The notes beneath the pieces are model-generated. The model searched no databases. It was not told where the DNA came from and saw nothing but the letters and a program-made list of their open reading frames with translations. Position numbers and translations under genes: made by a program. Positions 1 to 64,000 of a stretch of DNA of 64,000 nt are shown here, in pieces. Each line of letters begins with the position of its first letter. Position 1 is the first letter of the stretch. The DNA is from Pontiella desulfatans (GTDB lineage Bacteria; Verrucomicrobiota; Kiritimatiellia; Kiritimatiellales; Pontiellaceae): NCBI RefSeq assembly GCF_900890425.1, contig NZ_CAAHFG010000001.1, positions 1,240,001 through 1,304,000 of the forward strand. The letters are read 5' to 3'.

Positions 1-288
1 ATTCTCTGCATCACGTGTGATATTTTGAAATTTTTCTCTGAGGCGCTCGTCCAGTTGACGCGCTTTGAATTGCAGTTCTTCTTGAGGGAGGGGCTCTGCG
101 ACTAGAGCTTGTTTGAAAAACTCTATGTCCTCCGGTGAGAGGATGCCGTCCCGATGAAAGGAGGATAGCGTGATTGCCACGTTGGATAGATAGAATAACC
201 TCGGATCAATATAGGTTGCTACTCGTCTGCCATACTCCTCGAATGCAATCTTGCCTTGGTACGCCTTGGATTGCTTTTTCTTGCTCAC
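1..288 (-). CDS. Partial hypothetical protein downstream of the integrase
   Basis: An open frame runs from a GTG codon at 288-286 off the left edge of the window (96 codons seen, no stop). The GTG overlaps the integrase stop codon as GTGA, the usual sign of translational coupling. The product starts MSKKKQSKAYQGKIAFEEYG and is rich in charged residues, with no signal peptide or membrane segment. I do not recognise the family. Being directly behind an integrase suggests an accessory protein of the same integrated element, but this is inference from position. Confidence 0.55.
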   Translation of the reverse strand, partial: MSKKKQSKAYQGKIAFEEYGRRVATYIDPRLFYLSNVAITLSSFHRDGILSPEDIEFFKQALVAEPLPQEELQFKARQLDERLREKFQNITRDAEN

Positions 289-1793
289 AGCAACTCCCCC
301 CTAATCTTTTCCCAGTTCTCTGCCGTCATCGCCTCCAGTTTTTCCCTGATCCACCTAGGCACCTCGCGAACCTCCTCGAACTCCGCATCGGTAATGCCGG
401 AGTCCAAGGCCTTCGCTGCCTGTAGAGCGGCTTCCTCTCCAATATGGGTGTAGTGCGCAGTCATGGCCGGGTTCCCGTGTCCAACAACGGCCTGCACGAC
501 TGCTAAAGGGGTTCCTCGTTCCGCCTGCAGGGAAACATAGGTGTGTCGCAATGAGTGGAAGCCTACTTCAACTACGGCGCGTTTCCCGGTGTGCACTTTT
601 TTGAATTTTCCGGGCTTGCCGGTGACAGGCTCGAGTTTATAGCCGGTGTCTTCTTTGTGGATTTGAATTCCGCATTTCTCGAAATGGTCCTGTGTCTCAC
701 GGAATATGAGTGAGCGTCGTGTTTGTTCGCCGTCTTTGTTTCTGAATATGTAGAGAGCTGAATATTTTGGAAGCACGTACCCCTTGCGCTTCCCCTTGGG
801 CGTGCGTCCTAGTTGGGCCAGTAAGGCATTTGGCAAGCCAATCGTAACCGGGGTCTTCTTGCTGTTTTTTGTTTTGTTTGGAACGCGGCGGATCAAGCCG
901 CGTTCCAGGTCAACTTCATTCCATGTGAGGGTGCAGCAGTCGCCAATACGCAGCCCGGTGAAGGTGCCGATTAAAAGCAGTGTTTGTAGTTCGCCTGTTG
1001 CCTCGGCTAGCACTTTTTTTAGCTCCTCAATGCCCAGCTCGCGGCGGGGCTCTGTCTTGAGCTTCTTGCTTTTTATTTTATCAAAGGGGTTGCTATCAAG
1101 CCGGGCCGGTTCACTAAGAGTTTTAAACAATAACCTCAGGAAGCAGGTGTGCTTGTTGAACGTGTTGGGCGTGACTTTTTTCTTTACGAGAAGGGTTGCG
1201 TACTGGTTCGCATCTTTTGTGGAAATGTCCCTCAAAAATTGTATCTCGGAGTTTTGCGCGCAGACCCAGCCGGAGAACTTGTTCCAATAGCCTTTATAGC
1301 GCCGCAGAAGTTCTTCTCCGCTGTCGGGGCGTTCATGGCTTGAAAGATAAGCCTCCCATGCATCTTCTATGGTTAGCGGGGGATTAGCGTCCTCAATGGC
1401 TTTGGCTTGATCGTGTTCAATAACCTCTAGCTCCGCCTTGAGCCGTTCGAGGCGTTCCTTCTTATTGCCGGAAAGATACTGGTTTACAATTCGCTCCCGT
1501 GCCTTCTCCGCTTCTGGGTGGGTAGTGACAGGTGAGCCATCTTCAAATGTGAGTTGAACCTTCTTGCGCTTGCTTACCTGCTTCCCCGTTACAGGGTTTA
1601 TTTCTCCTGTAGGATAGTTATACTCCAGATAATATGTTCCTTTAAACCCGGAACCTGGCTTCCGCTCTCTGCCATCCTTTGTGCGAATGTAGAGCCGGCC
1701 ATAGCCTCGTTTGGTGTAGCTTCTTTTGCTGGTTGTCTTCATGCCTGTGCGTACCTGTTCATTTGCGTTGCAAACGGTACGATTAGAGGTCAT
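285..1793 (-). CDS. Tyrosine recombinase / phage-type integrase
   Basis: Site-specific recombinase of about 500 residues that would integrate or excise a mobile element by a covalent 3'-phosphotyrosine intermediate. The C-terminal catalytic domain is clear: TGLRIGDCCTLTW carries the first catalytic Arg, HSLRHTYVSL is the H-x-x-R box, and GHGNPAMTAHYTHIG ends with the His/Trp-position residue and the Tyr nucleophile. The central part resembles a SAM-like core-binding domain and the N terminus is basic. The longest frame begins at a TTG (1802); the ATG at 1793 is taken as start, and another ATG lies at 1742. It reads away from a tRNA-Leu 3' fragment about 80 bp upstream, as expected for an integrase sitting at the end of a tRNA-integrated island. 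A GTG-started ORF overlaps its stop. Confidence 0.93.
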   Translation of the reverse strand: MTSNRTVCNANEQVRTGMKTTSKRSYTKRGYGRLYIRTKDGRERKPGSGFKGTYYLEYNYPTGEINPVTGKQVSKRKKVQLTFEDGSPVTTHPEAEKARERIVNQYLSGNKKERLERLKAELEVIEHDQAKAIEDANPPLTIEDAWEAYLSSHERPDSGEELLRRYKGYWNKFSGWVCAQNSEIQFLRDISTKDANQYATLLVKKKVTPNTFNKHTCFLRLLFKTLSEPARLDSNPFDKIKSKKLKTEPRRELGIEELKKVLAEATGELQTLLLIGTFTGLRIGDCCTLTWNEVDLERGLIRRVPNKTKNSKKTPVTIGLPNALLAQLGRTPKGKRKGYVLPKYSALYIFRNKDGEQTRRSLIFRETQDHFEKCGIQIHKEDTGYKLEPVTGKPGKFKKVHTGKRAVVEVGFHSLRHTYVSLQAERGTPLAVVQAVVGHGNPAMTAHYTHIGEEAALQAAKALDSGITDAEFEEVREVPRWIREKLEAMTAENWEKIRGELL

Positions 1794-1872
1794 GTAAATC
1801 AACTGAAATACATCATAAATGCATCATATAATTAGAATAACCTTCTATAGTTGGTTGAAGTTATGTATTTGA

Positions 1873-1930
1873 CGGGATTCAAAATCCCGCGGAGAAATCT
1901 GTGTGGGTTCGAGTCCCACCTCCGGCACCA
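1873..1930 (+). other. 3' fragment of tRNA-Leu(CAA), probable attachment site
   Basis: The sequence contains an anticodon stem cggga/tcccg around a 7-base loop ttcaaaa (anticodon CAA at 1880-1882), a class-II variable arm, a T-arm gtggg-ttcgagt-cccac and the acceptor strand ctccggc followed by accA-type acca. The matching 5' acceptor gccggag and a normal D-arm are absent upstream, so this is not a complete tRNA gene. It is what remains when an element integrates into the tRNA 3' half: the tRNA is restored at the far end and a 3' copy is left here. Orientation implies the element lies to the left, where the integrase is. Confidence 0.75.
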
Positions 1931-2386
1931 AACTTTCTTAATACGAACTTCCCATCAATTCCCGTCGCGGGAAAAATACGCATTTTACCCAGTAAATGCG
2001 GCATTTCGAAATTCTCTACTCGGGACTGATCCCCAATGCTTGGTGCCGGATGTTGATTTTTGGGCAAATATTCTCCGTTCGCTCTCCATTCTCCGCCCTC
2101 CACGTCGCAGGTTTTTTCGTAAGGTAGCCATAGGGGACGGCAATCCGAAACCATGTTGTCTAAGTAGTCGGTTTTGAACTTACAGACGGATTGGGGGGAA
2201 GGTGAAGTAGGTTCGAATCCAGCCTAGTCGAGCAAATGCGAACTTGTGTTTTTCACACCCCAAGGGCCTCAGCCCCAGGGCATCCAGTCAGGACACCACT
2301 CATGGCTTAAAGCGAACTTGTTTTATGATCTTTGGCCGAGCTGGCTTCCGAGTAGGGATAACTCGTAGTGCCCAGATGGCAGTGGG
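1931..2386. other. Gene-free stretch with a possible degraded tRNA T-arm
   Basis: No convincing gene was found in these 456 bases. Short open frames here overlap the tRNA fragment and have no protein character. At about 2207-2235 the sequence taggttcgaatccagcct looks like a tRNA T-arm with one or two mismatches and no other tRNA part near it; it may be a second degraded tRNA end or chance. Confidence 0.3.
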
Positions 2387-3622
2387 CTATGTCGTCAACA
2401 TGCGGGTCAGGATGAGGTGGCGTTTCTGGATGGTTGCCTGTATCTTTTCGTCCATTTCGCAGGTCGCTGAATCCGGCAGAAGCTGATCAATCCGTTCCAG
2501 AAAGTTTTGTGTTTGCCCGAGCGCCTGTTTGGGCGAAAACCCGACTGTTTTCCAAAAGGCTTCCCAATGTCGTAAGCGGAGATCGGCCGGATTATATTTG
2601 CTACCGATCTTCATGGCCATTCTCGGCGACAGATCGGGGTAGGCCGCTGTGCTGACCAGATCATATAACGGGGCCAGTTCAATCCGAAGCTGATCGTCAG
2701 AGGGGCGATAGATCAGCGAAAAGTTTTTTCCGTGTGCATCGTTGTTGCCGATCAGGTAGTTGAAAAGTACGGCTTCAAACAGAGTGATCAGATCCTTGGC
2801 TGGCCGGGAAGAAGATTTACGCGCAAGCTGAAAACATTGCTCGAGGGTTGGGCCGCCTTCATTTTGATATTTATACCTGCTGACAATACCCATGGCTTGG
2901 CAGAAGTCCTCCTGATGTAGGCGTCGCAGCCCGGAGCCTTCACCAACGCGATCGTAACGCTCAATCATCAGGCATCGGTGCGGTCCGGTCTGGACTGCTT
3001 CAACGGTTGCAACCGGCAGGCCGGCCTTGCGGGCCAACTGCATGCAATAGACTTCATTTTCAACCAGACCGGGGAATCCTTTGACTTGCGGTTTCAGGAT
3101 ATGGGTGCTCGGGGATTCATGGAGGGGCAGGGCAAATCCGTTTTTGTCGTGATACACGGCCAGCTTGTTCTGGGCGCCGGCCAGGGACAGGCGAACTTCT
3201 GCTTCCCCGGCCAGAAGCGGCTTGTGGGGCAGGGTGTCGAGAATCGTCTCGAGTTCTTCCTGTGAGACAGGATGGTAGCTGTGTTCCCGGATCGTTATTT
3301 CCTGCTCGGGATCCAGAATGGTTACGGCACCGGCGCATTCACCGCCGAGCACTTTCAGCATGGCGTAATCATTTCCGGCCGTGATGCCAATGTTGCGGGC
3401 AATCAGATCACGGTTGAAGTCTTCCGGCAGCAGACCGCCGAAATATCCCGCGCATTCCTTCTCCTCATAGGCTTCCTCGCGCAGGGGTAGGGATTGTGAA
3501 AGGGGATGTGCAGACGGGTCGCTGGTCCATTCCGAGTCATATTGGAAAGCATATTTTCCAATGGAGTCCTGAGTCAGAGTGCCGATTCTTTGGCTGTGAA
3601 AATATACAATCAGCGTTTTCAT
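2387..3622 (-). CDS. hipA: HipA-family serine/threonine kinase (type II toxin)
   Basis: 411-residue protein of the HipA family, kinases that stop growth by phosphorylating a translation component (glutamyl-tRNA synthetase in E. coli HipA). The N-terminal HipA subdomain (residues 1-100) is followed by the kinase core: the catalytic loop reads NNDAHGKNFSLI near residues 291-302, and LAPLYDLVSTA is the metal-binding D-L-V segment. Length is close to typical HipA (about 440). Its ATG overlaps the stop of the upstream HTH gene as ATGA, the standard order antitoxin then toxin. Regulation is probably by the HipB-like partner through palindromes upstream of hipB. The phosphorylation target here is unknown; HipT-like variants exist. 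Confidence 0.9.
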   Translation of the reverse strand: MKTLIVYFHSQRIGTLTQDSIGKYAFQYDSEWTSDPSAHPLSQSLPLREEAYEEKECAGYFGGLLPEDFNRDLIARNIGITAGNDYAMLKVLGGECAGAVTILDPEQEITIREHSYHPVSQEELETILDTLPHKPLLAGEAEVRLSLAGAQNKLAVYHDKNGFALPLHESPSTHILKPQVKGFPGLVENEVYCMQLARKAGLPVATVEAVQTGPHRCLMIERYDRVGEGSGLRRLHQEDFCQAMGIVSRYKYQNEGGPTLEQCFQLARKSSSRPAKDLITLFEAVLFNYLIGNNDAHGKNFSLIYRPSDDQLRIELAPLYDLVSTAAYPDLSPRMAMKIGSKYNPADLRLRHWEAFWKTVGFSPKQALGQTQNFLERIDQLLPDSATCEMDEKIQATIQKRHLILTRMLTT

Positions 3623-3822
3623 GCCGGGTCCTTCATTTCAATGGATATGCCAAGGCATTCGAGAACGTGAAGAGCCTTGCCGATTTCGCAGGTCGGCTTG
3701 CCGTTTTCGAGATTCGATATAAAGCGGGGCGCTGTGTTGGCAGTCATCGCCAATGCACTCTGAGTGATGCCCTGCGCTTTACGGGCTCTTCGAATAATTT
3801 TTCCGACTTCATCAACAGTCAT
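3619..3822 (-). CDS. hipB: HipB-like XRE-family antitoxin and autorepressor
   Basis: Small 67-residue protein that is essentially one helix-turn-helix domain of the Cro/CI (XRE) type: the helices cover GITQSALAMTANTAPRFISN and LENGKPTCEIGKALHVL. HipB proteins neutralise HipA and repress the hipBA promoter. A good ribosome-binding site (AAGGAG on the minus strand) lies just upstream of the ATG, and the gene overlaps hipA by four bases. Three palindromes upstream, spaced exactly 50 bp apart, are the likely operators. No C-terminal extension is present, so the protein is shorter than E. coli HipB (88 residues). Confidence 0.85.
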   Translation of the reverse strand: MTVDEVGKIIRRARKAQGITQSALAMTANTAPRFISNLENGKPTCEIGKALHVLECLGISIEMKDPA

Positions 3823-3836
3823 GATTGCTCCTTATG

Positions 3837-3950
3837 TTACCGAACGGTAATAAACCTAGCACAAAAAGAATCAAAGACAACCTTTTTTACCGAACGGTAA
3901 TAATTGGTGGTATTTTGCCATTCGTATCATGTTTTACTACCGTTCGGTAA
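3837..3950. promoter_or_regulatory. Three hipBA operator-like palindromes
   Basis: The 14-bp box TTACCGAACGGTAA occurs at 3837-3850 and 3887-3900. A third copy in the opposite orientation (CTACCGTTCGGTAA) lies at 3937-3950. Starts are exactly 50 bp apart, close to five helical turns, so bound dimers would face the same side of the helix. The first box lies 15 bp upstream of the hipB ATG and overlaps the probable promoter (TTGTCT and TAGGTT on the minus strand, 16 bp apart). HipB in E. coli also binds several spaced palindromes, so the assignment is by analogy. Confidence 0.7.
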
Positions 3951-4085
3951 TATTGCGTGACGTCTTACAATTGAAGTCGAGACATATAGATTCATACCCG
4001 GTAAAACGCCCAAGTTCGGAGTCGTTAGTAAGCGGAAGTAGTATTTAGGAGTCTAGGATGTATCCCGTGCCACCTGGCTAAATGT

Positions 4086-4369
4086 TTATTTGATCAACAT
4101 CCTGAAGAGGAGATCCGCTACTGAAAGTCCTAAGGTTTCAGGCAAAGGTGCTTGTTGGATTCCTCGTTTCAGGAAGCGACGGTATGCCAAGTAAGCTGTA
4201 TCATGATCTTCTCATCACCGACTGATAGCTTTTTCCAGCCTCCTCGGCCAATCTCGTTCAAACGAAAAGATAATACCCACTCAGCCATTCTGGTACCTCT
4301 GTAATCGATGTCGTCTTCTCCCAGATATATCTGCGCCTACCCCCAATCTTAAACCACGGATCGGTGAAC
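4086..4369 (-). pseudogene. Decayed coding remnant left of the IS3-type element
   Basis: Minus-strand pieces with protein-like composition occur in successive frames: MAEWVLSFRLNEIGRGGW and onwards (4288 to a stop at 4169), and LAYRRFLKRGIQQAPLPETL and onwards ending at 4086. They read as one coding region broken by frameshifts. The right end abuts the IS3-type element, so the remnant may be the 3' part of the minus-strand frame that resumes at 5683. I do not recognise a family, and chance open frames cannot be excluded. Confidence 0.3.
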
Positions 4370-4513
4370 TTAAGGTGGAACCTGCGGTTCCCTGTTCCGT
4401 GTTCTGGCGGCCAACGAGCCGCCCTTCCATGATGCCGTCGCGGAGCGGAGCCCGTCCCCGAAGGGGCGGCCCGGAGGGCCGAGGGCGGAGCGCAGCGACG
4501 GCATCACTTGCGA

Positions 4514-5506
4514 TCATGTTCTGACTGCTCCTTCCATGAATACCTCGGCGGGGGTGCGTTTGTCCAGAGCGCTGTGCTTCCTCTCGTGGTTGTAATATTT
4601 AAAATAGCTGTCAAGGCCCCGATGCAACGCATGCCCGTCGGCATAGCATGCGGGATAGATTTTCTCATACTTCACCGACCACCACAGTCGTTCGATGAAT
4701 ACGTTGTCCAACGCCCGGCCTCGCCCGTCCATGCTGATGGTGATGTTCTCGTTTAACAGGACACCGGTGAAGGCGTTCGAGGTGAACTGGCTTCCTTGGT
4801 CGGTGTTGAATATCTCCGGATTCCCCTGCGTCAGCGCACGCTCCAGCGCATCAACGCAGAACGTGCTCTCCATGGTGCTTGAGAGCTCCCAGGCGAGCAC
4901 ATAGCGGCTGTACCAGTCGATTACGGCGGTCAGGTACATGTATCCATGCCGCATCGGGATGTAGGTGATGTCCGTACTCCAAACCTGGTTCACCCGTTCG
5001 ATGTCCACATTGCGCAGCAAATAAGGGTAGATCTTGTGCCTCGGGGCGGGCTTGCTCGTGTGCGGACCGGGCGTGATGGCCTGAATCCCCATCAGCTGCA
5101 TGAGGCGGGCGACCCGCTTGTGATTGACATCATAGTCTTGATCACGCAACCAGTCCGTCATGCGTGGATAGCCGAACTCCGGATGCCGGAGATACTGCTC
5201 GTCGATCAAACGCATCAGAAGCAGGTTCTCCGGCGTTTCCGGGGCGGGGTCGTAGTAGAAGCCCGATCTGGGGACGCCTGCGAGCCTACACTGCCGCCGA
5301 ACCGAATAATCGGTGCCGGGCTCCACCCAGCTGCGGCGCGTTGAAAGCGGCAGGCTCATAGCTTTTTTTCGAGCCACTTCACGTCCATCTTCAGACGCCC
5401 GATCTCTTCGTAAAGTGGAGCCGTAAGCTCTTCTTCCGTTTGAGCCTGCTTCTTTTTCCCCGATGCAAAAAGATCCGGCGCATTCGAAAGCAACTGCTTC
5501 TTCCAA
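4514..5506 (-). CDS. IS3-family transposase OrfB (DDE catalytic domain)
   Basis: Catalytic part of the IS3 transposase, read in the -1 frame relative to orfA and normally translated only as the OrfAB fusion. After the HTH_21-like region (RRQCRLAGVPRSGFYYDP) it has the integrase core: WSTDITYIPMRHGYMYLTAV (first Asp), FNTDQGSQFTS (second Asp) and FIERLWWSVKYEKIYPA (Glu). The C terminus TPAEVFMEGA is typical. The frame is open upstream of the real junction, so the first 50 or so residues of the open frame are probably not translated as such. Confidence 0.93.
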   Translation of the reverse strand: MEEAVAFECAGSFCIGEKEAGSNGRRAYGSTLRRDRASEDGREVARKKAMSLPLSTRRSWVEPGTDYSVRRQCRLAGVPRSGFYYDPAPETPENLLLMRLIDEQYLRHPEFGYPRMTDWLRDQDYDVNHKRVARLMQLMGIQAITPGPHTSKPAPRHKIYPYLLRNVDIERVNQVWSTDITYIPMRHGYMYLTAVIDWYSRYVLAWELSSTMESTFCVDALERALTQGNPEIFNTDQGSQFTSNAFTGVLLNENITISMDGRGRALDNVFIERLWWSVKYEKIYPACYADGHALHRGLDSYFKYYNHERKHSALDKRTPAEVFMEGAVRT

Positions 5507-5640
5507 TCCGAAATCTGGTTCGGATGGACCTGATATTCCGATGCCAGCTCCGCCAATGTCTTCACGCCCTTGATGGCCTCAATCGCCACCTTGGCCTTGA
5601 ACTTGTCCGTGAATGTTCTTCGTTTTCTTCCCATTTCCAT
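5356..5640 (-). CDS. IS3-family transposase OrfA (HTH protein)
   Basis: 94-residue DNA-binding subunit. It begins MEMGRKRRTFTDKFKAKVAI and carries the helix-turn-helix typical of IS3 OrfA (TLAELASEYQVHPNQISDWK), then a leucine-rich coiled segment (LYEEIGRLKMDVKWLEKKL). The A7 run at 5363-5369 just before its stop (GAAAAAAAG on the minus strand) is a classic slippery site where a -1 shift makes the OrfAB fusion transposase. Confidence 0.92.
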   Translation of the reverse strand: MEMGRKRRTFTDKFKAKVAIEAIKGVKTLAELASEYQVHPNQISDWKKQLLSNAPDLFASGKKKQAQTEEELTAPLYEEIGRLKMDVKWLEKKL

Positions 5641-5682
5641 GCGTCCTTTTGTACCATGTTGAGGACGCAGGTTCCACTTAAG

Positions 5683-6055
5683 CCGGTGGTCCGAAAATCG
5701 GGGTTAAGCGCAATCCGCACCCATCCTTTGCCGTGACATTCAATGGAGATTGGCCAGCCGTTAATGGCATAAGTGGGGGAGTTCAATACCGGAAACAGTC
5801 CGCCGTCCCGAATAGTATTTTCCCAGTCCCGAGGCAAAGCGGCAGAGAGCTCTATTTCTTCGCCACGGTGATCGGAGGTTATCACAAGTTGCTGGCAATA
5901 GACGGTTGCTATTGACGGGTAGGGTTCTCCGTTCGGATATGTGGAGGGATCGTCGGGGTTGGTGCGAAGCCCGTCGAAGTTTCGGATATCTGTCGGGGAG
6001 AGGGCGCAACACCCGTCTTGTGTTACCCATTCAGGGCAAATATTTCTCTTTCGCC
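5683..6055 (-). pseudogene. Truncated minus-strand coding remnant right of the IS3-type element
   Basis: A minus-strand frame without a stop runs from about 6055 to the IS edge and has a protein-like composition (for example TYPNGEPYPSIATVYCQQLV and LPRDWENTIRDGGLFPV). No start codon with a ribosome-binding site is evident at its 5' edge, where it meets an unrelated plus-strand fragment. It therefore looks truncated at both ends, by the IS on one side and a rearrangement on the other. The family is not recognised. Open frames previously visible on the plus strand at 5941-6050 are its shadow. Confidence 0.35.
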
Positions 6056-6057
6056 AG

Positions 6058-7216
6058 CTCCTGCCTGAATACCTGACGATTGCTCAGGGAAGCAATGTAA
6101 CGCTGTTGGTTACGGCGACCGATACGAACAACCCGGGCGCGATGATCACGCTCTCAGCCAGCGGCCTGCCCGCTGGGGCGACCTTTCCGGGGAGTTCCAG
6201 TGCCGGGTCGGTCTCAAGCACCCTGACCTGGCCCGATGCCGGCCCCGGCGGTGCGCAAGCAATCACCTTCGCAGCTTCCGGAACAGGGGGTGTCACCTAT
6301 GAGACGATTGTGTTTTATGTGCAGGGTGAAAAACTTTCGGTTGCGACGGTGTCTGTCTTGAATGTCGATTTCCAGCCGGGCGTCGGCGGGGATACCCATT
6401 CGGTTACCTATTCGGGTCAGGGCGCGCTGGCGGATGCCGGTAATGACCTCTGGAATGCCGTGGCACCGCCGACCCCCATCGATGCGACGAATACGGCAAC
6501 CATTTCCGGCGGCCAGTACACCAATGAATTTGTTGTGGGGGGGGCTGGTAAATTCAGATGGTACGGCTTCGGGTAAGTCGGCGGTTCTTGTAGGCCTGTT
6601 GACGGAAGCCTATGCGTATTCCGCCAGCCATCCCGAATATGATTCCTTCGCTACGAATGCCGTGGGCCTGATGAGTGACCACCTGCTGAAAGATAATGCT
6701 CTTCGCCATGCCTTTATTGAAGGACTGAAACCCGGGATGCCTTATGAACTGGTGGTGTACGGTGCTGCCCAGTCGGGCCGCGACGCGAGATTCGTGGTGC
6801 GCCTGGATACGGATACGGACAGGTCCATCGACGCCAATACAACGAAAGTCGGTGACGCGACCACCGACGCAATCGAAGGTCCCCATCCCCTCACCGAGGG
6901 GGCCGACTATGTCCGGATCAGTTTCACCCCGAATGCGGTGCAGGATACGCTCTGGATCGAATACCTGAGTGATGCGGATGCTGACATTGCCGTGCTCAAC
7001 GGTCTGCAGCTGGCCGCCTTGGGAACCGACCTCCGCCTGACGCCGGGTGATGATGGGTCGCTCGTTCTGTCCTGGGAAAACGGTGCCAGTTACAACGTTA
7101 TGACCAATACTGATCTAATGAACGGAGAATGGGGAGTTTCGGTTTCCAATGCCGTGTCGCCGGTTACCAACGCCATCCCCGGTTTGCCGAAGTTGTTCTA
7201 CACCATCGATGAATAA
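6058..7216 (+). pseudogene. 5'-truncated, frameshifted fragment of a secreted multidomain protein
   Basis: The fragment starts abruptly inside an Ig-like domain (LTIAQGSNVTLLVTATDTNN, LSASGLPAGATFPG), the Ig fold common in large extracellular proteins. It continues as a beta-rich module (VLNVDFQPGVGGDTHSVTYS) found in secreted proteins of this group. At a run of eight G (6537-6544) the frame shifts: upstream frame ...NEFVV, downstream frame LVNSDGTASGKSAVLVG, which continues to a stop at 7216. No start codon or signal peptide is present, so the 5' part is lost. A terminator follows directly. It is probably the leftover 3' end of a large gene such as a glycosidase or adhesin. Confidence 0.65.
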
Positions 7217-7246
7217 ACCATCAGGCAATGGCCTGGTATGTAAAGG

Positions 7247-7273
7247 GCGGCTCCTTCGGGAGTCGCTTTTTTT
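7247..7273 (+). terminator. Intrinsic terminator
   Basis: An 8-bp stem gcggctcc/ggagtcgc (one G-T pair) closes a ttcg tetraloop and is followed by seven T. It lies 30 bp after the stop of the truncated secreted-protein gene. Confidence 0.85.
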
Positions 7274-7348
7274 GTTTGTGCACTAAGTTTTCAAAAACGA
7301 ATTTGAAATGGGAATGCCTGCAAATATGCGAATTCACTACAGCATGAT

Positions 7349-8428
7349 TTACACGCGTTGCGTGGACTCCCGGATAATCAGCTGCCCCTGAAGCGTGGTG
7401 CGGTGCGGAGCGGTTTCGGGGTGCCTGATTCGATGTAGGATGGCATCAACCGCGGCGGTTCCGATTTCCTTGCAGGGTTGGCGGTAGGTCGTAAGCGGTA
7501 CGGATAGCAGGGATGCATATTTAACATCATCGAACCCGGCTACCCGCATCGTTCCGGGAATGGATACACCCGCGTCGACCAGCAGGCGGAGGGCCTGGGC
7601 TGCCGTCGAATCGTTGGCGCAGATCAGCCCGTCCGCATCGTGACTGAGCAGATGTTTTGCGGTGAACTCGGTCTGGGTATTGATCTTAACAATCTGCAGG
7701 GCTTCCGCTGGGTGTCCCGCATTCAGCAGGGCCTCGCGGCATCCCATAATGCGCAACCGAACCGTTGTCGCCGGCTTGGGGCGCGTGAGGAAGATCAATT
7801 TTGAACAACCCTGTTGTATCAGGTGCTGTGCGACGACAAAGCCGGCCTCGATATTATCGATGCCGACCAGGTCGTTGGCGGTTTGTTCCGGCCATTTGAC
7901 AACATCCCTATCCAGAAGAACAACGGGAATTTCAGCCGCCTTCAGCCGGTCGAGAATGGACAGATTAAACTGCACTCCGTTTTCAATATGTTCAACGGGG
8001 GTGAAGATGACGCCATCGAGTTTCCCCTGAATAAACCGCGAGCAAATGTATTCCGTGCTTTCTTCAAAACTGTGCGATTCGGGGGGGATGGGAGGCGGGA
8101 TCAATTCCAAGGCGTGCAGGTTGCACGCTTCGGTCATGGCCCTGACGATCGGTTCAAAGATTTCGGTTCGGCCCAGGCGCGGTATCAGAAGGCCGATTCT
8201 CTTTTTTTCGGTCAGCTCGGAAGAAAGCACCGTGGTGCCGAGACCCGCCGTCCGTTCAATGGCACCTTCATCCACCAGGCGCTCCATCGCTTTGGCGATC
8301 GTCGGCCTGGAGGCATTGAATTGCCGGCACAACTCCAGTTCCGTCGGCAGCATGTCGCCCGGTTTAAAGGTTCCGTTTTTGATGCTGCCTGCAATTTCGG
8401 TGTAGATGGTTTGGTGTTTGGTCGCCAT
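7349..8428 (-). CDS. GntR/LacI-type hybrid transcriptional regulator
   Basis: 359-residue regulator with a GntR winged helix at the N terminus (residues 5-68; PTELELCRQFNASRPTIAKA) fused to a LacI-like periplasmic-binding domain (from KKRIGLLIPRLG; effector region DGVIFTPVE, DGLICANDSTAAQALRL, VAGFDDVKYASLL). This is the architecture of B. subtilis AraR, which binds a sugar and releases DNA. The open frame begins at a TTG (8461); the ATG at 8428 is preferred as start. It is divergent from the fructokinase-transporter-GH32 operon, so it is probably the local repressor or activator, with fructose, sucrose or a phosphorylated derivative as effector (inferred). Confidence 0.9.
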   Translation of the reverse strand: MATKHQTIYTEIAGSIKNGTFKPGDMLPTELELCRQFNASRPTIAKAMERLVDEGAIERTAGLGTTVLSSELTEKKRIGLLIPRLGRTEIFEPIVRAMTEACNLHALELIPPPIPPESHSFEESTEYICSRFIQGKLDGVIFTPVEHIENGVQFNLSILDRLKAAEIPVVLLDRDVVKWPEQTANDLVGIDNIEAGFVVAQHLIQQGCSKLIFLTRPKPATTVRLRIMGCREALLNAGHPAEALQIVKINTQTEFTAKHLLSHDADGLICANDSTAAQALRLLVDAGVSIPGTMRVAGFDDVKYASLLSVPLTTYRQPCKEIGTAAVDAILHRIRHPETAPHRTTLQGQLIIRESTQRV

Positions 8429-8467
8429 GGATCTCGAAGGGTTTTTTGGCTGGATTGTCAATGAAAG

Positions 8468-8481
8468 GTAAAAATATTTAC
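8468..8481. promoter_or_regulatory. Possible operator between the regulator and the fructan operon
   Basis: GTAAAAATATTTAC has 5-bp mirror arms (gtaaa/tttac) and lies 40 bp upstream of the regulator ATG in the divergent promoter region. A related aatgtaa sequence is repeated twice at 8555-8575. A symmetric AT-rich site is plausible for a GntR-type regulator, but one site proves little. Confidence 0.3.
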
Positions 8482-8649
8482 ACTAGGATAGAAGTCAACC
8501 TCCAATTTATACTCTCTTGCAGCTGGTATCTATGGGAAAATGAATTCAGAATAAATGTAATCTTAATGTAAATAGGCGGGCGGTCATGGCGATGCTATAC
8601 CTTTCATCACATTCTGAATAGTGCATTTAATTTGACGAGGTCTGGTCTG

Positions 8650-9546
8650 TTGAAAACGAAAAAAAATATTGTGGGAATCGGGGAACTGCTTTGGGATTTA
8701 TTCCCGACGGGGGCTCGTTTGGGGGGTGCTCCGCTGAACTTCTGTTATCACTGCAAGCAACTTGGAGCACAGGGCATCCCGGTTAGCGCAGTGGGCAAGG
8801 ATCAGCTGGGTGGGGATATCAGAGAAATTCTGGCGTCGAAAAACATTCCGGATGAGTTCGTTGCGGAAACGCCCGGTCTGCCTACCGGAACGGTTGATGT
8901 CCAGTTGGATGAAAACGGTAAACCGGTTTACGAAATCAAGCAGCCGGTCGCATGGGATTCCATTCCCTGGTCGGATGCTCTGGTCCAGCTGGCTGAAAAA
9001 ACAGACGCGGTCTGTTTTGGCTCGCTCGCCCAGCGCAATGAGGGATCCCGCAAAACCATTAGGGGTTTTCTGCAGGCCATGAAACCGGATGCTCTGAAAA
9101 TCTATGATATCAATCTCCGCCAGGATTTTTATTCGAAGGAAATCGTGGCGGATTCCCTAGAGTTGTGCAATGTGCTCAAGTTAAGCGATGAAGAACTGCC
9201 GGTGGTCGCCCGGATGTTTGCCTTGTCCGGTAAGGTTGAAGAGCAGTTGTTGACGCTGGTTGAGCGTTTTGATTTGCAGATGATTGCCTATACCCGCGGG
9301 CCTGACGGCAGCCTTCTGGCAACCATGAACGAAATCAGTGATCAGCCTGGATATCCGGGCAAGGCGATTAATAGTGTCGGAGCTGGAGATTCTTTCAGTG
9401 CAGCCTTGTGCATGAGCCTGCTGGCGGGACGCACGATCGATGAAATTAACGACCATGCGCTCCAGGTGTCGACCTATGTTTGCATGCAGGACAGTGCAAC
9501 ACCGGAACTCCCGGAGAATGTAAAGAACGGAACAAAATATGCATAA
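8650..9546 (+). CDS. PfkB-family carbohydrate kinase, probable fructokinase
   Basis: 298-residue cytosolic sugar kinase of the ribokinase/PfkB family, predicted to make fructose 6-phosphate from imported fructose and ATP. The N-terminal signature GIGELLWDLFPTG with LGGAPLNFCYHCKQLG is that of fructokinases, and the C-terminal signature NSVGAGDSFSAALCMSLL holds the catalytic Asp. No ATG is available: the frame begins with TTG at 8632, but TTG at 8650 has a gagg ribosome-binding site about nine bases upstream and is preferred. The stop overlaps the transporter start by eight bases. Neighbours (sugar transporter, two GH32 enzymes) support fructose as substrate. Confidence 0.88.
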   Translation: MKTKKNIVGIGELLWDLFPTGARLGGAPLNFCYHCKQLGAQGIPVSAVGKDQLGGDIREILASKNIPDEFVAETPGLPTGTVDVQLDENGKPVYEIKQPVAWDSIPWSDALVQLAEKTDAVCFGSLAQRNEGSRKTIRGFLQAMKPDALKIYDINLRQDFYSKEIVADSLELCNVLKLSDEELPVVARMFALSGKVEEQLLTLVERFDLQMIAYTRGPDGSLLATMNEISDQPGYPGKAINSVGAGDSFSAALCMSLLAGRTIDEINDHALQVSTYVCMQDSATPELPENVKNGTKYA

Positions 9547-10867
9547 TAAAAAACTATTCATCTGGGCGCTGACATCCGCACTGGCGGGATTCCTGTTCGG
9601 CTTCGATACCGTCGTGATTTCCGGCGCAGAGCAGACCATTCAAACCCTATGGGGATTGAATGCCACGGTGCATGGCCTGGCCATCAGCATGGCGCTTTGG
9701 GGCACGGTGATCGGCTCGATGGTCGGGGGCTGGCCAACGGAAAAATTCGGGCGGAAAACGACGCTGACCTGGATCGGTATTCTCTATTTTGTTTCGGCGG
9801 TCGGCTCGGCCTTCGCGCCGGAGGTCTACTCCTTCATGGTTGCCCGTTTTATCGGGGGGCTGGGTGTCGGGATCTCAACGGTAGCCGCGCCGCTTTATAT
9901 CTCCGAGATTGCGCCGGCGAAAGACCGGGGCAAGCTAGCGGGCATGTTCCAGTTTAATATCGTTTTCGGTATTCTGATTGCGTTCCTCTCCAATGCCTTG
10001 CTGGCGAACGTGGGCGAACACTCCTGGCGCTGGATGCTGGGGGTTGAGGCGATTCCGGCGCTGATCTATTCGATCATGTGTTTCGGCCTGCCGGAAAGTC
10101 CGCGCTGGCTGATCACGCATGGCGGCAACCGCCAAGGCGGAATGGATGTATTCCGCCGCATCAACCCGGAGCTGACCGACGGGGAACTCGAATCCCTGGC
10201 TGACGAGGTTGCGGCTTCTGTTGCGAAGGTGGACCACGCTGAAAAATTCTTTGCACCGCGCCTGATGAAGCCCATTACACTGGCGTTCCTGATTGCGTTC
10301 TTCAACCAGCTCTCCGGCATCAATGCGATCCTCTATTTTGCTCCCCGTATTTTTAAAATGACGGGGCTGGAAGAATCTGCCGCGCTGTTGCAGTCGGTCG
10401 GGATCGGTGTAACGAATCTGGTCTTTACCTTTGTGGGTCTCTGGCTGATCGACCGGTTGGGTCGGCGGACGCTGCTGTATATTGGGTCGTTCGGCTACAT
10501 CGCTTCCCTGGGGCTTTGCGCCTGGGCGTTCTCCACGGAAAACTTTGCCATCGTTCCCGCGTGCATCTTTGCCTTCATTGCAGCGCATGCGATCGGGCAG
10601 GGAGCGGTGATCTGGGTGTTTATCAGCGAAATTTTTCCGAACCGCAACCGGGCGGCCGGTCAATCGCTGGGCAGTTTCACGCACTGGATCTTTGCGGCGT
10701 TGCTGACGCTGTTTTTCCCGAAAATGGTGGAGGCCTTTGCTCCCGCCGCCGTATTTGGTTTCTTCTGTTTCATGATGATCCTGCAACTGGTCTGGGTGAA
10801 GTTTATGGTGCCGGAAACCAAGGGCGTCTCGCTTGAAGAGATGCAGGAAAAACTCGGTATCCGATAA
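9539..10867 (+). CDS. MFS sugar:proton symporter
   Basis: 442-residue inner-membrane transporter of the MFS sugar-porter family (XylE/GalP-like) with about twelve hydrophobic segments. Family signatures: EKFGRKTTLTWIG (R-x-G-R-R-x loop 2-3), PLYISEIAPAKDRGKL after TM4, LPESPRWL before the central loop, WLIDRLGRRTLL in the loop between TM8 and TM9, and PETKGVSLEE at the end. It overlaps the fructokinase gene and precedes two GH32 genes by 29 bp, so it most likely imports fructose (or sucrose) released outside. Exact substrate cannot be read from sequence. Confidence 0.92.
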   Translation: MHNKKLFIWALTSALAGFLFGFDTVVISGAEQTIQTLWGLNATVHGLAISMALWGTVIGSMVGGWPTEKFGRKTTLTWIGILYFVSAVGSAFAPEVYSFMVARFIGGLGVGISTVAAPLYISEIAPAKDRGKLAGMFQFNIVFGILIAFLSNALLANVGEHSWRWMLGVEAIPALIYSIMCFGLPESPRWLITHGGNRQGGMDVFRRINPELTDGELESLADEVAASVAKVDHAEKFFAPRLMKPITLAFLIAFFNQLSGINAILYFAPRIFKMTGLEESAALLQSVGIGVTNLVFTFVGLWLIDRLGRRTLLYIGSFGYIASLGLCAWAFSTENFAIVPACIFAFIAAHAIGQGAVIWVFISEIFPNRNRAAGQSLGSFTHWIFAALLTLFFPKMVEAFAPAAVFGFFCFMMILQLVWVKFMVPETKGVSLEEMQEKLGIR

Positions 10868-10896
10868 AGACTATATTTGAAGGAAGTTCATTAATT

Positions 10897-12996
10897 ATGA
10901 AACGCATTATAACGCTACTTACTCTCGTGCTCGTGACGGCGGTCTGCCATGGAGCCACCCGAGCTGATATCCTGATTGCCGACTTTGAGGGCGGCACCTA
11001 CGGCGATTGGCATAAAGAAGGCAAGGCCTTTGGCAAAGCCCCGGCAAAAGGTACGCTGCCGAAGCAGAAGAAGGTCAGCGGCTACATGGGGGATGGGCTG
11101 GCGAGTTCGTATCATGGCGGGGATGGTTCCATCGGAATGCTGCGCTCGCCCGAGTTTGCGATTGATCGCCCCTGGATGAATCTGCTGGTTGGCGGCGGAA
11201 AGTTTTCCGATGAAGTTTTTGTCCAGCTACTTGTGGACGGAAAGCCCGTGCGGAAAACGGCGGGATTTGCTTCCGAGGAGTTGCGCCCAGTGAGCTGGGA
11301 TCTGCGTGAATTTGAAGGCAAAACGGCTGTGGTTGAAATTGTTGACCGCCGCACAGGGGGCTGGGGGCATATCAGTGTTGATCAGATTGTCCTGTCCGAA
11401 CAGCCTGCTGTTGCGCCCTTGGAGAAGACCCTTGCGGTCGATCAGACCCATCTGCATATCCCGGTTGATAATGCGTCAGGCAAAAAAGTTCGGGTAAAAC
11501 TGGGAATCTTTGACGGGGAAAAACTCGTGCAGGATTTTGACGTTGCCTTGCCGCGCGACGGTAAAGCGGACTGGATCGCTACATACCCGCTGGCCCCCTT
11601 CAAGCTGAAAGGCAGTACGGTCACGGTGAAAATCGTGTCGGATGCAACAAACCCGCAGGACTTTCAGGCGGCTTTTGAACAGATCAGGATCGGCGATGAC
11701 CTGCCGCAGGAAAAAGCGGCGGACCTGGCGCAACCGTATTGCAACCAGTTTCATGCCGCGGCGCGTAAAGGCTGGCTGAACGATCCGAACGGCATGGTCT
11801 ACCACGACGGGTTATATCACCTCTATTTCCAGCACAACCCTTTTGGAATTGGTTGGGGAAACATGCACTGGGCGCATGTCGTCAGCGACGATATGGTGCA
11901 CTGGAAGCATGAACCCATTGCCCTGTACCAGAAGACTACGGCGGATATGATGTTTTCCGGCGGCGGCTTTGTGGATTTCAACAACTCGGCCGGGCTGGGC
12001 GAAAACACGCTGTTCGTCGCCTTCACCAGCACGGGGCGGGGCGAATGCCTCGCGTATAGCCATGACGGCGGGATCACGTTTAAGGAGTTGCCGGAAAACC
12101 CGATTGTTGAACACACGGGTCGCGATCCGAAGGTGTTCTGGTATGAGCCCGAAAAAAAATGGGTTCTGGTGGTCTTTAACAGTGACCCTTGCGCCGAAAC
12201 CGAAGCTGTCCCGATGGCGGGAAATAACAAAAAGGAGCAGAATTATAATTTCACGTTCCATGAATCCAAGGATTTGAGGAGCTGGAAGCGAACGGGTGCA
12301 TTCACCGATCCGCATCGTGCCGCCGCCTTTGAATGTCCCGACATCTTTCCTTTCGAGATCGATGGCGAGACAAAATGGGTGCTCTATGGAGGACAGGCTC
12401 AATATTTCGTCGGTCGGTTTGACGGAAAAACCTTCCATAAGGAATCCGGCCCCTTTGGGGGGCCGGCAAGCTTCTGGACGACGCAGCACGGCAGCTTCTA
12501 TGCCGCGCAGAACTTCAGCCAGACCCCGGACGGTCGCGTGATTCGCATCGGATGGCTAAAGAACAAAAAACAGTTCACTGACCGCTATCCCGGACAGTTG
12601 ACGAGTCAGGCGATGTCCCTGCCGCATGAGCTTCAATTGAAAAAAACGGAAGAAGGGCTGCGCCTGGCCTCCATCCCCATCCAAGAGCTGGAAACCCTGC
12701 GCGCCGAAGAGCTGGGCAGCCTGGATGACTGCAAAGGGGAACTGACCGAAGTGCTTATTGAGTTCGAAGAGGATGGCTTGCACGAGCTGATGATCAATGG
12801 CATCGACGCCTCCTTCGAAGGTAAGTCGGCACGCATCTTTACGGATCGTACGTTTAATGAGGTCTATGCCAACGGTGGCTTGTACTACAAGGCACGTCAT
12901 CGCACGCCGGAACAGATCGACTCGACCGAAACGGCGGTGAAAAACGGCGCCATTAAATCGCTGAAAATCTATCGGCTGCATTCCATTTGGAAGTAA
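10897..12996 (+). CDS. Secreted GH32 fructan hydrolase with N-terminal beta-sandwich
   Basis: 699-residue exported enzyme (signal MKRIITLLTLVLVTAVCHGA) predicted to release fructose from levan, inulin or sucrose. Residues 25-170 form a beta-rich extra domain (ILIADFEGGTYGDW ... GHISVDQIVLSE), perhaps carbohydrate binding. The GH32 five-bladed propeller follows: WLNDPNGMVYHDG with nucleophile D296, FSGGG, GRDPKVFWY with transition-state stabiliser D410, and FECPDIFPF with acid/base E479. A C-terminal beta-sandwich completes the family fold. The intact catalytic triad suggests activity; endo versus exo mode cannot be decided. Its TAA overlaps the ATG of the next GH32 gene. Confidence 0.93.
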   Translation: MKRIITLLTLVLVTAVCHGATRADILIADFEGGTYGDWHKEGKAFGKAPAKGTLPKQKKVSGYMGDGLASSYHGGDGSIGMLRSPEFAIDRPWMNLLVGGGKFSDEVFVQLLVDGKPVRKTAGFASEELRPVSWDLREFEGKTAVVEIVDRRTGGWGHISVDQIVLSEQPAVAPLEKTLAVDQTHLHIPVDNASGKKVRVKLGIFDGEKLVQDFDVALPRDGKADWIATYPLAPFKLKGSTVTVKIVSDATNPQDFQAAFEQIRIGDDLPQEKAADLAQPYCNQFHAAARKGWLNDPNGMVYHDGLYHLYFQHNPFGIGWGNMHWAHVVSDDMVHWKHEPIALYQKTTADMMFSGGGFVDFNNSAGLGENTLFVAFTSTGRGECLAYSHDGGITFKELPENPIVEHTGRDPKVFWYEPEKKWVLVVFNSDPCAETEAVPMAGNNKKEQNYNFTFHESKDLRSWKRTGAFTDPHRAAAFECPDIFPFEIDGETKWVLYGGQAQYFVGRFDGKTFHKESGPFGGPASFWTTQHGSFYAAQNFSQTPDGRVIRIGWLKNKKQFTDRYPGQLTSQAMSLPHELQLKKTEEGLRLASIPIQELETLRAEELGSLDDCKGELTEVLIEFEEDGLHELMINGIDASFEGKSARIFTDRTFNEVYANGGLYYKARHRTPEQIDSTETAVKNGAIKSLKIYRLHSIWK

Positions 12997-15185
12997 TGTT
13001 TAAACTCCTTGCGATCCATCTGGCTCTGTGCGTCGGGGTTGGTGCGGCACAGCAGCTGGATAGCTTTAAGAAAGCCGCACCCCGATCTTCATTGGATATC
13101 CTCATTGAGGATTTTGAGAGCTCACGCTTTTTTCCTTGGAAAACCCAAGGGCGCGCTTTTGGTACAGAGCCGGTCTCCAACGAGACGCGCGGTAAAAAGA
13201 ACGTGACCGGCTTTATGGGGTGTCAGTTTGCCAGCAGTCACCATGATGGAGATGCGGGGGAGGGCAGCCTGACCTCGCGTTCGTTCACTGTCCAGCGCGA
13301 CTATATCCAGTTCCTGATTGGAGGTGGCAACCAGCGGGGAAAAACCTGCATGAACCTCATGATTGACGGCCGGCCGGTTCGGTCGGCGGTCGGCATGGGC
13401 GATTCAGGAAAACTGACCTGGATGCAGTGGAATGTCAGCGAACTGAAAGGCCGCACGGCGACCATTCAGATCCTGGACACGGCCACGAATGCGTGGGGCT
13501 TTGTTCAGGTGGATCACATCGTCCAAAGCGATCTTTCGTTTGATGCGGTCATCATGCTCAACAAGCGGTATTTGAACCTGCCGGTTAAAACCGGTGCACC
13601 TAAGAAGCGGATGGAACTGGTGGTGGACGGATTGGTTGTTCACGAGTTTTTGATCGAGCTGGCCGAGACCGAGACGCCGGATTTTTATGCCTTCCTTGAT
13701 CTCTCGGAGGTTTAGGGTGAAGAGGCCCTGGTGAGGGTGGACGATGTTCATGCCAGCGCTTCACAGTTGGATGCATTGATTCTGTCGGACGAGATTGTTG
13801 GAGCCGAAACCATCTATGATGAGGCGCTGCGGCCGATTTTTCATTATACCGTCCGGCGCGGCTGGCTGAACGATCCCTGCGGACTGGTCTATGATTCCGG
13901 CACCTATCATCTGGGGTATCAGCACAATCCATATGGAACAGACTGGGCCAACATGCACTGGGGGCATGCCGTCAGCACCAACCTGGTCCATTGGGAGGAG
14001 CGACCGATATGGCTCTATCCGGATGAAACGGGAGCCATGTGGTCGGGCAGCTCTGTGAAGGACTGGAATAATTCCGCCGGCTTCGGAACGAACGCGCTTC
14101 TTGCTTTCTATACCGCCGCCGCCAATAGAGGATCCAACATTCTGCCCCGCATGGCCAACCGCAGTCAGTTTACCCAATGCATGGCCTATAGTCTGGATGG
14201 CGGGATGACCTGGACCAAATATGAAAACAATCCCGTACTGCCCAATACGTTTGGACGGGATGAACGCGATCCCAAGGTTTTTTGGTATGAGCCGGGTCAA
14301 AAATGGGTGATGTATCTCTGGCTGGATTTATCACGGGAGATGCCCGAGCGAGGTACATTCGGCTTTTTTGAATCAAAGGACCTGCTCCACTGGACGCCGA
14401 CCTCGACGTTTGTATTTCCGAAAACCATCGAGGTGCCCAATATCTTCGAACTGCCGCTGGATGGGGATCCAAACAATAAGAAATGGATTCTGTGTGCCGG
14501 GGCCGGCAAATACTTTATTGGCCACTTTGACGGCTATGGATTTGCGCCCGAAAGCGGACCATTTACCATTCGGCAGGGAAACAGCTTTGCCGCCACCCAG
14601 ACGTTCAGCGGCATGCCGGATGATCGAAGACGTATATTAATCGTTCATGGAACAGCCAGATATCCCGGTATGCCGTTTAATAACCTGATCAATTTCCCTA
14701 TGGAACTGACGTTACGTACCACCGGTGACGGTGCGCGAATTCATGCAAACCCGGTGCCTGAACTCGCCCTGCTTCGTGAAACCACCAACACCTGGAAACG
14801 CGGTAAAATAGTTTCCGGGAAAAACATCATGGAAGGTACAGAAGGGGACGCGTTTGAACTGGACTGCACCTTCAGGCCGGGCAATGCGGAAAAAGTCGTG
14901 TTTAACCTGCGCGGCGTCAAGGCCGCGTATAACTGTGCGGATGAAACGATCACCTGTGAGGGGCTGACCCGGCCATTGGCAACCATCGCCGGCAAAGTTC
15001 GTCTTCAAATTCTTGTCGACCGCGGTGTGTTGGAAATCTTCGGCAACGACGGCCTGCTCTGCATGCACATCAAAGTAGAACCCACGGCAGGCAACCGCCC
15101 CGTAAAACTTTTCGCCCTCGGCGATGGGGCTTTGCTGGAATCGCTGACGATGCATAAGCTTGGATCGGCCTATCCGGAAAAATAA
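12996..15185 (+). pseudogene. Second GH32 gene, interrupted by an in-frame TAG
   Basis: A paralogue of the preceding enzyme: signal MFKLLAIHLALCVGVGAA, the same N-terminal domain (DILIEDFESSRFFPWKTQG), then the GH32 propeller with WLNDPCGLVYDSG (D293), ERDPKVFWYE (D425) and EVPNIFELP (E479; the usual E-C is E-V here). Codon 240 is TAG (13713-13715); the same frame continues without other defects (GEEALVRVDDVHASAS), and a GTG at 13731 could restart the catalytic part as a 484-residue protein lacking a signal. Start is the ATG at 12996 overlapping the upstream TAA; the frame extends to TTG 12987. A recent nonsense mutation, a sequencing error or amber read-through all fit. Confidence 0.85.
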
Positions 15186-15200
15186 CTATGTTATGAGCTA

Positions 15201-15265
15201 ACAGAAGGTCGCAAAGAGCGCGAAACATGGAATTACTTACCTTTGCGCACTTAGCGACCTTCTGT
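15201..15265. repeat. Gene-less inverted-repeat hairpin
   Basis: Arms acagaaggtcgc (15201-15212) and gcgaccttctgt (15254-15265) are perfect 12-bp complements, and pairing continues imperfectly inwards (gcgc and aa/tt blocks) to about 25 bp. The base pattern resembles the 28-bp inverted repeats that flank the GxxExxY gene at 46804-47256, so this may be a derivative without cargo. It could also act as a bidirectional terminator. Confidence 0.55.
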
Positions 15266-15615
15266 GATAACAACGTCGAGAATATCATCTAGTTTAAACA
15301 GAAAGATGCTAGGTTTGTTCCTGGGCTGCGCCCGGAACAAAAGGCCTTCGGCAGCCGATGCAAAGCCGTAGCTCGTAGTTCCAACTGCGAGTTCTCGCGT
15401 GCCGGGGTTATCGCTCGTGCGGATACGCGGAATCGGAATTCCACGCTACGCCAGACAACATGTCCGTAAGGAACAACATGTCGTTCCTGCGCGGCCTGTA
15501 AGGGCCTAAAGGGAAATCTGAATACGTTCCCGTGATTAAAGAGCACAAAAAGTGGATGCCGGTAAACGGGAAGTAAACATCGCGCGTTTATTTGAATCTA
15601 CTTGCTTCCCATGCG

Positions 15616-15687
15616 TTTTCCAATGTTTGGAAAAACGGTCAGTAGGTTTTCCAAGCATTGGAAGAGTGTTTTCCAATGCCTGGAAAA
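15616..15687. repeat. Three tandem TTTTCCAA/TTGGAAAA palindromes
   Basis: Boxes TTTTCCAATGTTTGGAAAA (15616-15634), ttttccaagcattggaag (15647-15664) and TTTTCCAATGCCTGGAAAA (15669-15687) share the arms TTTTCC/GGAAAA with variable centres. They sit 9 bp beyond the sulfatase stop codon. Such sites could be operators, transcript-end structures or binding sites for a nucleoid or regulatory protein; the sequence does not decide. Confidence 0.6.
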
Positions 15688-15695
15688 TGTGCGGG

Positions 15696-17450
15696 CTACT
15701 TCCGCGTAACCTTAACGTACATCGCTCCGCAAATCACGTTGCCCTGTTTATTCAGCAGGTCTGCGGTCAGTGTGGTTGTACCTGCTTTGAGGGGAGTGGA
15801 AAACCGCACGACGGTAGCTTCAGGCTGCGTATCGAGAGTTTGGTCAAACTCGCCGACCTGCAGCCGGGCTTTGGCCACCGGGAGGGCCCCCTTGTTTGAG
15901 GTTTCATCAAAAGAGTCGATGAGGGGTTTCCCGGACTCTTCCGGCCAGCGCCGCAGCTCGATTTCGTAGGTTCCGTCGCGGTCAACAATAAGATCCCAGT
16001 ACCCCTTTGCCTTCCCCGCGATCAAGCCCTGCGGGTTGTCGCAATAATCGCCCTGCCAATCGTTGGAATACAGTTTTAACGGATTTTCATGATCGGTGCC
16101 GATGGTGATGTAGCGCTTCTTTTCCCAGAGCGGCCGAGCGGCCGCATGCCACTGCTCATAATAGGCCTCCATGGATTGAGCGATCTCCGGATATTCGGTG
16201 TAGACGTTTTGGGTCTGACCAGGATCCTCGGCAATGTTGTAGAGTGCCATTCCACCAGTGATTTTCTTTTTCTTGTTCTTCATTTCCTTGATCAGCCGCC
16301 AGGTATCCTTCATCACAACCGCCTGCTGCCAGAGTTGGCAGGTATATCCAATCTGGGAAACCACCATGCGTTCCGGAAGCTTTTCCTGTTCACCTTTCAG
16401 CAGGCTGGCCAGGCTGGTTCCCGTGAAGGCCGATCGATCGCCCTCCAGGTCGCATAGATCCATCAGGGTTGGAAGAAGATCCTGTACCGTGGTTAATTCA
16501 GCAATATCGGTTCCATGTTTCAGCTTGCCGTTTTCCCAGCGGACAAACAGGTGCACCCGATGCCCGCCCTCGTACGGAAAGCCCTTGTGCTCGCGCATTC
16601 CGGCGTTAAAGAGCGTCATGGCATTGCGGTTCTGCGTTCCGTTATCGGCCAGATAGACCAGGATGGTGTTGTCGCGCAAGCCCTGCTTTTTCAGGAACAC
16701 TTCAAGCTTGCCGATGTTTTCATCGATATTGGCGATCATGCCGTAGAAGTCGGCCGGGATATCCATGCCCTTGTATTTTCCCTTGTACGGTGTTGAATAG
16801 GTGTCGGCCACCTGTTCCGGAACGTGCGGCGTGTTGGTCGGCAGGTACAGGAAGAACGGTTTGCCTTCCTTTTTGCGCTGCTGCATCCATTTCATGGCTT
16901 CATCAAAAAAGATGTCGGTGCAATAACCGGTATAGGGTTTATCAACTCCGTTCAGTTCCAGCATCGGATCATAATAATCGTTGCCCCAATAATCGGCCAG
17001 CGAGGTGATTCCCCACGCGCGGAACGACAGGACTTCCTGGAAACCGCGAAAGCGCGGCTGATAGGGATAGCTGTCGCCCAGGTGCCATTTGCCGAACAAG
17101 CCGGTGGCATAGCCCGCATCGGCAAAAAACTGCGGCATCATTTTAAAATCGGGGTGCGGAAGCGAGCGGCCCTGGCATACGCGGGTTGCCCCGTTGCGCA
17201 TGGCGTCAACCCCGGTCATCAGCTGTGCCCGGGTCGGGGTGCACTTGGGGGCGGCATGAAAATCGGTAAAGCGCACCGACTGAGCATAGAGCTTGTCGAT
17301 CTCGGGCGTCTTCAGCACCGGGTTTCCATGGCACGACATATCGCCGTAGCCCTGGTCGTCGGTCATCAGCAAAATAACGTTCGGTCGTTCCGCCGCCAGG
17401 CTTATGCCGGCGATGGATGCTAAAAGGATGCCTGCGAGTCTGCTCTTCAT
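15696..17450 (-). CDS. Secreted S1-family sulfatase
   Basis: 584-residue exported sulfatase (signal MKSRLAGILLASIAGISLAA). It belongs to the alkaline-phosphatase-like S1 family, which removes sulfate esters after conversion of the active-site Cys to formylglycine. PNVILLMTDDQGYGDM holds the first metal ligands; AAPKCTPTRAQLMTG is the C-x-P-x-R maturation motif with C70; GKWHLGDSYPYQPRF and LADNGTQNRNAMT give further metal and sulfate ligands. The C-terminal 110 residues form a beta-rich domain. The ATG at 17450 is chosen over a TTG at 17462 because GGAG lies just before it. It faces a fructan operon, so a sulfated polysaccharide or fructan is a possible substrate; an anaerobic maturase (anSME) or FGE must be encoded elsewhere. 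Confidence 0.93.
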   Translation of the reverse strand: MKSRLAGILLASIAGISLAAERPNVILLMTDDQGYGDMSCHGNPVLKTPEIDKLYAQSVRFTDFHAAPKCTPTRAQLMTGVDAMRNGATRVCQGRSLPHPDFKMMPQFFADAGYATGLFGKWHLGDSYPYQPRFRGFQEVLSFRAWGITSLADYWGNDYYDPMLELNGVDKPYTGYCTDIFFDEAMKWMQQRKKEGKPFFLYLPTNTPHVPEQVADTYSTPYKGKYKGMDIPADFYGMIANIDENIGKLEVFLKKQGLRDNTILVYLADNGTQNRNAMTLFNAGMREHKGFPYEGGHRVHLFVRWENGKLKHGTDIAELTTVQDLLPTLMDLCDLEGDRSAFTGTSLASLLKGEQEKLPERMVVSQIGYTCQLWQQAVVMKDTWRLIKEMKNKKKKITGGMALYNIAEDPGQTQNVYTEYPEIAQSMEAYYEQWHAAARPLWEKKRYITIGTDHENPLKLYSNDWQGDYCDNPQGLIAGKAKGYWDLIVDRDGTYEIELRRWPEESGKPLIDSFDETSNKGALPVAKARLQVGEFDQTLDTQPEATVVRFSTPLKAGTTTLTADLLNKQGNVICGAMYVKVTRK

Positions 17451-17774
17451 CGTATTCTCCAACTCAAAGTTTACATATCAAAAATGGAAATCATAATATT
17501 TCCGATATTACTCGGCATAAATAGTTACATTTATCTAACATTTGGCCTCCACGGAAATTAGTCCGGAGCAGGAATGCCTTAAAATAGGGGGAGCGTGAGT
17601 TAAGCGCCGGAACGATAATAGTACGAAATGATTCCGGCCAGGCGCCTCAAAAAACTTCTCAAACACCTGAAACATTCTCAAAAAACCGGTTCATCACGGA
17701 AGTGCGACCTGAGGGTTGAAAAAAGAAGCTGGTTGTCGTTCCCTTAAAAGTTCTCCAACAAAGAAAGGAAACAG

Positions 17775-17984
17775 ATGACAACCAGCTCCCTGCACCATAC
17801 CCAAGGAATCCGCGGTTACAAATACCAAAAAACGGAACGAACAGCCGATTGCGAGATCTACTATCTGCACTCTACTGCCAAGCAACTGGCTTGCCCGCAG
17901 TGCCGATCGAGGCACACTTCGATCATCGAAACCGGCAGGACGCGCGATATCCGAGGCCTTTGCATCGGTTTTAAAAAACGTTGA
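17775..17984 (+). CDS. ISL3-family transposase, N-terminal zinc-binding part
   Basis: 69-residue frame carrying the start of the ISL3 transposase zinc finger (LACPQCRSRHTSIIETG, then RDIRGLCIGFKKR). In family members this continues without interruption into the next part. Here TGA follows the run TTTTAAAAAACG, and the rest lies in the -1 frame. A slip on the A6 run would give GFKKTLMRVATRRIRCREC, which matches the usual continuation, so either a frameshift mutation or programmed -1 shifting links the two frames. Confidence 0.85.
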   Translation: MTTSSLHHTQGIRGYKYQKTERTADCEIYYLHSTAKQLACPQCRSRHTSIIETGRTRDIRGLCIGFKKR

Positions 17985-18991
17985 TGCGCGTCGCTACCCG
18001 GCGTATCCGCTGCCGGGAATGCGGGTCTTCCAGCCATGAACCCGTTTCATTCTGCCCCGATCCATACGTGCGCTATACCAAGTGGACCGCCCGCTTCGTC
18101 CTCGGGCTTCGCAAAGCCATGTCGATCAGCGACGTGGCGCATTTTACCGGCCTGCATTGGGAAACGGTGAAGAACATCGAGAAAGCCTGGCTGGAAAAGA
18201 AGTACAAGAAGGTGCGGCTCGACGACGTGGCGTATCTGGGCATCGATGAAGTCCACCTCGGCTCGAAGCTCGGCTACATCACCGTAGTGCGCGATCTGGA
18301 ATCGGGAGCAGTGCTGTTCATCGGCAAGGGCAAAGGCGGCGACGCCCTCAAGAAGTTCCGAAAGCGGATCAAGCGCAAGGCGAAGCAGATCAAGGCCGTC
18401 GCCATTGACATGGCCAACTCCTACAGCGCATGGGTAGCCGACGTGCTGCCCGATGCCGACATCGTCTACGATCACTTCCACGTCATCAAGCTGATGAACG
18501 AGCGGATGGACAAGCTGCGGCGCAGCACGATGAACAAGCTCTGCGACGAACAGAAGAAACAACTCAAGAACAAGCGCTGGCTGCTGCTGCGCAACGTGGA
18601 GAACCTATCTGCTGAAGCCAAAGGGGAACTCGATCAATTGCGAGGTGAGTTCGATGACCTCGGAACGGCCTCGGCCATGAAAGAATACCTTCGCAACATC
18701 TACCGCATCGCCAACGGCGCAACCGTGGCGAAATTGGCCTTCGAGAAATGGTGCGCCATGGCCGATGAATCAGGGATTGCCTGCCTGAAGCAGATGGCCA
18801 GGACCATTCGGCGACGCATGGACGGGCTGTTGGCCTACTGGCAACATGGCTATCTCACCAACGCCAGCCAGGAGGGATTCAACAACAAGATCGGTTGGTT
18901 GACCCGCCAGGCCTACGGTTATCGGGATGAACGGTACCTGCATCTGAAAATCTACGACTTGCCGAACCTATCAACGAGCAGACGCCTGTGA
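17981..18991 (+). CDS. ISL3-family transposase, catalytic part
   Basis: 336-residue frame with the rest of the zinc finger (RRIRCRECGSSSHEPVSF), a helix-turn-helix (FTGLHWETVKNIEKAW) and the DDE core: YLGIDEVHLGSKLGYITVV (first Asp), VAIDMANSYSAWVADVLP with DHFHVIKLMNERMD (second Asp region), and TNASQEGFNNKIGWLTRQAYG containing the final Glu. The frame opens with TTG-ATG overlapping the previous stop. Its stop overlaps the right inverted repeat. Full length of the fused product would be about 405 residues, normal for ISL3. Confidence 0.9.
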   Translation: MMRVATRRIRCRECGSSSHEPVSFCPDPYVRYTKWTARFVLGLRKAMSISDVAHFTGLHWETVKNIEKAWLEKKYKKVRLDDVAYLGIDEVHLGSKLGYITVVRDLESGAVLFIGKGKGGDALKKFRKRIKRKAKQIKAVAIDMANSYSAWVADVLPDADIVYDHFHVIKLMNERMDKLRRSTMNKLCDEQKKQLKNKRWLLLRNVENLSAEAKGELDQLRGEFDDLGTASAMKEYLRNIYRIANGATVAKLAFEKWCAMADESGIACLKQMARTIRRRMDGLLAYWQHGYLTNASQEGFNNKIGWLTRQAYGYRDERYLHLKIYDLPNLSTSRRL

Positions 18992-19021
18992 GGTCGCACT
19001 TCCGTGATGAACCAAAAAACC

Positions 19022-19557
19022 GCTCATATATCCTTGAACCCTTCGCTCAAACCCAACGCGTTAAGTACGCTGATATGTTTCCGTACCCCCCGGAAAGTAA
19101 AAGGGTTCGTAAACCTATCGAAACCGGGCGTATCCAGCCACCCCAAACCGTGTTTTGAAGGGTATGGAAACGCTTCTGAACAACTGGGGTTGCGAGGGGG
19201 CTCAAGTTCGCTTTTCCATCAAGCTCGGTGGAGCGGCCTTGATGCTTTTCAAAAAGCGAAAACCGGGTCGAATTGACCCAGATTTTTCGCGATATTCCGC
19301 AACTTGTTGGAACGGTTGAGATTAACAAAACGGAGAATCGGTTCGCATCAAGTCAGGTGTCGATCTTGATACGAAAATAGAAAACGGAGAACCGGTTCGC
19401 AAATCCATCAAGCCGGGTCGACCATCGACGGGCTTCCACCTGGAACCGAAATCCTGCTCAGCGGCTGACTACAAGCCGTTCGAGTCCACGCCCCCAACGA
19501 GTCAAAGCGCATGCGTCGTAGACGCACGGTTCCTCATGCCCATTCCCGGATTTAGGA
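19022..19557. other. Remnant region right of the ISL3 element
   Basis: No intact gene was found. Plus-strand pieces with protein-like composition appear in different frames, such as KYADMFPYPPESKRVRKPIE followed after a shift by SIKLGGAALMLFKKRKPGR, suggesting a decayed gene split by the IS; an ATG at 17628 left of the IS could be its original start. At 19327-19361 and 19381-19421 there is a direct repeat beginning aaaacggagaa(t/c)cggttcgca. Confidence 0.35.
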
Positions 19558-20598
19558 TTAAAACTTGTAGAGTATGCTCGTTAGCAGCGCCCGGTCATAG
19601 TAGCCCTTGCCATCGTAGGCAATCTCGGTGTCGCGCTCCAGCCGGTATTCGACGCGCAGGAACAGCTCCTGGATAAGCTTGTTCTCCAGCCCGGCGGTAA
19701 AGAGGAAGTGGTAGTTTTCCAGATCGCCCAAGTGGGTGTATTTCTCAATAAACGTAAGTGAGTTGACCAACTGCCACTTCAGGTTTTGGTCCAGCACGAA
19801 TTTGGGCATGGCTTCGTCGTATTCCGCCAGCACGTTCTGCTGCCAGTCGCGCTTGACGCGGTTATACTCGTGGTAACCGCCGCCCACGGAGGTTGACAGT
19901 TCGAATTTCGACGAGTTCTTGAACCAGTTTATCCCCAGTTCCGCCGTTTGGAGGAATTCCTCTTCGATGCCCCGGCGGTAGTCGCGCTGGAATAGGGTTT
20001 TTGCCTCGGTGTAGTAGGTTTTTTGTTTGAACGTATAGTTGTAGTTTTGTTTTACGTTAAACAGGTCGTCATATTTTCGAAGGTCGCTTTTGCTGTAGCG
20101 ATAGTTCAGGTCCCAGCGCAGTTGGTTCTGGCCTCCGGTCCATGCAATGTTGCCATTGATGCGGTAGGTTTCGAACGATTCCTCGGTCTCCTGCAGCGTC
20201 CCGTCGTTTTTTTGTTGGAGCGAGTTCGACTCGCGCATGGCAAAGGAGAGTCCGGCCTGGCCCGACCACTGTTTGTTTTCCTTTGGCGGATGCTTCGCCA
20301 GATCGGGCTTATGGGCCTCAACGGCAGGGAGGGGCTTTTCTTCGACCACCGGGGCAAGTGCTTCGGCAGGCACCTCGATTTCGCCCAACTCCTCGGTCGA
20401 TACGGTGATTTTCGCAATGTCCCGTGTATATAGGCTAACGGAACCAAAGGAGTCGGACTTGAAATAGACGGTGTAGGAATCCTGTTTCAGGATTTTTCCG
20501 CTTAGGATGTCGCCATTCTTAAGCTTGATGGTGTCTTGTGCAACACCGGTCGTGGCTGTGATCAGGAGGGGGATGAGATGGAGGAGAATTTTGCGCAT
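19558..20598 (-). CDS. DUF481-family outer-membrane beta-barrel protein
   Basis: 346-residue exported protein (signal MRKILLHLIPLLITATTGVAQ). The N-terminal segment DTIKLKNGDILSGKILKQ is a small beta domain often found before DUF481 barrels; the C-terminal 230 residues have alternating polar and aromatic strands (LRWDLNYRYSKSDLRKYDDL, KTYYTEAKTLFQRDYRRGIE) and end in ...ILYKF, a terminal Phe that fits the outer-membrane assembly signal. E. coli YdiY is a distant relative. Function is unknown beyond a barrel. The start is the ATG at 20598, giving the signal peptide; the frame is open to 20682. Two palindromes lie upstream. Confidence 0.8.
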   Translation of the reverse strand: MRKILLHLIPLLITATTGVAQDTIKLKNGDILSGKILKQDSYTVYFKSDSFGSVSLYTRDIAKITVSTEELGEIEVPAEALAPVVEEKPLPAVEAHKPDLAKHPPKENKQWSGQAGLSFAMRESNSLQQKNDGTLQETEESFETYRINGNIAWTGGQNQLRWDLNYRYSKSDLRKYDDLFNVKQNYNYTFKQKTYYTEAKTLFQRDYRRGIEEEFLQTAELGINWFKNSSKFELSTSVGGGYHEYNRVKRDWQQNVLAEYDEAMPKFVLDQNLKWQLVNSLTFIEKYTHLGDLENYHFLFTAGLENKLIQELFLRVEYRLERDTEIAYDGKGYYDRALLTSILYKF

Positions 20599-20780
20599 GT
20601 TTACGTTGTTGCTCTGGTTCCTTAGTAAATTGCCGCGAAACGTATCGGTTTGGCTCTCACGGGTCAATCCCTTGGAACGCAAAAAGCGTTTGGAAAAGGG
20701 GACGTTATCTGACCGCTTTCTTGGACGGAGGAGGCATAATCCCGGCGCAAACCGATGTTGGGCGCACCTTTGTTAAATAT

Positions 20781-20858
20781 CATACTTGCATAAGTATGAT
20801 GTTGATGAATATGCACGTATTCAGGGTTGGGAATGAATATCTTACTTGCATAAGTATG
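20781..20858. promoter_or_regulatory. Two identical palindromic boxes 60 bp apart
   Basis: CATACTTGCATAAGTATG lies at 20781-20798 and CTTACTTGCATAAGTATG at 20841-20858, inside the longer direct repeat AATATC(A/T)TACTTGCATAAG. Arms CATACTT/AAGTATG are symmetric around GCAT. They lie between the end of the dihydrolipoamide dehydrogenase gene and the start of the DUF481 gene (both minus strand), so they probably control the latter. Confidence 0.5.
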
Positions 20859-20902
20859 ATGATTGGCTGGATGAACCGCGCCCCATGCTTGCGGAGGCCG
20901 GG

Positions 20903-22291
20903 CTATCGGGCGGGTGGGGCGTGGATGCAGGCCTTATGCAAGGCGTGGGCCGCCTCCATCCAGATTTCGGCGAAGGTGGGGTGGGCGTGCACGGTGTTGC
21001 CCAGCTCTTCGGCCGTCAGCTCCTCGCGCACGGCAATGACCATTTCGCTGATCAGATCGGTGGCATGCGGCCCCGCGCATTGCGCACCGATTATGCGATC
21101 GGTTGCCTTGTCGGCAATAATCTTCACAAATCCTTCGGTTTCGTTGGATGCCATGGCTTTGCCAAGTCCCCGGAAATGGAATTTTCCGATGTTGGTTTCG
21201 ATGCCCAGTTTCTTGGTATCCATTTCGGTTAGCCCCACCAGCGCCACCTCGGGAGAGGTGAAGATGACGCCGGGAATGACGACTTCTTCGATCTTTTCCT
21301 CGCCCTTGAGCGCGTGTTCGACGGCATACATGGCTTGCGACGTGGCGGCGTGGGCGAGCTGCATGCGGCCGGAAACATCGCCAATGCAGTAGATGTGGGG
21401 CACGTTGGTGCGGTTGAGTTCATCGACCTCGATGTAGCCGCGTTCGTTGGCGGCCACTCCGGCAGCCTCGAAATTAAGGCCGTCGGTCACCGGGCTGCGG
21501 CCAATCGCCACCAGCAGCATGTCGGCCTCGATCGTCTGGTCGCCGGCCTTCGCCGTTACCCCGGCATCCGTGGCTTGGATGTCTTCCATGGCGTCGCCGG
21601 TGAGCAGGGTCATTCCAAGCGAATCCTTCATGTGCATTTTCACGACCTGGCGGACATCCTTGTCGAGCAGCATCAGCACATCGGCCAGCAGTTCAACAAT
21701 GGTCACCTTCACGCCCAGGCCGGCGGCCATGCAGGCGAGCTCGCAGCCGATGTAGCCTCCGCCCAGCACCAGCAGGCTTTCGGGCAGTTTTTCCAGTTCG
21801 AGAAAGGCGCGGCTTTCGACAATCCGCTCGTGCTTGGGAATAAAGCCGGGAACCGTGGAGGTGGAACCCGTGGCGATGATGATGTTCTTTCCGGTAATGG
21901 TTTGGCTGGAGCCATCGTTGGATTTCACGGCAATGGTGTTGGCATCCTGGAATGAGCCGGTTCCTTCGAAGACGGCCACGCCATGCGCCTTGAGCAGGGA
22001 ACCGATGCCGCTTTGCAGGTTTTGAACCACGCCGTCCTTACGCGTTTTCATGGCGGGATAGTCGATTTCCGGCTTTCCGACTTTGATGCCGAAGGTTTCG
22101 GCATGGAGGATTTGTTGATAGGCCTCGGCTCCGGCGATGAGGGTCTTGGTGGGGATGCAACCGCAGTTCAGGCAGGTGCCACCCAACCATTCCCGTTCAA
22201 TAATGGCCGTCTTCGCACCCAATTGGGCCGCCTTGATCGCCGCCGGATAACCTCCGGGGCCTGCTCCGATAACAATGACGTCAAAATCCAT
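20903..22291 (-). CDS. lpdA: Dihydrolipoamide dehydrogenase (E3)
   Basis: 462-residue FAD flavoprotein that reoxidises dihydrolipoamide with NAD+ in 2-oxo-acid dehydrogenase complexes or the glycine cleavage system. VIVIGAGPGGYPAAIKAAQLG is the FAD fold; GGTCLNCGCIPTKTL carries the redox disulfide C40/C45, with an unusual extra C43 where most enzymes have Val; LVLGGGYIGCELACMAAGLG is the NAD fold; YCIGDVSG binds FAD; HAHPTFAEIWMEA has the catalytic His-Glu dyad. AAGGAGA precedes the ATG. No E1, E2 or glycine-cleavage gene is adjacent, so the partner complex is encoded elsewhere. Confidence 0.95.
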   Translation of the reverse strand: MDFDVIVIGAGPGGYPAAIKAAQLGAKTAIIEREWLGGTCLNCGCIPTKTLIAGAEAYQQILHAETFGIKVGKPEIDYPAMKTRKDGVVQNLQSGIGSLLKAHGVAVFEGTGSFQDANTIAVKSNDGSSQTITGKNIIIATGSTSTVPGFIPKHERIVESRAFLELEKLPESLLVLGGGYIGCELACMAAGLGVKVTIVELLADVLMLLDKDVRQVVKMHMKDSLGMTLLTGDAMEDIQATDAGVTAKAGDQTIEADMLLVAIGRSPVTDGLNFEAAGVAANERGYIEVDELNRTNVPHIYCIGDVSGRMQLAHAATSQAMYAVEHALKGEEKIEEVVIPGVIFTSPEVALVGLTEMDTKKLGIETNIGKFHFRGLGKAMASNETEGFVKIIADKATDRIIGAQCAGPHATDLISEMVIAVREELTAEELGNTVHAHPTFAEIWMEAAHALHKACIHAPPAR

Positions 22292-22520
22292 GGGATCGCT
22301 CTCCTTAAATAATGATCGGAGTATTGGTATTTTATTCGGGGTGAGTCAATCGAAAGCGTTTGGAACCTGTGCCGTTAACTTTATGGTTTCGGATGATTGG
22401 ATGGGTGGAATTCTGGATGACTCGGCAATGCGAAGGTTATTGAGTGTCAACCTTTGGGTGACATGGCATTCAAAATGCAAGTGTAAAACTCTATGGGATT
22501 CCATGTCCAAGGAGGTTGCA

Positions 22521-22991
22521 ATGGTTCGCACGGATAAAGACGGTTATACCTTGAATGAAATGATGATTGTAGTTGCTGCAATTGGAGTGTTGGCGGCAAT
22601 GGGAAGCTTTGCCGTGTTGTCGGCAACCAACAAGGGGAAAGTGAAGAAGGCCGAGACCGAGGTGGAAATCCTCGCGACCGCAACGCTCCAACTGGCCTGG
22701 GATACCGGCAGATGGCCGAACCAGAAGGCCCGGAACAATGGCGGGAGTACGGAAATATGGGATCTTTTGGGCGATACGTCCGGCTTGGTTGGAACGGATG
22801 GTTCATATACCGGCTGGAAGGGGCCCTACTACAATGGTGACCGGCTTGATCCCTGGGGCAATCCCTACTTTTTCGACCCGGACTACAGGGTGGGCGGCGT
22901 TATGCGTCCCGTGGTTGGTTCGTTCGGCCCCAATGGCGTCGGCCCCAACCGCTACGACAGCGACGATATCTATGTCCTGCTGGACGATTGA
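22521..22991 (+). CDS. GspG-like major pseudopilin
   Basis: 156-residue prepilin-like protein. The leader MVRTDKDG ends in the Gly before a type III cleavage site, and the mature N terminus YTLNEMMIVVAAIGVLAAMG keeps Glu5 and the hydrophobic helix (Tyr replaces Phe1). The C-terminal part with LDPWGNPYFFDPDYRVGG and SDDIYVLLDD resembles GspG-type pseudopilins that bind calcium. Start ATG 22521 is fixed by the perfect AAGGAGG at 22509-22515. It is divergent from the minus-strand prepilin set at 23186-26984, suggesting one secretion or pilus system, though assembly ATPase and secretin genes are not in the window. Confidence 0.85.
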   Translation: MVRTDKDGYTLNEMMIVVAAIGVLAAMGSFAVLSATNKGKVKKAETEVEILATATLQLAWDTGRWPNQKARNNGGSTEIWDLLGDTSGLVGTDGSYTGWKGPYYNGDRLDPWGNPYFFDPDYRVGGVMRPVVGSFGPNGVGPNRYDSDDIYVLLDD

Positions 22992-23125
22992 TATGCAATT
23001 AACCTGAAAGCTCCCACCACAGAGAGGACGATCCTTCCGAACCGCGATCTCGCGTGAGAATCAAAGGCGAGATCCGGGGAGGGAAAGCCCATTCCGGATC
23101 CGGCCTCTCACGTTCCACAAGGAAA

Positions 23126-23157
23126 AACCCGAAATCCATTGTTCCGAATTTCGGGTT
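23126..23157. terminator. Hairpin between convergent pilin genes
   Basis: Perfect 10-bp arms aacccgaaat and atttcgggtt flank a 12-base loop, and T-rich sequence follows. It lies between the GspG-like gene and the convergent minus-strand gene and could end transcripts in both directions. A run of twelve G (23173-23184) lies just beyond it. Confidence 0.6.
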
Positions 23158-23185
23158 CGTTTTGGGTTTGTTGGGGGGGGGGGGA

Positions 23186-24400
23186 CTATTTCTGCCAGGC
23201 GGAAATCAGCGGTAGGCATTGCGCGGGGGTTGAGCTGCTCGTGGGCGGTTTCGGGATGTGCTGCTCATATCCTGCCATGATATCGGAGTTGCCGGCATTC
23301 TTGATGTAGCCATTGACGATCAATTGGCCCCGGATGAATCCGTTGCCCTGATAGTTGAAGTTGCCGCTCTTTACATAGATCAGGCCACTCACATCCCCGC
23401 CGTTCATGGTGATGTCGCCATCGCGGGAGACGATGCTGAATGAAAAGTCGGAGGTCGGGGTCACGATGGCGGCTCCGGTATTCACCTGGACGTCGCCGGT
23501 GGCAATGACCGTTCCATTGATCGTTGCTTTAATCTCGGCATCGCCGTTGACCCAGAGGATTCCACCTGCGGGCGATCGGTTGCCCGAGGGCATGCTGCTG
23601 TAGACCTCGCCGTTTTTCAGGGCATGGTTGTAGTAGGGGGTGAGATCGACATCCGGGATGGCGACAGGGGCAACGGCCCGCTGCGTTTTGGTCCCCTTCA
23701 CCGTGACCTTGCTCCATTTGGTTTTCCCGAAGTCGGGCGCGGTAATGTCGCCGCCGATGATTACGTTGTTTCCGATATCGATGCTGGCGGAAGAGGAGAG
23801 GTTGATGAGGGCGTCGGTGGTTCCTCCCAGGTCCATGCTTCCGTTGGCATGGAAGAGGGCATTTCCTGCCGGACTGAAAATGGAACCGCACCCGTTGAAA
23901 TCAAAGTTGCCGCCGCAAAGAATCGCATAGTTGAAGCCTTCCATGTCTTCATAGCCGTTGTCGCTGGTTTCCGTTCCACTACCGGCATAGATGTCTTCCA
24001 CGAGCACTTCGGCCTGGACGGTCTGGCTACCGACGCTTCCTGCGGAATTGATGATCACGTAGCGGTTGCTGATGGTGGTCAGGCTGATGGAGAAGTTTCC
24101 ATCGCCGTATGAGCTATCTGCGGAGCTAAGCGAAGAAACGGAGGCCATCTCCGCATCGGGATCGAAGGAGAACGCATCGGGATTGTCACGTTGGGAGAAA
24201 TCCGTCGATAGGATGGAATAGGCATAGTCGATCCCCGCTTCGGCGTAGGCGAGCGCCTTGACCCGGTCGGTCTGGCGGTTGGCATCGAACACGCGTTGTT
24301 GGCCGAGTTGGGCCAGTATTCCCACGCCCACTCCAAGCGCCATGATGATGAACATGACCGTGAGCAGGGCGTAGCCGTTCTTTGTGTTACGTTCTTTCAT
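23186..24400 (-). CDS. PilX-like prepilin with long beta-repeat C terminus
   Basis: 404-residue protein. The N terminus MKERNTKNGYALLTVMFIIM has a short basic leader and a hydrophobic helix like PilX/GspK-type minor pilins (no Glu5). Residues 130-380 are Gly/Asn-rich short strands with repeated inside-outside patterns (ILCGGNFDFNGCGSIFSPAG, GDITMNGGDVSGLIYVKSG, FNYQGNGFIRGQLIVNGYI), like a beta-helix or bactofilin-type solenoid. It ends with IPKPPTSSSTPAQCLPL. It is the last gene of a three-gene minus-strand prepilin operon. PilX-like proteins prime pilus assembly; a surface solenoid attached to one is unusual. Confidence 0.7.
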   Translation of the reverse strand: MKERNTKNGYALLTVMFIIMALGVGVGILAQLGQQRVFDANRQTDRVKALAYAEAGIDYAYSILSTDFSQRDNPDAFSFDPDAEMASVSSLSSADSSYGDGNFSISLTTISNRYVIINSAGSVGSQTVQAEVLVEDIYAGSGTETSDNGYEDMEGFNYAILCGGNFDFNGCGSIFSPAGNALFHANGSMDLGGTTDALINLSSSASIDIGNNVIIGGDITAPDFGKTKWSKVTVKGTKTQRAVAPVAIPDVDLTPYYNHALKNGEVYSSMPSGNRSPAGGILWVNGDAEIKATINGTVIATGDVQVNTGAAIVTPTSDFSFSIVSRDGDITMNGGDVSGLIYVKSGNFNYQGNGFIRGQLIVNGYIKNAGNSDIMAGYEQHIPKPPTSSSTPAQCLPLISAWQK

Positions 24401-24416
24401 GGGAGTACTCCTTTTC

Positions 24417-26480
24417 CTACATACCGCTGTTTCGCGGTGTCAGTTCCGTTTTCAGCGATGAAGTGATTCTTCGCCGTTTTCCATCCAATAGGGTCACATC
24501 GTCGTAGATTTCCAGGTCGATGATGAGCGCAGAGCGCAAGGGTTCTCCATCGACGCTGATTTCAAATGTTCCGTAGTCGGGGCCTTTCGTGAAGATGCCA
24601 CCGATATTGACCAGCTGCGTTTCGCCATTCCAGTCGATCGTGACATTCCTGAGAATAGGGGAATACAGTCCGTCCGAACTGGATTGAAGGAGCGTCTGGA
24701 ACTGGACATAGCGTTCCCATCTGCCCGGAACCCGGCAAGATCCGGTGAAGGCGGTAATGGTTTCCCAGTCGTCCGCGTCCGAAAGATCGGGCTGGCTGCC
24801 GCTCCTTACCTTGAACGCAATCGTCGAGTCGGACGGCACATCCGCGTTCCAGGTAATGTCGCCGTAGGTGGGCTTGTCCAGATGGGTGTCGAAAATCTGG
24901 GAACTGTACGTCCCGTTCGAAGGGAAGCTGGCCTCGATGGCCGCCAGGCCGAGAATGGCATCCATGTCCATGCGTGTTTCCGAGCGGTCTCCCCAGGTTG
25001 GATCCTTTGCCACTTCGACGAGGCTGGGGGCATCGGTGATCACTTGGCAGGTCATGGCGGCGTTGGGCCAGACATCCTTCCACTTGGCGGGCTGGCATTT
25101 GTCGGCGTTGTTGGCGATGCGGTAGGAAACCAGGTAGTTCTTGTCTTTGCTGATGGGGAAATCGATCCAGTCGGAAAAGAAGCTGGTGCCGGGGCCGACG
25201 GTGGGGCTCCCAATGCTTCCCCCAAACTTCACTACGGTCATCGTGGCTGGATCGAAATCCATACTGGCTACTTCCGACGCCGCCGACTCTCCGATGAATA
25301 CATTGGTAACCCTGAAGTTGCCGTTTTCGGCGGATTGGAACTTGAGGCGGCATTTCCGTCCGTTGTAGGCGAACCAGTTGCCGTTGTCGGCGAGATCGGC
25401 CCCTTTTTGCAGGGTGCGCACCACCCAGTTTTGCATCAGGCCAACGGGCGGGGAGACCGGCAGCGAGCCGGCTTGCTTTTCCGCTTCCCAGGTATAATCC
25501 ATGCCATCGAGCTGCACCACGAAATCGCTTGGGCTGATGGTGTCGAGAAATTCCACCCGGGCATCCTTGGCCTGGTAGCCCAGCCCGCTGAAGTTGGTTT
25601 CCTCCCAGCGGTCGTTTTCCATGACGAGGGTGAAGCTGCTTCCGATTGAAGAGGCCGGGAAGTAGAGCTGGCGGTTGCCCTTCCAGGATCCTTCCGTGAC
25701 ATACTGGTTGATGGCCGAGGCCCCGGTTTGCGAGGTGGCCGGAAGTTGTTCTTCGGCTTCGCGCGGGCTGGCGGAACCGGATACCACCAGCTGGTCGATT
25801 CCGATGTTGTAGCCCGTGCTCTTGCTGTGCTTGTCCACCACCGTGAACGTAATCTTGTGTTCGCCCGGGTCGAGCAGCATGTAGCCAAGGTTCGCCCGGT
25901 CCCGTGTCACGGTCGAGGAATAGGCATCGAACCGTCCGGCCTTGGGGTTGATCTCCCAATCCAGCAGATTGGCGAACAAAATTTTCGATTTTGCATTGCT
26001 TCCATTATAGGTGCCGCTACCGGAACCGGAATCCACCACTTTATCGAGTTGTTCCTGCCGCTGGGCATCGGTGAGGGTGTTGTCGCGCGGGCTGAACGTG
26101 GTTTTCACTAGCTTGTCCGGGTCGCCGGGGCGGATGTGGTAGATGATGGTTTCATCCCAAATGATCTTGTTCTCTTCATCCCGTTCCACAATGCCGTCGC
26201 CGGTGCTGTCGTAGGCCATGGGGAAACTGATGGCCTGGTAGGGGCCGCCTCCGACCGGGTGGTAGAAGATGGTGTCGAGGGACGAAAGGCGAAGGTCTCT
26301 CTTCAGGTGTTCCATCGCCAGCTGCAAGTCGATGTCCAGATCGTTCTGCACATCGGCTTCGTTGACGTTTTTCAAGGTGAAAATATATCCCGTAATGGCC
26401 ATGCCCATCGCCATTACCAGCAACGAGGCCGATGCGATGACTTCCAGCAGGGTGAATCCTTGGGATCGTTTTCTTTTCAT
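24417..26480 (-). CDS. PilW/GspJ-like prepilin with very long C-terminal region
   Basis: 687-residue protein beginning MKRKRSQGFTLLEVIASASL, a perfect prepilin peptidase site (G before FTLLE) with Glu5 and a hydrophobic helix. Residues 40-110 (QLAMEHLKRDLRLSSL) resemble PilW/GspJ minor pseudopilins, which are normally about 200-350 residues. The remaining 500 residues are beta-rich with lectin-like stretches (LLDPGEHKITFTVVDKHSKS, VRSGSQPDLSDADDWETITA) and may be exposed at the pilus tip. It is encoded 16 bp from the PilX-like gene and 9 bp from the PilV-like gene. Confidence 0.75.
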   Translation of the reverse strand: MKRKRSQGFTLLEVIASASLLVMAMGMAITGYIFTLKNVNEADVQNDLDIDLQLAMEHLKRDLRLSSLDTIFYHPVGGGPYQAISFPMAYDSTGDGIVERDEENKIIWDETIIYHIRPGDPDKLVKTTFSPRDNTLTDAQRQEQLDKVVDSGSGSGTYNGSNAKSKILFANLLDWEINPKAGRFDAYSSTVTRDRANLGYMLLDPGEHKITFTVVDKHSKSTGYNIGIDQLVVSGSASPREAEEQLPATSQTGASAINQYVTEGSWKGNRQLYFPASSIGSSFTLVMENDRWEETNFSGLGYQAKDARVEFLDTISPSDFVVQLDGMDYTWEAEKQAGSLPVSPPVGLMQNWVVRTLQKGADLADNGNWFAYNGRKCRLKFQSAENGNFRVTNVFIGESAASEVASMDFDPATMTVVKFGGSIGSPTVGPGTSFFSDWIDFPISKDKNYLVSYRIANNADKCQPAKWKDVWPNAAMTCQVITDAPSLVEVAKDPTWGDRSETRMDMDAILGLAAIEASFPSNGTYSSQIFDTHLDKPTYGDITWNADVPSDSTIAFKVRSGSQPDLSDADDWETITAFTGSCRVPGRWERYVQFQTLLQSSSDGLYSPILRNVTIDWNGETQLVNIGGIFTKGPDYGTFEISVDGEPLRSALIIDLEIYDDVTLLDGKRRRITSSLKTELTPRNSGM

Positions 26481-26489
26481 GGTTTCACC

Positions 26490-26984
26490 TTACGATGTGG
26501 AGTTTGGCGCCACTCCGCCGCCGACCGACGAGTCCTCGGTCAGGTATTGCGCAAAGAAGGTTCTCAGATATTCGTTGCTGCCGTCGAAACCCAGGGTTTT
26601 ACGGTCGCGGATCTCAACGGTGACGATCAATTCGATCAGGTTGTCATTAATGGAGTCGACTTGCGTGGTGCGCCGGAAATATCCTTCGGGATCCGGGGCT
26701 CCGCTTTTGTCCACCGGCACCTTGTTCTCCAAAAAGCTGTCCACCTGGCCGAATTCAAATGAGCGGATCAGCTCCAGTCGGTTTTTGGCAATGTTGGCGG
26801 CGGTGTAGTGTTCGCGCGCCATATCGGACATTTGGCGATGCGCCAGCATCATCTTGGTGGCCCCCGAAACAAAGAGGGCGAACACGGTTAAGGCAACAAG
26901 CACTTCGACAATGGAGCTTCCACCTTTTCTTCGCATGGATGTTGAAGTCGTTGCCAAGCTTGCCCTCTTCTCCTTGGTGGTCAT
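26490..26984 (-). CDS. PilV/GspI-like minor pseudopilin
   Basis: 164-residue prepilin-like protein. MRRKGGSSIVEVLVALTVFA contains the leader Gly, Ser1 and Glu5 and the hydrophobic stretch; YTAANIAKNRLELIRSFEFG is typical of PilV/GspI proteins. The ATG at 26984 is preferred because AAGGA precedes it on the minus strand; the frame extends to 27017, and an ATG at 26936 directly before the leader is also possible. It is the first gene of the minus-strand prepilin operon. Confidence 0.8.
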   Translation of the reverse strand: MTTKEKRASLATTSTSMRRKGGSSIVEVLVALTVFALFVSGATKMMLAHRQMSDMAREHYTAANIAKNRLELIRSFEFGQVDSFLENKVPVDKSGAPDPEGYFRRTTQVDSINDNLIELIVTVEIRDRKTLGFDGSNEYLRTFFAQYLTEDSSVGGGVAPNSTS

Positions 26985-27395
26985 GGTTGGTTTTCCTTGT
27001 CGGTATTTTTCACTCACAAAAATAAAGCATTAAGCATGCCCTGTTGGCATTTCCCGGTGTTTTCCCTGATTTACCCAGAATGAGACTCTCCATGACTCGA
27101 AAGTGAGAGAATTTGAAACCGAACGATTCTCAAACCTGAAAATTAGAAATGGCTCATTCCCATAATGAGCAAAAAAAATGCCAAAAAGTTTTGGTTCCAT
27201 GTTTTTTTATTGGTTTCGTGTAATGTACAGCGTTGCAGTCTATTGTGATTTTAACCGATTGGCTTTGCTTTGAAGGGCAAGTGCCGGCGCACGCCCCGTT
27301 TAAATGTTTTTTTAGTAAGTGGTACGGAAAAGGCTTTTGTAAAAAACGGTTTTTATCGATTTTTAAGCAAGTTGTATTTTGGACCAAACCGGTGA
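26985..27395. other. Gene-free, AT-rich intergenic stretch
   Basis: This stretch separates the divergent prepilin operon and the TPR gene and must hold their promoters. A short inverted repeat ctcattcccataatgag lies at 27152-27167. No gene or RNA is recognisable. Confidence 0.5.
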
Positions 27396-29681
27396 ATGGA
27401 AAGGCGGGTGTTCGGCGTGAATGGTAGTTTCAACATGGAATATGTAGGGAAGTCCAAGGTGGTTTCCCATGCCAACCGATGTTCGGAATGCCGGAGACTC
27501 AAGGTTCTGTCTTCCTATGCGACGACCCGCTTTATCCATTTTTACAGGCTCCCGCTACTGCCATGGGGACAATACTATATCATGGATGAATGTCCGCATT
27601 GCGGGCACCGGGGCGTGATTTCACTCAAGAAGCACACGCGGGAGCACAAGAAACAGCTGGCGTTGATGGTTGATGGGTTTAGTTCCAATGAGGACGATCC
27701 GGAAGTCTGTTGCCACGCACTCCAGACGCTTATGGTGTTCGATGAAGCCATCTGGTTCAACGATGTCCGTCGTTCCCATGCGGCCCGGTTCGAAACGTCC
27801 CCGAAAATCCAGCACCTCATTGCAAAAGGGCTTTGCCGGTTTGGCGACTATGAACAAAGCATGCAATACGCCCGAAAAGCGATCGTTCTCGGGGCGGGGA
27901 AAGAGGCGGAGGAATTATTGGAGTTCTGCCATCGGCTGAAGGAGTCCCTGGCCGGATCGCCGAACCTCGGAAAGCAGGCTGTTCAACCGGAAACCGCATT
28001 CAAGGCCTACGTTCCCTTGCTATCGGTTGCGACGTTTGCGGCGGCTTTCATTGTGATGCAGGGCATGGTTGCCCTTCGCTCCCATCGGGCATGGATCGTG
28101 AATGGTTCCTTGCAGGAATACAGCGTTGTGCTGGATACCAAATCCTACACACTTGCATCCGGGGAACGGCGCCAGGTCAAGCTCAAGCTCGGTGCGCACG
28201 AGCTACGAATGGAAGGCCACCCCAACCACCAATTCACCTATGGGATCCCGTTGTTCAGGCAATTGCTGGAAAAGCACCTTTTGGTGATCAATCCAGACGC
28301 CATGGCGGTTCTGACCATCCAGGATGAAGCGGGGGATGGCGGCGGATCCACCTATTGCTTTGGACAAAAGGTGCATGGGCTTTCCTCGGTGGGGCATCCG
28401 CTCTTCTCGTTCAATAAAAAAGAGAACGAGGCCGAGGTGAATAGCCGCGTCAACCTATTCCGGCCACAAACGCATATGGCGGTGGTCGACCGGCTTAATC
28501 AGCTGGGTTTTGGCGCGGGCGCGCAGGAGTATGCCCGCCGGGCCTTAGCGATGAATCCCGCGACCGCAGAGGTGGTGCCCTTGCTGCGGGGGGCGTTGGA
28601 TGGCGCCACCGATGAAGAGGTGGCATCGTTCCTGATGACCGGCTGTTCCGTTTCGCCGGCCCTGCTCCCATGGCACCTCCACTACCAGGATCATTTCCTG
28701 CTCGCCGGTTCCGGCAACCGCCTGTTGCGGGAGTATACGGCATGGTGCAAGCAACACCCCGATGATCCGGCGGGATTCTACCTGCTTGGCCGGGTGATGG
28801 AAAACCACACCGACGCACGCAAGTTTTTCATCCATTCCGAAAAGGGGCAGGGGATGGGGGGACTCGGATACCACGCCGTTGCCAGCGATCTGGTTGCGCA
28901 TGGGGAATATGGCCAGGCGTTGGCCTATGCCCAAAAAGCGGTTGCCGCCGACCCTGCAAACGACGATTTCCGCAACGTGTGCGAGCAGACCCTGATGGCG
29001 CTTCGCAACTACGATGTCCTGTTGCATTCCACCCCTGTGGATTCCTTCGAGGCGGCCAGCCTGCGCGTACTCAGCCTCACGTTGGCCGGATACCACCGCG
29101 AGGCCGAGGAATTCGCTATCGATTTCAGCAACCGCTCCCCGCAATGGCTGTCGGCACTCAACGCCGTTCGCTATTATGCCGTCGGCAACACCGATGCCTA
29201 TCTCGGACTCATTGCCGAGGCCGGCGATCCGTCGGCACGGTTCCGGCAACTGATCCATGCCGGCCAAATCCCCGAGGCCGACATGGAATTGACGAAGGAT
29301 GAAAACCATGCGTGGTGGGAGCACCTGGTCTTCTATTGCGCCGCGATGCAACAAAAACAGTTCGATCTCGCACAGCTCCATTATGAAAAGGCCGTCGATG
29401 AGGTGGGGGGCAACTCCTTGTCCGAGCGCAGGATGGCCGGTTTGCTCGCATCCGACACCCCGCCCGAGCTGGATCAAATTACGGGGTTGCACGTCGATGC
29501 ATCCGAAAAAGCGCTCCTGTGCATGGCCTTGGGCCATCGTTTTCCCGGACAGGATGCCGACTTCAGGAAGCTTGCCCGGAAATACAATATCTTCCCGGTC
29601 TATCCGCAGTTGCTGGTTAGGCAATGGAGCCGGGAGGTCGTCCGCGATCCCGCCGGCTTGTCATCCCTGGAGGCCTTGTAG
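27396..29681 (+). CDS. Zinc-ribbon, membrane-anchored TPR protein
   Basis: 761-residue protein of unknown function. The N-terminal cytoplasmic part has four cysteines spaced as a zinc ribbon (C29-x2-C32 and C66-x2-C69). A single hydrophobic segment near residues 205-230 (VPLLSVATFAAAFIVMQGMV) is followed by an extracytoplasmic beta-rich part, then about 350 residues of helical repeats with TPR spacing (QEYARRALAMNPATAEVVPL, QALAYAQKAVAADPANDDFR, HLVFYCAAMQQKQFDLAQLH). A shorter TPR-like unit precedes the membrane segment. The start could be 27396 or the ATG at 27435; neither has a strong ribosome-binding site. It is divergent from the prepilin genes, so a role in pilus or export assembly is possible. 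Confidence 0.65.
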   Translation: MERRVFGVNGSFNMEYVGKSKVVSHANRCSECRRLKVLSSYATTRFIHFYRLPLLPWGQYYIMDECPHCGHRGVISLKKHTREHKKQLALMVDGFSSNEDDPEVCCHALQTLMVFDEAIWFNDVRRSHAARFETSPKIQHLIAKGLCRFGDYEQSMQYARKAIVLGAGKEAEELLEFCHRLKESLAGSPNLGKQAVQPETAFKAYVPLLSVATFAAAFIVMQGMVALRSHRAWIVNGSLQEYSVVLDTKSYTLASGERRQVKLKLGAHELRMEGHPNHQFTYGIPLFRQLLEKHLLVINPDAMAVLTIQDEAGDGGGSTYCFGQKVHGLSSVGHPLFSFNKKENEAEVNSRVNLFRPQTHMAVVDRLNQLGFGAGAQEYARRALAMNPATAEVVPLLRGALDGATDEEVASFLMTGCSVSPALLPWHLHYQDHFLLAGSGNRLLREYTAWCKQHPDDPAGFYLLGRVMENHTDARKFFIHSEKGQGMGGLGYHAVASDLVAHGEYGQALAYAQKAVAADPANDDFRNVCEQTLMALRNYDVLLHSTPVDSFEAASLRVLSLTLAGYHREAEEFAIDFSNRSPQWLSALNAVRYYAVGNTDAYLGLIAEAGDPSARFRQLIHAGQIPEADMELTKDENHAWWEHLVFYCAAMQQKQFDLAQLHYEKAVDEVGGNSLSERRMAGLLASDTPPELDQITGLHVDASEKALLCMALGHRFPGQDADFRKLARKYNIFPVYPQLLVRQWSREVVRDPAGLSSLEAL

Positions 29682-29706
29682 CGAAGAGCCTCTGTTTTCC
29701 GGGGAA

Positions 29707-32406
29707 TCAGCGCCGGATGCGGTAGAACCGGTGCCCGTTGGTTGGAGCGCCACCGGATGTGGCGGATGAGTAGTCGTCCGTAACGATGCTGGGACTCCCG
29801 TATACCTCGAACCAGCTGTTGCTGGCAAACGGCTTCCATACTGTGTTGCTTGCAAGGGAATCTGTGAATTCAACCCAATAGGTGTAGCCTGAAATAGAGT
29901 TGAAGCTGATTCCCATATTATTCCCGTCAACCGGGCCGATGGAATCGATCGTGAAGTTTTCCGGCCAGAAGGCTTCGGTCATGAGCACCGGTGGACATTT
30001 GTCGTTAGCAAGCCAGAGGTTATAGACATTGGTGCCTGTGTTGTCGGTCGTATTCTCATCACGCAGGAATTCCATGAATTCTTTGCTGGTGCTCTGGTAG
30101 TAGAGCCGGGCATGGGCGCTGACCGCTCCCTCCGGGATAGGATAGAGGCTATTGTCCCAATACTGTCCGTCATCGTAATGGTGTCCGACCGGGGCTCCCC
30201 CGAACGTGTCGAATTCACTGTTTATGAATCCGCGCGGAGGAATGCGGTTGTCTTCGAATATCTGGTTGTTCAGTACGAAGTGGAACGACGGCCCCGGTTC
30301 GATGTTGAGGCCGGGGTTGAGCGAGTTCAGTGTGGCCGCCAGGTTTGTTCCAATGCCTGGATGGACTTCGTACACCGTCGTATTGTTGGTCAGCAACCCG
30401 CTGCCATAGTCGTATCCGCCGTGCTCGGCAAGGAGGTTTGTACCGGCATCGTAGAAGCGTAGGTTGATCCACATACGGCGGCCTTCGGGATAACCGGTGG
30501 GCAGCTTATGGCCGGTATCGTTCACCACCATTACATTCAGGTCGTCGCCTACCTGTTCAGCAGACATACGGGCCGCTTTTCGCAGCATGTAGTCGGCGCG
30601 CTCGGCGCCGTTCGTGAGCGCCGTTGCCTCGGGGGTTCCGGCGGCATAGGGGAAGTTGGTCACGGTTGGCATCACTTTGAGCAACCAGGAGCTTCCGCCG
30701 GTCATGTCGTGCAGCGGCATGTCGGGGCGCAGAGCCACGGGATAAAGGTTGGTGTTGGCACCATGGCCAAGCGTGTCGGGCATGTGGCAGTCCTGGCAAC
30801 TGGCAACCATGCCGTCGGCCTTGAAGCCCGCGAACTGCGGGGCATAAACGCCGTTGGTTGTGTTGTATGCGCTGTGCAGCCATTCGCTATAGGTGCGCTC
30901 AACCGGAGCCAGCACTTCCGGCGAGAAGTTGGTTGCCGCTGCATCAAAATCATTCGGCAGATATTCAGGGTTGGTGCCGTCGCGCTGGAAGGCCGGATTG
31001 CTGACATCGTGGCAGGTGCCGCAAAGGGCGGAGGAGCGGTGGAAAGGTGAGAATAGATCCTGATGGGGGCTGATGGTGTCGTCGAACGGGCCGCGCCGGT
31101 TGGATTCCGGGTCGATGACATATCGGCCTGTTCCGGGTGAGGTGGGAACCGCATCGAGTGAAGCAAGGATGCTGGTGTCGATCCCCGGGGCACCGGGGTG
31201 GTTGAGCGGGTCAACCATGCGGTGGCAAAGGTCGCAGGCCACCCCGATGTCGTCGAGGGTGGTCATTTGTGACCCATCGGTAGGAACGGAGCGACCGTCT
31301 AGCCAGCCGCGTGAATTATGGCAGCGCAGGCAGAGGTCTCCCGAGTCGGGGGCGTCCTGGTTGGCAATCACCATGTTGGCCTGGAAGATGGGATCGTGCG
31401 AGGCGTGCGCCATCATGCTGCCGAGCCAGTTGAAGAAGGGTTCGTGCGCCTCATCGTAATTGCCATGGCAGCCTGCGCAACTACCCGGTTGGCCAAGCAC
31501 CTGACCGGAATCAACGAGGGGTTGTGAACCGGGCTGGTCAAAGTCACGCAGGGTGGTGGGGGCCAGTCCTCCGGCCGGCGAAACGATAGTAAAGGTGGAT
31601 GCACTGGTTTTATTGGTCTGGTTCAGCAGGGTGTCGGTGGCTTCGACCATGATCCGGCAATCGCTGGAGGGACGGTTTTCAACAAACCAGGTGAAGCTGC
31701 TCGAGTCGGGCAGGTTGAGGGCAAGGGGTTTGTAGGTTGCACCGTTGTCCAGCGAGATATAGAGGTTGATGCCGGCGATGCCGCTCGCATCGGTTGCCGT
31801 CCACGTGATGGGGAAGGAGTTGTTGCCGGTAGCGGTTTCACCGCCGTTCGGCGAGGTTATTGTGATGACGGGCGGGTCGGTGTCGGTTACAGGGCCGCTT
31901 ATCGGTGTCAGGTATGCAGACACTTCGGCATTGAAACCGGGAAATTCGTTGTTTTTGTTCCATTGTGAGGATTGGTTGATGTTGCCCGCCGACCAACCGG
32001 GGAGGGTTGGTGTGTTGGAATATGTCGTGGTGTCGAAGAGTTCGTCCGCACTGGTGGCGCCGTCGCTGTCGGGATCCGTGCTGCCTTTGTTGTCGGGGTC
32101 GTAGATTGCTTTGGTGAAGGCAACATCAACATCATTTTTCTTCACATATTCGTGGAACAGCGACCCGAAACCGTTGCGCTGACCGCCGCCCCTGAAATCC
32201 AGGTGGCAGATCCCGCAATGGTTGGGCTTCAGGGCGTTTTCGCTGGTTTCAACTGAACTGAGCAGATTGACCGGCGTATCATGGAGTTCGGGATAGGCGG
32301 TAAGAAAAACCGTTTCCCAGAATTCCGGCTTGGCCTGAAGGCTCGCAGCCAGTCCCAATACAAGAATCCCGTTTAATAAGCCCAGTCTGGAACGATGTGT
32401 ATTCAT
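29707..32406 (-). CDS. Secreted hexahaem c-type cytochrome with Ig-like domain
   Basis: 899-residue exported protein (signal ending SLQA). Six C-x-x-C-H haem motifs are visible: CGICH near the N terminus, then CAGCH, CLRCH, CDLCH, CGTCH and CQDCH. Between the first and the others lie a calcium-type loop (DPDSDGATSADELF) and an Ig-like domain (ITITSPNGGETATGNNSFPI). The five-haem core matches its neighbour at 32603-35077 in order and in residues (DPIFQANMVIANQDA; CHNSRGWLDGRS). The C-terminal 90 residues resemble a secretion or surface domain. Electron transfer in the periplasm or at the cell surface is likely; the redox partner and substrate are unknown. Confidence 0.85.
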   Translation of the reverse strand: MNTHRSRLGLLNGILVLGLAASLQAKPEFWETVFLTAYPELHDTPVNLLSSVETSENALKPNHCGICHLDFRGGGQRNGFGSLFHEYVKKNDVDVAFTKAIYDPDNKGSTDPDSDGATSADELFDTTTYSNTPTLPGWSAGNINQSSQWNKNNEFPGFNAEVSAYLTPISGPVTDTDPPVITITSPNGGETATGNNSFPITWTATDASGIAGINLYISLDNGATYKPLALNLPDSSSFTWFVENRPSSDCRIMVEATDTLLNQTNKTSASTFTIVSPAGGLAPTTLRDFDQPGSQPLVDSGQVLGQPGSCAGCHGNYDEAHEPFFNWLGSMMAHASHDPIFQANMVIANQDAPDSGDLCLRCHNSRGWLDGRSVPTDGSQMTTLDDIGVACDLCHRMVDPLNHPGAPGIDTSILASLDAVPTSPGTGRYVIDPESNRRGPFDDTISPHQDLFSPFHRSSALCGTCHDVSNPAFQRDGTNPEYLPNDFDAAATNFSPEVLAPVERTYSEWLHSAYNTTNGVYAPQFAGFKADGMVASCQDCHMPDTLGHGANTNLYPVALRPDMPLHDMTGGSSWLLKVMPTVTNFPYAAGTPEATALTNGAERADYMLRKAARMSAEQVGDDLNVMVVNDTGHKLPTGYPEGRRMWINLRFYDAGTNLLAEHGGYDYGSGLLTNNTTVYEVHPGIGTNLAATLNSLNPGLNIEPGPSFHFVLNNQIFEDNRIPPRGFINSEFDTFGGAPVGHHYDDGQYWDNSLYPIPEGAVSAHARLYYQSTSKEFMEFLRDENTTDNTGTNVYNLWLANDKCPPVLMTEAFWPENFTIDSIGPVDGNNMGISFNSISGYTYWVEFTDSLASNTVWKPFASNSWFEVYGSPSIVTDDYSSATSGGAPTNGHRFYRIRR

Positions 32407-32602
32407 GTCGACCCCTCTCCGTTTACCGAAAATATAACAGGTGCTGAGCTTTGAAAAAATTTATAACACGTTCAAATGAGGCGATATACGCAAGGTGCTA
32501 CGCTTTTAGGTGTGTTTTTGCTGTGGGCCTGCTGTTTGGTTCCTCGTGGTTCGTAATAAACTCAGGGCTCACTCGTGAAGCCTCTCGGCTCATTTGATTT
32601 GT

Positions 32603-35077
32603 TTAAGGTAGTTTTACTCTGACGCGGTACGTCCCGGTTTCGGTTGCGTTGGTGTTGACCAGTTCCATTTCGTCGTCGATGCCTCGGTGGTAGCCGCTGA
32701 CGTTCGTCCACGCCGCTGACATGGTCAGGTTGGTGGTTTCCTCCAGGGCATAGTCGCGCGAGCGGTGGGTTTCGAATTCCGCGGTCGCTTCCGTTGCGCT
32801 GTCGGTTTGCTCGAATTCGGCGGTGAACGTGAAGACCGATTCGTCGTCGTGGGGATCGGTGAGGGCAATGTATTCGCCTAGGTTGTTCACGCCATCACCG
32901 TCGGAGTCGACACCGGCAAGGGCGTTGGTGGCGCCGCCGAAGTGCTCGATTTCCCAGTAGGCGGGGATGCCGTCGGAGTCGGTGTCGGAAACATCGAGCT
33001 GCACGAGGGTGTTGGTCATCATCACCGGAGCGGCGCCCTGGATGTGCTTATTGTTGTCCCAGAGTTGCCAGATGGTGTCGCCCCAGGCCTTGAGGCCGGA
33101 AAACCAAGGGTCGGTCTGGGCAAGGTAGGGCAGGTCGCCCCCCGCGCCGGGGACGTTGGGGAGCGTGCCGGCGCCGTTGATTTCGTTGCGCAGGAATTCA
33201 ATGAACTCGCGGCTGGTGGTCTGGTAGTAGAGTACGGCCTCGATGCGTTCGGTGCCTTTGGGCAGTTCGATTTCGATTTCATCGAAGCCGCCTTCGTATT
33301 CAGCCTGGGTGTAGAAGTTTTCTTCATGGTGGATGTTGGTGTCGGAGTGGCCGTGCCAGACCGGTTCGCAAAGCCGGTCGGCGGCTTCGGCAATGCGGAA
33401 GCCGCGCGGCAGGATGCGGTTGTCCTTTACGCGGTGGGTGGCCAGCGCCATGTGGAAGGTGGTGTGCTCGTTGGTTAGGACTGAGCTGGCCTGATGCACC
33501 TCGTAGACGAGCTCGTCCTCGTATTCCTCCCAGTCGCTTAGAGCCGGGCTGTTGGGGGAATAGTCCGCATCGAGTCCCTTGAGCGTGCCCACGGCATCGT
33601 CGTAGGGATTGATTTCATAGATCAACTCGTCGTTGGCGTAGGCCTTGACGTTCAGGAACATGCGTCGTCCTTCCGGATAGCCGGAAATCAGCTTATGGCC
33701 CGTGTGGTTCTGCAGACGCATCGTGAATTCGCCGTCGTCGAGGCTGTAGTTCGCGTCGTCCATGGAAATGGAGTCCTGCAGCATCTGGCCGGACAGTTCG
33801 ATCGTTTCAAGCAGAAGGAACGGATCCAGCGATTCGCCTTGGGAAAAGTCCAGGGTCAGGGCGGCGGGGCCCTGCTTCAGCAGCGCCTCGTTGGCCGGGC
33901 TGTAGTTGGGCGAGGTGGGCTCAATGCTGGCGAGTAGGTAGGGCACCCAGAGGTTGCCGCCGATCATGCGGTGCTCGGGCACGCCGCTGAGCGGGTGCGC
34001 CGTCGAATCGCCTGGACGAACCTTGCCTTGCTTGGCCGAGCTTACGCCTTCGATGTCGCGGAAGTGGCAATCCTGGCAGGTGGCAATTTTGTTCTCCGCA
34101 TGCGAGGTGTTGAACTTGCTGGGATGGTAGGGGCCGGTGCCGTCGGTGCCGCCCTGAAGTCCAAAGTCGGAAAGCATGAATTCGGAAAAGGTTCGTTCCA
34201 CGTGGGCATAGCTGTAGGCCGGTTGCGATTCCGAGGGAAGGATGACACCGTGGCTGGCGTTGGTGCCAATGTAGTCCAAGTTGGCCAGGGCGGGGTTGGA
34301 AATATCGTGGCATGTGCCGCACATGTATTTGCTTTTGTGGTAGCGGCTGTAGAGCCAGTCGTGCTTGGCGGGGGCATCCGAGAACGAGGCGCGTTTCCCG
34401 TCGCTGATGCCCGTCGTGTGGGTAACGATGAACATGTGGCCCCCGCCGTTTTCTGTATAGCTTGCGCTCTTCGGGGCGTCGTTGGTGAAGAAGGCGTCCC
34501 CTCGGAAATGGGTGATGGCCGAAGCGGCCTCGGCGTCGGCGTTGCGGGTGTCGTCGACCGCGCCCTGGAGGTTGCCGTTCTCGTCCCAATATCCAACCCA
34601 GTCGTTGCCCTCGCGCGTGCCGTCGTAGGTGGCCTGGTAGAAGGGGTCATACATGTAATGGCAAATCTTGCAGCTGACGCCGTCGTAATCTTCGCCGCGC
34701 ATATCGGTGCAGTTTACGGGATCCGAGCGTCCGTCCAGCCACCCTTGCGGGAAGTGGCAGCGGACGCAGATATCGGCGGCGTTCGGCGTTCCGAGTGCCC
34801 AGACGGCATCCTGCGCCGCAACGGTCATTCCCGCCCAGAAAATTGGGTCGCGGCTGGCCTGCGCCATCAGCGAGCCTTTCCAGTTTTCCATTTCATAGGT
34901 GCTGCCACCGTGGCAACTCAGGCACTGCTTGTCGGATTCGAGATCGACGACCTGTCCCGGCTGGGTGCCGGGCATGCGAACGAGGGGATCATCCTCGACC
35001 GGTTTGGGTGTCCAGCCCTGGACAAGGCAGGCTGCGGTTGTTGCAACGATCACTGAACCAACGGTACGTCCTCTCAT
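32603..35077 (-). CDS. Secreted pentahaem c-type cytochrome
   Basis: 824-residue exported protein with five haem motifs (CLSCH, CVRCH, CKICH, CGTCH, CQDCH). The core is homologous to the preceding cytochrome (DPIFWAGMTVAAQDA; CHFPQGWLDGRS; HKLISGYPEGRRMFLNVKAY). It lacks the extra N-terminal haem and Ig-like domain, and near residues 685-710 has a calcium-binding type segment (DTDSDGIPAYWEIEHF) common in large surface proteins. AGGAGGG precedes the ATG. With the neighbour it forms a pair 196 bp apart on the same strand, probably from duplication. An extracellular electron-transfer or oxidoreductase role is inferred. Confidence 0.85.
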   Translation of the reverse strand: MRGRTVGSVIVATTAACLVQGWTPKPVEDDPLVRMPGTQPGQVVDLESDKQCLSCHGGSTYEMENWKGSLMAQASRDPIFWAGMTVAAQDAVWALGTPNAADICVRCHFPQGWLDGRSDPVNCTDMRGEDYDGVSCKICHYMYDPFYQATYDGTREGNDWVGYWDENGNLQGAVDDTRNADAEAASAITHFRGDAFFTNDAPKSASYTENGGGHMFIVTHTTGISDGKRASFSDAPAKHDWLYSRYHKSKYMCGTCHDISNPALANLDYIGTNASHGVILPSESQPAYSYAHVERTFSEFMLSDFGLQGGTDGTGPYHPSKFNTSHAENKIATCQDCHFRDIEGVSSAKQGKVRPGDSTAHPLSGVPEHRMIGGNLWVPYLLASIEPTSPNYSPANEALLKQGPAALTLDFSQGESLDPFLLLETIELSGQMLQDSISMDDANYSLDDGEFTMRLQNHTGHKLISGYPEGRRMFLNVKAYANDELIYEINPYDDAVGTLKGLDADYSPNSPALSDWEEYEDELVYEVHQASSVLTNEHTTFHMALATHRVKDNRILPRGFRIAEAADRLCEPVWHGHSDTNIHHEENFYTQAEYEGGFDEIEIELPKGTERIEAVLYYQTTSREFIEFLRNEINGAGTLPNVPGAGGDLPYLAQTDPWFSGLKAWGDTIWQLWDNNKHIQGAAPVMMTNTLVQLDVSDTDSDGIPAYWEIEHFGGATNALAGVDSDGDGVNNLGEYIALTDPHDDESVFTFTAEFEQTDSATEATAEFETHRSRDYALEETTNLTMSAAWTNVSGYHRGIDDEMELVNTNATETGTYRVRVKLP

Positions 35078-35442
35078 GAAACCCTCCTGTTATGGATCAA
35101 CATTAGGATATTTCGGAGCGGGGGTATAGTTGTAAATGATTGAAAATAAGTTAAATACAGGAAAGGCTACCGCTTCGGTCATGTATTGGTGTTCGACTGC
35201 TTGCCCTTGCGGTCGTTGTTGCTACTTTCCTCTGCCCCATGCCGATGCTCCTTTTCTTCGTTTTGGTCGATGTAGAATAAGGTTCATTCTGGCATGGGGT
35301 TCTTCTCGCTCGAATTTCGGACATTTGATTTACAGTCTACCCGTGGTTTGATCCAGACGGTTTGTGCGCGTTTGGTCTTGAGCGGTGCTGGCGGTTTCCA
35401 TATTCTCCTGCTTTTGTTTATCAACTCGGGAAAGGGGTGTTC
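35078..35442. other. Intergenic stretch without recognised gene
   Basis: The 365 bases separate the cytochrome gene from the divergent etfB gene and should contain both promoters. The only open frame (about 70 codons from 35136) has no ribosome-binding site and no protein character. No riboswitch or repeat was recognised. Confidence 0.45.
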
Positions 35443-36225
35443 ATGAACATCGTAGTATGCATTAAGCAGGTGCCCGATTCAGACAAGGTCACGATTGACC
35501 GCGAGACCAATCGCCTGAATCGCGCAGGGGTTCCATCCATCATTAATCCGTTCGACGAAAACGCGCTCGAAATGGCACTGCAGCTCAAGGATCTGCACGG
35601 TGGAAAGGTGATCGTGATTTCCATGGGGCCGCCGCAGGCCGAGGAAGCACTCCGTACGGCGCTCTCGCACGGCGCCGACGAAGCCATCCTGGTTTCGGAC
35701 CGCAAGTTTGGCGGCGCCGATACGTGGGCCACGTCCTACACCATCAGCTTGGCCATCAAGAAACTCGAAGACATCGACCTGATCCTCTTCGGAAAACAGG
35801 CCATCGACGGAGACACCGCGCAGGTCGGCCCCGGCGTGGCGCACTTCCTCGACATCCCGATGCTCACCTACGCCAAGGGCATCGAAGTTACCGGCGACAC
35901 CTTCAAGGTCAACAAAGTGACCGAAGACGGCTACGAAATCTGGGATGTCGACAAACCCGCCGCCCTCACCGTCGTGAAGGAAGCCAACGAGCTGCGCATG
36001 CCGTCGCTCAAGAAAAAAATGGCCGCCAAGAAGGCCGAGATCCCCTGCTGGGGCTTCGACGAGCTTCAGCCCGACGAAGGCAACATCGGTCTCGCCGGCT
36101 CCCCGACCAAGGTGGCCAAGGTCTTCGCGCCGCCGGTCAAGCTGAATAAGGAAATCCTCTCCGGCGAACCCGCCGACATGATCACCGAACTCATCGGAAA
36201 ACTGAAAGGGCAGCACATACTATGA
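35443..36225 (+). CDS. etfB: Electron transfer flavoprotein beta subunit
   Basis: 260-residue subunit of the cytosolic heterodimer that takes electrons from acyl-CoA dehydrogenases. The start MNIVVCIKQVPDSDKVTID and the segments NPFDENALEMALQLKD, GADEAILVSD and KQAIDGDTAQVGP are characteristic; the EtfB signature region is VTEDGYEIWDVDKPAALTVV. The ATG at 35443 is chosen because the upstream extension to 35362 is unlike any EtfB. It overlaps etfA by four bases (ATGA). An acyl-CoA dehydrogenase lies 2.2 kb downstream on the same strand. Confidence 0.96.
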   Translation: MNIVVCIKQVPDSDKVTIDRETNRLNRAGVPSIINPFDENALEMALQLKDLHGGKVIVISMGPPQAEEALRTALSHGADEAILVSDRKFGGADTWATSYTISLAIKKLEDIDLILFGKQAIDGDTAQVGPGVAHFLDIPMLTYAKGIEVTGDTFKVNKVTEDGYEIWDVDKPAALTVVKEANELRMPSLKKKMAAKKAEIPCWGFDELQPDEGNIGLAGSPTKVAKVFAPPVKLNKEILSGEPADMITELIGKLKGQHIL

Positions 36226-37226
36226 GCGCAGAAAAAGAACTTTGGGTATACGCGGAACAGCGCGAAGGCAAGATTGCCGGTGTGGTGCAGGAACTCCTTA
36301 GCCAAGGCCAGGTGCTTTGCGAAAAATCGGGCTACACGCTCTGTGCCGTCCTTCCGTCCGCCAATGGAGCGGAACTCTGCCAGGAGCTTTACAACTTCGG
36401 AGCCAAGAAGGTCTACGCCATCGACGATCCGAAACTGGCCGACTACCAGAACGACTACTATTCCCGTGCGGTCGCCCAGCTGATCAACGAGAAGAAGCCG
36501 GAAATCGTCCTCTACGGCGCCACCACCATCGGCCGCAGCCTGGCGCCGACCGTCGCCGTGATGGTCGATGCCGGCCTCACCGCCGACTGCACCGAGCTGG
36601 ACTTCGATGTGGAAGAGGGCAACCTCCTCCAGACCCGCCCGGCCTTTGGCGGCAACATCATGGCCACCATCATCTGCCCGAACCATCGTCCGCAGATGGC
36701 CACCGTCCGCTCCAACGTCTTCAAGAAGAACAAGCTCTCCGACAACGAAGCCGGCGAGCAGGTGCCCTATGCCGTCGATCTGTCCGGTGTGCCGGAACGC
36801 ATGCGCCGTCTGGAATCGGTTCACGAAGCCGACACCAACAGCATCGACCTCAACGCCGCGCAGTTCATCGTTTCCGGCGGGCGCGGGGTTGGAAAGCCCG
36901 AAAACTTCAAGGTCATCTACGACTTCGCCGCCGAGCTCGGCGCGGCTGTCGGCGCCTCGCGCGCCACGGTGGACGCGGGCTGGATCTCGCACCACCACCA
37001 GGTGGGGCAGACCGGCAAGACCGTTTGCCCGGTGGTCTACATTGCCTGCGGCATTTCCGGTGCCATCCAGCATCTCGCCGGCATGCAGAGTTCCGACATG
37101 ATCATCGCGATCAACAAGGATCCCGACGCGCCGATCTTCGATGTTGCCGATTTCGGCCTCATCGGCGACCTGCACGAGATCGTGCCGGAATTCCAAAAAC
37201 AGATCGCCGCCGCAAAGGCGTCGTAA
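36222..37226 (+). CDS. etfA: Electron transfer flavoprotein alpha subunit
   Basis: 334-residue FAD-binding subunit partnering EtfB. N-terminal domain begins [20 protein letters not shown]. The C-terminal FAD domain has [40 protein letters not shown] with [21 protein letters not shown] and [20 protein letters not shown], all typical. Whether the pair is a conventional or an electron-bifurcating ETF cannot be settled by eye. Translation is coupled to etfB. Confidence 0.96.
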
Positions 37227-37230
37227 TTTC

Positions 37231-37292
37231 GTGGAGCAGGCTTTCCAGCCTGCCCTTCAGTTGAACTGGGCAGGCAGGAATGTCTGCCCCAC
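37231..37292. repeat. Imperfect palindromic intergenic element
   Basis: The outer ends gtgg and ccac pair, and inside there is a perfect hairpin GCAGGCT-ttcc-AGCCTGC (37236-37253) followed by gggcaggcagg and gtctgcccc, which can pair with it alternatively. It looks like a REP-type dispersed element or a transcription attenuator between etfA and trxB. A further GGCGGGA-agc-TCCCGCC hairpin lies at 38361-38377 before the acyl-CoA dehydrogenase. Confidence 0.5.
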
Positions 37293-37372
37293 ATTAATCG
37301 ATTGGCGGTTTGATTCAGGATTGTTGGTTCGGTAGGCTATCGAACCATTAATCCAAACAGAAGGAACTGATT

Positions 37373-38293
37373 ATGGAAAAAGTTGTAATCATCGGAGCCG
37401 GTGCAGCCGGTATGACCGCCGCGATCTATACCGCCCGCGCCAACCTCGAGCCGCTCGTCATCGAGGGCATGCAGCCCGGCGGGCAACTCACCACCACCAC
37501 CGAAGTCGAAAACTTTCCGGGATTCCCGGACGGGATCGACGGCACCGAGCTGATGGATAAGCTCAAGGCGCAGGCCGAGCGCTTCGGCGCCAAGTTCCTG
37601 CAGTATGATGCGGTTGCAAAAGCCGACTTTTCCGAACGCCCCTTCAAACTCGAAATGATGGCCGGCGATCCGATCGAAGCCAAGACCGTCATCATTGCCA
37701 CCGGCGCGACCGCCAAATATCTCGGCATTGAGTCCGAGCAAAAATTCATGGGCCGCGGGGTATCCGCCTGCGCCACGTGCGACGGCGCTTTCTATAAGGA
37801 TGTTCCGGTCGTGATTGTCGGCGGCGGCGACACCGCCTGCGAGGAAGCGATGTTCCTGACGCGCTTTGCATCGAAGGTCACGCTGGTGCATCGCCGCGAC
37901 CAGCTGCGCGCCTCCAAGATCATGGCCGACCGTACCATCAACCATCCGAAAATCGAGATGGCATGGGATTCCGTGATCGATGAAATCCTCGGCGACGACT
38001 CCGGGGTGACCGGCGTCCGCATCAAGAATGCGAAGACCGGCGAAACAACCGATATCGAAGCGGCCGGCTATTTCTCGGCCATCGGCCACAAGCCGAACAC
38101 CGAGGCGTTCGAGCAGCTGGAAAAGGACGAGGTCGGCTATCTGATCGCCGATGGCGTGAAGACCAAGTTCGAAGGGGTTTATGCGGCGGGCGATGTTTCC
38201 GACGCAATCTACCGCCAGGCGGTGACCGCAGCCGGAACCGGTTGCGCCGCCGCGCTGGAAGCCGAACGCTTCCTCGAAGCGCAAGGGGAGTAG
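37373..38293 (+). CDS. trxB: Thioredoxin reductase
   Basis: 306-residue NADPH-dependent flavoenzyme that reduces thioredoxin. [20 protein letters not shown] is the FAD fold, [20 protein letters not shown] a TrxB signature, [13 protein letters not shown] the redox-active C133-x-x-C136, [20 protein letters not shown] the NADP fold, and [20 protein letters not shown] the C-terminal FAD contact. Length is normal for the low-molecular-weight type. It lies between etfA and an acyl-CoA dehydrogenase on the same strand with 80-150 bp gaps, so it may or may not share their transcript. Confidence 0.95.
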
Positions 38294-38435
38294 GGGAATG
38301 AAGAATATAGATTTATGAATTAAGAACTGTCGGTCTGCGACGCCTTTTGAAAAGGGGGCGGGAAGCTCCCGCCAACCATTCTACATTCCAAATCTGAATT
38401 CTTAATTATTTACAACTAACAAGGAGAAGAAAGAC

Positions 38436-39596
38436 ATGGCTATTAACTGGGGTATCAGTGAAGAACAACAGGAAATCATCAACCTGATTGATGACTTCGG
38501 TAAGGAGCGCATCGTTCCTGTTCGGGCGGAGCTCGACGAAAAGGGGATTTTCCCGGCCGACCTGCTTAAGGAATTGGCGCAGATGGACTTGATGGGTCTG
38601 TATATTCCCGAGGAATACGGTGGATTCGGCGCGGATCAGCTCGGCTTCTGCATGGCCATCGAAACCATGTCCAAATACTGCATTGGCGTTTCCGTCTCCT
38701 ACGCCGCCAACGCCCTGGGTGCCGACCCGATCATTATCGGTGGTTCCGACGAGCAGAAAAAGAAATACCTCTCCCCGCTGGCCTCCGGCGAAAAATGGGC
38801 GGCTTTCGGCCTGACCGAAGCCAACGCCGGCTCCGATGCCGGCGGCATCCAGACCACCGCGGTCAAGAAGGGCGACAAGTATGTCCTCAACGGCACCAAG
38901 CAGTGGATCACCAATGGCGGCGAAGCCGACATCTACACGGTGTTCGCGGTCACCAACAAAGCCAAGGGCGCCCGCGGCGTCTCCTGCTTCATTGTTGAAA
39001 AGGACACCCCCGGCTTCTCCTTCGGCAAGAAGGAAGACAAGCTCGGCATCCGCGCTTCCGCCACCCGCGAGCTCGTTTTCGAAGACTGCGAAGTGCCGGC
39101 TGAAAACCTCATTGGCCGCGAAGGCATGGGCTTCCTGCTCGCCATGAAAACGTTCGACGTTTCCCGTCCGGGCATTGCCGCCCAGGGCGTCGGTCTTGCA
39201 CAGGGCGCGCTAGACGAAGCGGTCAAATATGCCAAGGTGCGCAAGCAGTTCGGCAAGCCGATCATCGCCAACCAGGGCCTGCTCTGGATGCTCGCCGAAA
39301 TGGCCACCAAGGTGGAAACCGCGCGCGCCATCACCTACGCCGCCTGCCGCACGCTCGACGCCGGCGTGAAGGATGTCTCCAAGATTTCCGCCATGTGTAA
39401 ATATTATGCGGGCGACGTGGCCATGTCCGTCACCACCGACGCCGTTCAGGTGCTCGGCGGCTACGGCTTCATGAAGGAATACCCGGTCGAAAAGATGATG
39501 CGCGATGCCAAGATCCTCCAGATCTACGAAGGCACCAACCAGATCCAGCGCGACATCGTGGGCAACTCCCTCGTTAAGGAATACGCCTCGATCTAG
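38436..39596 (+). CDS. Acyl-CoA dehydrogenase (short-chain type)
   Basis: 386-residue FAD enzyme introducing a 2,3-double bond into acyl-CoA and passing electrons to ETF. Motifs: WAAFGLTEANAGSDAGG (substrate/FAD contacts), WITNGGEADIYTVFAV, RKQFGKPIIANQGLLWMLAE, QVLGGYGFMKEYPVEKMMRD, and IYEGTNQIQRDIV with E365 at the position of the catalytic base of butyryl- and medium-chain enzymes. A good ribosome-binding site aaggagaa precedes the ATG. Together with etfBA it suggests fatty-acid or branched-chain amino-acid oxidation, or butyrate-type fermentation; the acyl specificity is not determined. Confidence 0.95.
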   Translation: MAINWGISEEQQEIINLIDDFGKERIVPVRAELDEKGIFPADLLKELAQMDLMGLYIPEEYGGFGADQLGFCMAIETMSKYCIGVSVSYAANALGADPIIIGGSDEQKKKYLSPLASGEKWAAFGLTEANAGSDAGGIQTTAVKKGDKYVLNGTKQWITNGGEADIYTVFAVTNKAKGARGVSCFIVEKDTPGFSFGKKEDKLGIRASATRELVFEDCEVPAENLIGREGMGFLLAMKTFDVSRPGIAAQGVGLAQGALDEAVKYAKVRKQFGKPIIANQGLLWMLAEMATKVETARAITYAACRTLDAGVKDVSKISAMCKYYAGDVAMSVTTDAVQVLGGYGFMKEYPVEKMMRDAKILQIYEGTNQIQRDIVGNSLVKEYASI

Positions 39597-39654
39597 CTCT
39601 GGAATGGAGGGATGCCGGCTTCGGCGTCCGGGTAGCGAGCGCTGCCCCTCCAGC

Positions 39655-39685
39655 AAGCCCCGTCAATCCGGCGGGGCTTTTTTTT
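39655..39685 (+). terminator. Intrinsic terminator after the acyl-CoA dehydrogenase gene
   Basis: Stem aagccccg/cggggctt with a short loop (tcaatccgg) is followed by eight T. It ends the etf-trxB-dehydrogenase region before the convergent lipoprotein gene. Confidence 0.88.
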
Positions 39686-39714
39686 GTCCCTGAAGGGTGG
39701 TCGGCTTGCGCCGT

Positions 39715-40128
39715 CTATTGTTTCGTAAACGGCACCGTGAAGGAGGCCCAGAAATCTCCATTTACCTTGATGGTTACGTTAATGGTCATCGAATTCCCTG
39801 ATATGGTTCCCGTGCCTGAGAATCCAATGGTATCACCGTAGTCATCGGTGAGACTGGCGGAGAATGTGAACGAGTTCCCCGTAAGAGTATAGCTACCTGT
39901 TGCATCGGTTCCATCGGCGGTATCGACTATTCTAAACGAGGTTCCGTCTGAATAGAACGTTAGTGTTGAGGATGGACTTCCAACCTCGACCCATGTTGTT
40001 CCAGCAAGGCTTGCATCTCCATCACCGCCGCCATCATCATCATTACAACCAATCAGCATCGCAGCGCAGCAGATGCCCAGCGCAAGCAATGCGCTTCGTT
40101 TTGTTGCCGTCTTCCCGTTGATTTTCAT
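39715..40128 (-). CDS. Small lipoprotein of unknown function
   Basis: 137-residue lipoprotein: signal with lipobox LIGC (C28) followed by an acidic linker CNDDDGGGDGD. The mature domain (LAGTTWVEVGSPSSTLTFYS, TGSYTLTGNSFTFSASLTDD, MTINVTIKVNGDFWASFTV) alternates short strands like lipocalin-type or META-type beta barrels that begin with G-x-W. No function can be assigned. Confidence 0.75.
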   Translation of the reverse strand: MKINGKTATKRSALLALGICCAAMLIGCNDDDGGGDGDASLAGTTWVEVGSPSSTLTFYSDGTSFRIVDTADGTDATGSYTLTGNSFTFSASLTDDYGDTIGFSGTGTISGNSMTINVTIKVNGDFWASFTVPFTKQ

Positions 40129-40385
40129 TGTGCACCTCGCATGTGGTTCTAGTTTGGCCGTTCCCGTTGATTTTAATAATCACCACCTTTCCCGGGGGCG
40201 GATTCATGAATTGTGTTCGGCATTCCTGAAAGCCCGGTCTCGGGATATACGCCGATTAAGGCTCGTTGCAAGGGGAAATGCGGGGGCTAAATACGCATAT
40301 TAATGCGTAATTGTTGGGCTTGCGCGGCAAAAAAAAGAGTGCCGTCTTTGCAGTCGGCACTCCTTTGGAAGTATTGGATGGATTT

Positions 40386-43300
40386 CTATTTCATCCGCAC
40401 GTCCAGCATGTAGAAGCTGTTGGATGCGCTGTGCGTGGTGTCGGTGTAGGTGTTCTGTGGATATTCGAGGTTGGTTTCCCAGGTTTCGAATCCGTCGAAC
40501 AGGTTGGTCGAGCGCCAGATGTCGTAGTAGCGATCTTCGAGGGAATGCCATTCCAGAATAAACTCGTTGGTTCCACCGATGGTTTCGCTATACGAAGAAA
40601 GCACGAAGAACGAATTTCCGTCGCTAGGATCGGTTCCCGCGATATATTCGGCCATGTTGTCGTACGCATCCACATCTCCATGGGCGTTGGCCGCAACGTT
40701 GGAGCCAAAATAGTGGTATTCCCACCAGTCGGGAATGCCGTTGCTGTTGGCGTCGGCGACAACCGGTTCTCCAACAAGGGCAACATCGTCGATGTTCCAT
40801 CCGCAATAGGTGTTGGTGGAGTCGGTGGCCCCCATGCTCCAGCGGATGTGGACCGTTGGCTGCCCATCGGCAATGGCGGAAATGTCGTAGCTGACCTCCT
40901 CCCAGCTGGAGTTGGTCAGCGCATCGCCGTCGTGCGCCCAAACGGGATGCCACGCGGCGCCCCATTTGTAGGCATTGGTGCTAATCTCTACGGTGGCCTG
41001 GTCGTTGGAGGAAGCTTCGATGCCCAGCCAACGGCGGAAGTTCAGTTGCACGTTAAGGTGTCCCGAGCAATTGATTGCGGAGGTGGTGAGCCACTGTTGC
41101 GGCAGGTTGTTGCCGTAGGCGCCGGCGAGGTTGTATCCATAGACATTCGTTCCGGTGTAGCCCGAAGAGGGATCACCTTCCTGGCCCTGCGGCTGGCCAA
41201 AGGCCCAGCCGCCTTCGGTGCTCCAGCCTGGATCGGCGTCGAGAGCAAACGTGGTGAAGCCAACGGGGGCGGGCGGGTCGATATCCAGTTGCACCGGGCG
41301 GCTGAACGTTGCGCCGCTCGTGGAATTGGAGAAGGTGACGGAGGCGTCGTACAGGCCTTCGGGCAGGGCGTTGGCCGTGGCGGCGATGGATACCGTGATA
41401 TTGGTTTGGGTGAAGGGCGGCAACGTGCCTGATGCGGGGATGGTTTCCAGCCAGAAGGCCGATCCCGTGGCCATCCAATCCAGCGGTGCGGAACCGCTGT
41501 TGGTCAGGCTGTAGACCGAGTCGTACGGCAGGGCCAGGCTCCCTTGCGAACCCGAGAGTTCAATGCCCCAATCGGGGGCGATGGACAGGTCGTCCGGCAG
41601 CACGACCATCACCATGGGCACCACTTGCAGCGGGTTGCCCGGGTCGTTGCTTGCCACGGTCAGCTCGCCGGTGTAGGAGCCGCTGGCCACGCCTTCGGCG
41701 TTGAACTGGATGGCTACTTCGACGCTGTTGCTGGCCCGTAGGCCATCGGCCGCCAAGGGATTGGCGGAGAGCCATTCGGGTTCGTTGGGGAAGTGGAGGC
41801 GCTGCGCCGGATCACCGAAGAGGGTTAGCTCGTAATAGCTCCAGCGCATGGCCGGCCCATTGATGTCCCAAACGAGTTTTTCCTTGGCTTCCTGGTTGGC
41901 CTTGCCCAATTCCATTTTTCCGTCGCCGAACACCGAGTCCCAGAATTCGCGGTTGAAGCGGTTGGAGGGGCAATAGGTGCTGTCCTTTACGCCCCAGCCG
42001 AAGCGGACGTTCATCACGGCGGCGAACGCACCGTAGGGCATGGCAACAACCTCTTCCGCCCAGCAATCGTCGGTGTCGAATGCGCCGTTTTCACAGGCTT
42101 GTGAATACATGAAGCAATACTGCTGGTTGGTGAAGATCGGGAGGTCGGAGGTAAACATTTTGAAGAGGCGCGTTTCGTTCGCATGCCCGAGCCCATTGAG
42201 CACATGGATGCCGCCGTTCACCAAATCGGCCAGGTCGGTTTTCGACCAGGTGGAATCCGCATCGTACAGGTTCACCGAGGTGTCCAGCTCCGGGAGGTCG
42301 CCCCGGGTGTGGTTGGCGAAGCTCCGGGTAAAGAACCCGTCGTACTCCCCGCCCAGGCGCACCTGTTCCAGCATGGTTTTTGCATACTTGTTAATTCCAT
42401 AGTTCAACGCCTCGCCGGCCATGGAAATGCGCTGGAGGCAGGGATCGGTGGAATCGGCGTAGGCCAGGGTTTTCCGGACAAAGTTGGCCAGCTCAATCTC
42501 GTCCTCCACCGGGGCGCGCCCCACGTAGACTTCGGCGTAGAGATCGACGTCCGCGCCGCCGATGCCGTCGTCGGGTTCCCCGTAGAAGCCGTTCGTGTTT
42601 CCATCGAACGTGCATTCCGTGGGGGAGAGGCATCCGTAATACATATCCACGGGGAAGTTATCGACAAAAGGCACGAGGTTCGTCGAATCGGCGCGCTGGT
42701 GGTCGACCCTGAACAGGCGGGGCGGAACTACGTCCGCCGCTCCTCCGAGCAGGGTGTATTCCGTCCCCCAGTTTTCGTAGGCATCGATCAGGAAGTTGCG
42801 GATTTTCGTGGGATTGTCGGTTCCGCCGTCGGGGCGGGTTCCATCATAGTTGCTGTAGATCCAATCGGTGGTAATGATGGTGGAGGCAAGACCTTCGGCG
42901 GTGCGGCGGTCGCGCAGCGCCTGGAAGTTCCATGGACCCGGAGCGGCTTCGAACGCCGAACTGGTGATGATGACGTGCTTGTAGGGGCCGCCCGGCGGTA
43001 GCGATGAGGTGGGTTCGTCGAAGGTGGCATAGGCGGCACGGCCGCCATCCAGGTCGATCTGCACCCGCATTCTGGTGGCATAGGTGATTTTGCCGGACAC
43101 CGGGTTGTATTGCAACGGGAAGAGGTTGAGCGTGGTGAAGCGCTGTCCGCGCTTTTCGTAGGTTCCCACGGTTTCGCCGTCGATGCCCGGCCAGTTGGCC
43201 GCAGTACCGTAGATGGCTGGGTCGGGCGGGGTGGTTTCCGGCTCCTGTTCTCCCGGGATAACCAGGGTTTGGGCCGGGGCCAGGTGGTGGCTTCCCGGTA

Positions 43301-44942
43301 ATTCAATCTGCTCCAGCACCTCCACGGTCAGCTGCCCTGCTTCCATCCCGGCGGGTATCGCGAAGGTGACGGGCTTGACCGGAACCATCGGCGCACCGGT
43401 GCGCAGGTGCGTTTCCAGGCCGGCGACATGCACATGGTCGAATTCGCCATCCGAATTCAGCACGGGGAGGGGGAACGTGTATTCCTCACGAATCCGGTCG
43501 CTCTCCGAAGCCATGGAATACTCGACCATGGCTGCCATCATGGGAGCCGGATCGTCCGGAGGGGCATAGCCCGTTTGCTGCATTTCGATGCTAAAGTCGA
43601 GGGTTCCCACCGGAGCCGCGTTGGAGACCACCAACGTTCGTGCCTGTTGCTGCCCGATCAGGTTGGTGACCACGAAGCCTCCGGCTGGCAGGATGGCGAT
43701 TTGCCCGGGAACGCCCAGGACTTCCAGGCCGACGGAGCGTACTGCGGTGTTGCTGGAGTTTTGATTTTCGATCTGGACGCTGCCGGCGTAGGTACCCGGC
43801 AAAAGACCGGAGGTGTCGATGGCCACGATGGCATTGGTCGAAGAACCCGGCGGCAGCGCTCCGCTGGGCGGGGAAACCGAAAGCCAGTCATCGGAGGCCG
43901 TCGTCGTCCAATCGAGCACGTTGGAAGCGCTGTGGTTGACGATGGTGTAGGATACGAATGACGGGGCGGGGGGGCTGCCTTCGTAGGCGGTCGTTTCCCA
44001 ATCGGTTGCCGGGGTGACGTCCATCGGATCGATGATCTCCAACTCGACGCTGCGCGTGGTACTGTTGCCGGTGTTCGTGTTGCTAATCTGGAATGTTGCG
44101 GAATAGGTGCCTGGCGCAAGGCCGGTGGTGTCGATGGCCACCGTTAGGTTGGTCGAGTTGCCCGCCTGCAGCGTCCCGTTGGACGGGGTGAGCATCAACC
44201 AGTCATCGGACTTCGTTGTTGTCCAGGTTATCTCACTGCCGGAACTAATGTTGGTGATGGTGTATATGGCCTCGGAGGGAGCGGTCGGACTGCCGACGTA
44301 GGCCGTTGCCGCCCAGTCCGTGCCCGGTTCCACATCCATGATGTCCGCCGGATCGCCTACAAGCATTACATCGTCGATGTTCCATCCCCCCCAAACACTG
44401 TCGCGGTCATCATGCGTTCCCATGGCCCAGCGCACCTGCACGCCCGATGCTCGGTCTGCAACCTCTCCAATCGGGTAGGATACGTCCACCCATGAGGTGT
44501 CGATGATCGCATTTCCTTCGTCGTACCAAACGGTTGCCCAGCCGGAGCTGCCGCTCCTGACCTGAATCACCGCCATATAGTAGGGGGCGGGCCCTTCGTC
44601 CACGCAGAGCCAACGCTTGAATTTCAACTCAACATTCACGTGATCGGAACAGTCCATTTGCGTTGTGGTGAGCCAATGCGGTGCATTGAATATAGGGAAA
44701 GCTCCAGCAAGGTTGTAGCCATAGACGTTGGTTCCGGTGTAGCCCGTGGTTGGGTCGCCCGCAATGCCCAGCGGAACACCGAATTCCCATAGGCCGTCCG
44801 TGCTCCAGCCCGGATCGTCGTCCAAGGGGAAGGAGACAATCGTTTCCTGCGCCAAGGTGCCAAAGGCTGGGATGAAGGCCAGCAGGACGAATAGGGTCTG
44901 CCGGAGTTTTCGTGCTCTAGATTCTGTTATGTGTTTTTTCAT
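40386..44942 (-). CDS. Giant secreted C25 (gingipain-type) cysteine peptidase
   Basis: About 1518 residues with signal peptide (KLRQTLFVLLAFIPAFGTLAQ; ATG at 44942 chosen over 44996). Order: a galactose-binding/MAM-like domain (30-190; DDDPGWSTDGLWEFGVPLG), two BACON-like Ig repeats (195-400; DDWLMLTPSNGTL, DDWLSVSPPSGAL), a propeptide-like part with YEKRGQRFTTLNLFPLQY, and the C25 catalytic domain with H920 in NGLGHANETR and C950 in YSQACENGAFD. A third Ig repeat and a second copy of the first domain (DADPGWSTEGGWAFGQPQG) follow, ending in a 70-residue Verrucomicrobia-type tail. Gingipains are extracellular proteases; in Bacteroidetes they leave by type IX secretion, whose components are not seen here. 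Confidence 0.88.
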   Translation of the reverse strand: MKKHITESRARKLRQTLFVLLAFIPAFGTLAQETIVSFPLDDDPGWSTDGLWEFGVPLGIAGDPTTGYTGTNVYGYNLAGAFPIFNAPHWLTTTQMDCSDHVNVELKFKRWLCVDEGPAPYYMAVIQVRSGSSGWATVWYDEGNAIIDTSWVDVSYPIGEVADRASGVQVRWAMGTHDDRDSVWGGWNIDDVMLVGDPADIMDVEPGTDWAATAYVGSPTAPSEAIYTITNISSGSEITWTTTKSDDWLMLTPSNGTLQAGNSTNLTVAIDTTGLAPGTYSATFQISNTNTGNSTTRSVELEIIDPMDVTPATDWETTAYEGSPPAPSFVSYTIVNHSASNVLDWTTTASDDWLSVSPPSGALPPGSSTNAIVAIDTSGLLPGTYAGSVQIENQNSSNTAVRSVGLEVLGVPGQIAILPAGGFVVTNLIGQQQARTLVVSNAAPVGTLDFSIEMQQTGYAPPDDPAPMMAAMVEYSMASESDRIREEYTFPLPVLNSDGEFDHVHVAGLETHLRTGAPMVPVKPVTFAIPAGMEAGQLTVEVLEQIELPGSHHLAPAQTLVIPGEQEPETTPPDPAIYGTAANWPGIDGETVGTYEKRGQRFTTLNLFPLQYNPVSGKITYATRMRVQIDLDGGRAAYATFDEPTSSLPPGGPYKHVIITSSAFEAAPGPWNFQALRDRRTAEGLASTIITTDWIYSNYDGTRPDGGTDNPTKIRNFLIDAYENWGTEYTLLGGAADVVPPRLFRVDHQRADSTNLVPFVDNFPVDMYYGCLSPTECTFDGNTNGFYGEPDDGIGGADVDLYAEVYVGRAPVEDEIELANFVRKTLAYADSTDPCLQRISMAGEALNYGINKYAKTMLEQVRLGGEYDGFFTRSFANHTRGDLPELDTSVNLYDADSTWSKTDLADLVNGGIHVLNGLGHANETRLFKMFTSDLPIFTNQQYCFMYSQACENGAFDTDDCWAEEVVAMPYGAFAAVMNVRFGWGVKDSTYCPSNRFNREFWDSVFGDGKMELGKANQEAKEKLVWDINGPAMRWSYYELTLFGDPAQRLHFPNEPEWLSANPLAADGLRASNSVEVAIQFNAEGVASGSYTGELTVASNDPGNPLQVVPMVMVVLPDDLSIAPDWGIELSGSQGSLALPYDSVYSLTNSGSAPLDWMATGSAFWLETIPASGTLPPFTQTNITVSIAATANALPEGLYDASVTFSNSTSGATFSRPVQLDIDPPAPVGFTTFALDADPGWSTEGGWAFGQPQGQEGDPSSGYTGTNVYGYNLAGAYGNNLPQQWLTTSAINCSGHLNVQLNFRRWLGIEASSNDQATVEISTNAYKWGAAWHPVWAHDGDALTNSSWEEVSYDISAIADGQPTVHIRWSMGATDSTNTYCGWNIDDVALVGEPVVADANSNGIPDWWEYHYFGSNVAANAHGDVDAYDNMAEYIAGTDPSDGNSFFVLSSYSETIGGTNEFILEWHSLEDRYYDIWRSTNLFDGFETWETNLEYPQNTYTDTTHSASNSFYMLDVRMK

Positions 44943-45142
44943 GTGAAGTCTTTTCCGTTTCCGTAGATTCATCCATGGGTGTTGCCCAAATCGCAAGTAA
45001 GAATAGCATATATTAATCTATTGTGAGCCTGTTGATGATAAAACCTCGCTACAACGCATGTTCCATGCCTTCTTCTGTGCTTTCCGACGTAGCGCGCTCT
45101 CTTCCGCCATGATGCGGGCATTCGCAGAAATTCCCCCTTCGG

Positions 45143-45174
45143 GCTTGGTTCGGCTTCGGGGGGTGGGGTATGTT
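45143..45174 (+). promoter_or_regulatory. Leader hairpin before the citramalate synthase gene
   Basis: The sequence attccccc...ggggggt can pair around ttcgggcttggttcggcttc, 30-60 bp upstream of the cimA ATG. It could be an attenuator-like leader structure or simply a terminator of upstream transcription. No leucine- or isoleucine-rich leader peptide was found. Confidence 0.3.
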
Positions 45175-45203
45175 TCCGCGTTTCGAATGACAGGAAAACC
45201 CTT

Positions 45204-46796
45204 ATGAATGTTCAAGAAAAAGTCTTTATATACGACACCACGTTGCGCGACGGTGCGCAGGCGGAAGGCGTTACCTTTTCGCCGGTGGCCAAGATCCACG
45301 TGGCGAAAATGCTCGATTCGTTCGGGGTGGACTATATCGAGGGCGGCTTTGCGGCTTCGAATCCGAAGGACATGGCTTTCTTCAAGGACATCAAGAAGGA
45401 AAACCTGAAACATGCCAAGGTTGCGGCCTTTGGCAGCACCCGCCGAGCGGGAGTGGACGTGGCGGAAGACAAGGGCACGCTGGCCCTGCTCGAAGCCGGT
45501 ACCGAGGTCTGCACCATCTTCGGCAAGACCTGGCTCCTGCACGTGACCGAGGTGCTCAAGACCACCGCCGGGGAAAACCTGGCGATGATCGAAGACACCT
45601 GCCGCTTCCTGAAGCAAAACGGCAAGGAAGTCGTCTACGACGCCGAACATTTTTTCGACGGCTACAAGGATAGCCCGGAATATGCCCTTCAAACATTGGA
45701 AGCCGCCGTCAAAGGCGGTGCCGATGTGCTGGTGCTGTGCGATACCAATGGTGGAAGCCTGCCGCACGAGGTATTCGAAATCACGACGGCAATCCGCGAA
45801 CAATTCGATGTGGCGGTTGGCATCCACACGCACAACGACTCGGAGACCGCCGTGGCCAACGCCATGGAGTCGGTCCGTGCCGGGGCAACGCAGGTACAGG
45901 GCGTAATCAACGGCTTTGGCGAACGTTGCGGAAACTGCAACCTGGTTTCGGTGGCGGCCAACATTCTGTTGAAGACCGGAAAAACCTGCCTGGCCGACCC
46001 GGGGAAGCTGAAAAACCTCAAGCAGGTTTCGCAGTTCGTGAACGAGCAGGCCAACCTGCGCGATAACCAGCGCGCCGCGTTTGTTGGCGATAGCGCCTTT
46101 GCCCACAAGGCCGGCATGCATGTCGATGGAGTCCGCAAGGTATCGCAGAGCTTCGAGCATGTGCCGCCGGAATCGGTCGGCAACGGTCGCCGTATCCTGA
46201 TCTCCGAACTGTCCGGCGCGAGCAACGTGATGGAAAAGCTGATCGAAATGGGGCTCGACAATATCGACCGCAAGTCGCCGGAGGTGCGCGAGATTCTCCA
46301 GACCATGGAAAAAATGGAGCGGGAAGGCTATGTCTACGAAGCGGCCGATGCGTCGTTCAAGATGCTCATCAAAAAGGTCCTCAAGGAGCACAAGAGCTTC
46401 TTCGAACTCGAAGGCTTCCGCGTGATCGTCGAAAAACGCGGCAAGAACGAACCGTGCCTTTCCGAGGCGACGCTCAAGCTGAAGGTGAACGGCGAAAAGG
46501 CGTTCACGGTGGGTGATGGCGACGGCCCGGTCGATGCCCTCAACATGGCCCTGCGCCGTGCGCTCCACGAGTTCTATCCGAGCATCGACGGGGTGCATTT
46601 GGCGGACTACCGCGTGAGCATCCTCGATCCCGAAGAGGCCACGGCGGCGAAAACGCGCGTGCACATCGAATCGTCCGACGGCGAAACCTCCTGGGGCACC
46701 GTCGGTGTTTCGGAAAACATCATCGAAGCCTCGTGGGAAGCCCTCGTCGATGGCGTGGAATACAAGCTGTTCCTCAATGAGGAAGATGTCGGGTAG
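45204..46796 (+). CDS. cimA: (R)-citramalate synthase
   Basis: 530-residue aldolase-type enzyme that condenses acetyl-CoA with pyruvate, the first step of the threonine-independent isoleucine pathway. The HMGL-like barrel has VFIYDTTLRDGAQAEGVTFS (metal and substrate loop), LVLCDTNGGSLPHEV, VGIHTHNDSETAVANAMESV and INGFGERCGNCNLVSVAANI, all typical of the CimA (TIGR00977) group rather than LeuA (TTLRDGEQ). The C-terminal 120 residues form the LeuA-type regulatory dimer domain (KLKVNGEKAFTVGDGDGPVD), so isoleucine feedback is likely. A ribosome-binding site aggaaaa precedes the ATG. Confidence 0.93.
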   Translation: MNVQEKVFIYDTTLRDGAQAEGVTFSPVAKIHVAKMLDSFGVDYIEGGFAASNPKDMAFFKDIKKENLKHAKVAAFGSTRRAGVDVAEDKGTLALLEAGTEVCTIFGKTWLLHVTEVLKTTAGENLAMIEDTCRFLKQNGKEVVYDAEHFFDGYKDSPEYALQTLEAAVKGGADVLVLCDTNGGSLPHEVFEITTAIREQFDVAVGIHTHNDSETAVANAMESVRAGATQVQGVINGFGERCGNCNLVSVAANILLKTGKTCLADPGKLKNLKQVSQFVNEQANLRDNQRAAFVGDSAFAHKAGMHVDGVRKVSQSFEHVPPESVGNGRRILISELSGASNVMEKLIEMGLDNIDRKSPEVREILQTMEKMEREGYVYEAADASFKMLIKKVLKEHKSFFELEGFRVIVEKRGKNEPCLSEATLKLKVNGEKAFTVGDGDGPVDALNMALRRALHEFYPSIDGVHLADYRVSILDPEEATAAKTRVHIESSDGETSWGTVGVSENIIEASWEALVDGVEYKLFLNEEDVG

Positions 46797-46803
46797 TTTT
46801 ATT

Positions 46804-47256
46804 CCTCGCAGAGGCGCGGAGAGCGCAGAGGCTGTGAATGTCTGATTTAAATGTAATTTCCGGCGACATCATAAAAGCTGCCATTGAAGTTCATAAAGAA
46901 CTGGGGCCGGGGCTACTTGAGTCTGTGTATAGAAAGTGTCTCGCTAAAGTGTTGCGCGACATGGGGTATGAAGTTGACGAAGAGATTTATCTTCCTTTGA
47001 CGTTCAGAGGGAGTGTTGTTGAGGAAAATGCATATAGAATTGATCTATTAGTGAATAAGTCCGTCATTGTCGAAGTAAAGTCGGTTGGGGAATTGAAACC
47101 GTTATTTTCTAAGCAGACAGGGACGTATTTAAAGCTGATGGATCTGCAATTGGGGCTTTTAATTAATTTTAATGTTTCGCTGCTGAAAGATGGCATTAAG
47201 CGGATAGTAAATAACTTTGAACAGTAAACCTCTGCGCTCTCTGCGCCTCTGCGAGG
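46804..47256. mobile_element. Inverted-repeat-bounded unit carrying a GxxExxY gene
   Basis: 28-bp arms at 46804-46831 and 47229-47256 are inverted copies with 27 of 28 bases identical; they begin cctcgcagaggcgc and are themselves made of GCAGAG-type repeats. Between them lies only the 129-codon GxxExxY gene. The unit sits cleanly between cimA and valS. No transposase is inside and no target duplication is obvious, so its mobility is inferred from structure. Confidence 0.6.
46838..47227 (+). CDS. GxxExxY protein (PD-(D/E)XK nuclease-like fold)
   Basis: 129-residue protein of the GxxExxY family (TIGR04256). It starts SGDIIKAAIEVHKELGPGLL followed by ESVYRKCL, which gives the family name motif, and later has RIDLLVNKSVIVEVKSVGEL, a D-x(n)-E-x-K pattern like PD-(D/E)XK nucleases. 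Function of the family is not established. Codon use is more AT-rich than the neighbours cimA and valS, which with the flanking inverted repeats suggests transfer as a unit. The stop at 47227 touches the right repeat. Confidence 0.88.
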   Translation: MSDLNVISGDIIKAAIEVHKELGPGLLESVYRKCLAKVLRDMGYEVDEEIYLPLTFRGSVVEENAYRIDLLVNKSVIVEVKSVGELKPLFSKQTGTYLKLMDLQLGLLINFNVSLLKDGIKRIVNNFEQ

Positions 47257-47275
47257 TATATTCGGTGGAAAAGAT

Positions 47276-49927
<2,652 letters not shown>

Positions 49928-50070
49928 TTCTTTAATCCCTGATCCTGCCGGGCGGAACATACTGCCCGGCCACTTCTTTTCCTGTTTGCATTCTTTTCAA
50001 ACGTTTGTATTCTCTCCCCGCTGTAGGGAACGCAATCTGTAATGCAACGCGCAAACATAGGAGAGGTGAA

Positions 50071-51309
50071 ATGAAACATTGTGTAATCAAGGTTGCACTG
50101 CTGATGGCCATGGTCGTTCTTGCTGGCTGTAAACTCGTGGAGCTGCGCGAGGATGCCGAATACATTGAGCAGGCGGGAGTCATCCAGGGAACCGTTAAAG
50201 TGGACGGTGAGCCATCCGGTCTTGTGGTGGCGGTTCAGTTCCGCGAAGAGCAGGGCAAGTTGATTCAGGAGCGGAACATGGTCGTCTCCGAGACCGGTTC
50301 CTATCGTTTCCAGGTTGTGGCGGGCAACTATGCCATTGCCGCCTTTGTTGATTCCAATGGCGACGGCATTTTCCAGCCCGAGGAACCCGGGGTGTTCGAT
50401 CCGGTGATGTCGAGGGTCCGCGTGGGAATAGACGATGTCATCACCATGCCAGCACTCTTGATAAAAGGCACCCTCACCAGTTGGCCAAGTGAGGCCGATA
50501 TGAAGAAGAAGCTTAAGCGAAGCATGCAGAATATCGGTGCCGTTCGAAAACTCGACGATCCGATTTTCAGTGCGGAAAACTGCTCCTTGGGCATGTGGCA
50601 TGCTCCTGATTTCCTGGAACAGGTCGGGGGCGGGGTATTCCTGCTTCAGCCCTACGATGCCGGGAAAATGCCGGTCTTGTTCATCCATGGCATGGGCGGT
50701 GGGCCGGACGACTGGGAAACGGCGATCGAATCGCTCGATACCGAGCGCTATCAAGCGTGGGTTGTCTTCTATCCAAGTGGAGTTCGCCTGGATATGATCA
50801 GCGACTATCTGGTAAGCGCCATGGCCACCTTGACAGCGCGGTACCAACTCGAGGAAATCTTCATTGCGGCCCACAGCATGGGTGGGTTGGTCAATCGTTC
50901 CTTCATCAAAAAATACTGCAAGGAATTTCCCGAGGCCGCCGCAAAGATCCGGGGCGTGGTTACGGTGAACAGTCCCATGGGCGGTATGCCATCCGCCGCT
51001 TCCGGGGTGGAGCATTCGCCGATCGTTCTGCCGGCCTGGCGGGATGTTGCGGTGGGTAGCGATTTCCTGAAGGATCTGCATCAATGGGATTGGCCGGAGG
51101 AGATACCGTATCACTTGGTGTTTTCCTTCATTCCCGGCTCCGGCGACGATACCGTTGTTCCGCTCCAGTGCCAGATTCCTTTCAAACTACAAGGCGAGGC
51201 GGTACGTTCATATGGTTTCGAGAACAGCCATGTGGGAACCTTGAGCGACCCCGATTTCCTCGCCCTGTTTTCCAAGCTGTTGCTTCAGGCCTCCGCATCA
51301 GTTGAATAA
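50071..51309 (+). CDS. Lipoprotein alpha/beta-hydrolase
   Basis: 412-residue lipoprotein (MKHCVIKVALLMAMVVLAGC, C20). Residues 35-140 look like a carboxypeptidase-regulatory-like Ig domain (GVIQGTVKVDGEPSGLVVAV ... FVDSNGDGIFQPEEPGVF). The rest is an alpha/beta-hydrolase: oxyanion region VLFIHGMGGGPDDWE, nucleophile elbow AAHSMGGLVN with S269, VNSPMGG, and late Asp/His candidates in SGDDTVVP and NSHVGT. It is probably a membrane-bound lipase or esterase facing the periplasm. The ATG at 50071 has a strong aggagagg site; the frame is open from 50005. It precedes the sigma-54 activator. Confidence 0.85.
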   Translation: MKHCVIKVALLMAMVVLAGCKLVELREDAEYIEQAGVIQGTVKVDGEPSGLVVAVQFREEQGKLIQERNMVVSETGSYRFQVVAGNYAIAAFVDSNGDGIFQPEEPGVFDPVMSRVRVGIDDVITMPALLIKGTLTSWPSEADMKKKLKRSMQNIGAVRKLDDPIFSAENCSLGMWHAPDFLEQVGGGVFLLQPYDAGKMPVLFIHGMGGGPDDWETAIESLDTERYQAWVVFYPSGVRLDMISDYLVSAMATLTARYQLEEIFIAAHSMGGLVNRSFIKKYCKEFPEAAAKIRGVVTVNSPMGGMPSAASGVEHSPIVLPAWRDVAVGSDFLKDLHQWDWPEEIPYHLVFSFIPGSGDDTVVPLQCQIPFKLQGEAVRSYGFENSHVGTLSDPDFLALFSKLLLQASASVE

Positions 51310-51428
51310 GACCAGCATTGGTTCGTCAGACTTTTATTTTGACAGATCCTCCGATGGGTCGCAGTTTGTTGCTTTGAATGACGCAAGTGGTGTTATTCGC
51401 AAATCGGTATTAGGGGAGACGCATACCA

Positions 51429-53366
51429 GTGGAAACGGAATGTTCAGCTGAACAAGTGAGTTTTGAAAACCTGCTGGCGGGCTTGACAGCCCGGTTCATC
51501 AATCTGCCCTCCGAGGAAGTGGATTCGGCAATTGAAGATGCGCAGCGGGAGGTTTGCGAGTTTCTTGGGCTGGATTTATCCGCCGTATGGCAGATGGACC
51601 CCGATGCATCGGAGATTTTGGTGCTGACGCATCTCTACGGTCCGTTGCTTACCGAGGAAGTCCCGGAACGGATGGTGGCATCGGAACTTTTTCCATGGGC
51701 GTTGGAAAAGGTGCAGAACAATGAGGTTTTTGTCCTCTCGTCTACCGAAAATTAACCACCAGAAGCCGCAGTTGACGCCGCAGGGTGGAGGCATTATGGG
51801 ATTAGGACAGCCTTGTGCATCCCTTTGGTCGTGGGGGAGGGGGCCCCGTTCGGTGCGGTATCCTTCAATGACCTGCAGCGGGAACGGGAGTGGGCGGAAC
51901 CGTTGATTCGCCGCTTGAAGATGGTGGCCCAGACCTTTGCCGGAGCCATCCAGCGAAAGCTTTTGGAGAAGGATCTACGCGAAAGTGCGCTGCGCCTTTC
52001 CATGGTGATGGATGCGGCCGGTGCCGGAGGGTGGTCGTTGTGTCTGGACTCGGACAGGGTTTGGGCATCGAACCGAACCCGCGAACTCTTTGGATTCGAG
52101 GAATTCGAAGAACTGACCTCGGGAAATTTTGAACTTCGGATCCATGAAGAAGACCGCGGCATGGTTGTGTCAACCTTGGAAGACGCGGTGGAAAACCGCA
52201 AGATGTTTGCGCTGGAATACCGGATTGTTCTAACCGGTGGTCAGGTCCGGTGGATTTCCACGCGGGGCCATATCCGGTGCCGCGAAGATGGGACGGCCTG
52301 CCGCTTGATGGGGCTTTCGGTCGATAGCACCGAGAAAAAGCAGGGCGAGCTGCGACTCAAGGAGGCCCTGGCCGAAGCCAAGAGCCTGCGGGAACAGCTG
52401 AGCCACGAAAACGATTATTTACGCGAACAGGTTTTCCGGGCTTCCGGACATGACAGTATTATTGGCAGTTCCGCACCCGTCTTCGACATGCTGGAAAAGG
52501 TACGCATGGTGGCGCCCACCGATTCCACCGTGTTCATTACCGGTGAAACCGGGACCGGGAAAGAATTGCTGGCGCATGCGATCCATGAACAGAGCACGAG
52601 AAAAAGCAGGGTCATGGTTAAGGTGAATTGTGCGGCACTGCCCTCGGCCTTGATCGAGAGCGAGCTTTTCGGTCGGGAAAAAGGGGCCTACACCGGGGCA
52701 ATAACCCAGCAGATCGGCCGCTTTGAGCTTGCGGATGGTTCCTCGCTGTTTTTGGACGAAATCGGGGACTTGCCATTGGAGCTGCAGACCAAGTTGCTAC
52801 GCGTGTTGCAGGACGGCCAGTTTGAGCGTCTGGGAAGCCATGCAACGCTCCATGCCGATGTCCGCGTGATTGCCGCAACCAACCGGAACCTTCCCAACAT
52901 GGTTCAGGAAGGCACATTTCGGGAAGACCTGTTCCACCGTTTGAACATTTTTCCCATCGAGGCGCCGCCCCTGAGGGAGCGCCGCGAGGATATCCCGGAA
53001 CTAACCTGGCGGTTTGTTCAGCAGTTCAATCGAAAGATGGGGCGGTCGGTCGAGTCGATTCCGAAACCCGCCATGAAGGGACTGAAGAATTATTCGTGGC
53101 CCGGCAATGTCCGCGAGCTGCGGAACCTGATTGAACGGGCCATGATCATGAGCCAGGGAAAAACACTCTGCATCGATATTCCCAATCTGGAATGCCCTTG
53201 CCACGAGCTGCCGACACTCGACGACGTCGAACGCAACCATATTCTTGAAGCGTTGGAAAAGTCCCAATGGCGCATCGGGGGAGCCGGCGGGGCGGCCGAG
53301 GCGCTGGGCATGGCGAGAACAACGCTGAATTCCCGCATGAAGAAACTGGGTATTTCCAGATTCTGA
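51429..53366 (+). pseudogene. Sigma-54 activator with GAF, PAS and AAA+ domains, interrupted by TAA
   Basis: One continuous frame except for TAA at codon 109 (51753-51755). Before it: a GAF half-domain from a GTG start with aggggag upstream. After it: PPEAAVDAAGWRHYGIRTAL, the normal GAF continuation, then a PAS domain (GAGGWSLCLDSDRVWASN), a coiled linker, and the sigma-54 AAA+ domain: FITGETGTGKELLAHAIHE (Walker A), GAYTGA loop (usually GAFTGA), LFLDEIGDLPLELQTKLLRV (Walker B), NYSWPGNVRELRNLIERA. A Fis-type helix-turn-helix closes it (EALGMARTTLNSRMKKLGI). TAA replaces what is usually Leu in DLPPEAA-type motifs, so TTA to TAA is likely. Without read-through, a start after the stop (for example TTG/GTG near 51813) would give an activator lacking half its GAF domain. 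Confidence 0.85.
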
Positions 53367-53792
53367 TTCGCCCCGCTGCAAGCTCGGCATCCCGTCCTTC
53401 GTGCGGATAAGGCACAATCATCTACCTGAGCCTCTTGCAAAACCCTTCGAGTTTGCGAGGCGGTTTTTGTTAAAAGTTATTGGTTATTGGGCTAAACCGC
53501 TGGTTGCGTATGACTTGTCCTGACAACCAACAACCAGCACCTGATAACTGGAACGGCAAAACCAGAGGTTTTGCAAGTTCCTCTACCTGGCAATATTATT
53601 ATTTTTTCTCCTGTTTGGGTCGTGCCGAAAAGTGACGGCATATGGTCTTGGTGACGAAATATCGTCATTCACGGCACGCTCTCAATTATATCGAACCTAC
53701 CTGCAAGGATGGTATCTTTCTCCTGTTCAATGGATTATGCCGACAGGCGGTTCCCGGGTCGGTGGTGGTACACTTCATGCCTATAGGGAGCC
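53367..53792. promoter_or_regulatory. 426-bp regulatory region before the sulfatase/channel cluster
   Basis: No gene is visible. An inverted repeat cttgcaaaacc/ggttttgcaag lies at 53434-53444 and 53567-53577. Nested palindromes lie nearer the cluster: CGTGCCG (53621-53627) with CGGCACG (53672-53678) enclosing TGACGAAATATCGTCA (53652-53667). Their symmetry and position between a sigma-54 activator and the envelope cluster make them candidate activator-binding sites. No clear -24/-12 promoter was found directly before 53793. Confidence 0.45.
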
Positions 53793-54200
53793 ATGAAAAC
53801 TCAGCAACCACTTGAACGGATTTTCTGTAACATTTCCATGCATTTCGCCTCCGAGCAGGACGCGAAGAGTGCGCTTGAACTCCTGCATTCCTCCTTGGAA
53901 TGCACCATGTCCAAAAATGGATGTCTCGACTGCCGGGTGCTCATGGATTCGAACGAGCCGGTGAAGGTGGACTATCTCGAGCAATGGCAAACCGAGGAGG
54001 CATTTCGCAGGCATGTCGGGTCCCATGATTTCAAACATGTCTTTTTTGCGATGGATATGTGCTGCGAGTCCCCGGGGGTGAAGATTGAAAAGGTGGTATC
54101 GCAAAGCGGATTGGATTATTTGCGCACCGTGTATGAAGAGGGCATCGGCCTTGTAACCGGGGAATGGAAGCAGACCGGGTCAATCCGGATCATGGAATAA
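53793..54200 (+). CDS. ABM-like (antibiotic biosynthesis monooxygenase superfamily) protein
   Basis: 135-residue cytosolic protein. ERIFCNISMHFASEQDAKSA, NGCLDCRVLMDSNEPVKVDY and QWQTEEAFRRHVGSHDFKHV follow the pattern of ABM/YgiN-type ferredoxin-like domains: a strand, a Cys/Gly-containing turn, a strand with W-x-T-x-E-A-F-x-x-H. Such domains bind small hydrophobic or aromatic molecules and may act as cofactor-free monooxygenases or as sensors. It is the first gene of the envelope cluster and the only one without a signal peptide. Confidence 0.65.
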   Translation: MKTQQPLERIFCNISMHFASEQDAKSALELLHSSLECTMSKNGCLDCRVLMDSNEPVKVDYLEQWQTEEAFRRHVGSHDFKHVFFAMDMCCESPGVKIEKVVSQSGLDYLRTVYEEGIGLVTGEWKQTGSIRIME

Positions 54201-54219
54201 TTAACGAAAGGAATGGGCG

Positions 54220-54885
54220 ATGAAACGAACAATACTGGGTATTACTGCAATCTGTGCATGTGGTCTTGCAATGGCGGAGGAAAAAACCACAACCGCCGCA
54301 ACTGAAACAACCAACGCTCCTGCAGCCACGGAGCAGGCGGGCACCCCCGTTGCGAAGGCTCCCGCAAAACCAGCAAGCTTCATGGCAGCCGCAAACAAGT
54401 ACTTTAGCTTGAGCTATGGATATGTCACCACGAACTATGAAGATGTGGATAAGGATATCGATGGCTGGCGCATCAACGGCGTGTTCGAAATGAATCCAAC
54501 GGGCGGCCCCTTGCTGCACGGCTTTGCCATTGGATACATGGAAACATCGGCGGAGCGCACCAGCAATGCCCAGACGGTTAAGTATGAGGTGAAAACCATC
54601 CCGATCTATTATGCCCCGAAAATCATACTGGGTAAAAAAGCGGTTAAGGTTTTCGCCAAAGGCGCGCTGGGGTGCCACTTCTCCGACTACACCCGTTCCG
54701 GAACTTTGGACAGCGGCAGCGCCGATGAATTCGGGTTCTACGGCGGTGGTTCGCTCGGTGCCATGCTGGTGCTCAAGGATAAGTTTTTCGCCAATATCGA
54801 ATATGAGTGGGCCTACATGTCGAACACCTATTTCCAGGATGGTTTGGTGGAGTCGGCCATGGTCGGTATCGGGATGAAGTTTTAA
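54220..54885 (+). CDS. Probable outer-membrane beta-barrel protein
   Basis: 221-residue exported protein (signal MKRTILGITAICACGLAMA). After a Thr/Ala/Pro-rich linker (residues 20-50) comes a strand-rich domain (YFSLSYGYVTTNYEDVDKDI, FGFYGGGSLGAMLVLKDKFF) ending GIGMKF, a C-terminal Phe consistent with outer-membrane assembly. The size fits an eight-stranded barrel (OmpA/OmpW-like). Substrate or partner unknown. It lies 19 bp after the ABM-like gene. Confidence 0.65.
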   Translation: MKRTILGITAICACGLAMAEEKTTTAATETTNAPAATEQAGTPVAKAPAKPASFMAAANKYFSLSYGYVTTNYEDVDKDIDGWRINGVFEMNPTGGPLLHGFAIGYMETSAERTSNAQTVKYEVKTIPIYYAPKIILGKKAVKVFAKGALGCHFSDYTRSGTLDSGSADEFGFYGGGSLGAMLVLKDKFFANIEYEWAYMSNTYFQDGLVESAMVGIGMKF

Positions 54886-54914
54886 TGCATTCAAAAATTA
54901 CGGGGACACATATC

Positions 54915-55592
54915 ATGAATCGTTTATTTACAGCACTTGCCGTTTTGGGAATCGCACTGGTCGGATCGAATGCCTTGGCTGAAATGGATCGCGACCAGCT
55001 TTCGCTCGAAATCAGCAAGGCGAATTCGGCCAACAAGGATAAAATGAAAGCGTTTATCTGGAAAAAAGCCTCCAAGGTCACCGTTGACGGAAAAGAAATG
55101 GTGGACATACTCAATGAAATCAGCATCCAGGAGAATGGGGATATTTCCATGGTAAACCTGGATATCGAGACCCATGTTAAACGGCAACGGGGACTTCGGG
55201 GGCGAATGCAGCAAAAGGCGGCGGAAAACAACGCCAAGTATCTGGATGGGGCTATCGAATATTCCCTGGCTTATATGTATATGACCAAAGGGCAGCTGCT
55301 CGATTTTTTCAGCAAAGCCAAAATCACGGATGAAAAAGGCGTTTTGATGGCCAAGGCCTCGGACGTGCTACTCAATGGAGACCAGTTGACGATACAGGTT
55401 GATAAAGCCAGCAAGCTGTTCATCTCCAAATCGTTTTCGAGCAGCATGGGTGGTGATCCAATCAGCGGGGAAATCCACTATGACGAGTTTTCCTCCGGGG
55501 TTAGCCATGTTTCGAAATCGACCTTGAACCTTCCGGCGAAAAACACGGTGATCATGTCGGAAAACAAAGACTTTCTGAAAAGAGTCGAGTAA
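54915..55592 (+). CDS. Periplasmic protein of unknown function
   Basis: 225-residue exported protein (signal MNRLFTALAVLGIALVGSNALA). The mature chain starts with a helical segment (EISKANSANKDKMKAFIWKK), then an alpha/beta region including VKRQRGLRGRMQQKAAENNA and a strand-rich C-terminal half (DQLTIQVDKASKLFISKSFS). No family is recognised and no catalytic motif is evident. It lies 29 bp after the barrel gene, so co-transcription is likely. Confidence 0.6.
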   Translation: MNRLFTALAVLGIALVGSNALAEMDRDQLSLEISKANSANKDKMKAFIWKKASKVTVDGKEMVDILNEISIQENGDISMVNLDIETHVKRQRGLRGRMQQKAAENNAKYLDGAIEYSLAYMYMTKGQLLDFFSKAKITDEKGVLMAKASDVLLNGDQLTIQVDKASKLFISKSFSSSMGGDPISGEIHYDEFSSGVSHVSKSTLNLPAKNTVIMSENKDFLKRVE

Positions 55593-55613
55593 GGCTCGAT
55601 GAAACTAGCTGCC

Positions 55614-55629
55614 TGGCCATGTTCGCGCA
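55614..55629 (+). promoter_or_regulatory. Possible sigma-54 (-24/-12) promoter
   Basis: TGGCCATGTTCGCGCA has GG and GC separated by exactly ten bases, as in sigma-54 promoters, and lies 26 bp before the ATG of the DUF1254 lipoprotein. The -12 half (CGCA instead of TTGCA) is imperfect, so this may be chance. Confidence 0.25.
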
Positions 55630-55654
55630 GGCATTTAATTCCGAGGAGATGAAC

Positions 55655-57064
55655 ATGAAAAAACTTGGTATTCTTACATTGGTGAGTGCACTGGCCCTGG
55701 TGTTGGGCGGATGCTCGAAAAAGGTGCACCAGAGCGCGGTGGTCAAGAAGGCGGTGGACGCCTATATCTATGCCTATCCACTGGTAACCTTCGACATGGT
55801 ACGCCGACATGAGACCAACACCGAGGTGCCGACCGGCTCGGGGGCGCCGATGGGGCAGTTGATCAAGATGCGCAAATATCCGGCGGTGGACGACCATGCC
55901 GCCGCGGCTCCCAATACGGATACGCTCTACACGCTGGCCTGGCTCGATGTTTCGGAAGAGCCTATGGTGGTTGGTGTGCCCGATATGGGCGACCGCTATT
56001 ACATGCTGCCGCTGATGGATGGATATTCCGAGATGATTGATGTGATTGGCGCCGGTGTTGAGGGAGAGGATCAAAAAGAGTATCTCGTTGTTTCCAAAGG
56101 ATGGAAAGGTGAAGTGCCGGCGGGAATGATGAAGATCGAATCTCCCACGGCTATGATCTGGATGTGCGGCCGAATCTATTGCACCGGAACACCGGAAGAC
56201 TATGCGGCAGCACATAAGCTGCAGGATCAGGTGAAGCTCTATCCGCTGAGTGCGTATGGAAAACCCTACACTCCACCCAAAGGGGTTGTTGATCCTTCCC
56301 TCGACATGAAAGCTGCTGTTAAAGAGCAGCTGGGCGAGCTGTCTACCAGTGATTATTTTTCCTACTTTGCGAAGCTGTTGGTTAAGAATCCGCCGCACGA
56401 AGCCGATACCGGTATGCTTGAGAAACTGGCCGAAATCGGAATTGTTCCCGGGGAAAAATTTGATCTTTCAGCGTACAGTGATCTGGATCAAAAGCTACTC
56501 AGCGAGGTGCCGAAGCTAGCCAAATTGGAAATGGGCCTGCACCTGAAGAAGCAGCCGACCTCCAATGGCTGGCTCTATTTTACCGAAGGCGTGGGCAACT
56601 TTGGAACGGATTATATTACCCGGGGTATGGCTAGCTTCCTCGGGCCGGGCTGGAACCGCCCGCACGATGCGATCTACCCGCTCTCTTTCAACGATGCGGA
56701 CGGAAAGAAATATGACGGCGCAAAAAACAACTATGTCCTGCGCTTTGAAAAAGGGGAACTGCCCCCTGTTAAGAAGGTGGGCTTCTGGTCGCTGACGCTC
56801 TACGACAAAAAGATGTTCTTTGTCCCCAACAGCATGGATCGCTACACCTTGAGCCAGCGCGATGAATTGATCGAAAATGCCGACGGGTCGATCGAGATTT
56901 ATATTCAGGCGGAATCGCCCGGAAAAGAAAAAGAAGCCAACTGGCTGCCCGCGCCTGAAGGGCAGTTTGACCTGGTCTTGCGTCTATACGGGCCTTCGCA
57001 AAAATCTCCATCCATTCTGGATGGAAGCTGGACGCCTCCGGCTGCAAACAAAGTGAAAAAGTAG
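55655..57064 (+). CDS. DUF1254/DUF1214-domain lipoprotein
   Basis: 469-residue lipoprotein (MKKLGILTLVSALALVLGGC, C20). The N-terminal half matches DUF1254 (VDAYIYAYPLVTFDMVRRHE, AAPNTDTLYTLAWLDVSEEP, DRYYMLPLMDGYSEMIDVIG, MIWMCGRIYCTGTPEDYAAA) and the C-terminal part DUF1214 (GFWSLTLYDKKMFFVPNSMD, NWLPAPEGQFDLVLRLYGP). Proteins of this two-domain type are widespread in periplasm or envelope; the biochemical role is not established. ATG 55655 with gagga upstream gives the lipobox. It is separated from the next lipoprotein gene by an inserted IS. Confidence 0.85.
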   Translation: MKKLGILTLVSALALVLGGCSKKVHQSAVVKKAVDAYIYAYPLVTFDMVRRHETNTEVPTGSGAPMGQLIKMRKYPAVDDHAAAAPNTDTLYTLAWLDVSEEPMVVGVPDMGDRYYMLPLMDGYSEMIDVIGAGVEGEDQKEYLVVSKGWKGEVPAGMMKIESPTAMIWMCGRIYCTGTPEDYAAAHKLQDQVKLYPLSAYGKPYTPPKGVVDPSLDMKAAVKEQLGELSTSDYFSYFAKLLVKNPPHEADTGMLEKLAEIGIVPGEKFDLSAYSDLDQKLLSEVPKLAKLEMGLHLKKQPTSNGWLYFTEGVGNFGTDYITRGMASFLGPGWNRPHDAIYPLSFNDADGKKYDGAKNNYVLRFEKGELPPVKKVGFWSLTLYDKKMFFVPNSMDRYTLSQRDELIENADGSIEIYIQAESPGKEKEANWLPAPEGQFDLVLRLYGPSQKSPSILDGSWTPPAANKVKK

Positions 57065-57272
57065 AACATAACTAGGTTCTGTAAAATTTTCGATGAAAGA
57101 GCCGATGGCAGAGAAGCAAGGTGAGATGGGTCCCCTTACTGGGCCGAAAGAAGGCTTTTGATGGGGATGGTTTCTGTGTCGGCGATGATTTGATTGTTGT
57201 TTTTTAGCCCTGATGAGGGCGGCGACGCACAGCGGGGCTGTGGGTAGCTGAGGCGAAAGCCTCGTGTTCTTT

Positions 57273-58843
57273 GACATCCGAGTTTTGATTGTTCATGCGG
57301 CTTGCCGGAGGAGCTCGACCCACATGTCGGGGTAGAGCCTCTTGCCTTTGAGGCAGGCGATCGCGACGGGCGGATGCCCGCCGAGGCTGCCGTGCGGGCG
57401 CATGAAGTTGTAGTAGGCGACGAAGAGCGTGGTGAGTGCCGTGGCTCCGTCGAAGCTCTTGAAGCCGGCGCGGGGTCGCGTGTGGTATTTATAGGTGCGG
57501 TTGAGCCGCTCGATGAGCTGCTTGTAGACGCGGTAGGTCTCGCTTTCGGGATCGAGGTTCTTGAGTCCGATGACGGTACGTTTATTCAGGACTGCTTCGC
57601 CTCCGGCCACCACGGCGGCGGTGTTGTAGGCGACGGTGGCGCTGTCGTAGGACGGCAGGCCGTCGGTGCCGAGTTCCAAGGCGTCGGTCTGGGGTGCGGC
57701 CGGTGGGGCGCACATGCTTTGGGTGAATCCGGGCGTCGGTTTGGCGCCACGGGTTTCGGAGAGGTTGTAGCCGCAGATGGCCCGCCGTGTTTCGGTGATG
57801 ACGAGCCAGGTGTAGCGGGTTTTCCCGCCGATCTTGATGTAGGTTTCGTCCGCCGCGCAGGTTCCTTCGGGAACGGGACTGTTTTCATCGGTGAAGTCGG
57901 CGAGCTGGCAGGCTGCGGCCTTGATGTAGTTGACGACGGTCTGGTGCGAGATGCGGATCCCGAAGACGCGTTCGAGCGCCTGGGCGGTGAGCCTTGCGCT
58001 GAGTCCGAGGCTGATGGAGAAGGTGAGGCAGAGTCCGAGGGTATGCAGGCTGTGGTGGATGCGGTTGAGATCGACCGGGGCGTCTTCGGGGCGTTTGAGC
58101 GGAAGGTCTTGCGAGGCGAAGTGGTATTCGCGGAAGAGGTAGCGCAGCTTGAACTGGCTGGTGTTTCCGGCTTTGCGCATGGCGTGCTCTTCGGGCGTGA
58201 GCTGGGCGAGGTTCCGTACGTAGACGGGGCAGTGGTCGTTCGGGCACTTGAAGGCGGTGCACAGGCCATCCTCCTTCCATCGAAAGAGTGCATAGCCGCA
58301 ATGCGGGCACCAGTAGCGCGCCTTGCTTTCGCGCCGGGGCTTGTCGGTTGGCGAAGTCCTTTTGCAGATCTTGCACTGAACCTGCGACCCAAGCTTTCCG
58401 TTGTTGAGGTAGAGATAGCGCACGGGGGCATGGCAGTGCCGGCATCGGCATTTTTCAGGCGGCATGGGCGAACCCGTCCGACGCGCTACCTTGGCGATTG
58501 TTTTTCCCGTGGCGCGCAAATGGTCGGCCTGAAGCTCCTCCCAGTCCTTTTGCGGTGCGTGCGGCAGCAATGGTTCGCATAGCGGCGGTTGAGGATCGAC
58601 CCGGAACTGGCGATAGTGCGGAGGCCGCACTTCCTGCGGCTTGAGTTCGATATCCTGCCTTGAACCGTTGAGTACTTCGAGCAGCACCGGCACCACCGAA
58701 GCCAGATCGTTGTAGGTAAGCTTGCGACATACCCAGCGAAGCAGTTTCCTTAGATCATTTTTCATGGGGTCTTCCCTGTTTTTTTTGCGTGCGGCAAAAG
58801 GGCTTGGAACGACCCCATCTTATCCAATCAAAACTCGGGATAA
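57273..58843 (-). mobile_element. Insertion sequence with IS6/IS240-like DDE transposase
   Basis: The element is bounded by imperfect inverted repeats: atccgagttttgattg (57276-57291) and its complement caatcaaaactcgggat (58825-58841), differing by one base gap. It contains a single transposase gene on the minus strand. The exact ends and a target duplication could not be defined. It lies between two lipoprotein genes of the envelope cluster. Confidence 0.75.
57293..58765 (-). CDS. Zinc-ribbon DDE transposase
   Basis: 490-residue transposase. Two Cys clusters form zinc ribbons (CRCRHCHAPVRYLYLNNG with VQCKICKRTSP; YWCPHCGYALFRW with FKCPNDHCPVYV). A helix-turn-helix follows (VFGIRISHQTVVNYIKAAA), then the DDE core: CAADETYIKIGGKTRYTWLV (first Asp), LGTDGLPSYDSATVA (second Asp) and KQLIERLNRTYKYHTRPRAG with FKSFDGATALTTLFVAYYNF (Glu and the IS6/IS240-type tail), ending near MRPHGSLGG. 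The frame is intact, so the element may be active. Confidence 0.88.
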   Translation of the reverse strand: MKNDLRKLLRWVCRKLTYNDLASVVPVLLEVLNGSRQDIELKPQEVRPPHYRQFRVDPQPPLCEPLLPHAPQKDWEELQADHLRATGKTIAKVARRTGSPMPPEKCRCRHCHAPVRYLYLNNGKLGSQVQCKICKRTSPTDKPRRESKARYWCPHCGYALFRWKEDGLCTAFKCPNDHCPVYVRNLAQLTPEEHAMRKAGNTSQFKLRYLFREYHFASQDLPLKRPEDAPVDLNRIHHSLHTLGLCLTFSISLGLSARLTAQALERVFGIRISHQTVVNYIKAAACQLADFTDENSPVPEGTCAADETYIKIGGKTRYTWLVITETRRAICGYNLSETRGAKPTPGFTQSMCAPPAAPQTDALELGTDGLPSYDSATVAYNTAAVVAGGEAVLNKRTVIGLKNLDPESETYRVYKQLIERLNRTYKYHTRPRAGFKSFDGATALTTLFVAYYNFMRPHGSLGGHPPVAIACLKGKRLYPDMWVELLRQAA

Positions 58844-58952
58844 AACAGGGGAGAAGACGCCGAAGGCATCAACCCCCAATCAAGAGAAGTAGTTTAGAGA
58901 TGAAAACGAAGAGAAAACTGACCAGAAACCATAACTAACCGAGGATAAAATA

Positions 58953-59759
58953 ATGAAACGAACCCAATACATGATAACTGGATTGGCACTTACTGGCCTT
59001 ATGGCCTTTTCGGGATGCAAAAGTACAGGTGCGGATATCGATGTTCCTAAAAAGGGGCCGGCGGATCTCGACTATGAAGCGGATGGAGCAAAAGCCGTTA
59101 ACATTCCGATCAAGAACCTGCGTGATGCGCGGTTCTGTGAACTGTTCTTTATTCGGGTTAAGGGCGACCAGAATGAATTGAATGTCTATAACCCGACCGG
59201 TTTAAACGGCATGGAAAAGACGAAGGATTCCTGTCCGGATGAACTGTTGTCTAAGCTGGATATCGAAGGGCTTATAAAGCACTACAAGCTGGATGGGATA
59301 TATTTCAACCAGCCGCGGCATTGGATTATGGATGAGATGCTGATTCCTGTCGGTGCCGTACGTGAACTCGACGGCATGGATTATTACTGGATGGCCTCGA
59401 GTCATATGCCGGCCAACATTGAAATGAAGCCGGGCTTCCTGACCTACAAAAGATGTCCCGTAGAGCGCAAATCCACCTTTACCTTCAAAGCGGGTAAGGA
59501 AGTTTTCCTGCTGGATGATCCGGATGGAAAAGTCTGGGTTATGAAAGCGTATCGGGACAGCTATGGACAGAGCTATGAAACGCTGAAAGATCTCGGCAAA
59601 CGCTACAAAAAGCTGCCCGAAGGATTCTCCACGCGTGTGAAAGTGCTGGAGAAGGATCTGGTGCTTAAACCGACCGGCGGCGTTGCAACGGTGATGCAGG
59701 ATGAGTTTGAAAACACCTACGACTATCTTGGCGACGGGTGCTCAAACTATATTCCGTAG
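58953..59759 (+). CDS. Lipoprotein of unknown function in the sulfatase cluster
   Basis: 268-residue lipoprotein (MKRTQYMITGLALTGLMAFSGC, C22). The mature chain includes FCELFFIRVKGDQNELNVYN, KHYKLDGIYFNQPRHWIMDE, MDYYWMASSHMPANIEMKPG and KPTGGVATVMQDEFENTYDY. I recognise no family; aromatic-rich strands suggest a compact beta domain. Its position 62 bp before the lipoprotein sulfatase and the shared export signal type suggest that it works with it on the same substrate. Confidence 0.75.
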   Translation: MKRTQYMITGLALTGLMAFSGCKSTGADIDVPKKGPADLDYEADGAKAVNIPIKNLRDARFCELFFIRVKGDQNELNVYNPTGLNGMEKTKDSCPDELLSKLDIEGLIKHYKLDGIYFNQPRHWIMDEMLIPVGAVRELDGMDYYWMASSHMPANIEMKPGFLTYKRCPVERKSTFTFKAGKEVFLLDDPDGKVWVMKAYRDSYGQSYETLKDLGKRYKKLPEGFSTRVKVLEKDLVLKPTGGVATVMQDEFENTYDYLGDGCSNYIP

Positions 59760-59821
59760 GGTCAGGAACCATACCGGCCAGCCTCGCCCACCAGTGTTTA
59801 ATAGAAAATGAAGGAAGAGAC

Positions 59822-62344
59822 ATGAAGACATACAGAATAATGATTGGCATAGCCTTGGTGGCGACCGGCTTGGCCGGCTGCAAAACTAACGAGACAGATC
59901 AATCGAGGGTGATAGGAACGCCGGGGTTGCCCAGCGCTAAAACGACCCTCGACGGCAAGCAGCTCCCTCCACCGGTGGATGACCACTTTGGCGGAACGAT
60001 AGAGCGCAACGCGATCGATTCAACCCCTTACTGGCCGCCCACGGTTGTGGCACCGAAAGGTAAGGATGCGCCCAATGTGCTGCTGATCATTACCGACGAT
60101 GCGGGCTATGGCGTGTCCAGCACGTTCGGCGGCGTTATCCCTACGCCGGCCTTGGATCGCGTGGCCAATAACGGCCTGCGATACACCCACTTCCATTCCA
60201 CCGCAGTCTGCTCGCCGACGCGTGCGTCGCTCATCACGGGGCGCAACCATCACCGCATGGGCACCGGCGCAATCCCTGAGCTTTCGACGGGCTATCCGGG
60301 CTACAACTGTCTAATGACCAAGGATAAGGCGTCCGTTGCCCGCATCCTCAAAGGCCATGGCTATGTGACCTCCTGGTTCGGCAAAAACCACAACACGCCG
60401 GACATCCAGATCAGCAAGATCGGCCCCTACGACCAGTGGCCGCTCGGATTGGGCTTCGACTATTTCTACGGCTTCATGGGCGGCGACACCAGCCAGTGGC
60501 AACCGGGCAACCTGGTGCGCAACACCACCTATATTCATCCCTACGAGAACGAACCCGGCTGGAACCTGGTTACCGCCATGGCGGATGACGCGATTGATTA
60601 TATGCGAACCGTCGATGCGCTGAGCCCGGATCAACCCTTCTTCCTCTATTATGCCCCCGGCGCCACCCATGCGCCGCACCACCCGACTCCAGAGTGGATC
60701 GAAAAAATCAGCAAGATGGAACTCTTCAACGATGGCTGGCATGAGCTTCGCAAAACCATCTTCGCCAACCAGAAAAAACTCGGCGTCATCCCGCAGGATG
60801 CCAAGCTGACCCCATGGCCGAAGGATCTAATCAAGGAATGGGATCAGGTCTCTGAACAGGAAAAGAAACTGTTCATCAAGCAGGCAAATGTGTTTGCGGC
60901 CTATGTGGCCTATACCGACCACGAGATTGGCCGCGTGATCCAGACGGTCGAGGATCTGGGGCGGCTCGACAACACCCTAATCATCTACATCACCGGCGAC
61001 AACGGCACCAGCTCCGAAGGCGGGGCAACCGGCACGCCGAACGAGATCGCGTCGGTGCAGGGACTGCACCTGCCGGTCGAAGCGCAGATGCAGTATTACG
61101 ACGTGTGGGGTTCTGACCAGACCTATCCGCACATGTCCGTCGGCTGGACGTGGGCGTTCGGAACGCCGTTCTCGTGGACGAAGATGGTCTGCTCGCACTT
61201 TGGCGGAACCAAGCAGGGCACGGCCATTTCCTGGCCGAAGGTGATCAAGGACAAGGGCGGTATCCGCAACCAGTTCCACCATGTGGTCGATATTGCCCCT
61301 ACCATCATGGAAGCCACCGGCGTCCCGCTGCCTGAAATGATCGATGGCATCGCCCAGGATCCCATGGATGGCGTCAGCATGCTCTATACCTTCGACGAAC
61401 AGAATGCCGACGCACCCTCGACACACAAGACCCAATATTTCGAAATGATCGGCGACCATGCGATCTATCACGACGGCTGGATCCTGAGCACGAAAGTGAT
61501 GCGCCCGCCGTGGGACAACAGCGGTAAAAACTATGGCGATCCTTCGACCTGGCCGTGGGAGCTGTACGACCTTTCCAAGGACTGGACGCAATACAACGAT
61601 GTTTCCGCCCAGTATCCCGAGAAGGTGACGGAACTCGAAAAGCTTTTCTGGGAAGAGGCGGAAAAGAACCAGGTGCTGCCAATGGACACCACCACCTTCA
61701 CCCGCTCGCTGCTGCCGCGCCCGAACCTTTCGGCCGGCCGCTCCGTGTTCAACTATTCCGGGGAAGTGACCGGCACCCCCAACGGCAACGCGCCGAATGT
61801 GCTGGCCTCGTCGTTCAACCTTAAGGCCGAGGTCGTGGTTCCCGAAGGCGGTGCCGAAGGCATGCTTGTGACCCACGGCGGCCGCTTTGCCGGCTACGGG
61901 TTCTATCTGCTGAAAGGGAAACCCACCTTCACCTACAACCTGCTCGGCATGCAACGCTTCAAGTGGGAAGGTGCGGCTGCGCTGGCTCCCGGGAAGCATA
62001 CGCTTGAGTTCGACTTCCAATACGACGGACTCGGCGCCGCAACCCTGCAGTACGGCAGCCCGAGCGGACTGGGGCAGGGCGGTGCCGGCATCCTCAAGGT
62101 GGACGGCCAGGTGGTCGCCACCAAGAAGATCGACAAGACCATCCCGATGCTGATGCAGTGGTGCGAAAGCTTCGATGTGGGTGCCGACACCGGTTCCCCG
62201 GTTTCCGACAAGGATTACAAGTGCCCCTTCCGCTTCACCGGCACACTCGACCAACTGACGCTCACCATCGACCGGCCGGAACTATCGCCGGAAGACATCA
62301 AAAAACTGCAGGACGCCATGCACGCCAACCCGGCGGAAGACTAG
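59822..62344 (+). CDS. Lipoprotein arylsulfatase (S1 family) with C-terminal beta-sandwich
   Basis: 840-residue sulfatase anchored by a lipobox (ATGLAGC, C20). The catalytic part resembles the AtsA-type arylsulfatase subgroup: APNVLLIITDDAGYGVSSTF (metal ligands), STAVCSPTRASLITGRNHH with formylglycine residue C130, WFGKNHNTPDIQISKIGPYD, YITGDNGTSSEGGATGTPNE (metal ligands). Residues from about 650 form a beta-sandwich module (ASSFNLKAEVVVPEGGAEGM ... DQLTLTIDRPELSP). ATG 59822 follows gaaggaaga; the frame extends to 59738. It needs formylglycine maturation. The cluster suggests that a sulfated small molecule or aryl sulfate is the substrate. Confidence 0.93.
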   Translation: MKTYRIMIGIALVATGLAGCKTNETDQSRVIGTPGLPSAKTTLDGKQLPPPVDDHFGGTIERNAIDSTPYWPPTVVAPKGKDAPNVLLIITDDAGYGVSSTFGGVIPTPALDRVANNGLRYTHFHSTAVCSPTRASLITGRNHHRMGTGAIPELSTGYPGYNCLMTKDKASVARILKGHGYVTSWFGKNHNTPDIQISKIGPYDQWPLGLGFDYFYGFMGGDTSQWQPGNLVRNTTYIHPYENEPGWNLVTAMADDAIDYMRTVDALSPDQPFFLYYAPGATHAPHHPTPEWIEKISKMELFNDGWHELRKTIFANQKKLGVIPQDAKLTPWPKDLIKEWDQVSEQEKKLFIKQANVFAAYVAYTDHEIGRVIQTVEDLGRLDNTLIIYITGDNGTSSEGGATGTPNEIASVQGLHLPVEAQMQYYDVWGSDQTYPHMSVGWTWAFGTPFSWTKMVCSHFGGTKQGTAISWPKVIKDKGGIRNQFHHVVDIAPTIMEATGVPLPEMIDGIAQDPMDGVSMLYTFDEQNADAPSTHKTQYFEMIGDHAIYHDGWILSTKVMRPPWDNSGKNYGDPSTWPWELYDLSKDWTQYNDVSAQYPEKVTELEKLFWEEAEKNQVLPMDTTTFTRSLLPRPNLSAGRSVFNYSGEVTGTPNGNAPNVLASSFNLKAEVVVPEGGAEGMLVTHGGRFAGYGFYLLKGKPTFTYNLLGMQRFKWEGAAALAPGKHTLEFDFQYDGLGAATLQYGSPSGLGQGGAGILKVDGQVVATKKIDKTIPMLMQWCESFDVGADTGSPVSDKDYKCPFRFTGTLDQLTLTIDRPELSPEDIKKLQDAMHANPAED

Positions 62345-62365
62345 GCAAAAGATATGGAGGAAATT

Positions 62366-63187
62366 ATGAAATGCAATACATCAAAATTCATCATGGCGGC
62401 TGTGGCTGCACTCATGCTCCCGGCAACGGGGGGATTGGCAGAAGAAGCACAAAAAAACGACGGATGGGAGTTCGGTGCCAGCATCTATGGCTGGTTCCCG
62501 GATATGTCCGGGCAGTTGGCTTTTACACCACCGGGGGGTAGCGACTCGTTCACGGTCAACGTCGAGGATGTACTTGATAACATCGAGGCCGTCCTGATGG
62601 TTTCGTTCGAGGCCCGGAAAGGGAGGTGGGGGGTGCTGACGGATTTCGTCTACATGGATATCGAGGGATCAAAATCCGGAACGAAGGATTTTACCGTCGG
62701 CAACCAGCAGCTGCCGGCCAATGCGAGTGCCGATGTGGGGCTGGTGCTGGAAAATCTGTTTTGGACGTTGGCCGGCACCTACCAGGCGGTGGAGAAAGAC
62801 TGGCTGACGATGAATGTCATTGCGGGCACCCGCTACTTCGATGTGGACCAAACCCTGGACTGGAAGCTGAACGGTACGGTTAACTCGGTGACGGTAGCCG
62901 ACCGGTCGGGCAGTCAAACGGTTGAGGTGGAAAACTGGGATGCCATCATCGGCACGCGCGGCCGACTGATGTTCGGTCCCGGAAAATCCATATTTGTTCC
63001 CTACGAACTGGATGTGGGCGCGGGCGATTCCGACTTCACCTGGCAGGGGGCGGTGGGGCTTGGCTATTCATTCGGCTGGGCTGAAATCGTGGCGGCTTGG
63101 CGCTATATGTATTACGACGTGGCGGACATGGGAATCGAGACCATGGAATACAGTGGCCCGGTTCTCGGCGGATCGTTCCGGTGGTAG
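62366..63187 (+). CDS. Probable outer-membrane beta-barrel protein
   Basis: 273-residue exported protein (signal NTSKFIMAAVAALMLPATGGLA). The mature chain WEFGASIYGWFPDMSGQLAF ... VLTDFVYMDIEGSKSG ... MNVIAGTRYFDVDQTLDWKL ... LGYSFGWAEIVAAWRYMYYD ends GSFRW. Alternating aromatic strands and a terminal aromatic residue fit an outer-membrane barrel of about ten to twelve strands. GGAGG precedes the ATG at 62366. It lies 21 bp after the sulfatase and 25 bp before the channel gene. Confidence 0.75.
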   Translation: MKCNTSKFIMAAVAALMLPATGGLAEEAQKNDGWEFGASIYGWFPDMSGQLAFTPPGGSDSFTVNVEDVLDNIEAVLMVSFEARKGRWGVLTDFVYMDIEGSKSGTKDFTVGNQQLPANASADVGLVLENLFWTLAGTYQAVEKDWLTMNVIAGTRYFDVDQTLDWKLNGTVNSVTVADRSGSQTVEVENWDAIIGTRGRLMFGPGKSIFVPYELDVGAGDSDFTWQGAVGLGYSFGWAEIVAAWRYMYYDVADMGIETMEYSGPVLGGSFRW

Positions 63188-63212
63188 CGCCCGCGAGGAT
63201 TATGGGAAAGGC

Positions 63213-64000
63213 ATGATGGCTAAGCGTACAATAGGGATGTGGATGTTTATCCTGTCTACGCTGTGTGCTTCGTTGACCTGGGCAATGGAAGGGGAGCCGC
63301 TTCCCCTGGAGCCCATGTTGACGCCACCACCAGCAGATGGACCGGTGGTGGTTCGCGTCGGGTTCGATTTGCAGGATGTCCATGCGATCGATGAAGAAAG
63401 CGAAACGTTTTGCATTTCCGGAATGCTGACGCTTCGTTGGAAGGACAGCCGTCTGGCCTTTGACCCGGAGAAGGCCGGGTGCGCGGAAAAAATATATAAC
63501 GGCACCTTCCAGTTTAACAAAGTATCCCCGTCCTGGTTTCCGCAGCTGATGCCGATCAATACGGCGGGGACATACACGAGCCACGGGGTATTGCTGCGGG
63601 TGGCGCCGGACGGCAGTTGCCAGCAGACGGAGATGATCACGGTCGATGCCCGTACGTTGTTTGATCTAAGAAAAATTCCATTCGATACCCAGCAACTGCA
63701 ACTCCATTTCGGGGTGTTGGGATTTGATCGGGACGAGGTCGTGCTGAAGCCTTCCGAAATGAGCGGTTATCAAACCGATCAACTGCTTCGGGTATCGGTG
63801 CCGCAGTGGAAACTGGCAGGAATCGGGATGTCGGATAATAGGGAATCCGGGGATGGTTTTTCTTCGGTCACCATGAGTTTCATGGTGCATCGCAAGTCGT
63901 TGTTCATCATTCGGTTGGTGGTGCTGCCGCTCATGGTCATCTGCATGTTGTCCTGGTCGGTGTTCTGGATGGAGCATTCCTCGCTCGGGAATCGAATGAG
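63213..64000 (+). CDS. Pentameric ligand-gated ion channel (partial)
   Basis: 262 codons are visible before the window ends. A signal peptide (IGMWMFILSTLCASLTWAME) is followed by a beta-rich extracellular domain of the Cys-loop receptor type: VRVGFDLQDVHAIDEES, SGMLTLRWKDSRLAFDPE with the conserved L-x-W-x-D-x-R-L-x-W pattern, and FDLRKIPFDTQQLQLHFGV, which is the prokaryotic loop with conserved P156-F157-D158. It lacks the eukaryotic Cys pair. The first transmembrane helix begins RKSLFIIRLVVLPLMVICML and continues SWSVFWM, matching GLIC/ELIC-like M1. Start ATG 63213 (or 63216) with gggaaagg upstream. Helices M2-M4 lie beyond the window. Confidence 0.9.
   Translation, partial: MMAKRTIGMWMFILSTLCASLTWAMEGEPLPLEPMLTPPPADGPVVVRVGFDLQDVHAIDEESETFCISGMLTLRWKDSRLAFDPEKAGCAEKIYNGTFQFNKVSPSWFPQLMPINTAGTYTSHGVLLRVAPDGSCQQTEMITVDARTLFDLRKIPFDTQQLQLHFGVLGFDRDEVVLKPSEMSGYQTDQLLRVSVPQWKLAGIGMSDNRESGDGFSSVTMSFMVHRKSLFIIRLVVLPLMVICMLSWSVFWMEHSSLGNRM

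Follow-up and report, generated by a model that had tools for sequence, protein, structure and literature searches.

Between cimA and valS in the window (the whole 64,000-nucleotide stretch of DNA that was analyzed) lies a compact cassette consisting of one GxxExxY gene enclosed by inverted arms. The features of this locus, together with a gene-less hairpin elsewhere in the window, are as follows:

45204–46796, plus strand: cimA (citramalate synthase; TIGR00977, 5e-213), co-directional upstream neighbor
46800–46831, plus strand: left inverted arm, 32 nt
46807–46813, 46815–46821 and 46824–46830: left-arm 7-nt words CGCAGAG, CGCGGAG and CGCAGAG, respectively
46838–47227, plus strand: GxxExxY gene, 129 aa, predicted PD-(D/E)XK nuclease fold; TIGR04256, PF13366
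47229–47260, minus strand: right inverted arm, 32 nt
47247–47253, 47239–47245 and 47230–47236, minus strand: right-arm word CGCAGAG, three copies
47276–49927, plus strand: valS (valine–tRNA ligase; NF004349 and TIGR00422, E = 0), co-directional downstream neighbor
15201–15265, no strand assigned: gene-less solo hairpin with arm ACAGAAGGTCGCAAAGAGCGCGAA, like the arms of GxxExxY cassette L013

A single-gene cassette and its nuclease-like product

The cassette begins 3 nt past the cimA stop codon, and its arms, which lie 397 nt apart and match at 30 of 32 positions (94% complementary), form the strongest inverted repeat with a span of up to 1.5 kb anywhere in the window. An earlier note on this DNA had described arms matching at 27 of 28 positions around exactly one gene inserted between cimA and valS, and this description was accurate: its 28-nt arms contain one mismatch, the sole ORF between the arms is that at 46838–47227, and the identity of both neighbors is confirmed by their profile matches. 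Each arm carries three 7-nt words spaced 8–9 nt apart, and the GC content of the cassette is 0.39–0.42 compared to ∼0.57 on both flanks. Only a few bases separate the left arm from the start codon, and the stop codon adjoins the right arm, so that a promoter would have little space. As RNA, the arms form a long stem that encloses the gene (z = −5.7), while a comparison of the window and two further stretches with Rfam gave no match to a known RNA motif. Two other sets of repeats were observed in the window: perfect 23-nt inverted repeats 1.3 kb apart (17688–17710 and 18991–19013) surround a 336-aa ORF (17981–18991) and possibly represent an insertion sequence, and positions 3834–3953 hold several copies of the short palindromic repeats TTACCGAACGGTAATAA / TTACTACCGTTCGGTAA.

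The window protein belongs to the GxxExxY family by the curated cut-offs of both family profiles, TIGR04256 GxxExxY (1.4e-37, 128.6 bits against a cut-off of 35) and PF13366 PDDEXK_3 (7.8e-37, 126.7 bits against a cut-off of 22). A search by sequence for relatives of solved structure found none. In an AlphaFold2 model (pLDDT 95.6, pTM 0.89), the fold is most similar to Cas4 SSO0001 (Z 9.5) and to a restriction-endonuclease-like protein of Spirosoma (Z 8.2), with the Holliday junction resolvase Hjc at Z 7.4, under the tool's safe level of Z 8, and with weak matches to splicing endonucleases. Alignments of 62 and 79 sequences indicate that Glu28, Asp69, Glu79, Lys81, and Tyr97 are invariant or nearly so and that Gln93 is at least 90% conserved, a residue set that we take to be the RecB/Cas4 motif set. 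The modeled protein therefore combines the fold with the D, ExK, and QxxxY motifs of a predicted RecB/Cas4-type PD-(D/E)XK enzyme, and the earlier reading of a PD-(D/E)XK-like protein is supported by profile match, model fold, and a complete motif set. By its predicted structure the protein appears nuclease-like, although the fold does not tell the substrate. It resembles Cas4 and RecB-type nucleases (Cas4 SSO0001, 4ic1) in fold and in the D-ExK-QxxxY layout with an N-terminal acidic residue, but differs in being a minimal 129-aa single domain in which the cysteine cluster for an iron-sulphur site is not seen, and in being encoded with no cas or helicase neighbor and in association with its own repeats.

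Inverted arms, their words, and gene-less hairpins

A search of the 8.66-Mb genome with TIGR04256 gave 15 matches, 14 of them above the cut-off; since a single two-domain protein accounts for two of the matches, one per half, the genome contains 14 GxxExxY genes. All 14 possess inverted arms, with scores of 24–60 (54 for the window cassette) and with 12 of 14 scoring at least 26. Among 796 ordinary ORFs of this genome, by comparison, only 15 have a flank inverted repeat of at least 26; two of these genes lie between a pair of solo hairpins, and several look transposase-like from the starts of their proteins. Most arms in the genome follow one grammar, in which three CRCNRAR/T-type words succeed each other at intervals of 8–10 nt, and the three two-domain GxxExxY proteins (L020, L021, and L022; 264–276 aa) have arms with two words ∼17 nt apart. 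When left and right flanks were cross-paired between the cassettes, 2.7% reached 26; since cross-pairs rarely score, the arms match within an element and not between elements.

The same arrangement recurs across many phyla. Using 120-nt flanks, 49 of the 76 GTDB loci with full flanks score at least 26, compared to 8.4% of cross-pairs, with median arm scores of 32.5 and 16, respectively; using 200-nt flanks, 60 of 80 GTDB loci reach 28, these 80 loci (one archaeal) being the best matches to one subfamily and hence an uneven sample of the family. Alignment of flanks, the check named in the earlier note, thus reveals inverted repeats around most other copies, and the generality proposed there holds both within this genome and beyond it. 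A chance palindrome is ruled out by the recurrence of arms across phyla and by their rarity around ordinary ORFs. No relative of the window protein was found among 50,697 phage records, on which basis we rejected a phage-borne element, and the relatives in plasmids comprise eight records, all predicted to be non-mobilizable. A weak test with only a few conserved 23S strings found none of them in the fetched GxxExxY loci. In the literature searched, with most subscription journals and preprints lying outside the search, we found neither an association between GxxExxY genes and inverted arms nor the exact word-repeat strings.

The words themselves differ among protein subfamilies. Main-type GxxExxY genes have arms with CRCRRAG words, while L012-type proteins are accompanied by CRCTRAT-like arms and L018-type proteins by CRCAAR-like arms that usually begin with GCC. 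For the latter two types we searched one set of 240 genomes from the window's phylum, and leave-one-out naming of the subfamily from arm words succeeded in 92% of cases for these two co-sampled sets (shuffle maximum 77%) and in 85% for all three subfamilies (shuffle maximum 56%), where word extraction was anchored on C[AG]C such that only positions 2 and 4–7 are informative. One genome (G016) carries both kinds with different words, CACTAAT at L242 and CACAAAG-like at L275. Main-subfamily proteins that are more alike tend to have more similar arms when compared between phyla (rho 0.30), and this correlation holds when the GC difference is removed (r 0.315); 0 of 500 permutations reached either value. 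As judged from these sequences, word class follows the protein subfamily and not the host. Since the arms are carried along with their gene, part of this co-variation comes from physical linkage, and it could be co-inheritance without recognition. The consistency across phyla, together with the agreement with gene-less copies described below, suggests instead that the nuclease likely recognizes its own words.

A census covering 1.2 Mb of the 8.66-Mb genome identified 73 short hairpins scoring at least 30, with 0 in shuffles, and 29 of the 73 resemble gene-flanking arms. Some solo hairpins are nearly identical to the arms of one cassette and to no foreign element, among them CGCGAAAGAACGCAAGGAACGCAAA (L018), the GCAACGAAT type (L020), the ACAGGACTATT type (L022), and CACTAAT (L012). 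The CGCAGAG family, to which the window cassette belongs, has additional genomic copies, most of them gene-less hairpins. Solos score a mean of 32.0 against arms of their own genome versus 22.5 against equal numbers of foreign arms (1000 draws, maximum 24.3), a comparison that favors the own set in that the foreign arms came from the main subfamily only. The loops and flanks of solos are unrelated between copies, indicating that no single short unit was copied whole to give the solos. At L172:8178–8264, L207:15042–15119, and L197:19427–19506, for example, arms are near-identical to those of a distant cassette and the loops and flanks have nothing in common.

CACAGAG, the hairpin family with the most copies in the genome, has 149 arm matches, and no such arms occur among the 14 GxxExxY genes. 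Hairpins of this family (L379–L418; e.g., L179:16801–16871) are embedded in a longer conserved repeat, and some copies have an extra insertion within the hairpin. The family was apparently amplified by something else and, because it lies inside a larger repeat, we set it aside as evidence of GxxExxY-driven mobility.

Residence in operon gaps and occupancy in relatives

The gene upstream of the cassette is co-directional with it in 78 of 82 cases, compared to 57% for ordinary ORFs (p about 6e-15), and the downstream gene is co-directional in 77 of 88 cases, compared to 60%; the ORF method was crude but was the same for cassettes and for the ordinary-ORF baseline. The earlier note had suggested looking for empty sites in relatives and had regarded a cimA–GxxExxY–valS order conserved in all relatives as evidence against a mobile cassette. 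This order in fact varies, and the cimA–valS, trpE–trpG, and dprA–topA gaps, which are used repeatedly across relatives, were found filled, internally deleted, replaced, or empty. The cimA–valS gap also contains the gene in G024, where it has an in-frame TGA, and in G032, a genome from another family; the hairpin present in G029 has a loop similar to the start of the gene, the short gaps of G011 and G020 appear to hold arm remnants, and the remaining relatives contain different hairpins or other genes. The trpE–trpG gap contains the gene in this genome and in G001, G007, G011, G014, G016, and G025, a diverged copy in G029, and internally deleted copies in G013 and G033, and it is very short in G004, G008, G010, G015, and several order-level relatives. 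The dprA–topA gap contains the gene in this genome, G001, and G009, while G007, G010, and several order-level relatives lack an element there; G016 has a CACTAAT solo in this gap and a CACTAAT-type gene elsewhere (L242), and the remaining genomes have other hairpins.

These patterns bear on whether the gene is an ordinary one, inherited vertically, beside a palindrome that is fortuitous or regulatory. Recurrence of cimA–GxxExxY–valS in G024 and of trpE–GxxExxY–trpG in several relatives implies that some copies are old, their locus being common to relatives, so that movement may be rare. Simple vertical inheritance is nevertheless contradicted by arms that recur with GxxExxY genes of many phyla but not with ordinary ORFs, and by the many empty, deleted, or replaced sites, and we rejected it as highly improbable. 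The minimal mobile cassette proposed in the earlier note is therefore upheld as a cassette, by its arms, its single gene, and its patchy sites, while its movement is something we infer. A statistical search for target-site duplications with one genome per species showed no signal, the mean shared k-mer outside the arms being 3.40 against a null of 3.24 (2.97–3.48). A DDE-type insertion sequence was rejected, the only gene of the cassette matching PF13366 and not a DDE transposase.

Relation to intervening sequences and REP elements

Genes for S23 four-helix-bundle proteins (PF05635) that lie outside rRNA are also cassettes between tandem-repeat inverted arms, mostly of period 7. Among S23 loci of the phylum (L349–L378), 18 of 30 score at least 28, and the S23 genes of the same genome (L041, L042, L043, and L046) follow the same cassette plan, with arm repeats that include AGGAGTC, GGAGAAC, CGGGAATC, and others. 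The intervening sequence (IVS) in the 23S rRNA of Coxiella burnetii has a 28-bp terminal stem with three tandem GACAGAT heptamers, is excised by RNase III, and is described as being of unknown origin (PMC4990558). The window cassette resembles an IVS with an S23p ORF in its total length of ∼430–450 nt, its terminal inverted repeats with a stem of ∼28 bp (PMC4990558), its terminal tandem heptamers, its one small ORF in the loop with no evident promoter, and its transcription as part of a host unit. The two differ in that the IVS encodes S23p (PF05635) and sits in 23S rRNA, whereas the window cassette carries a PF13366 gene in the operon gap between cimA and valS. By analogy, GxxExxY cassettes look like IVS elements in which a nuclease replaces S23p.

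This likeness raises the possibility of an element that operates at the RNA level, whose transcript stem would be cut by RNase III, and perhaps by the GxxExxY protein, to isolate the cassette from the operon mRNA, with spread being RNA-mediated or by ordinary recombination. The strong co-directionality, the long RNA stem, and the excision by RNase III of the Coxiella IVS, with its similar 28-bp terminal stem and tandem heptamers (PMC4990558), are consistent with such a role. Nevertheless, the fold relatives of the window protein are mostly DNA nucleases, the splicing endonucleases match weakly, and the absence of a promoter alone would also give co-directionality; we consider this explanation unlikely.

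The earlier note had likened GxxExxY proteins to REP-associated systems. RAYT, REP, and REPIN systems share with the cassettes one gene between inverted repeats and gene-less cognate copies elsewhere (PMC2817692, PMC3116915), and REP repeats are reported to co-evolve with the RAYT protein (PMC2817692, PMC3116915). RAYTs, however, are HuH (Y1) tyrosine transposases (PF01797) and a REP consists of a lone palindrome carrying a short tag in place of tandem heptad arms, while the window protein matches only PF13366. Both systems are present in this genome with different repeats: the flanks of its 19 PF01797 hits have no word arms, and the RAYT-like genes L223, L225, L226, L229, and L240 have strong flanking repeats of their own, some of them G+C-rich palindromes, that are unlike word arms. 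RAYT was rejected as mover of the word-arm cassettes on these grounds, and the comparison with REP systems stands as an analogy of architecture, gene-less copies, and co-variation, and not as membership.

A further explanation holds that the nuclease is cargo and that hairpins are made and moved by other machinery, either slippage and template switching during replication or a trans-acting transposase. GxxExxY and S23 genes would then be loop passengers, tolerated in operons since RNase III trims the RNA stem. That the unrelated GxxExxY and S23 four-helix-bundle proteins share one architecture agrees with this account, as do the unrelated loops of solos and the amplification of the CACAGAG family in the absence of a GxxExxY gene with such arms. 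A passenger, on the other hand, has no need of a word class that tracks the subfamily across hosts and phyla and after GC removal; the predicted active site is kept; and the obvious trans mover, RAYT, is encoded between other repeats. We regard the cargo explanation as somewhat unlikely.

We favor, by a modest degree of confidence, the interpretation that GxxExxY cassettes are minimal elements without a promoter, akin to both IVS and REPIN elements, and that the nuclease acts on the arms of its own cassette. Such an element would comprise a single GxxExxY gene with tandem 7-nt words in an inverted arm on either side, and, residing in an operon gap and pointing with transcription, would be expressed from the host promoter, with the purine-rich arm end beside the start codon possibly serving as ribosome-binding site. 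In RNA the arms would pair into a long stem, as in the 23S rRNA intervening sequence. The nuclease, whose working substrate may be DNA or RNA, would recognize the tandem words that flank its own gene, probably when these are presented in a hairpin that is extruded or single-stranded, and cut at the arms, after which repair would copy or keep arm-bearing sequence at new sites. Gene-less cognate hairpins would be non-autonomous REPIN-like derivatives, which can arise by internal deletion of the gene. Binding and cutting of own arms, and spread driven by cutting, are steps that we infer. Counting against this interpretation are the lack of a target-site duplication signal, the unrelated loops and flanks of the solos, the age of some copies, the physical linkage of arms and gene, the abundance of the CACAGAG family, and the S23 cassettes, which follow the same plan and carry no known nuclease. 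The earlier suggestion of nucleases acting on their own repeats is thereby retained as the best explanation, with the tracking of subfamily by words in its favor and with cutting as its putative step.

What this analysis contributes beyond the earlier note is the tandem-word grammar, the match between word and subfamily, the operon co-directionality, and the likeness to S23 intervening sequences. It provides a testable role for a common protein family with no assigned function, and dozens of natural nuclease–word pairs whose specificity would be readable from sequence. It also connects the S23 intervening sequences, which have long lacked an explanation, with a broader class of hairpin cassettes that reside in operons. 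Tentatively, and with rather less assurance than for the interpretation above, these cassettes may constitute new pan-bacterial, nuclease-only mobile elements, in which a mini RecB/Cas4-like nuclease recognizes its own heptad words with a specificity that diversifies as the protein does; such elements and S23 elements together might explain the origin of the 23S rRNA IVS and of many multicopy intergenic repeats.

One GxxExxY gene has been reported beside a CRISPR-type reverse transcriptase where a cas4 gene is expected (PMC8934634); we rejected a general GxxExxY–reverse transcriptase link, which would rest on this one case. Multicopy intergenic sequences of Geobacter bemidjiensis, described as palindromes and direct repeats of 6–42 nt, are listed with no associated gene or mechanism (PMC2996986) and are set beside the cassettes by description; the same lineage holds GxxExxY cassettes with CGCAACG words (L057 and L080).
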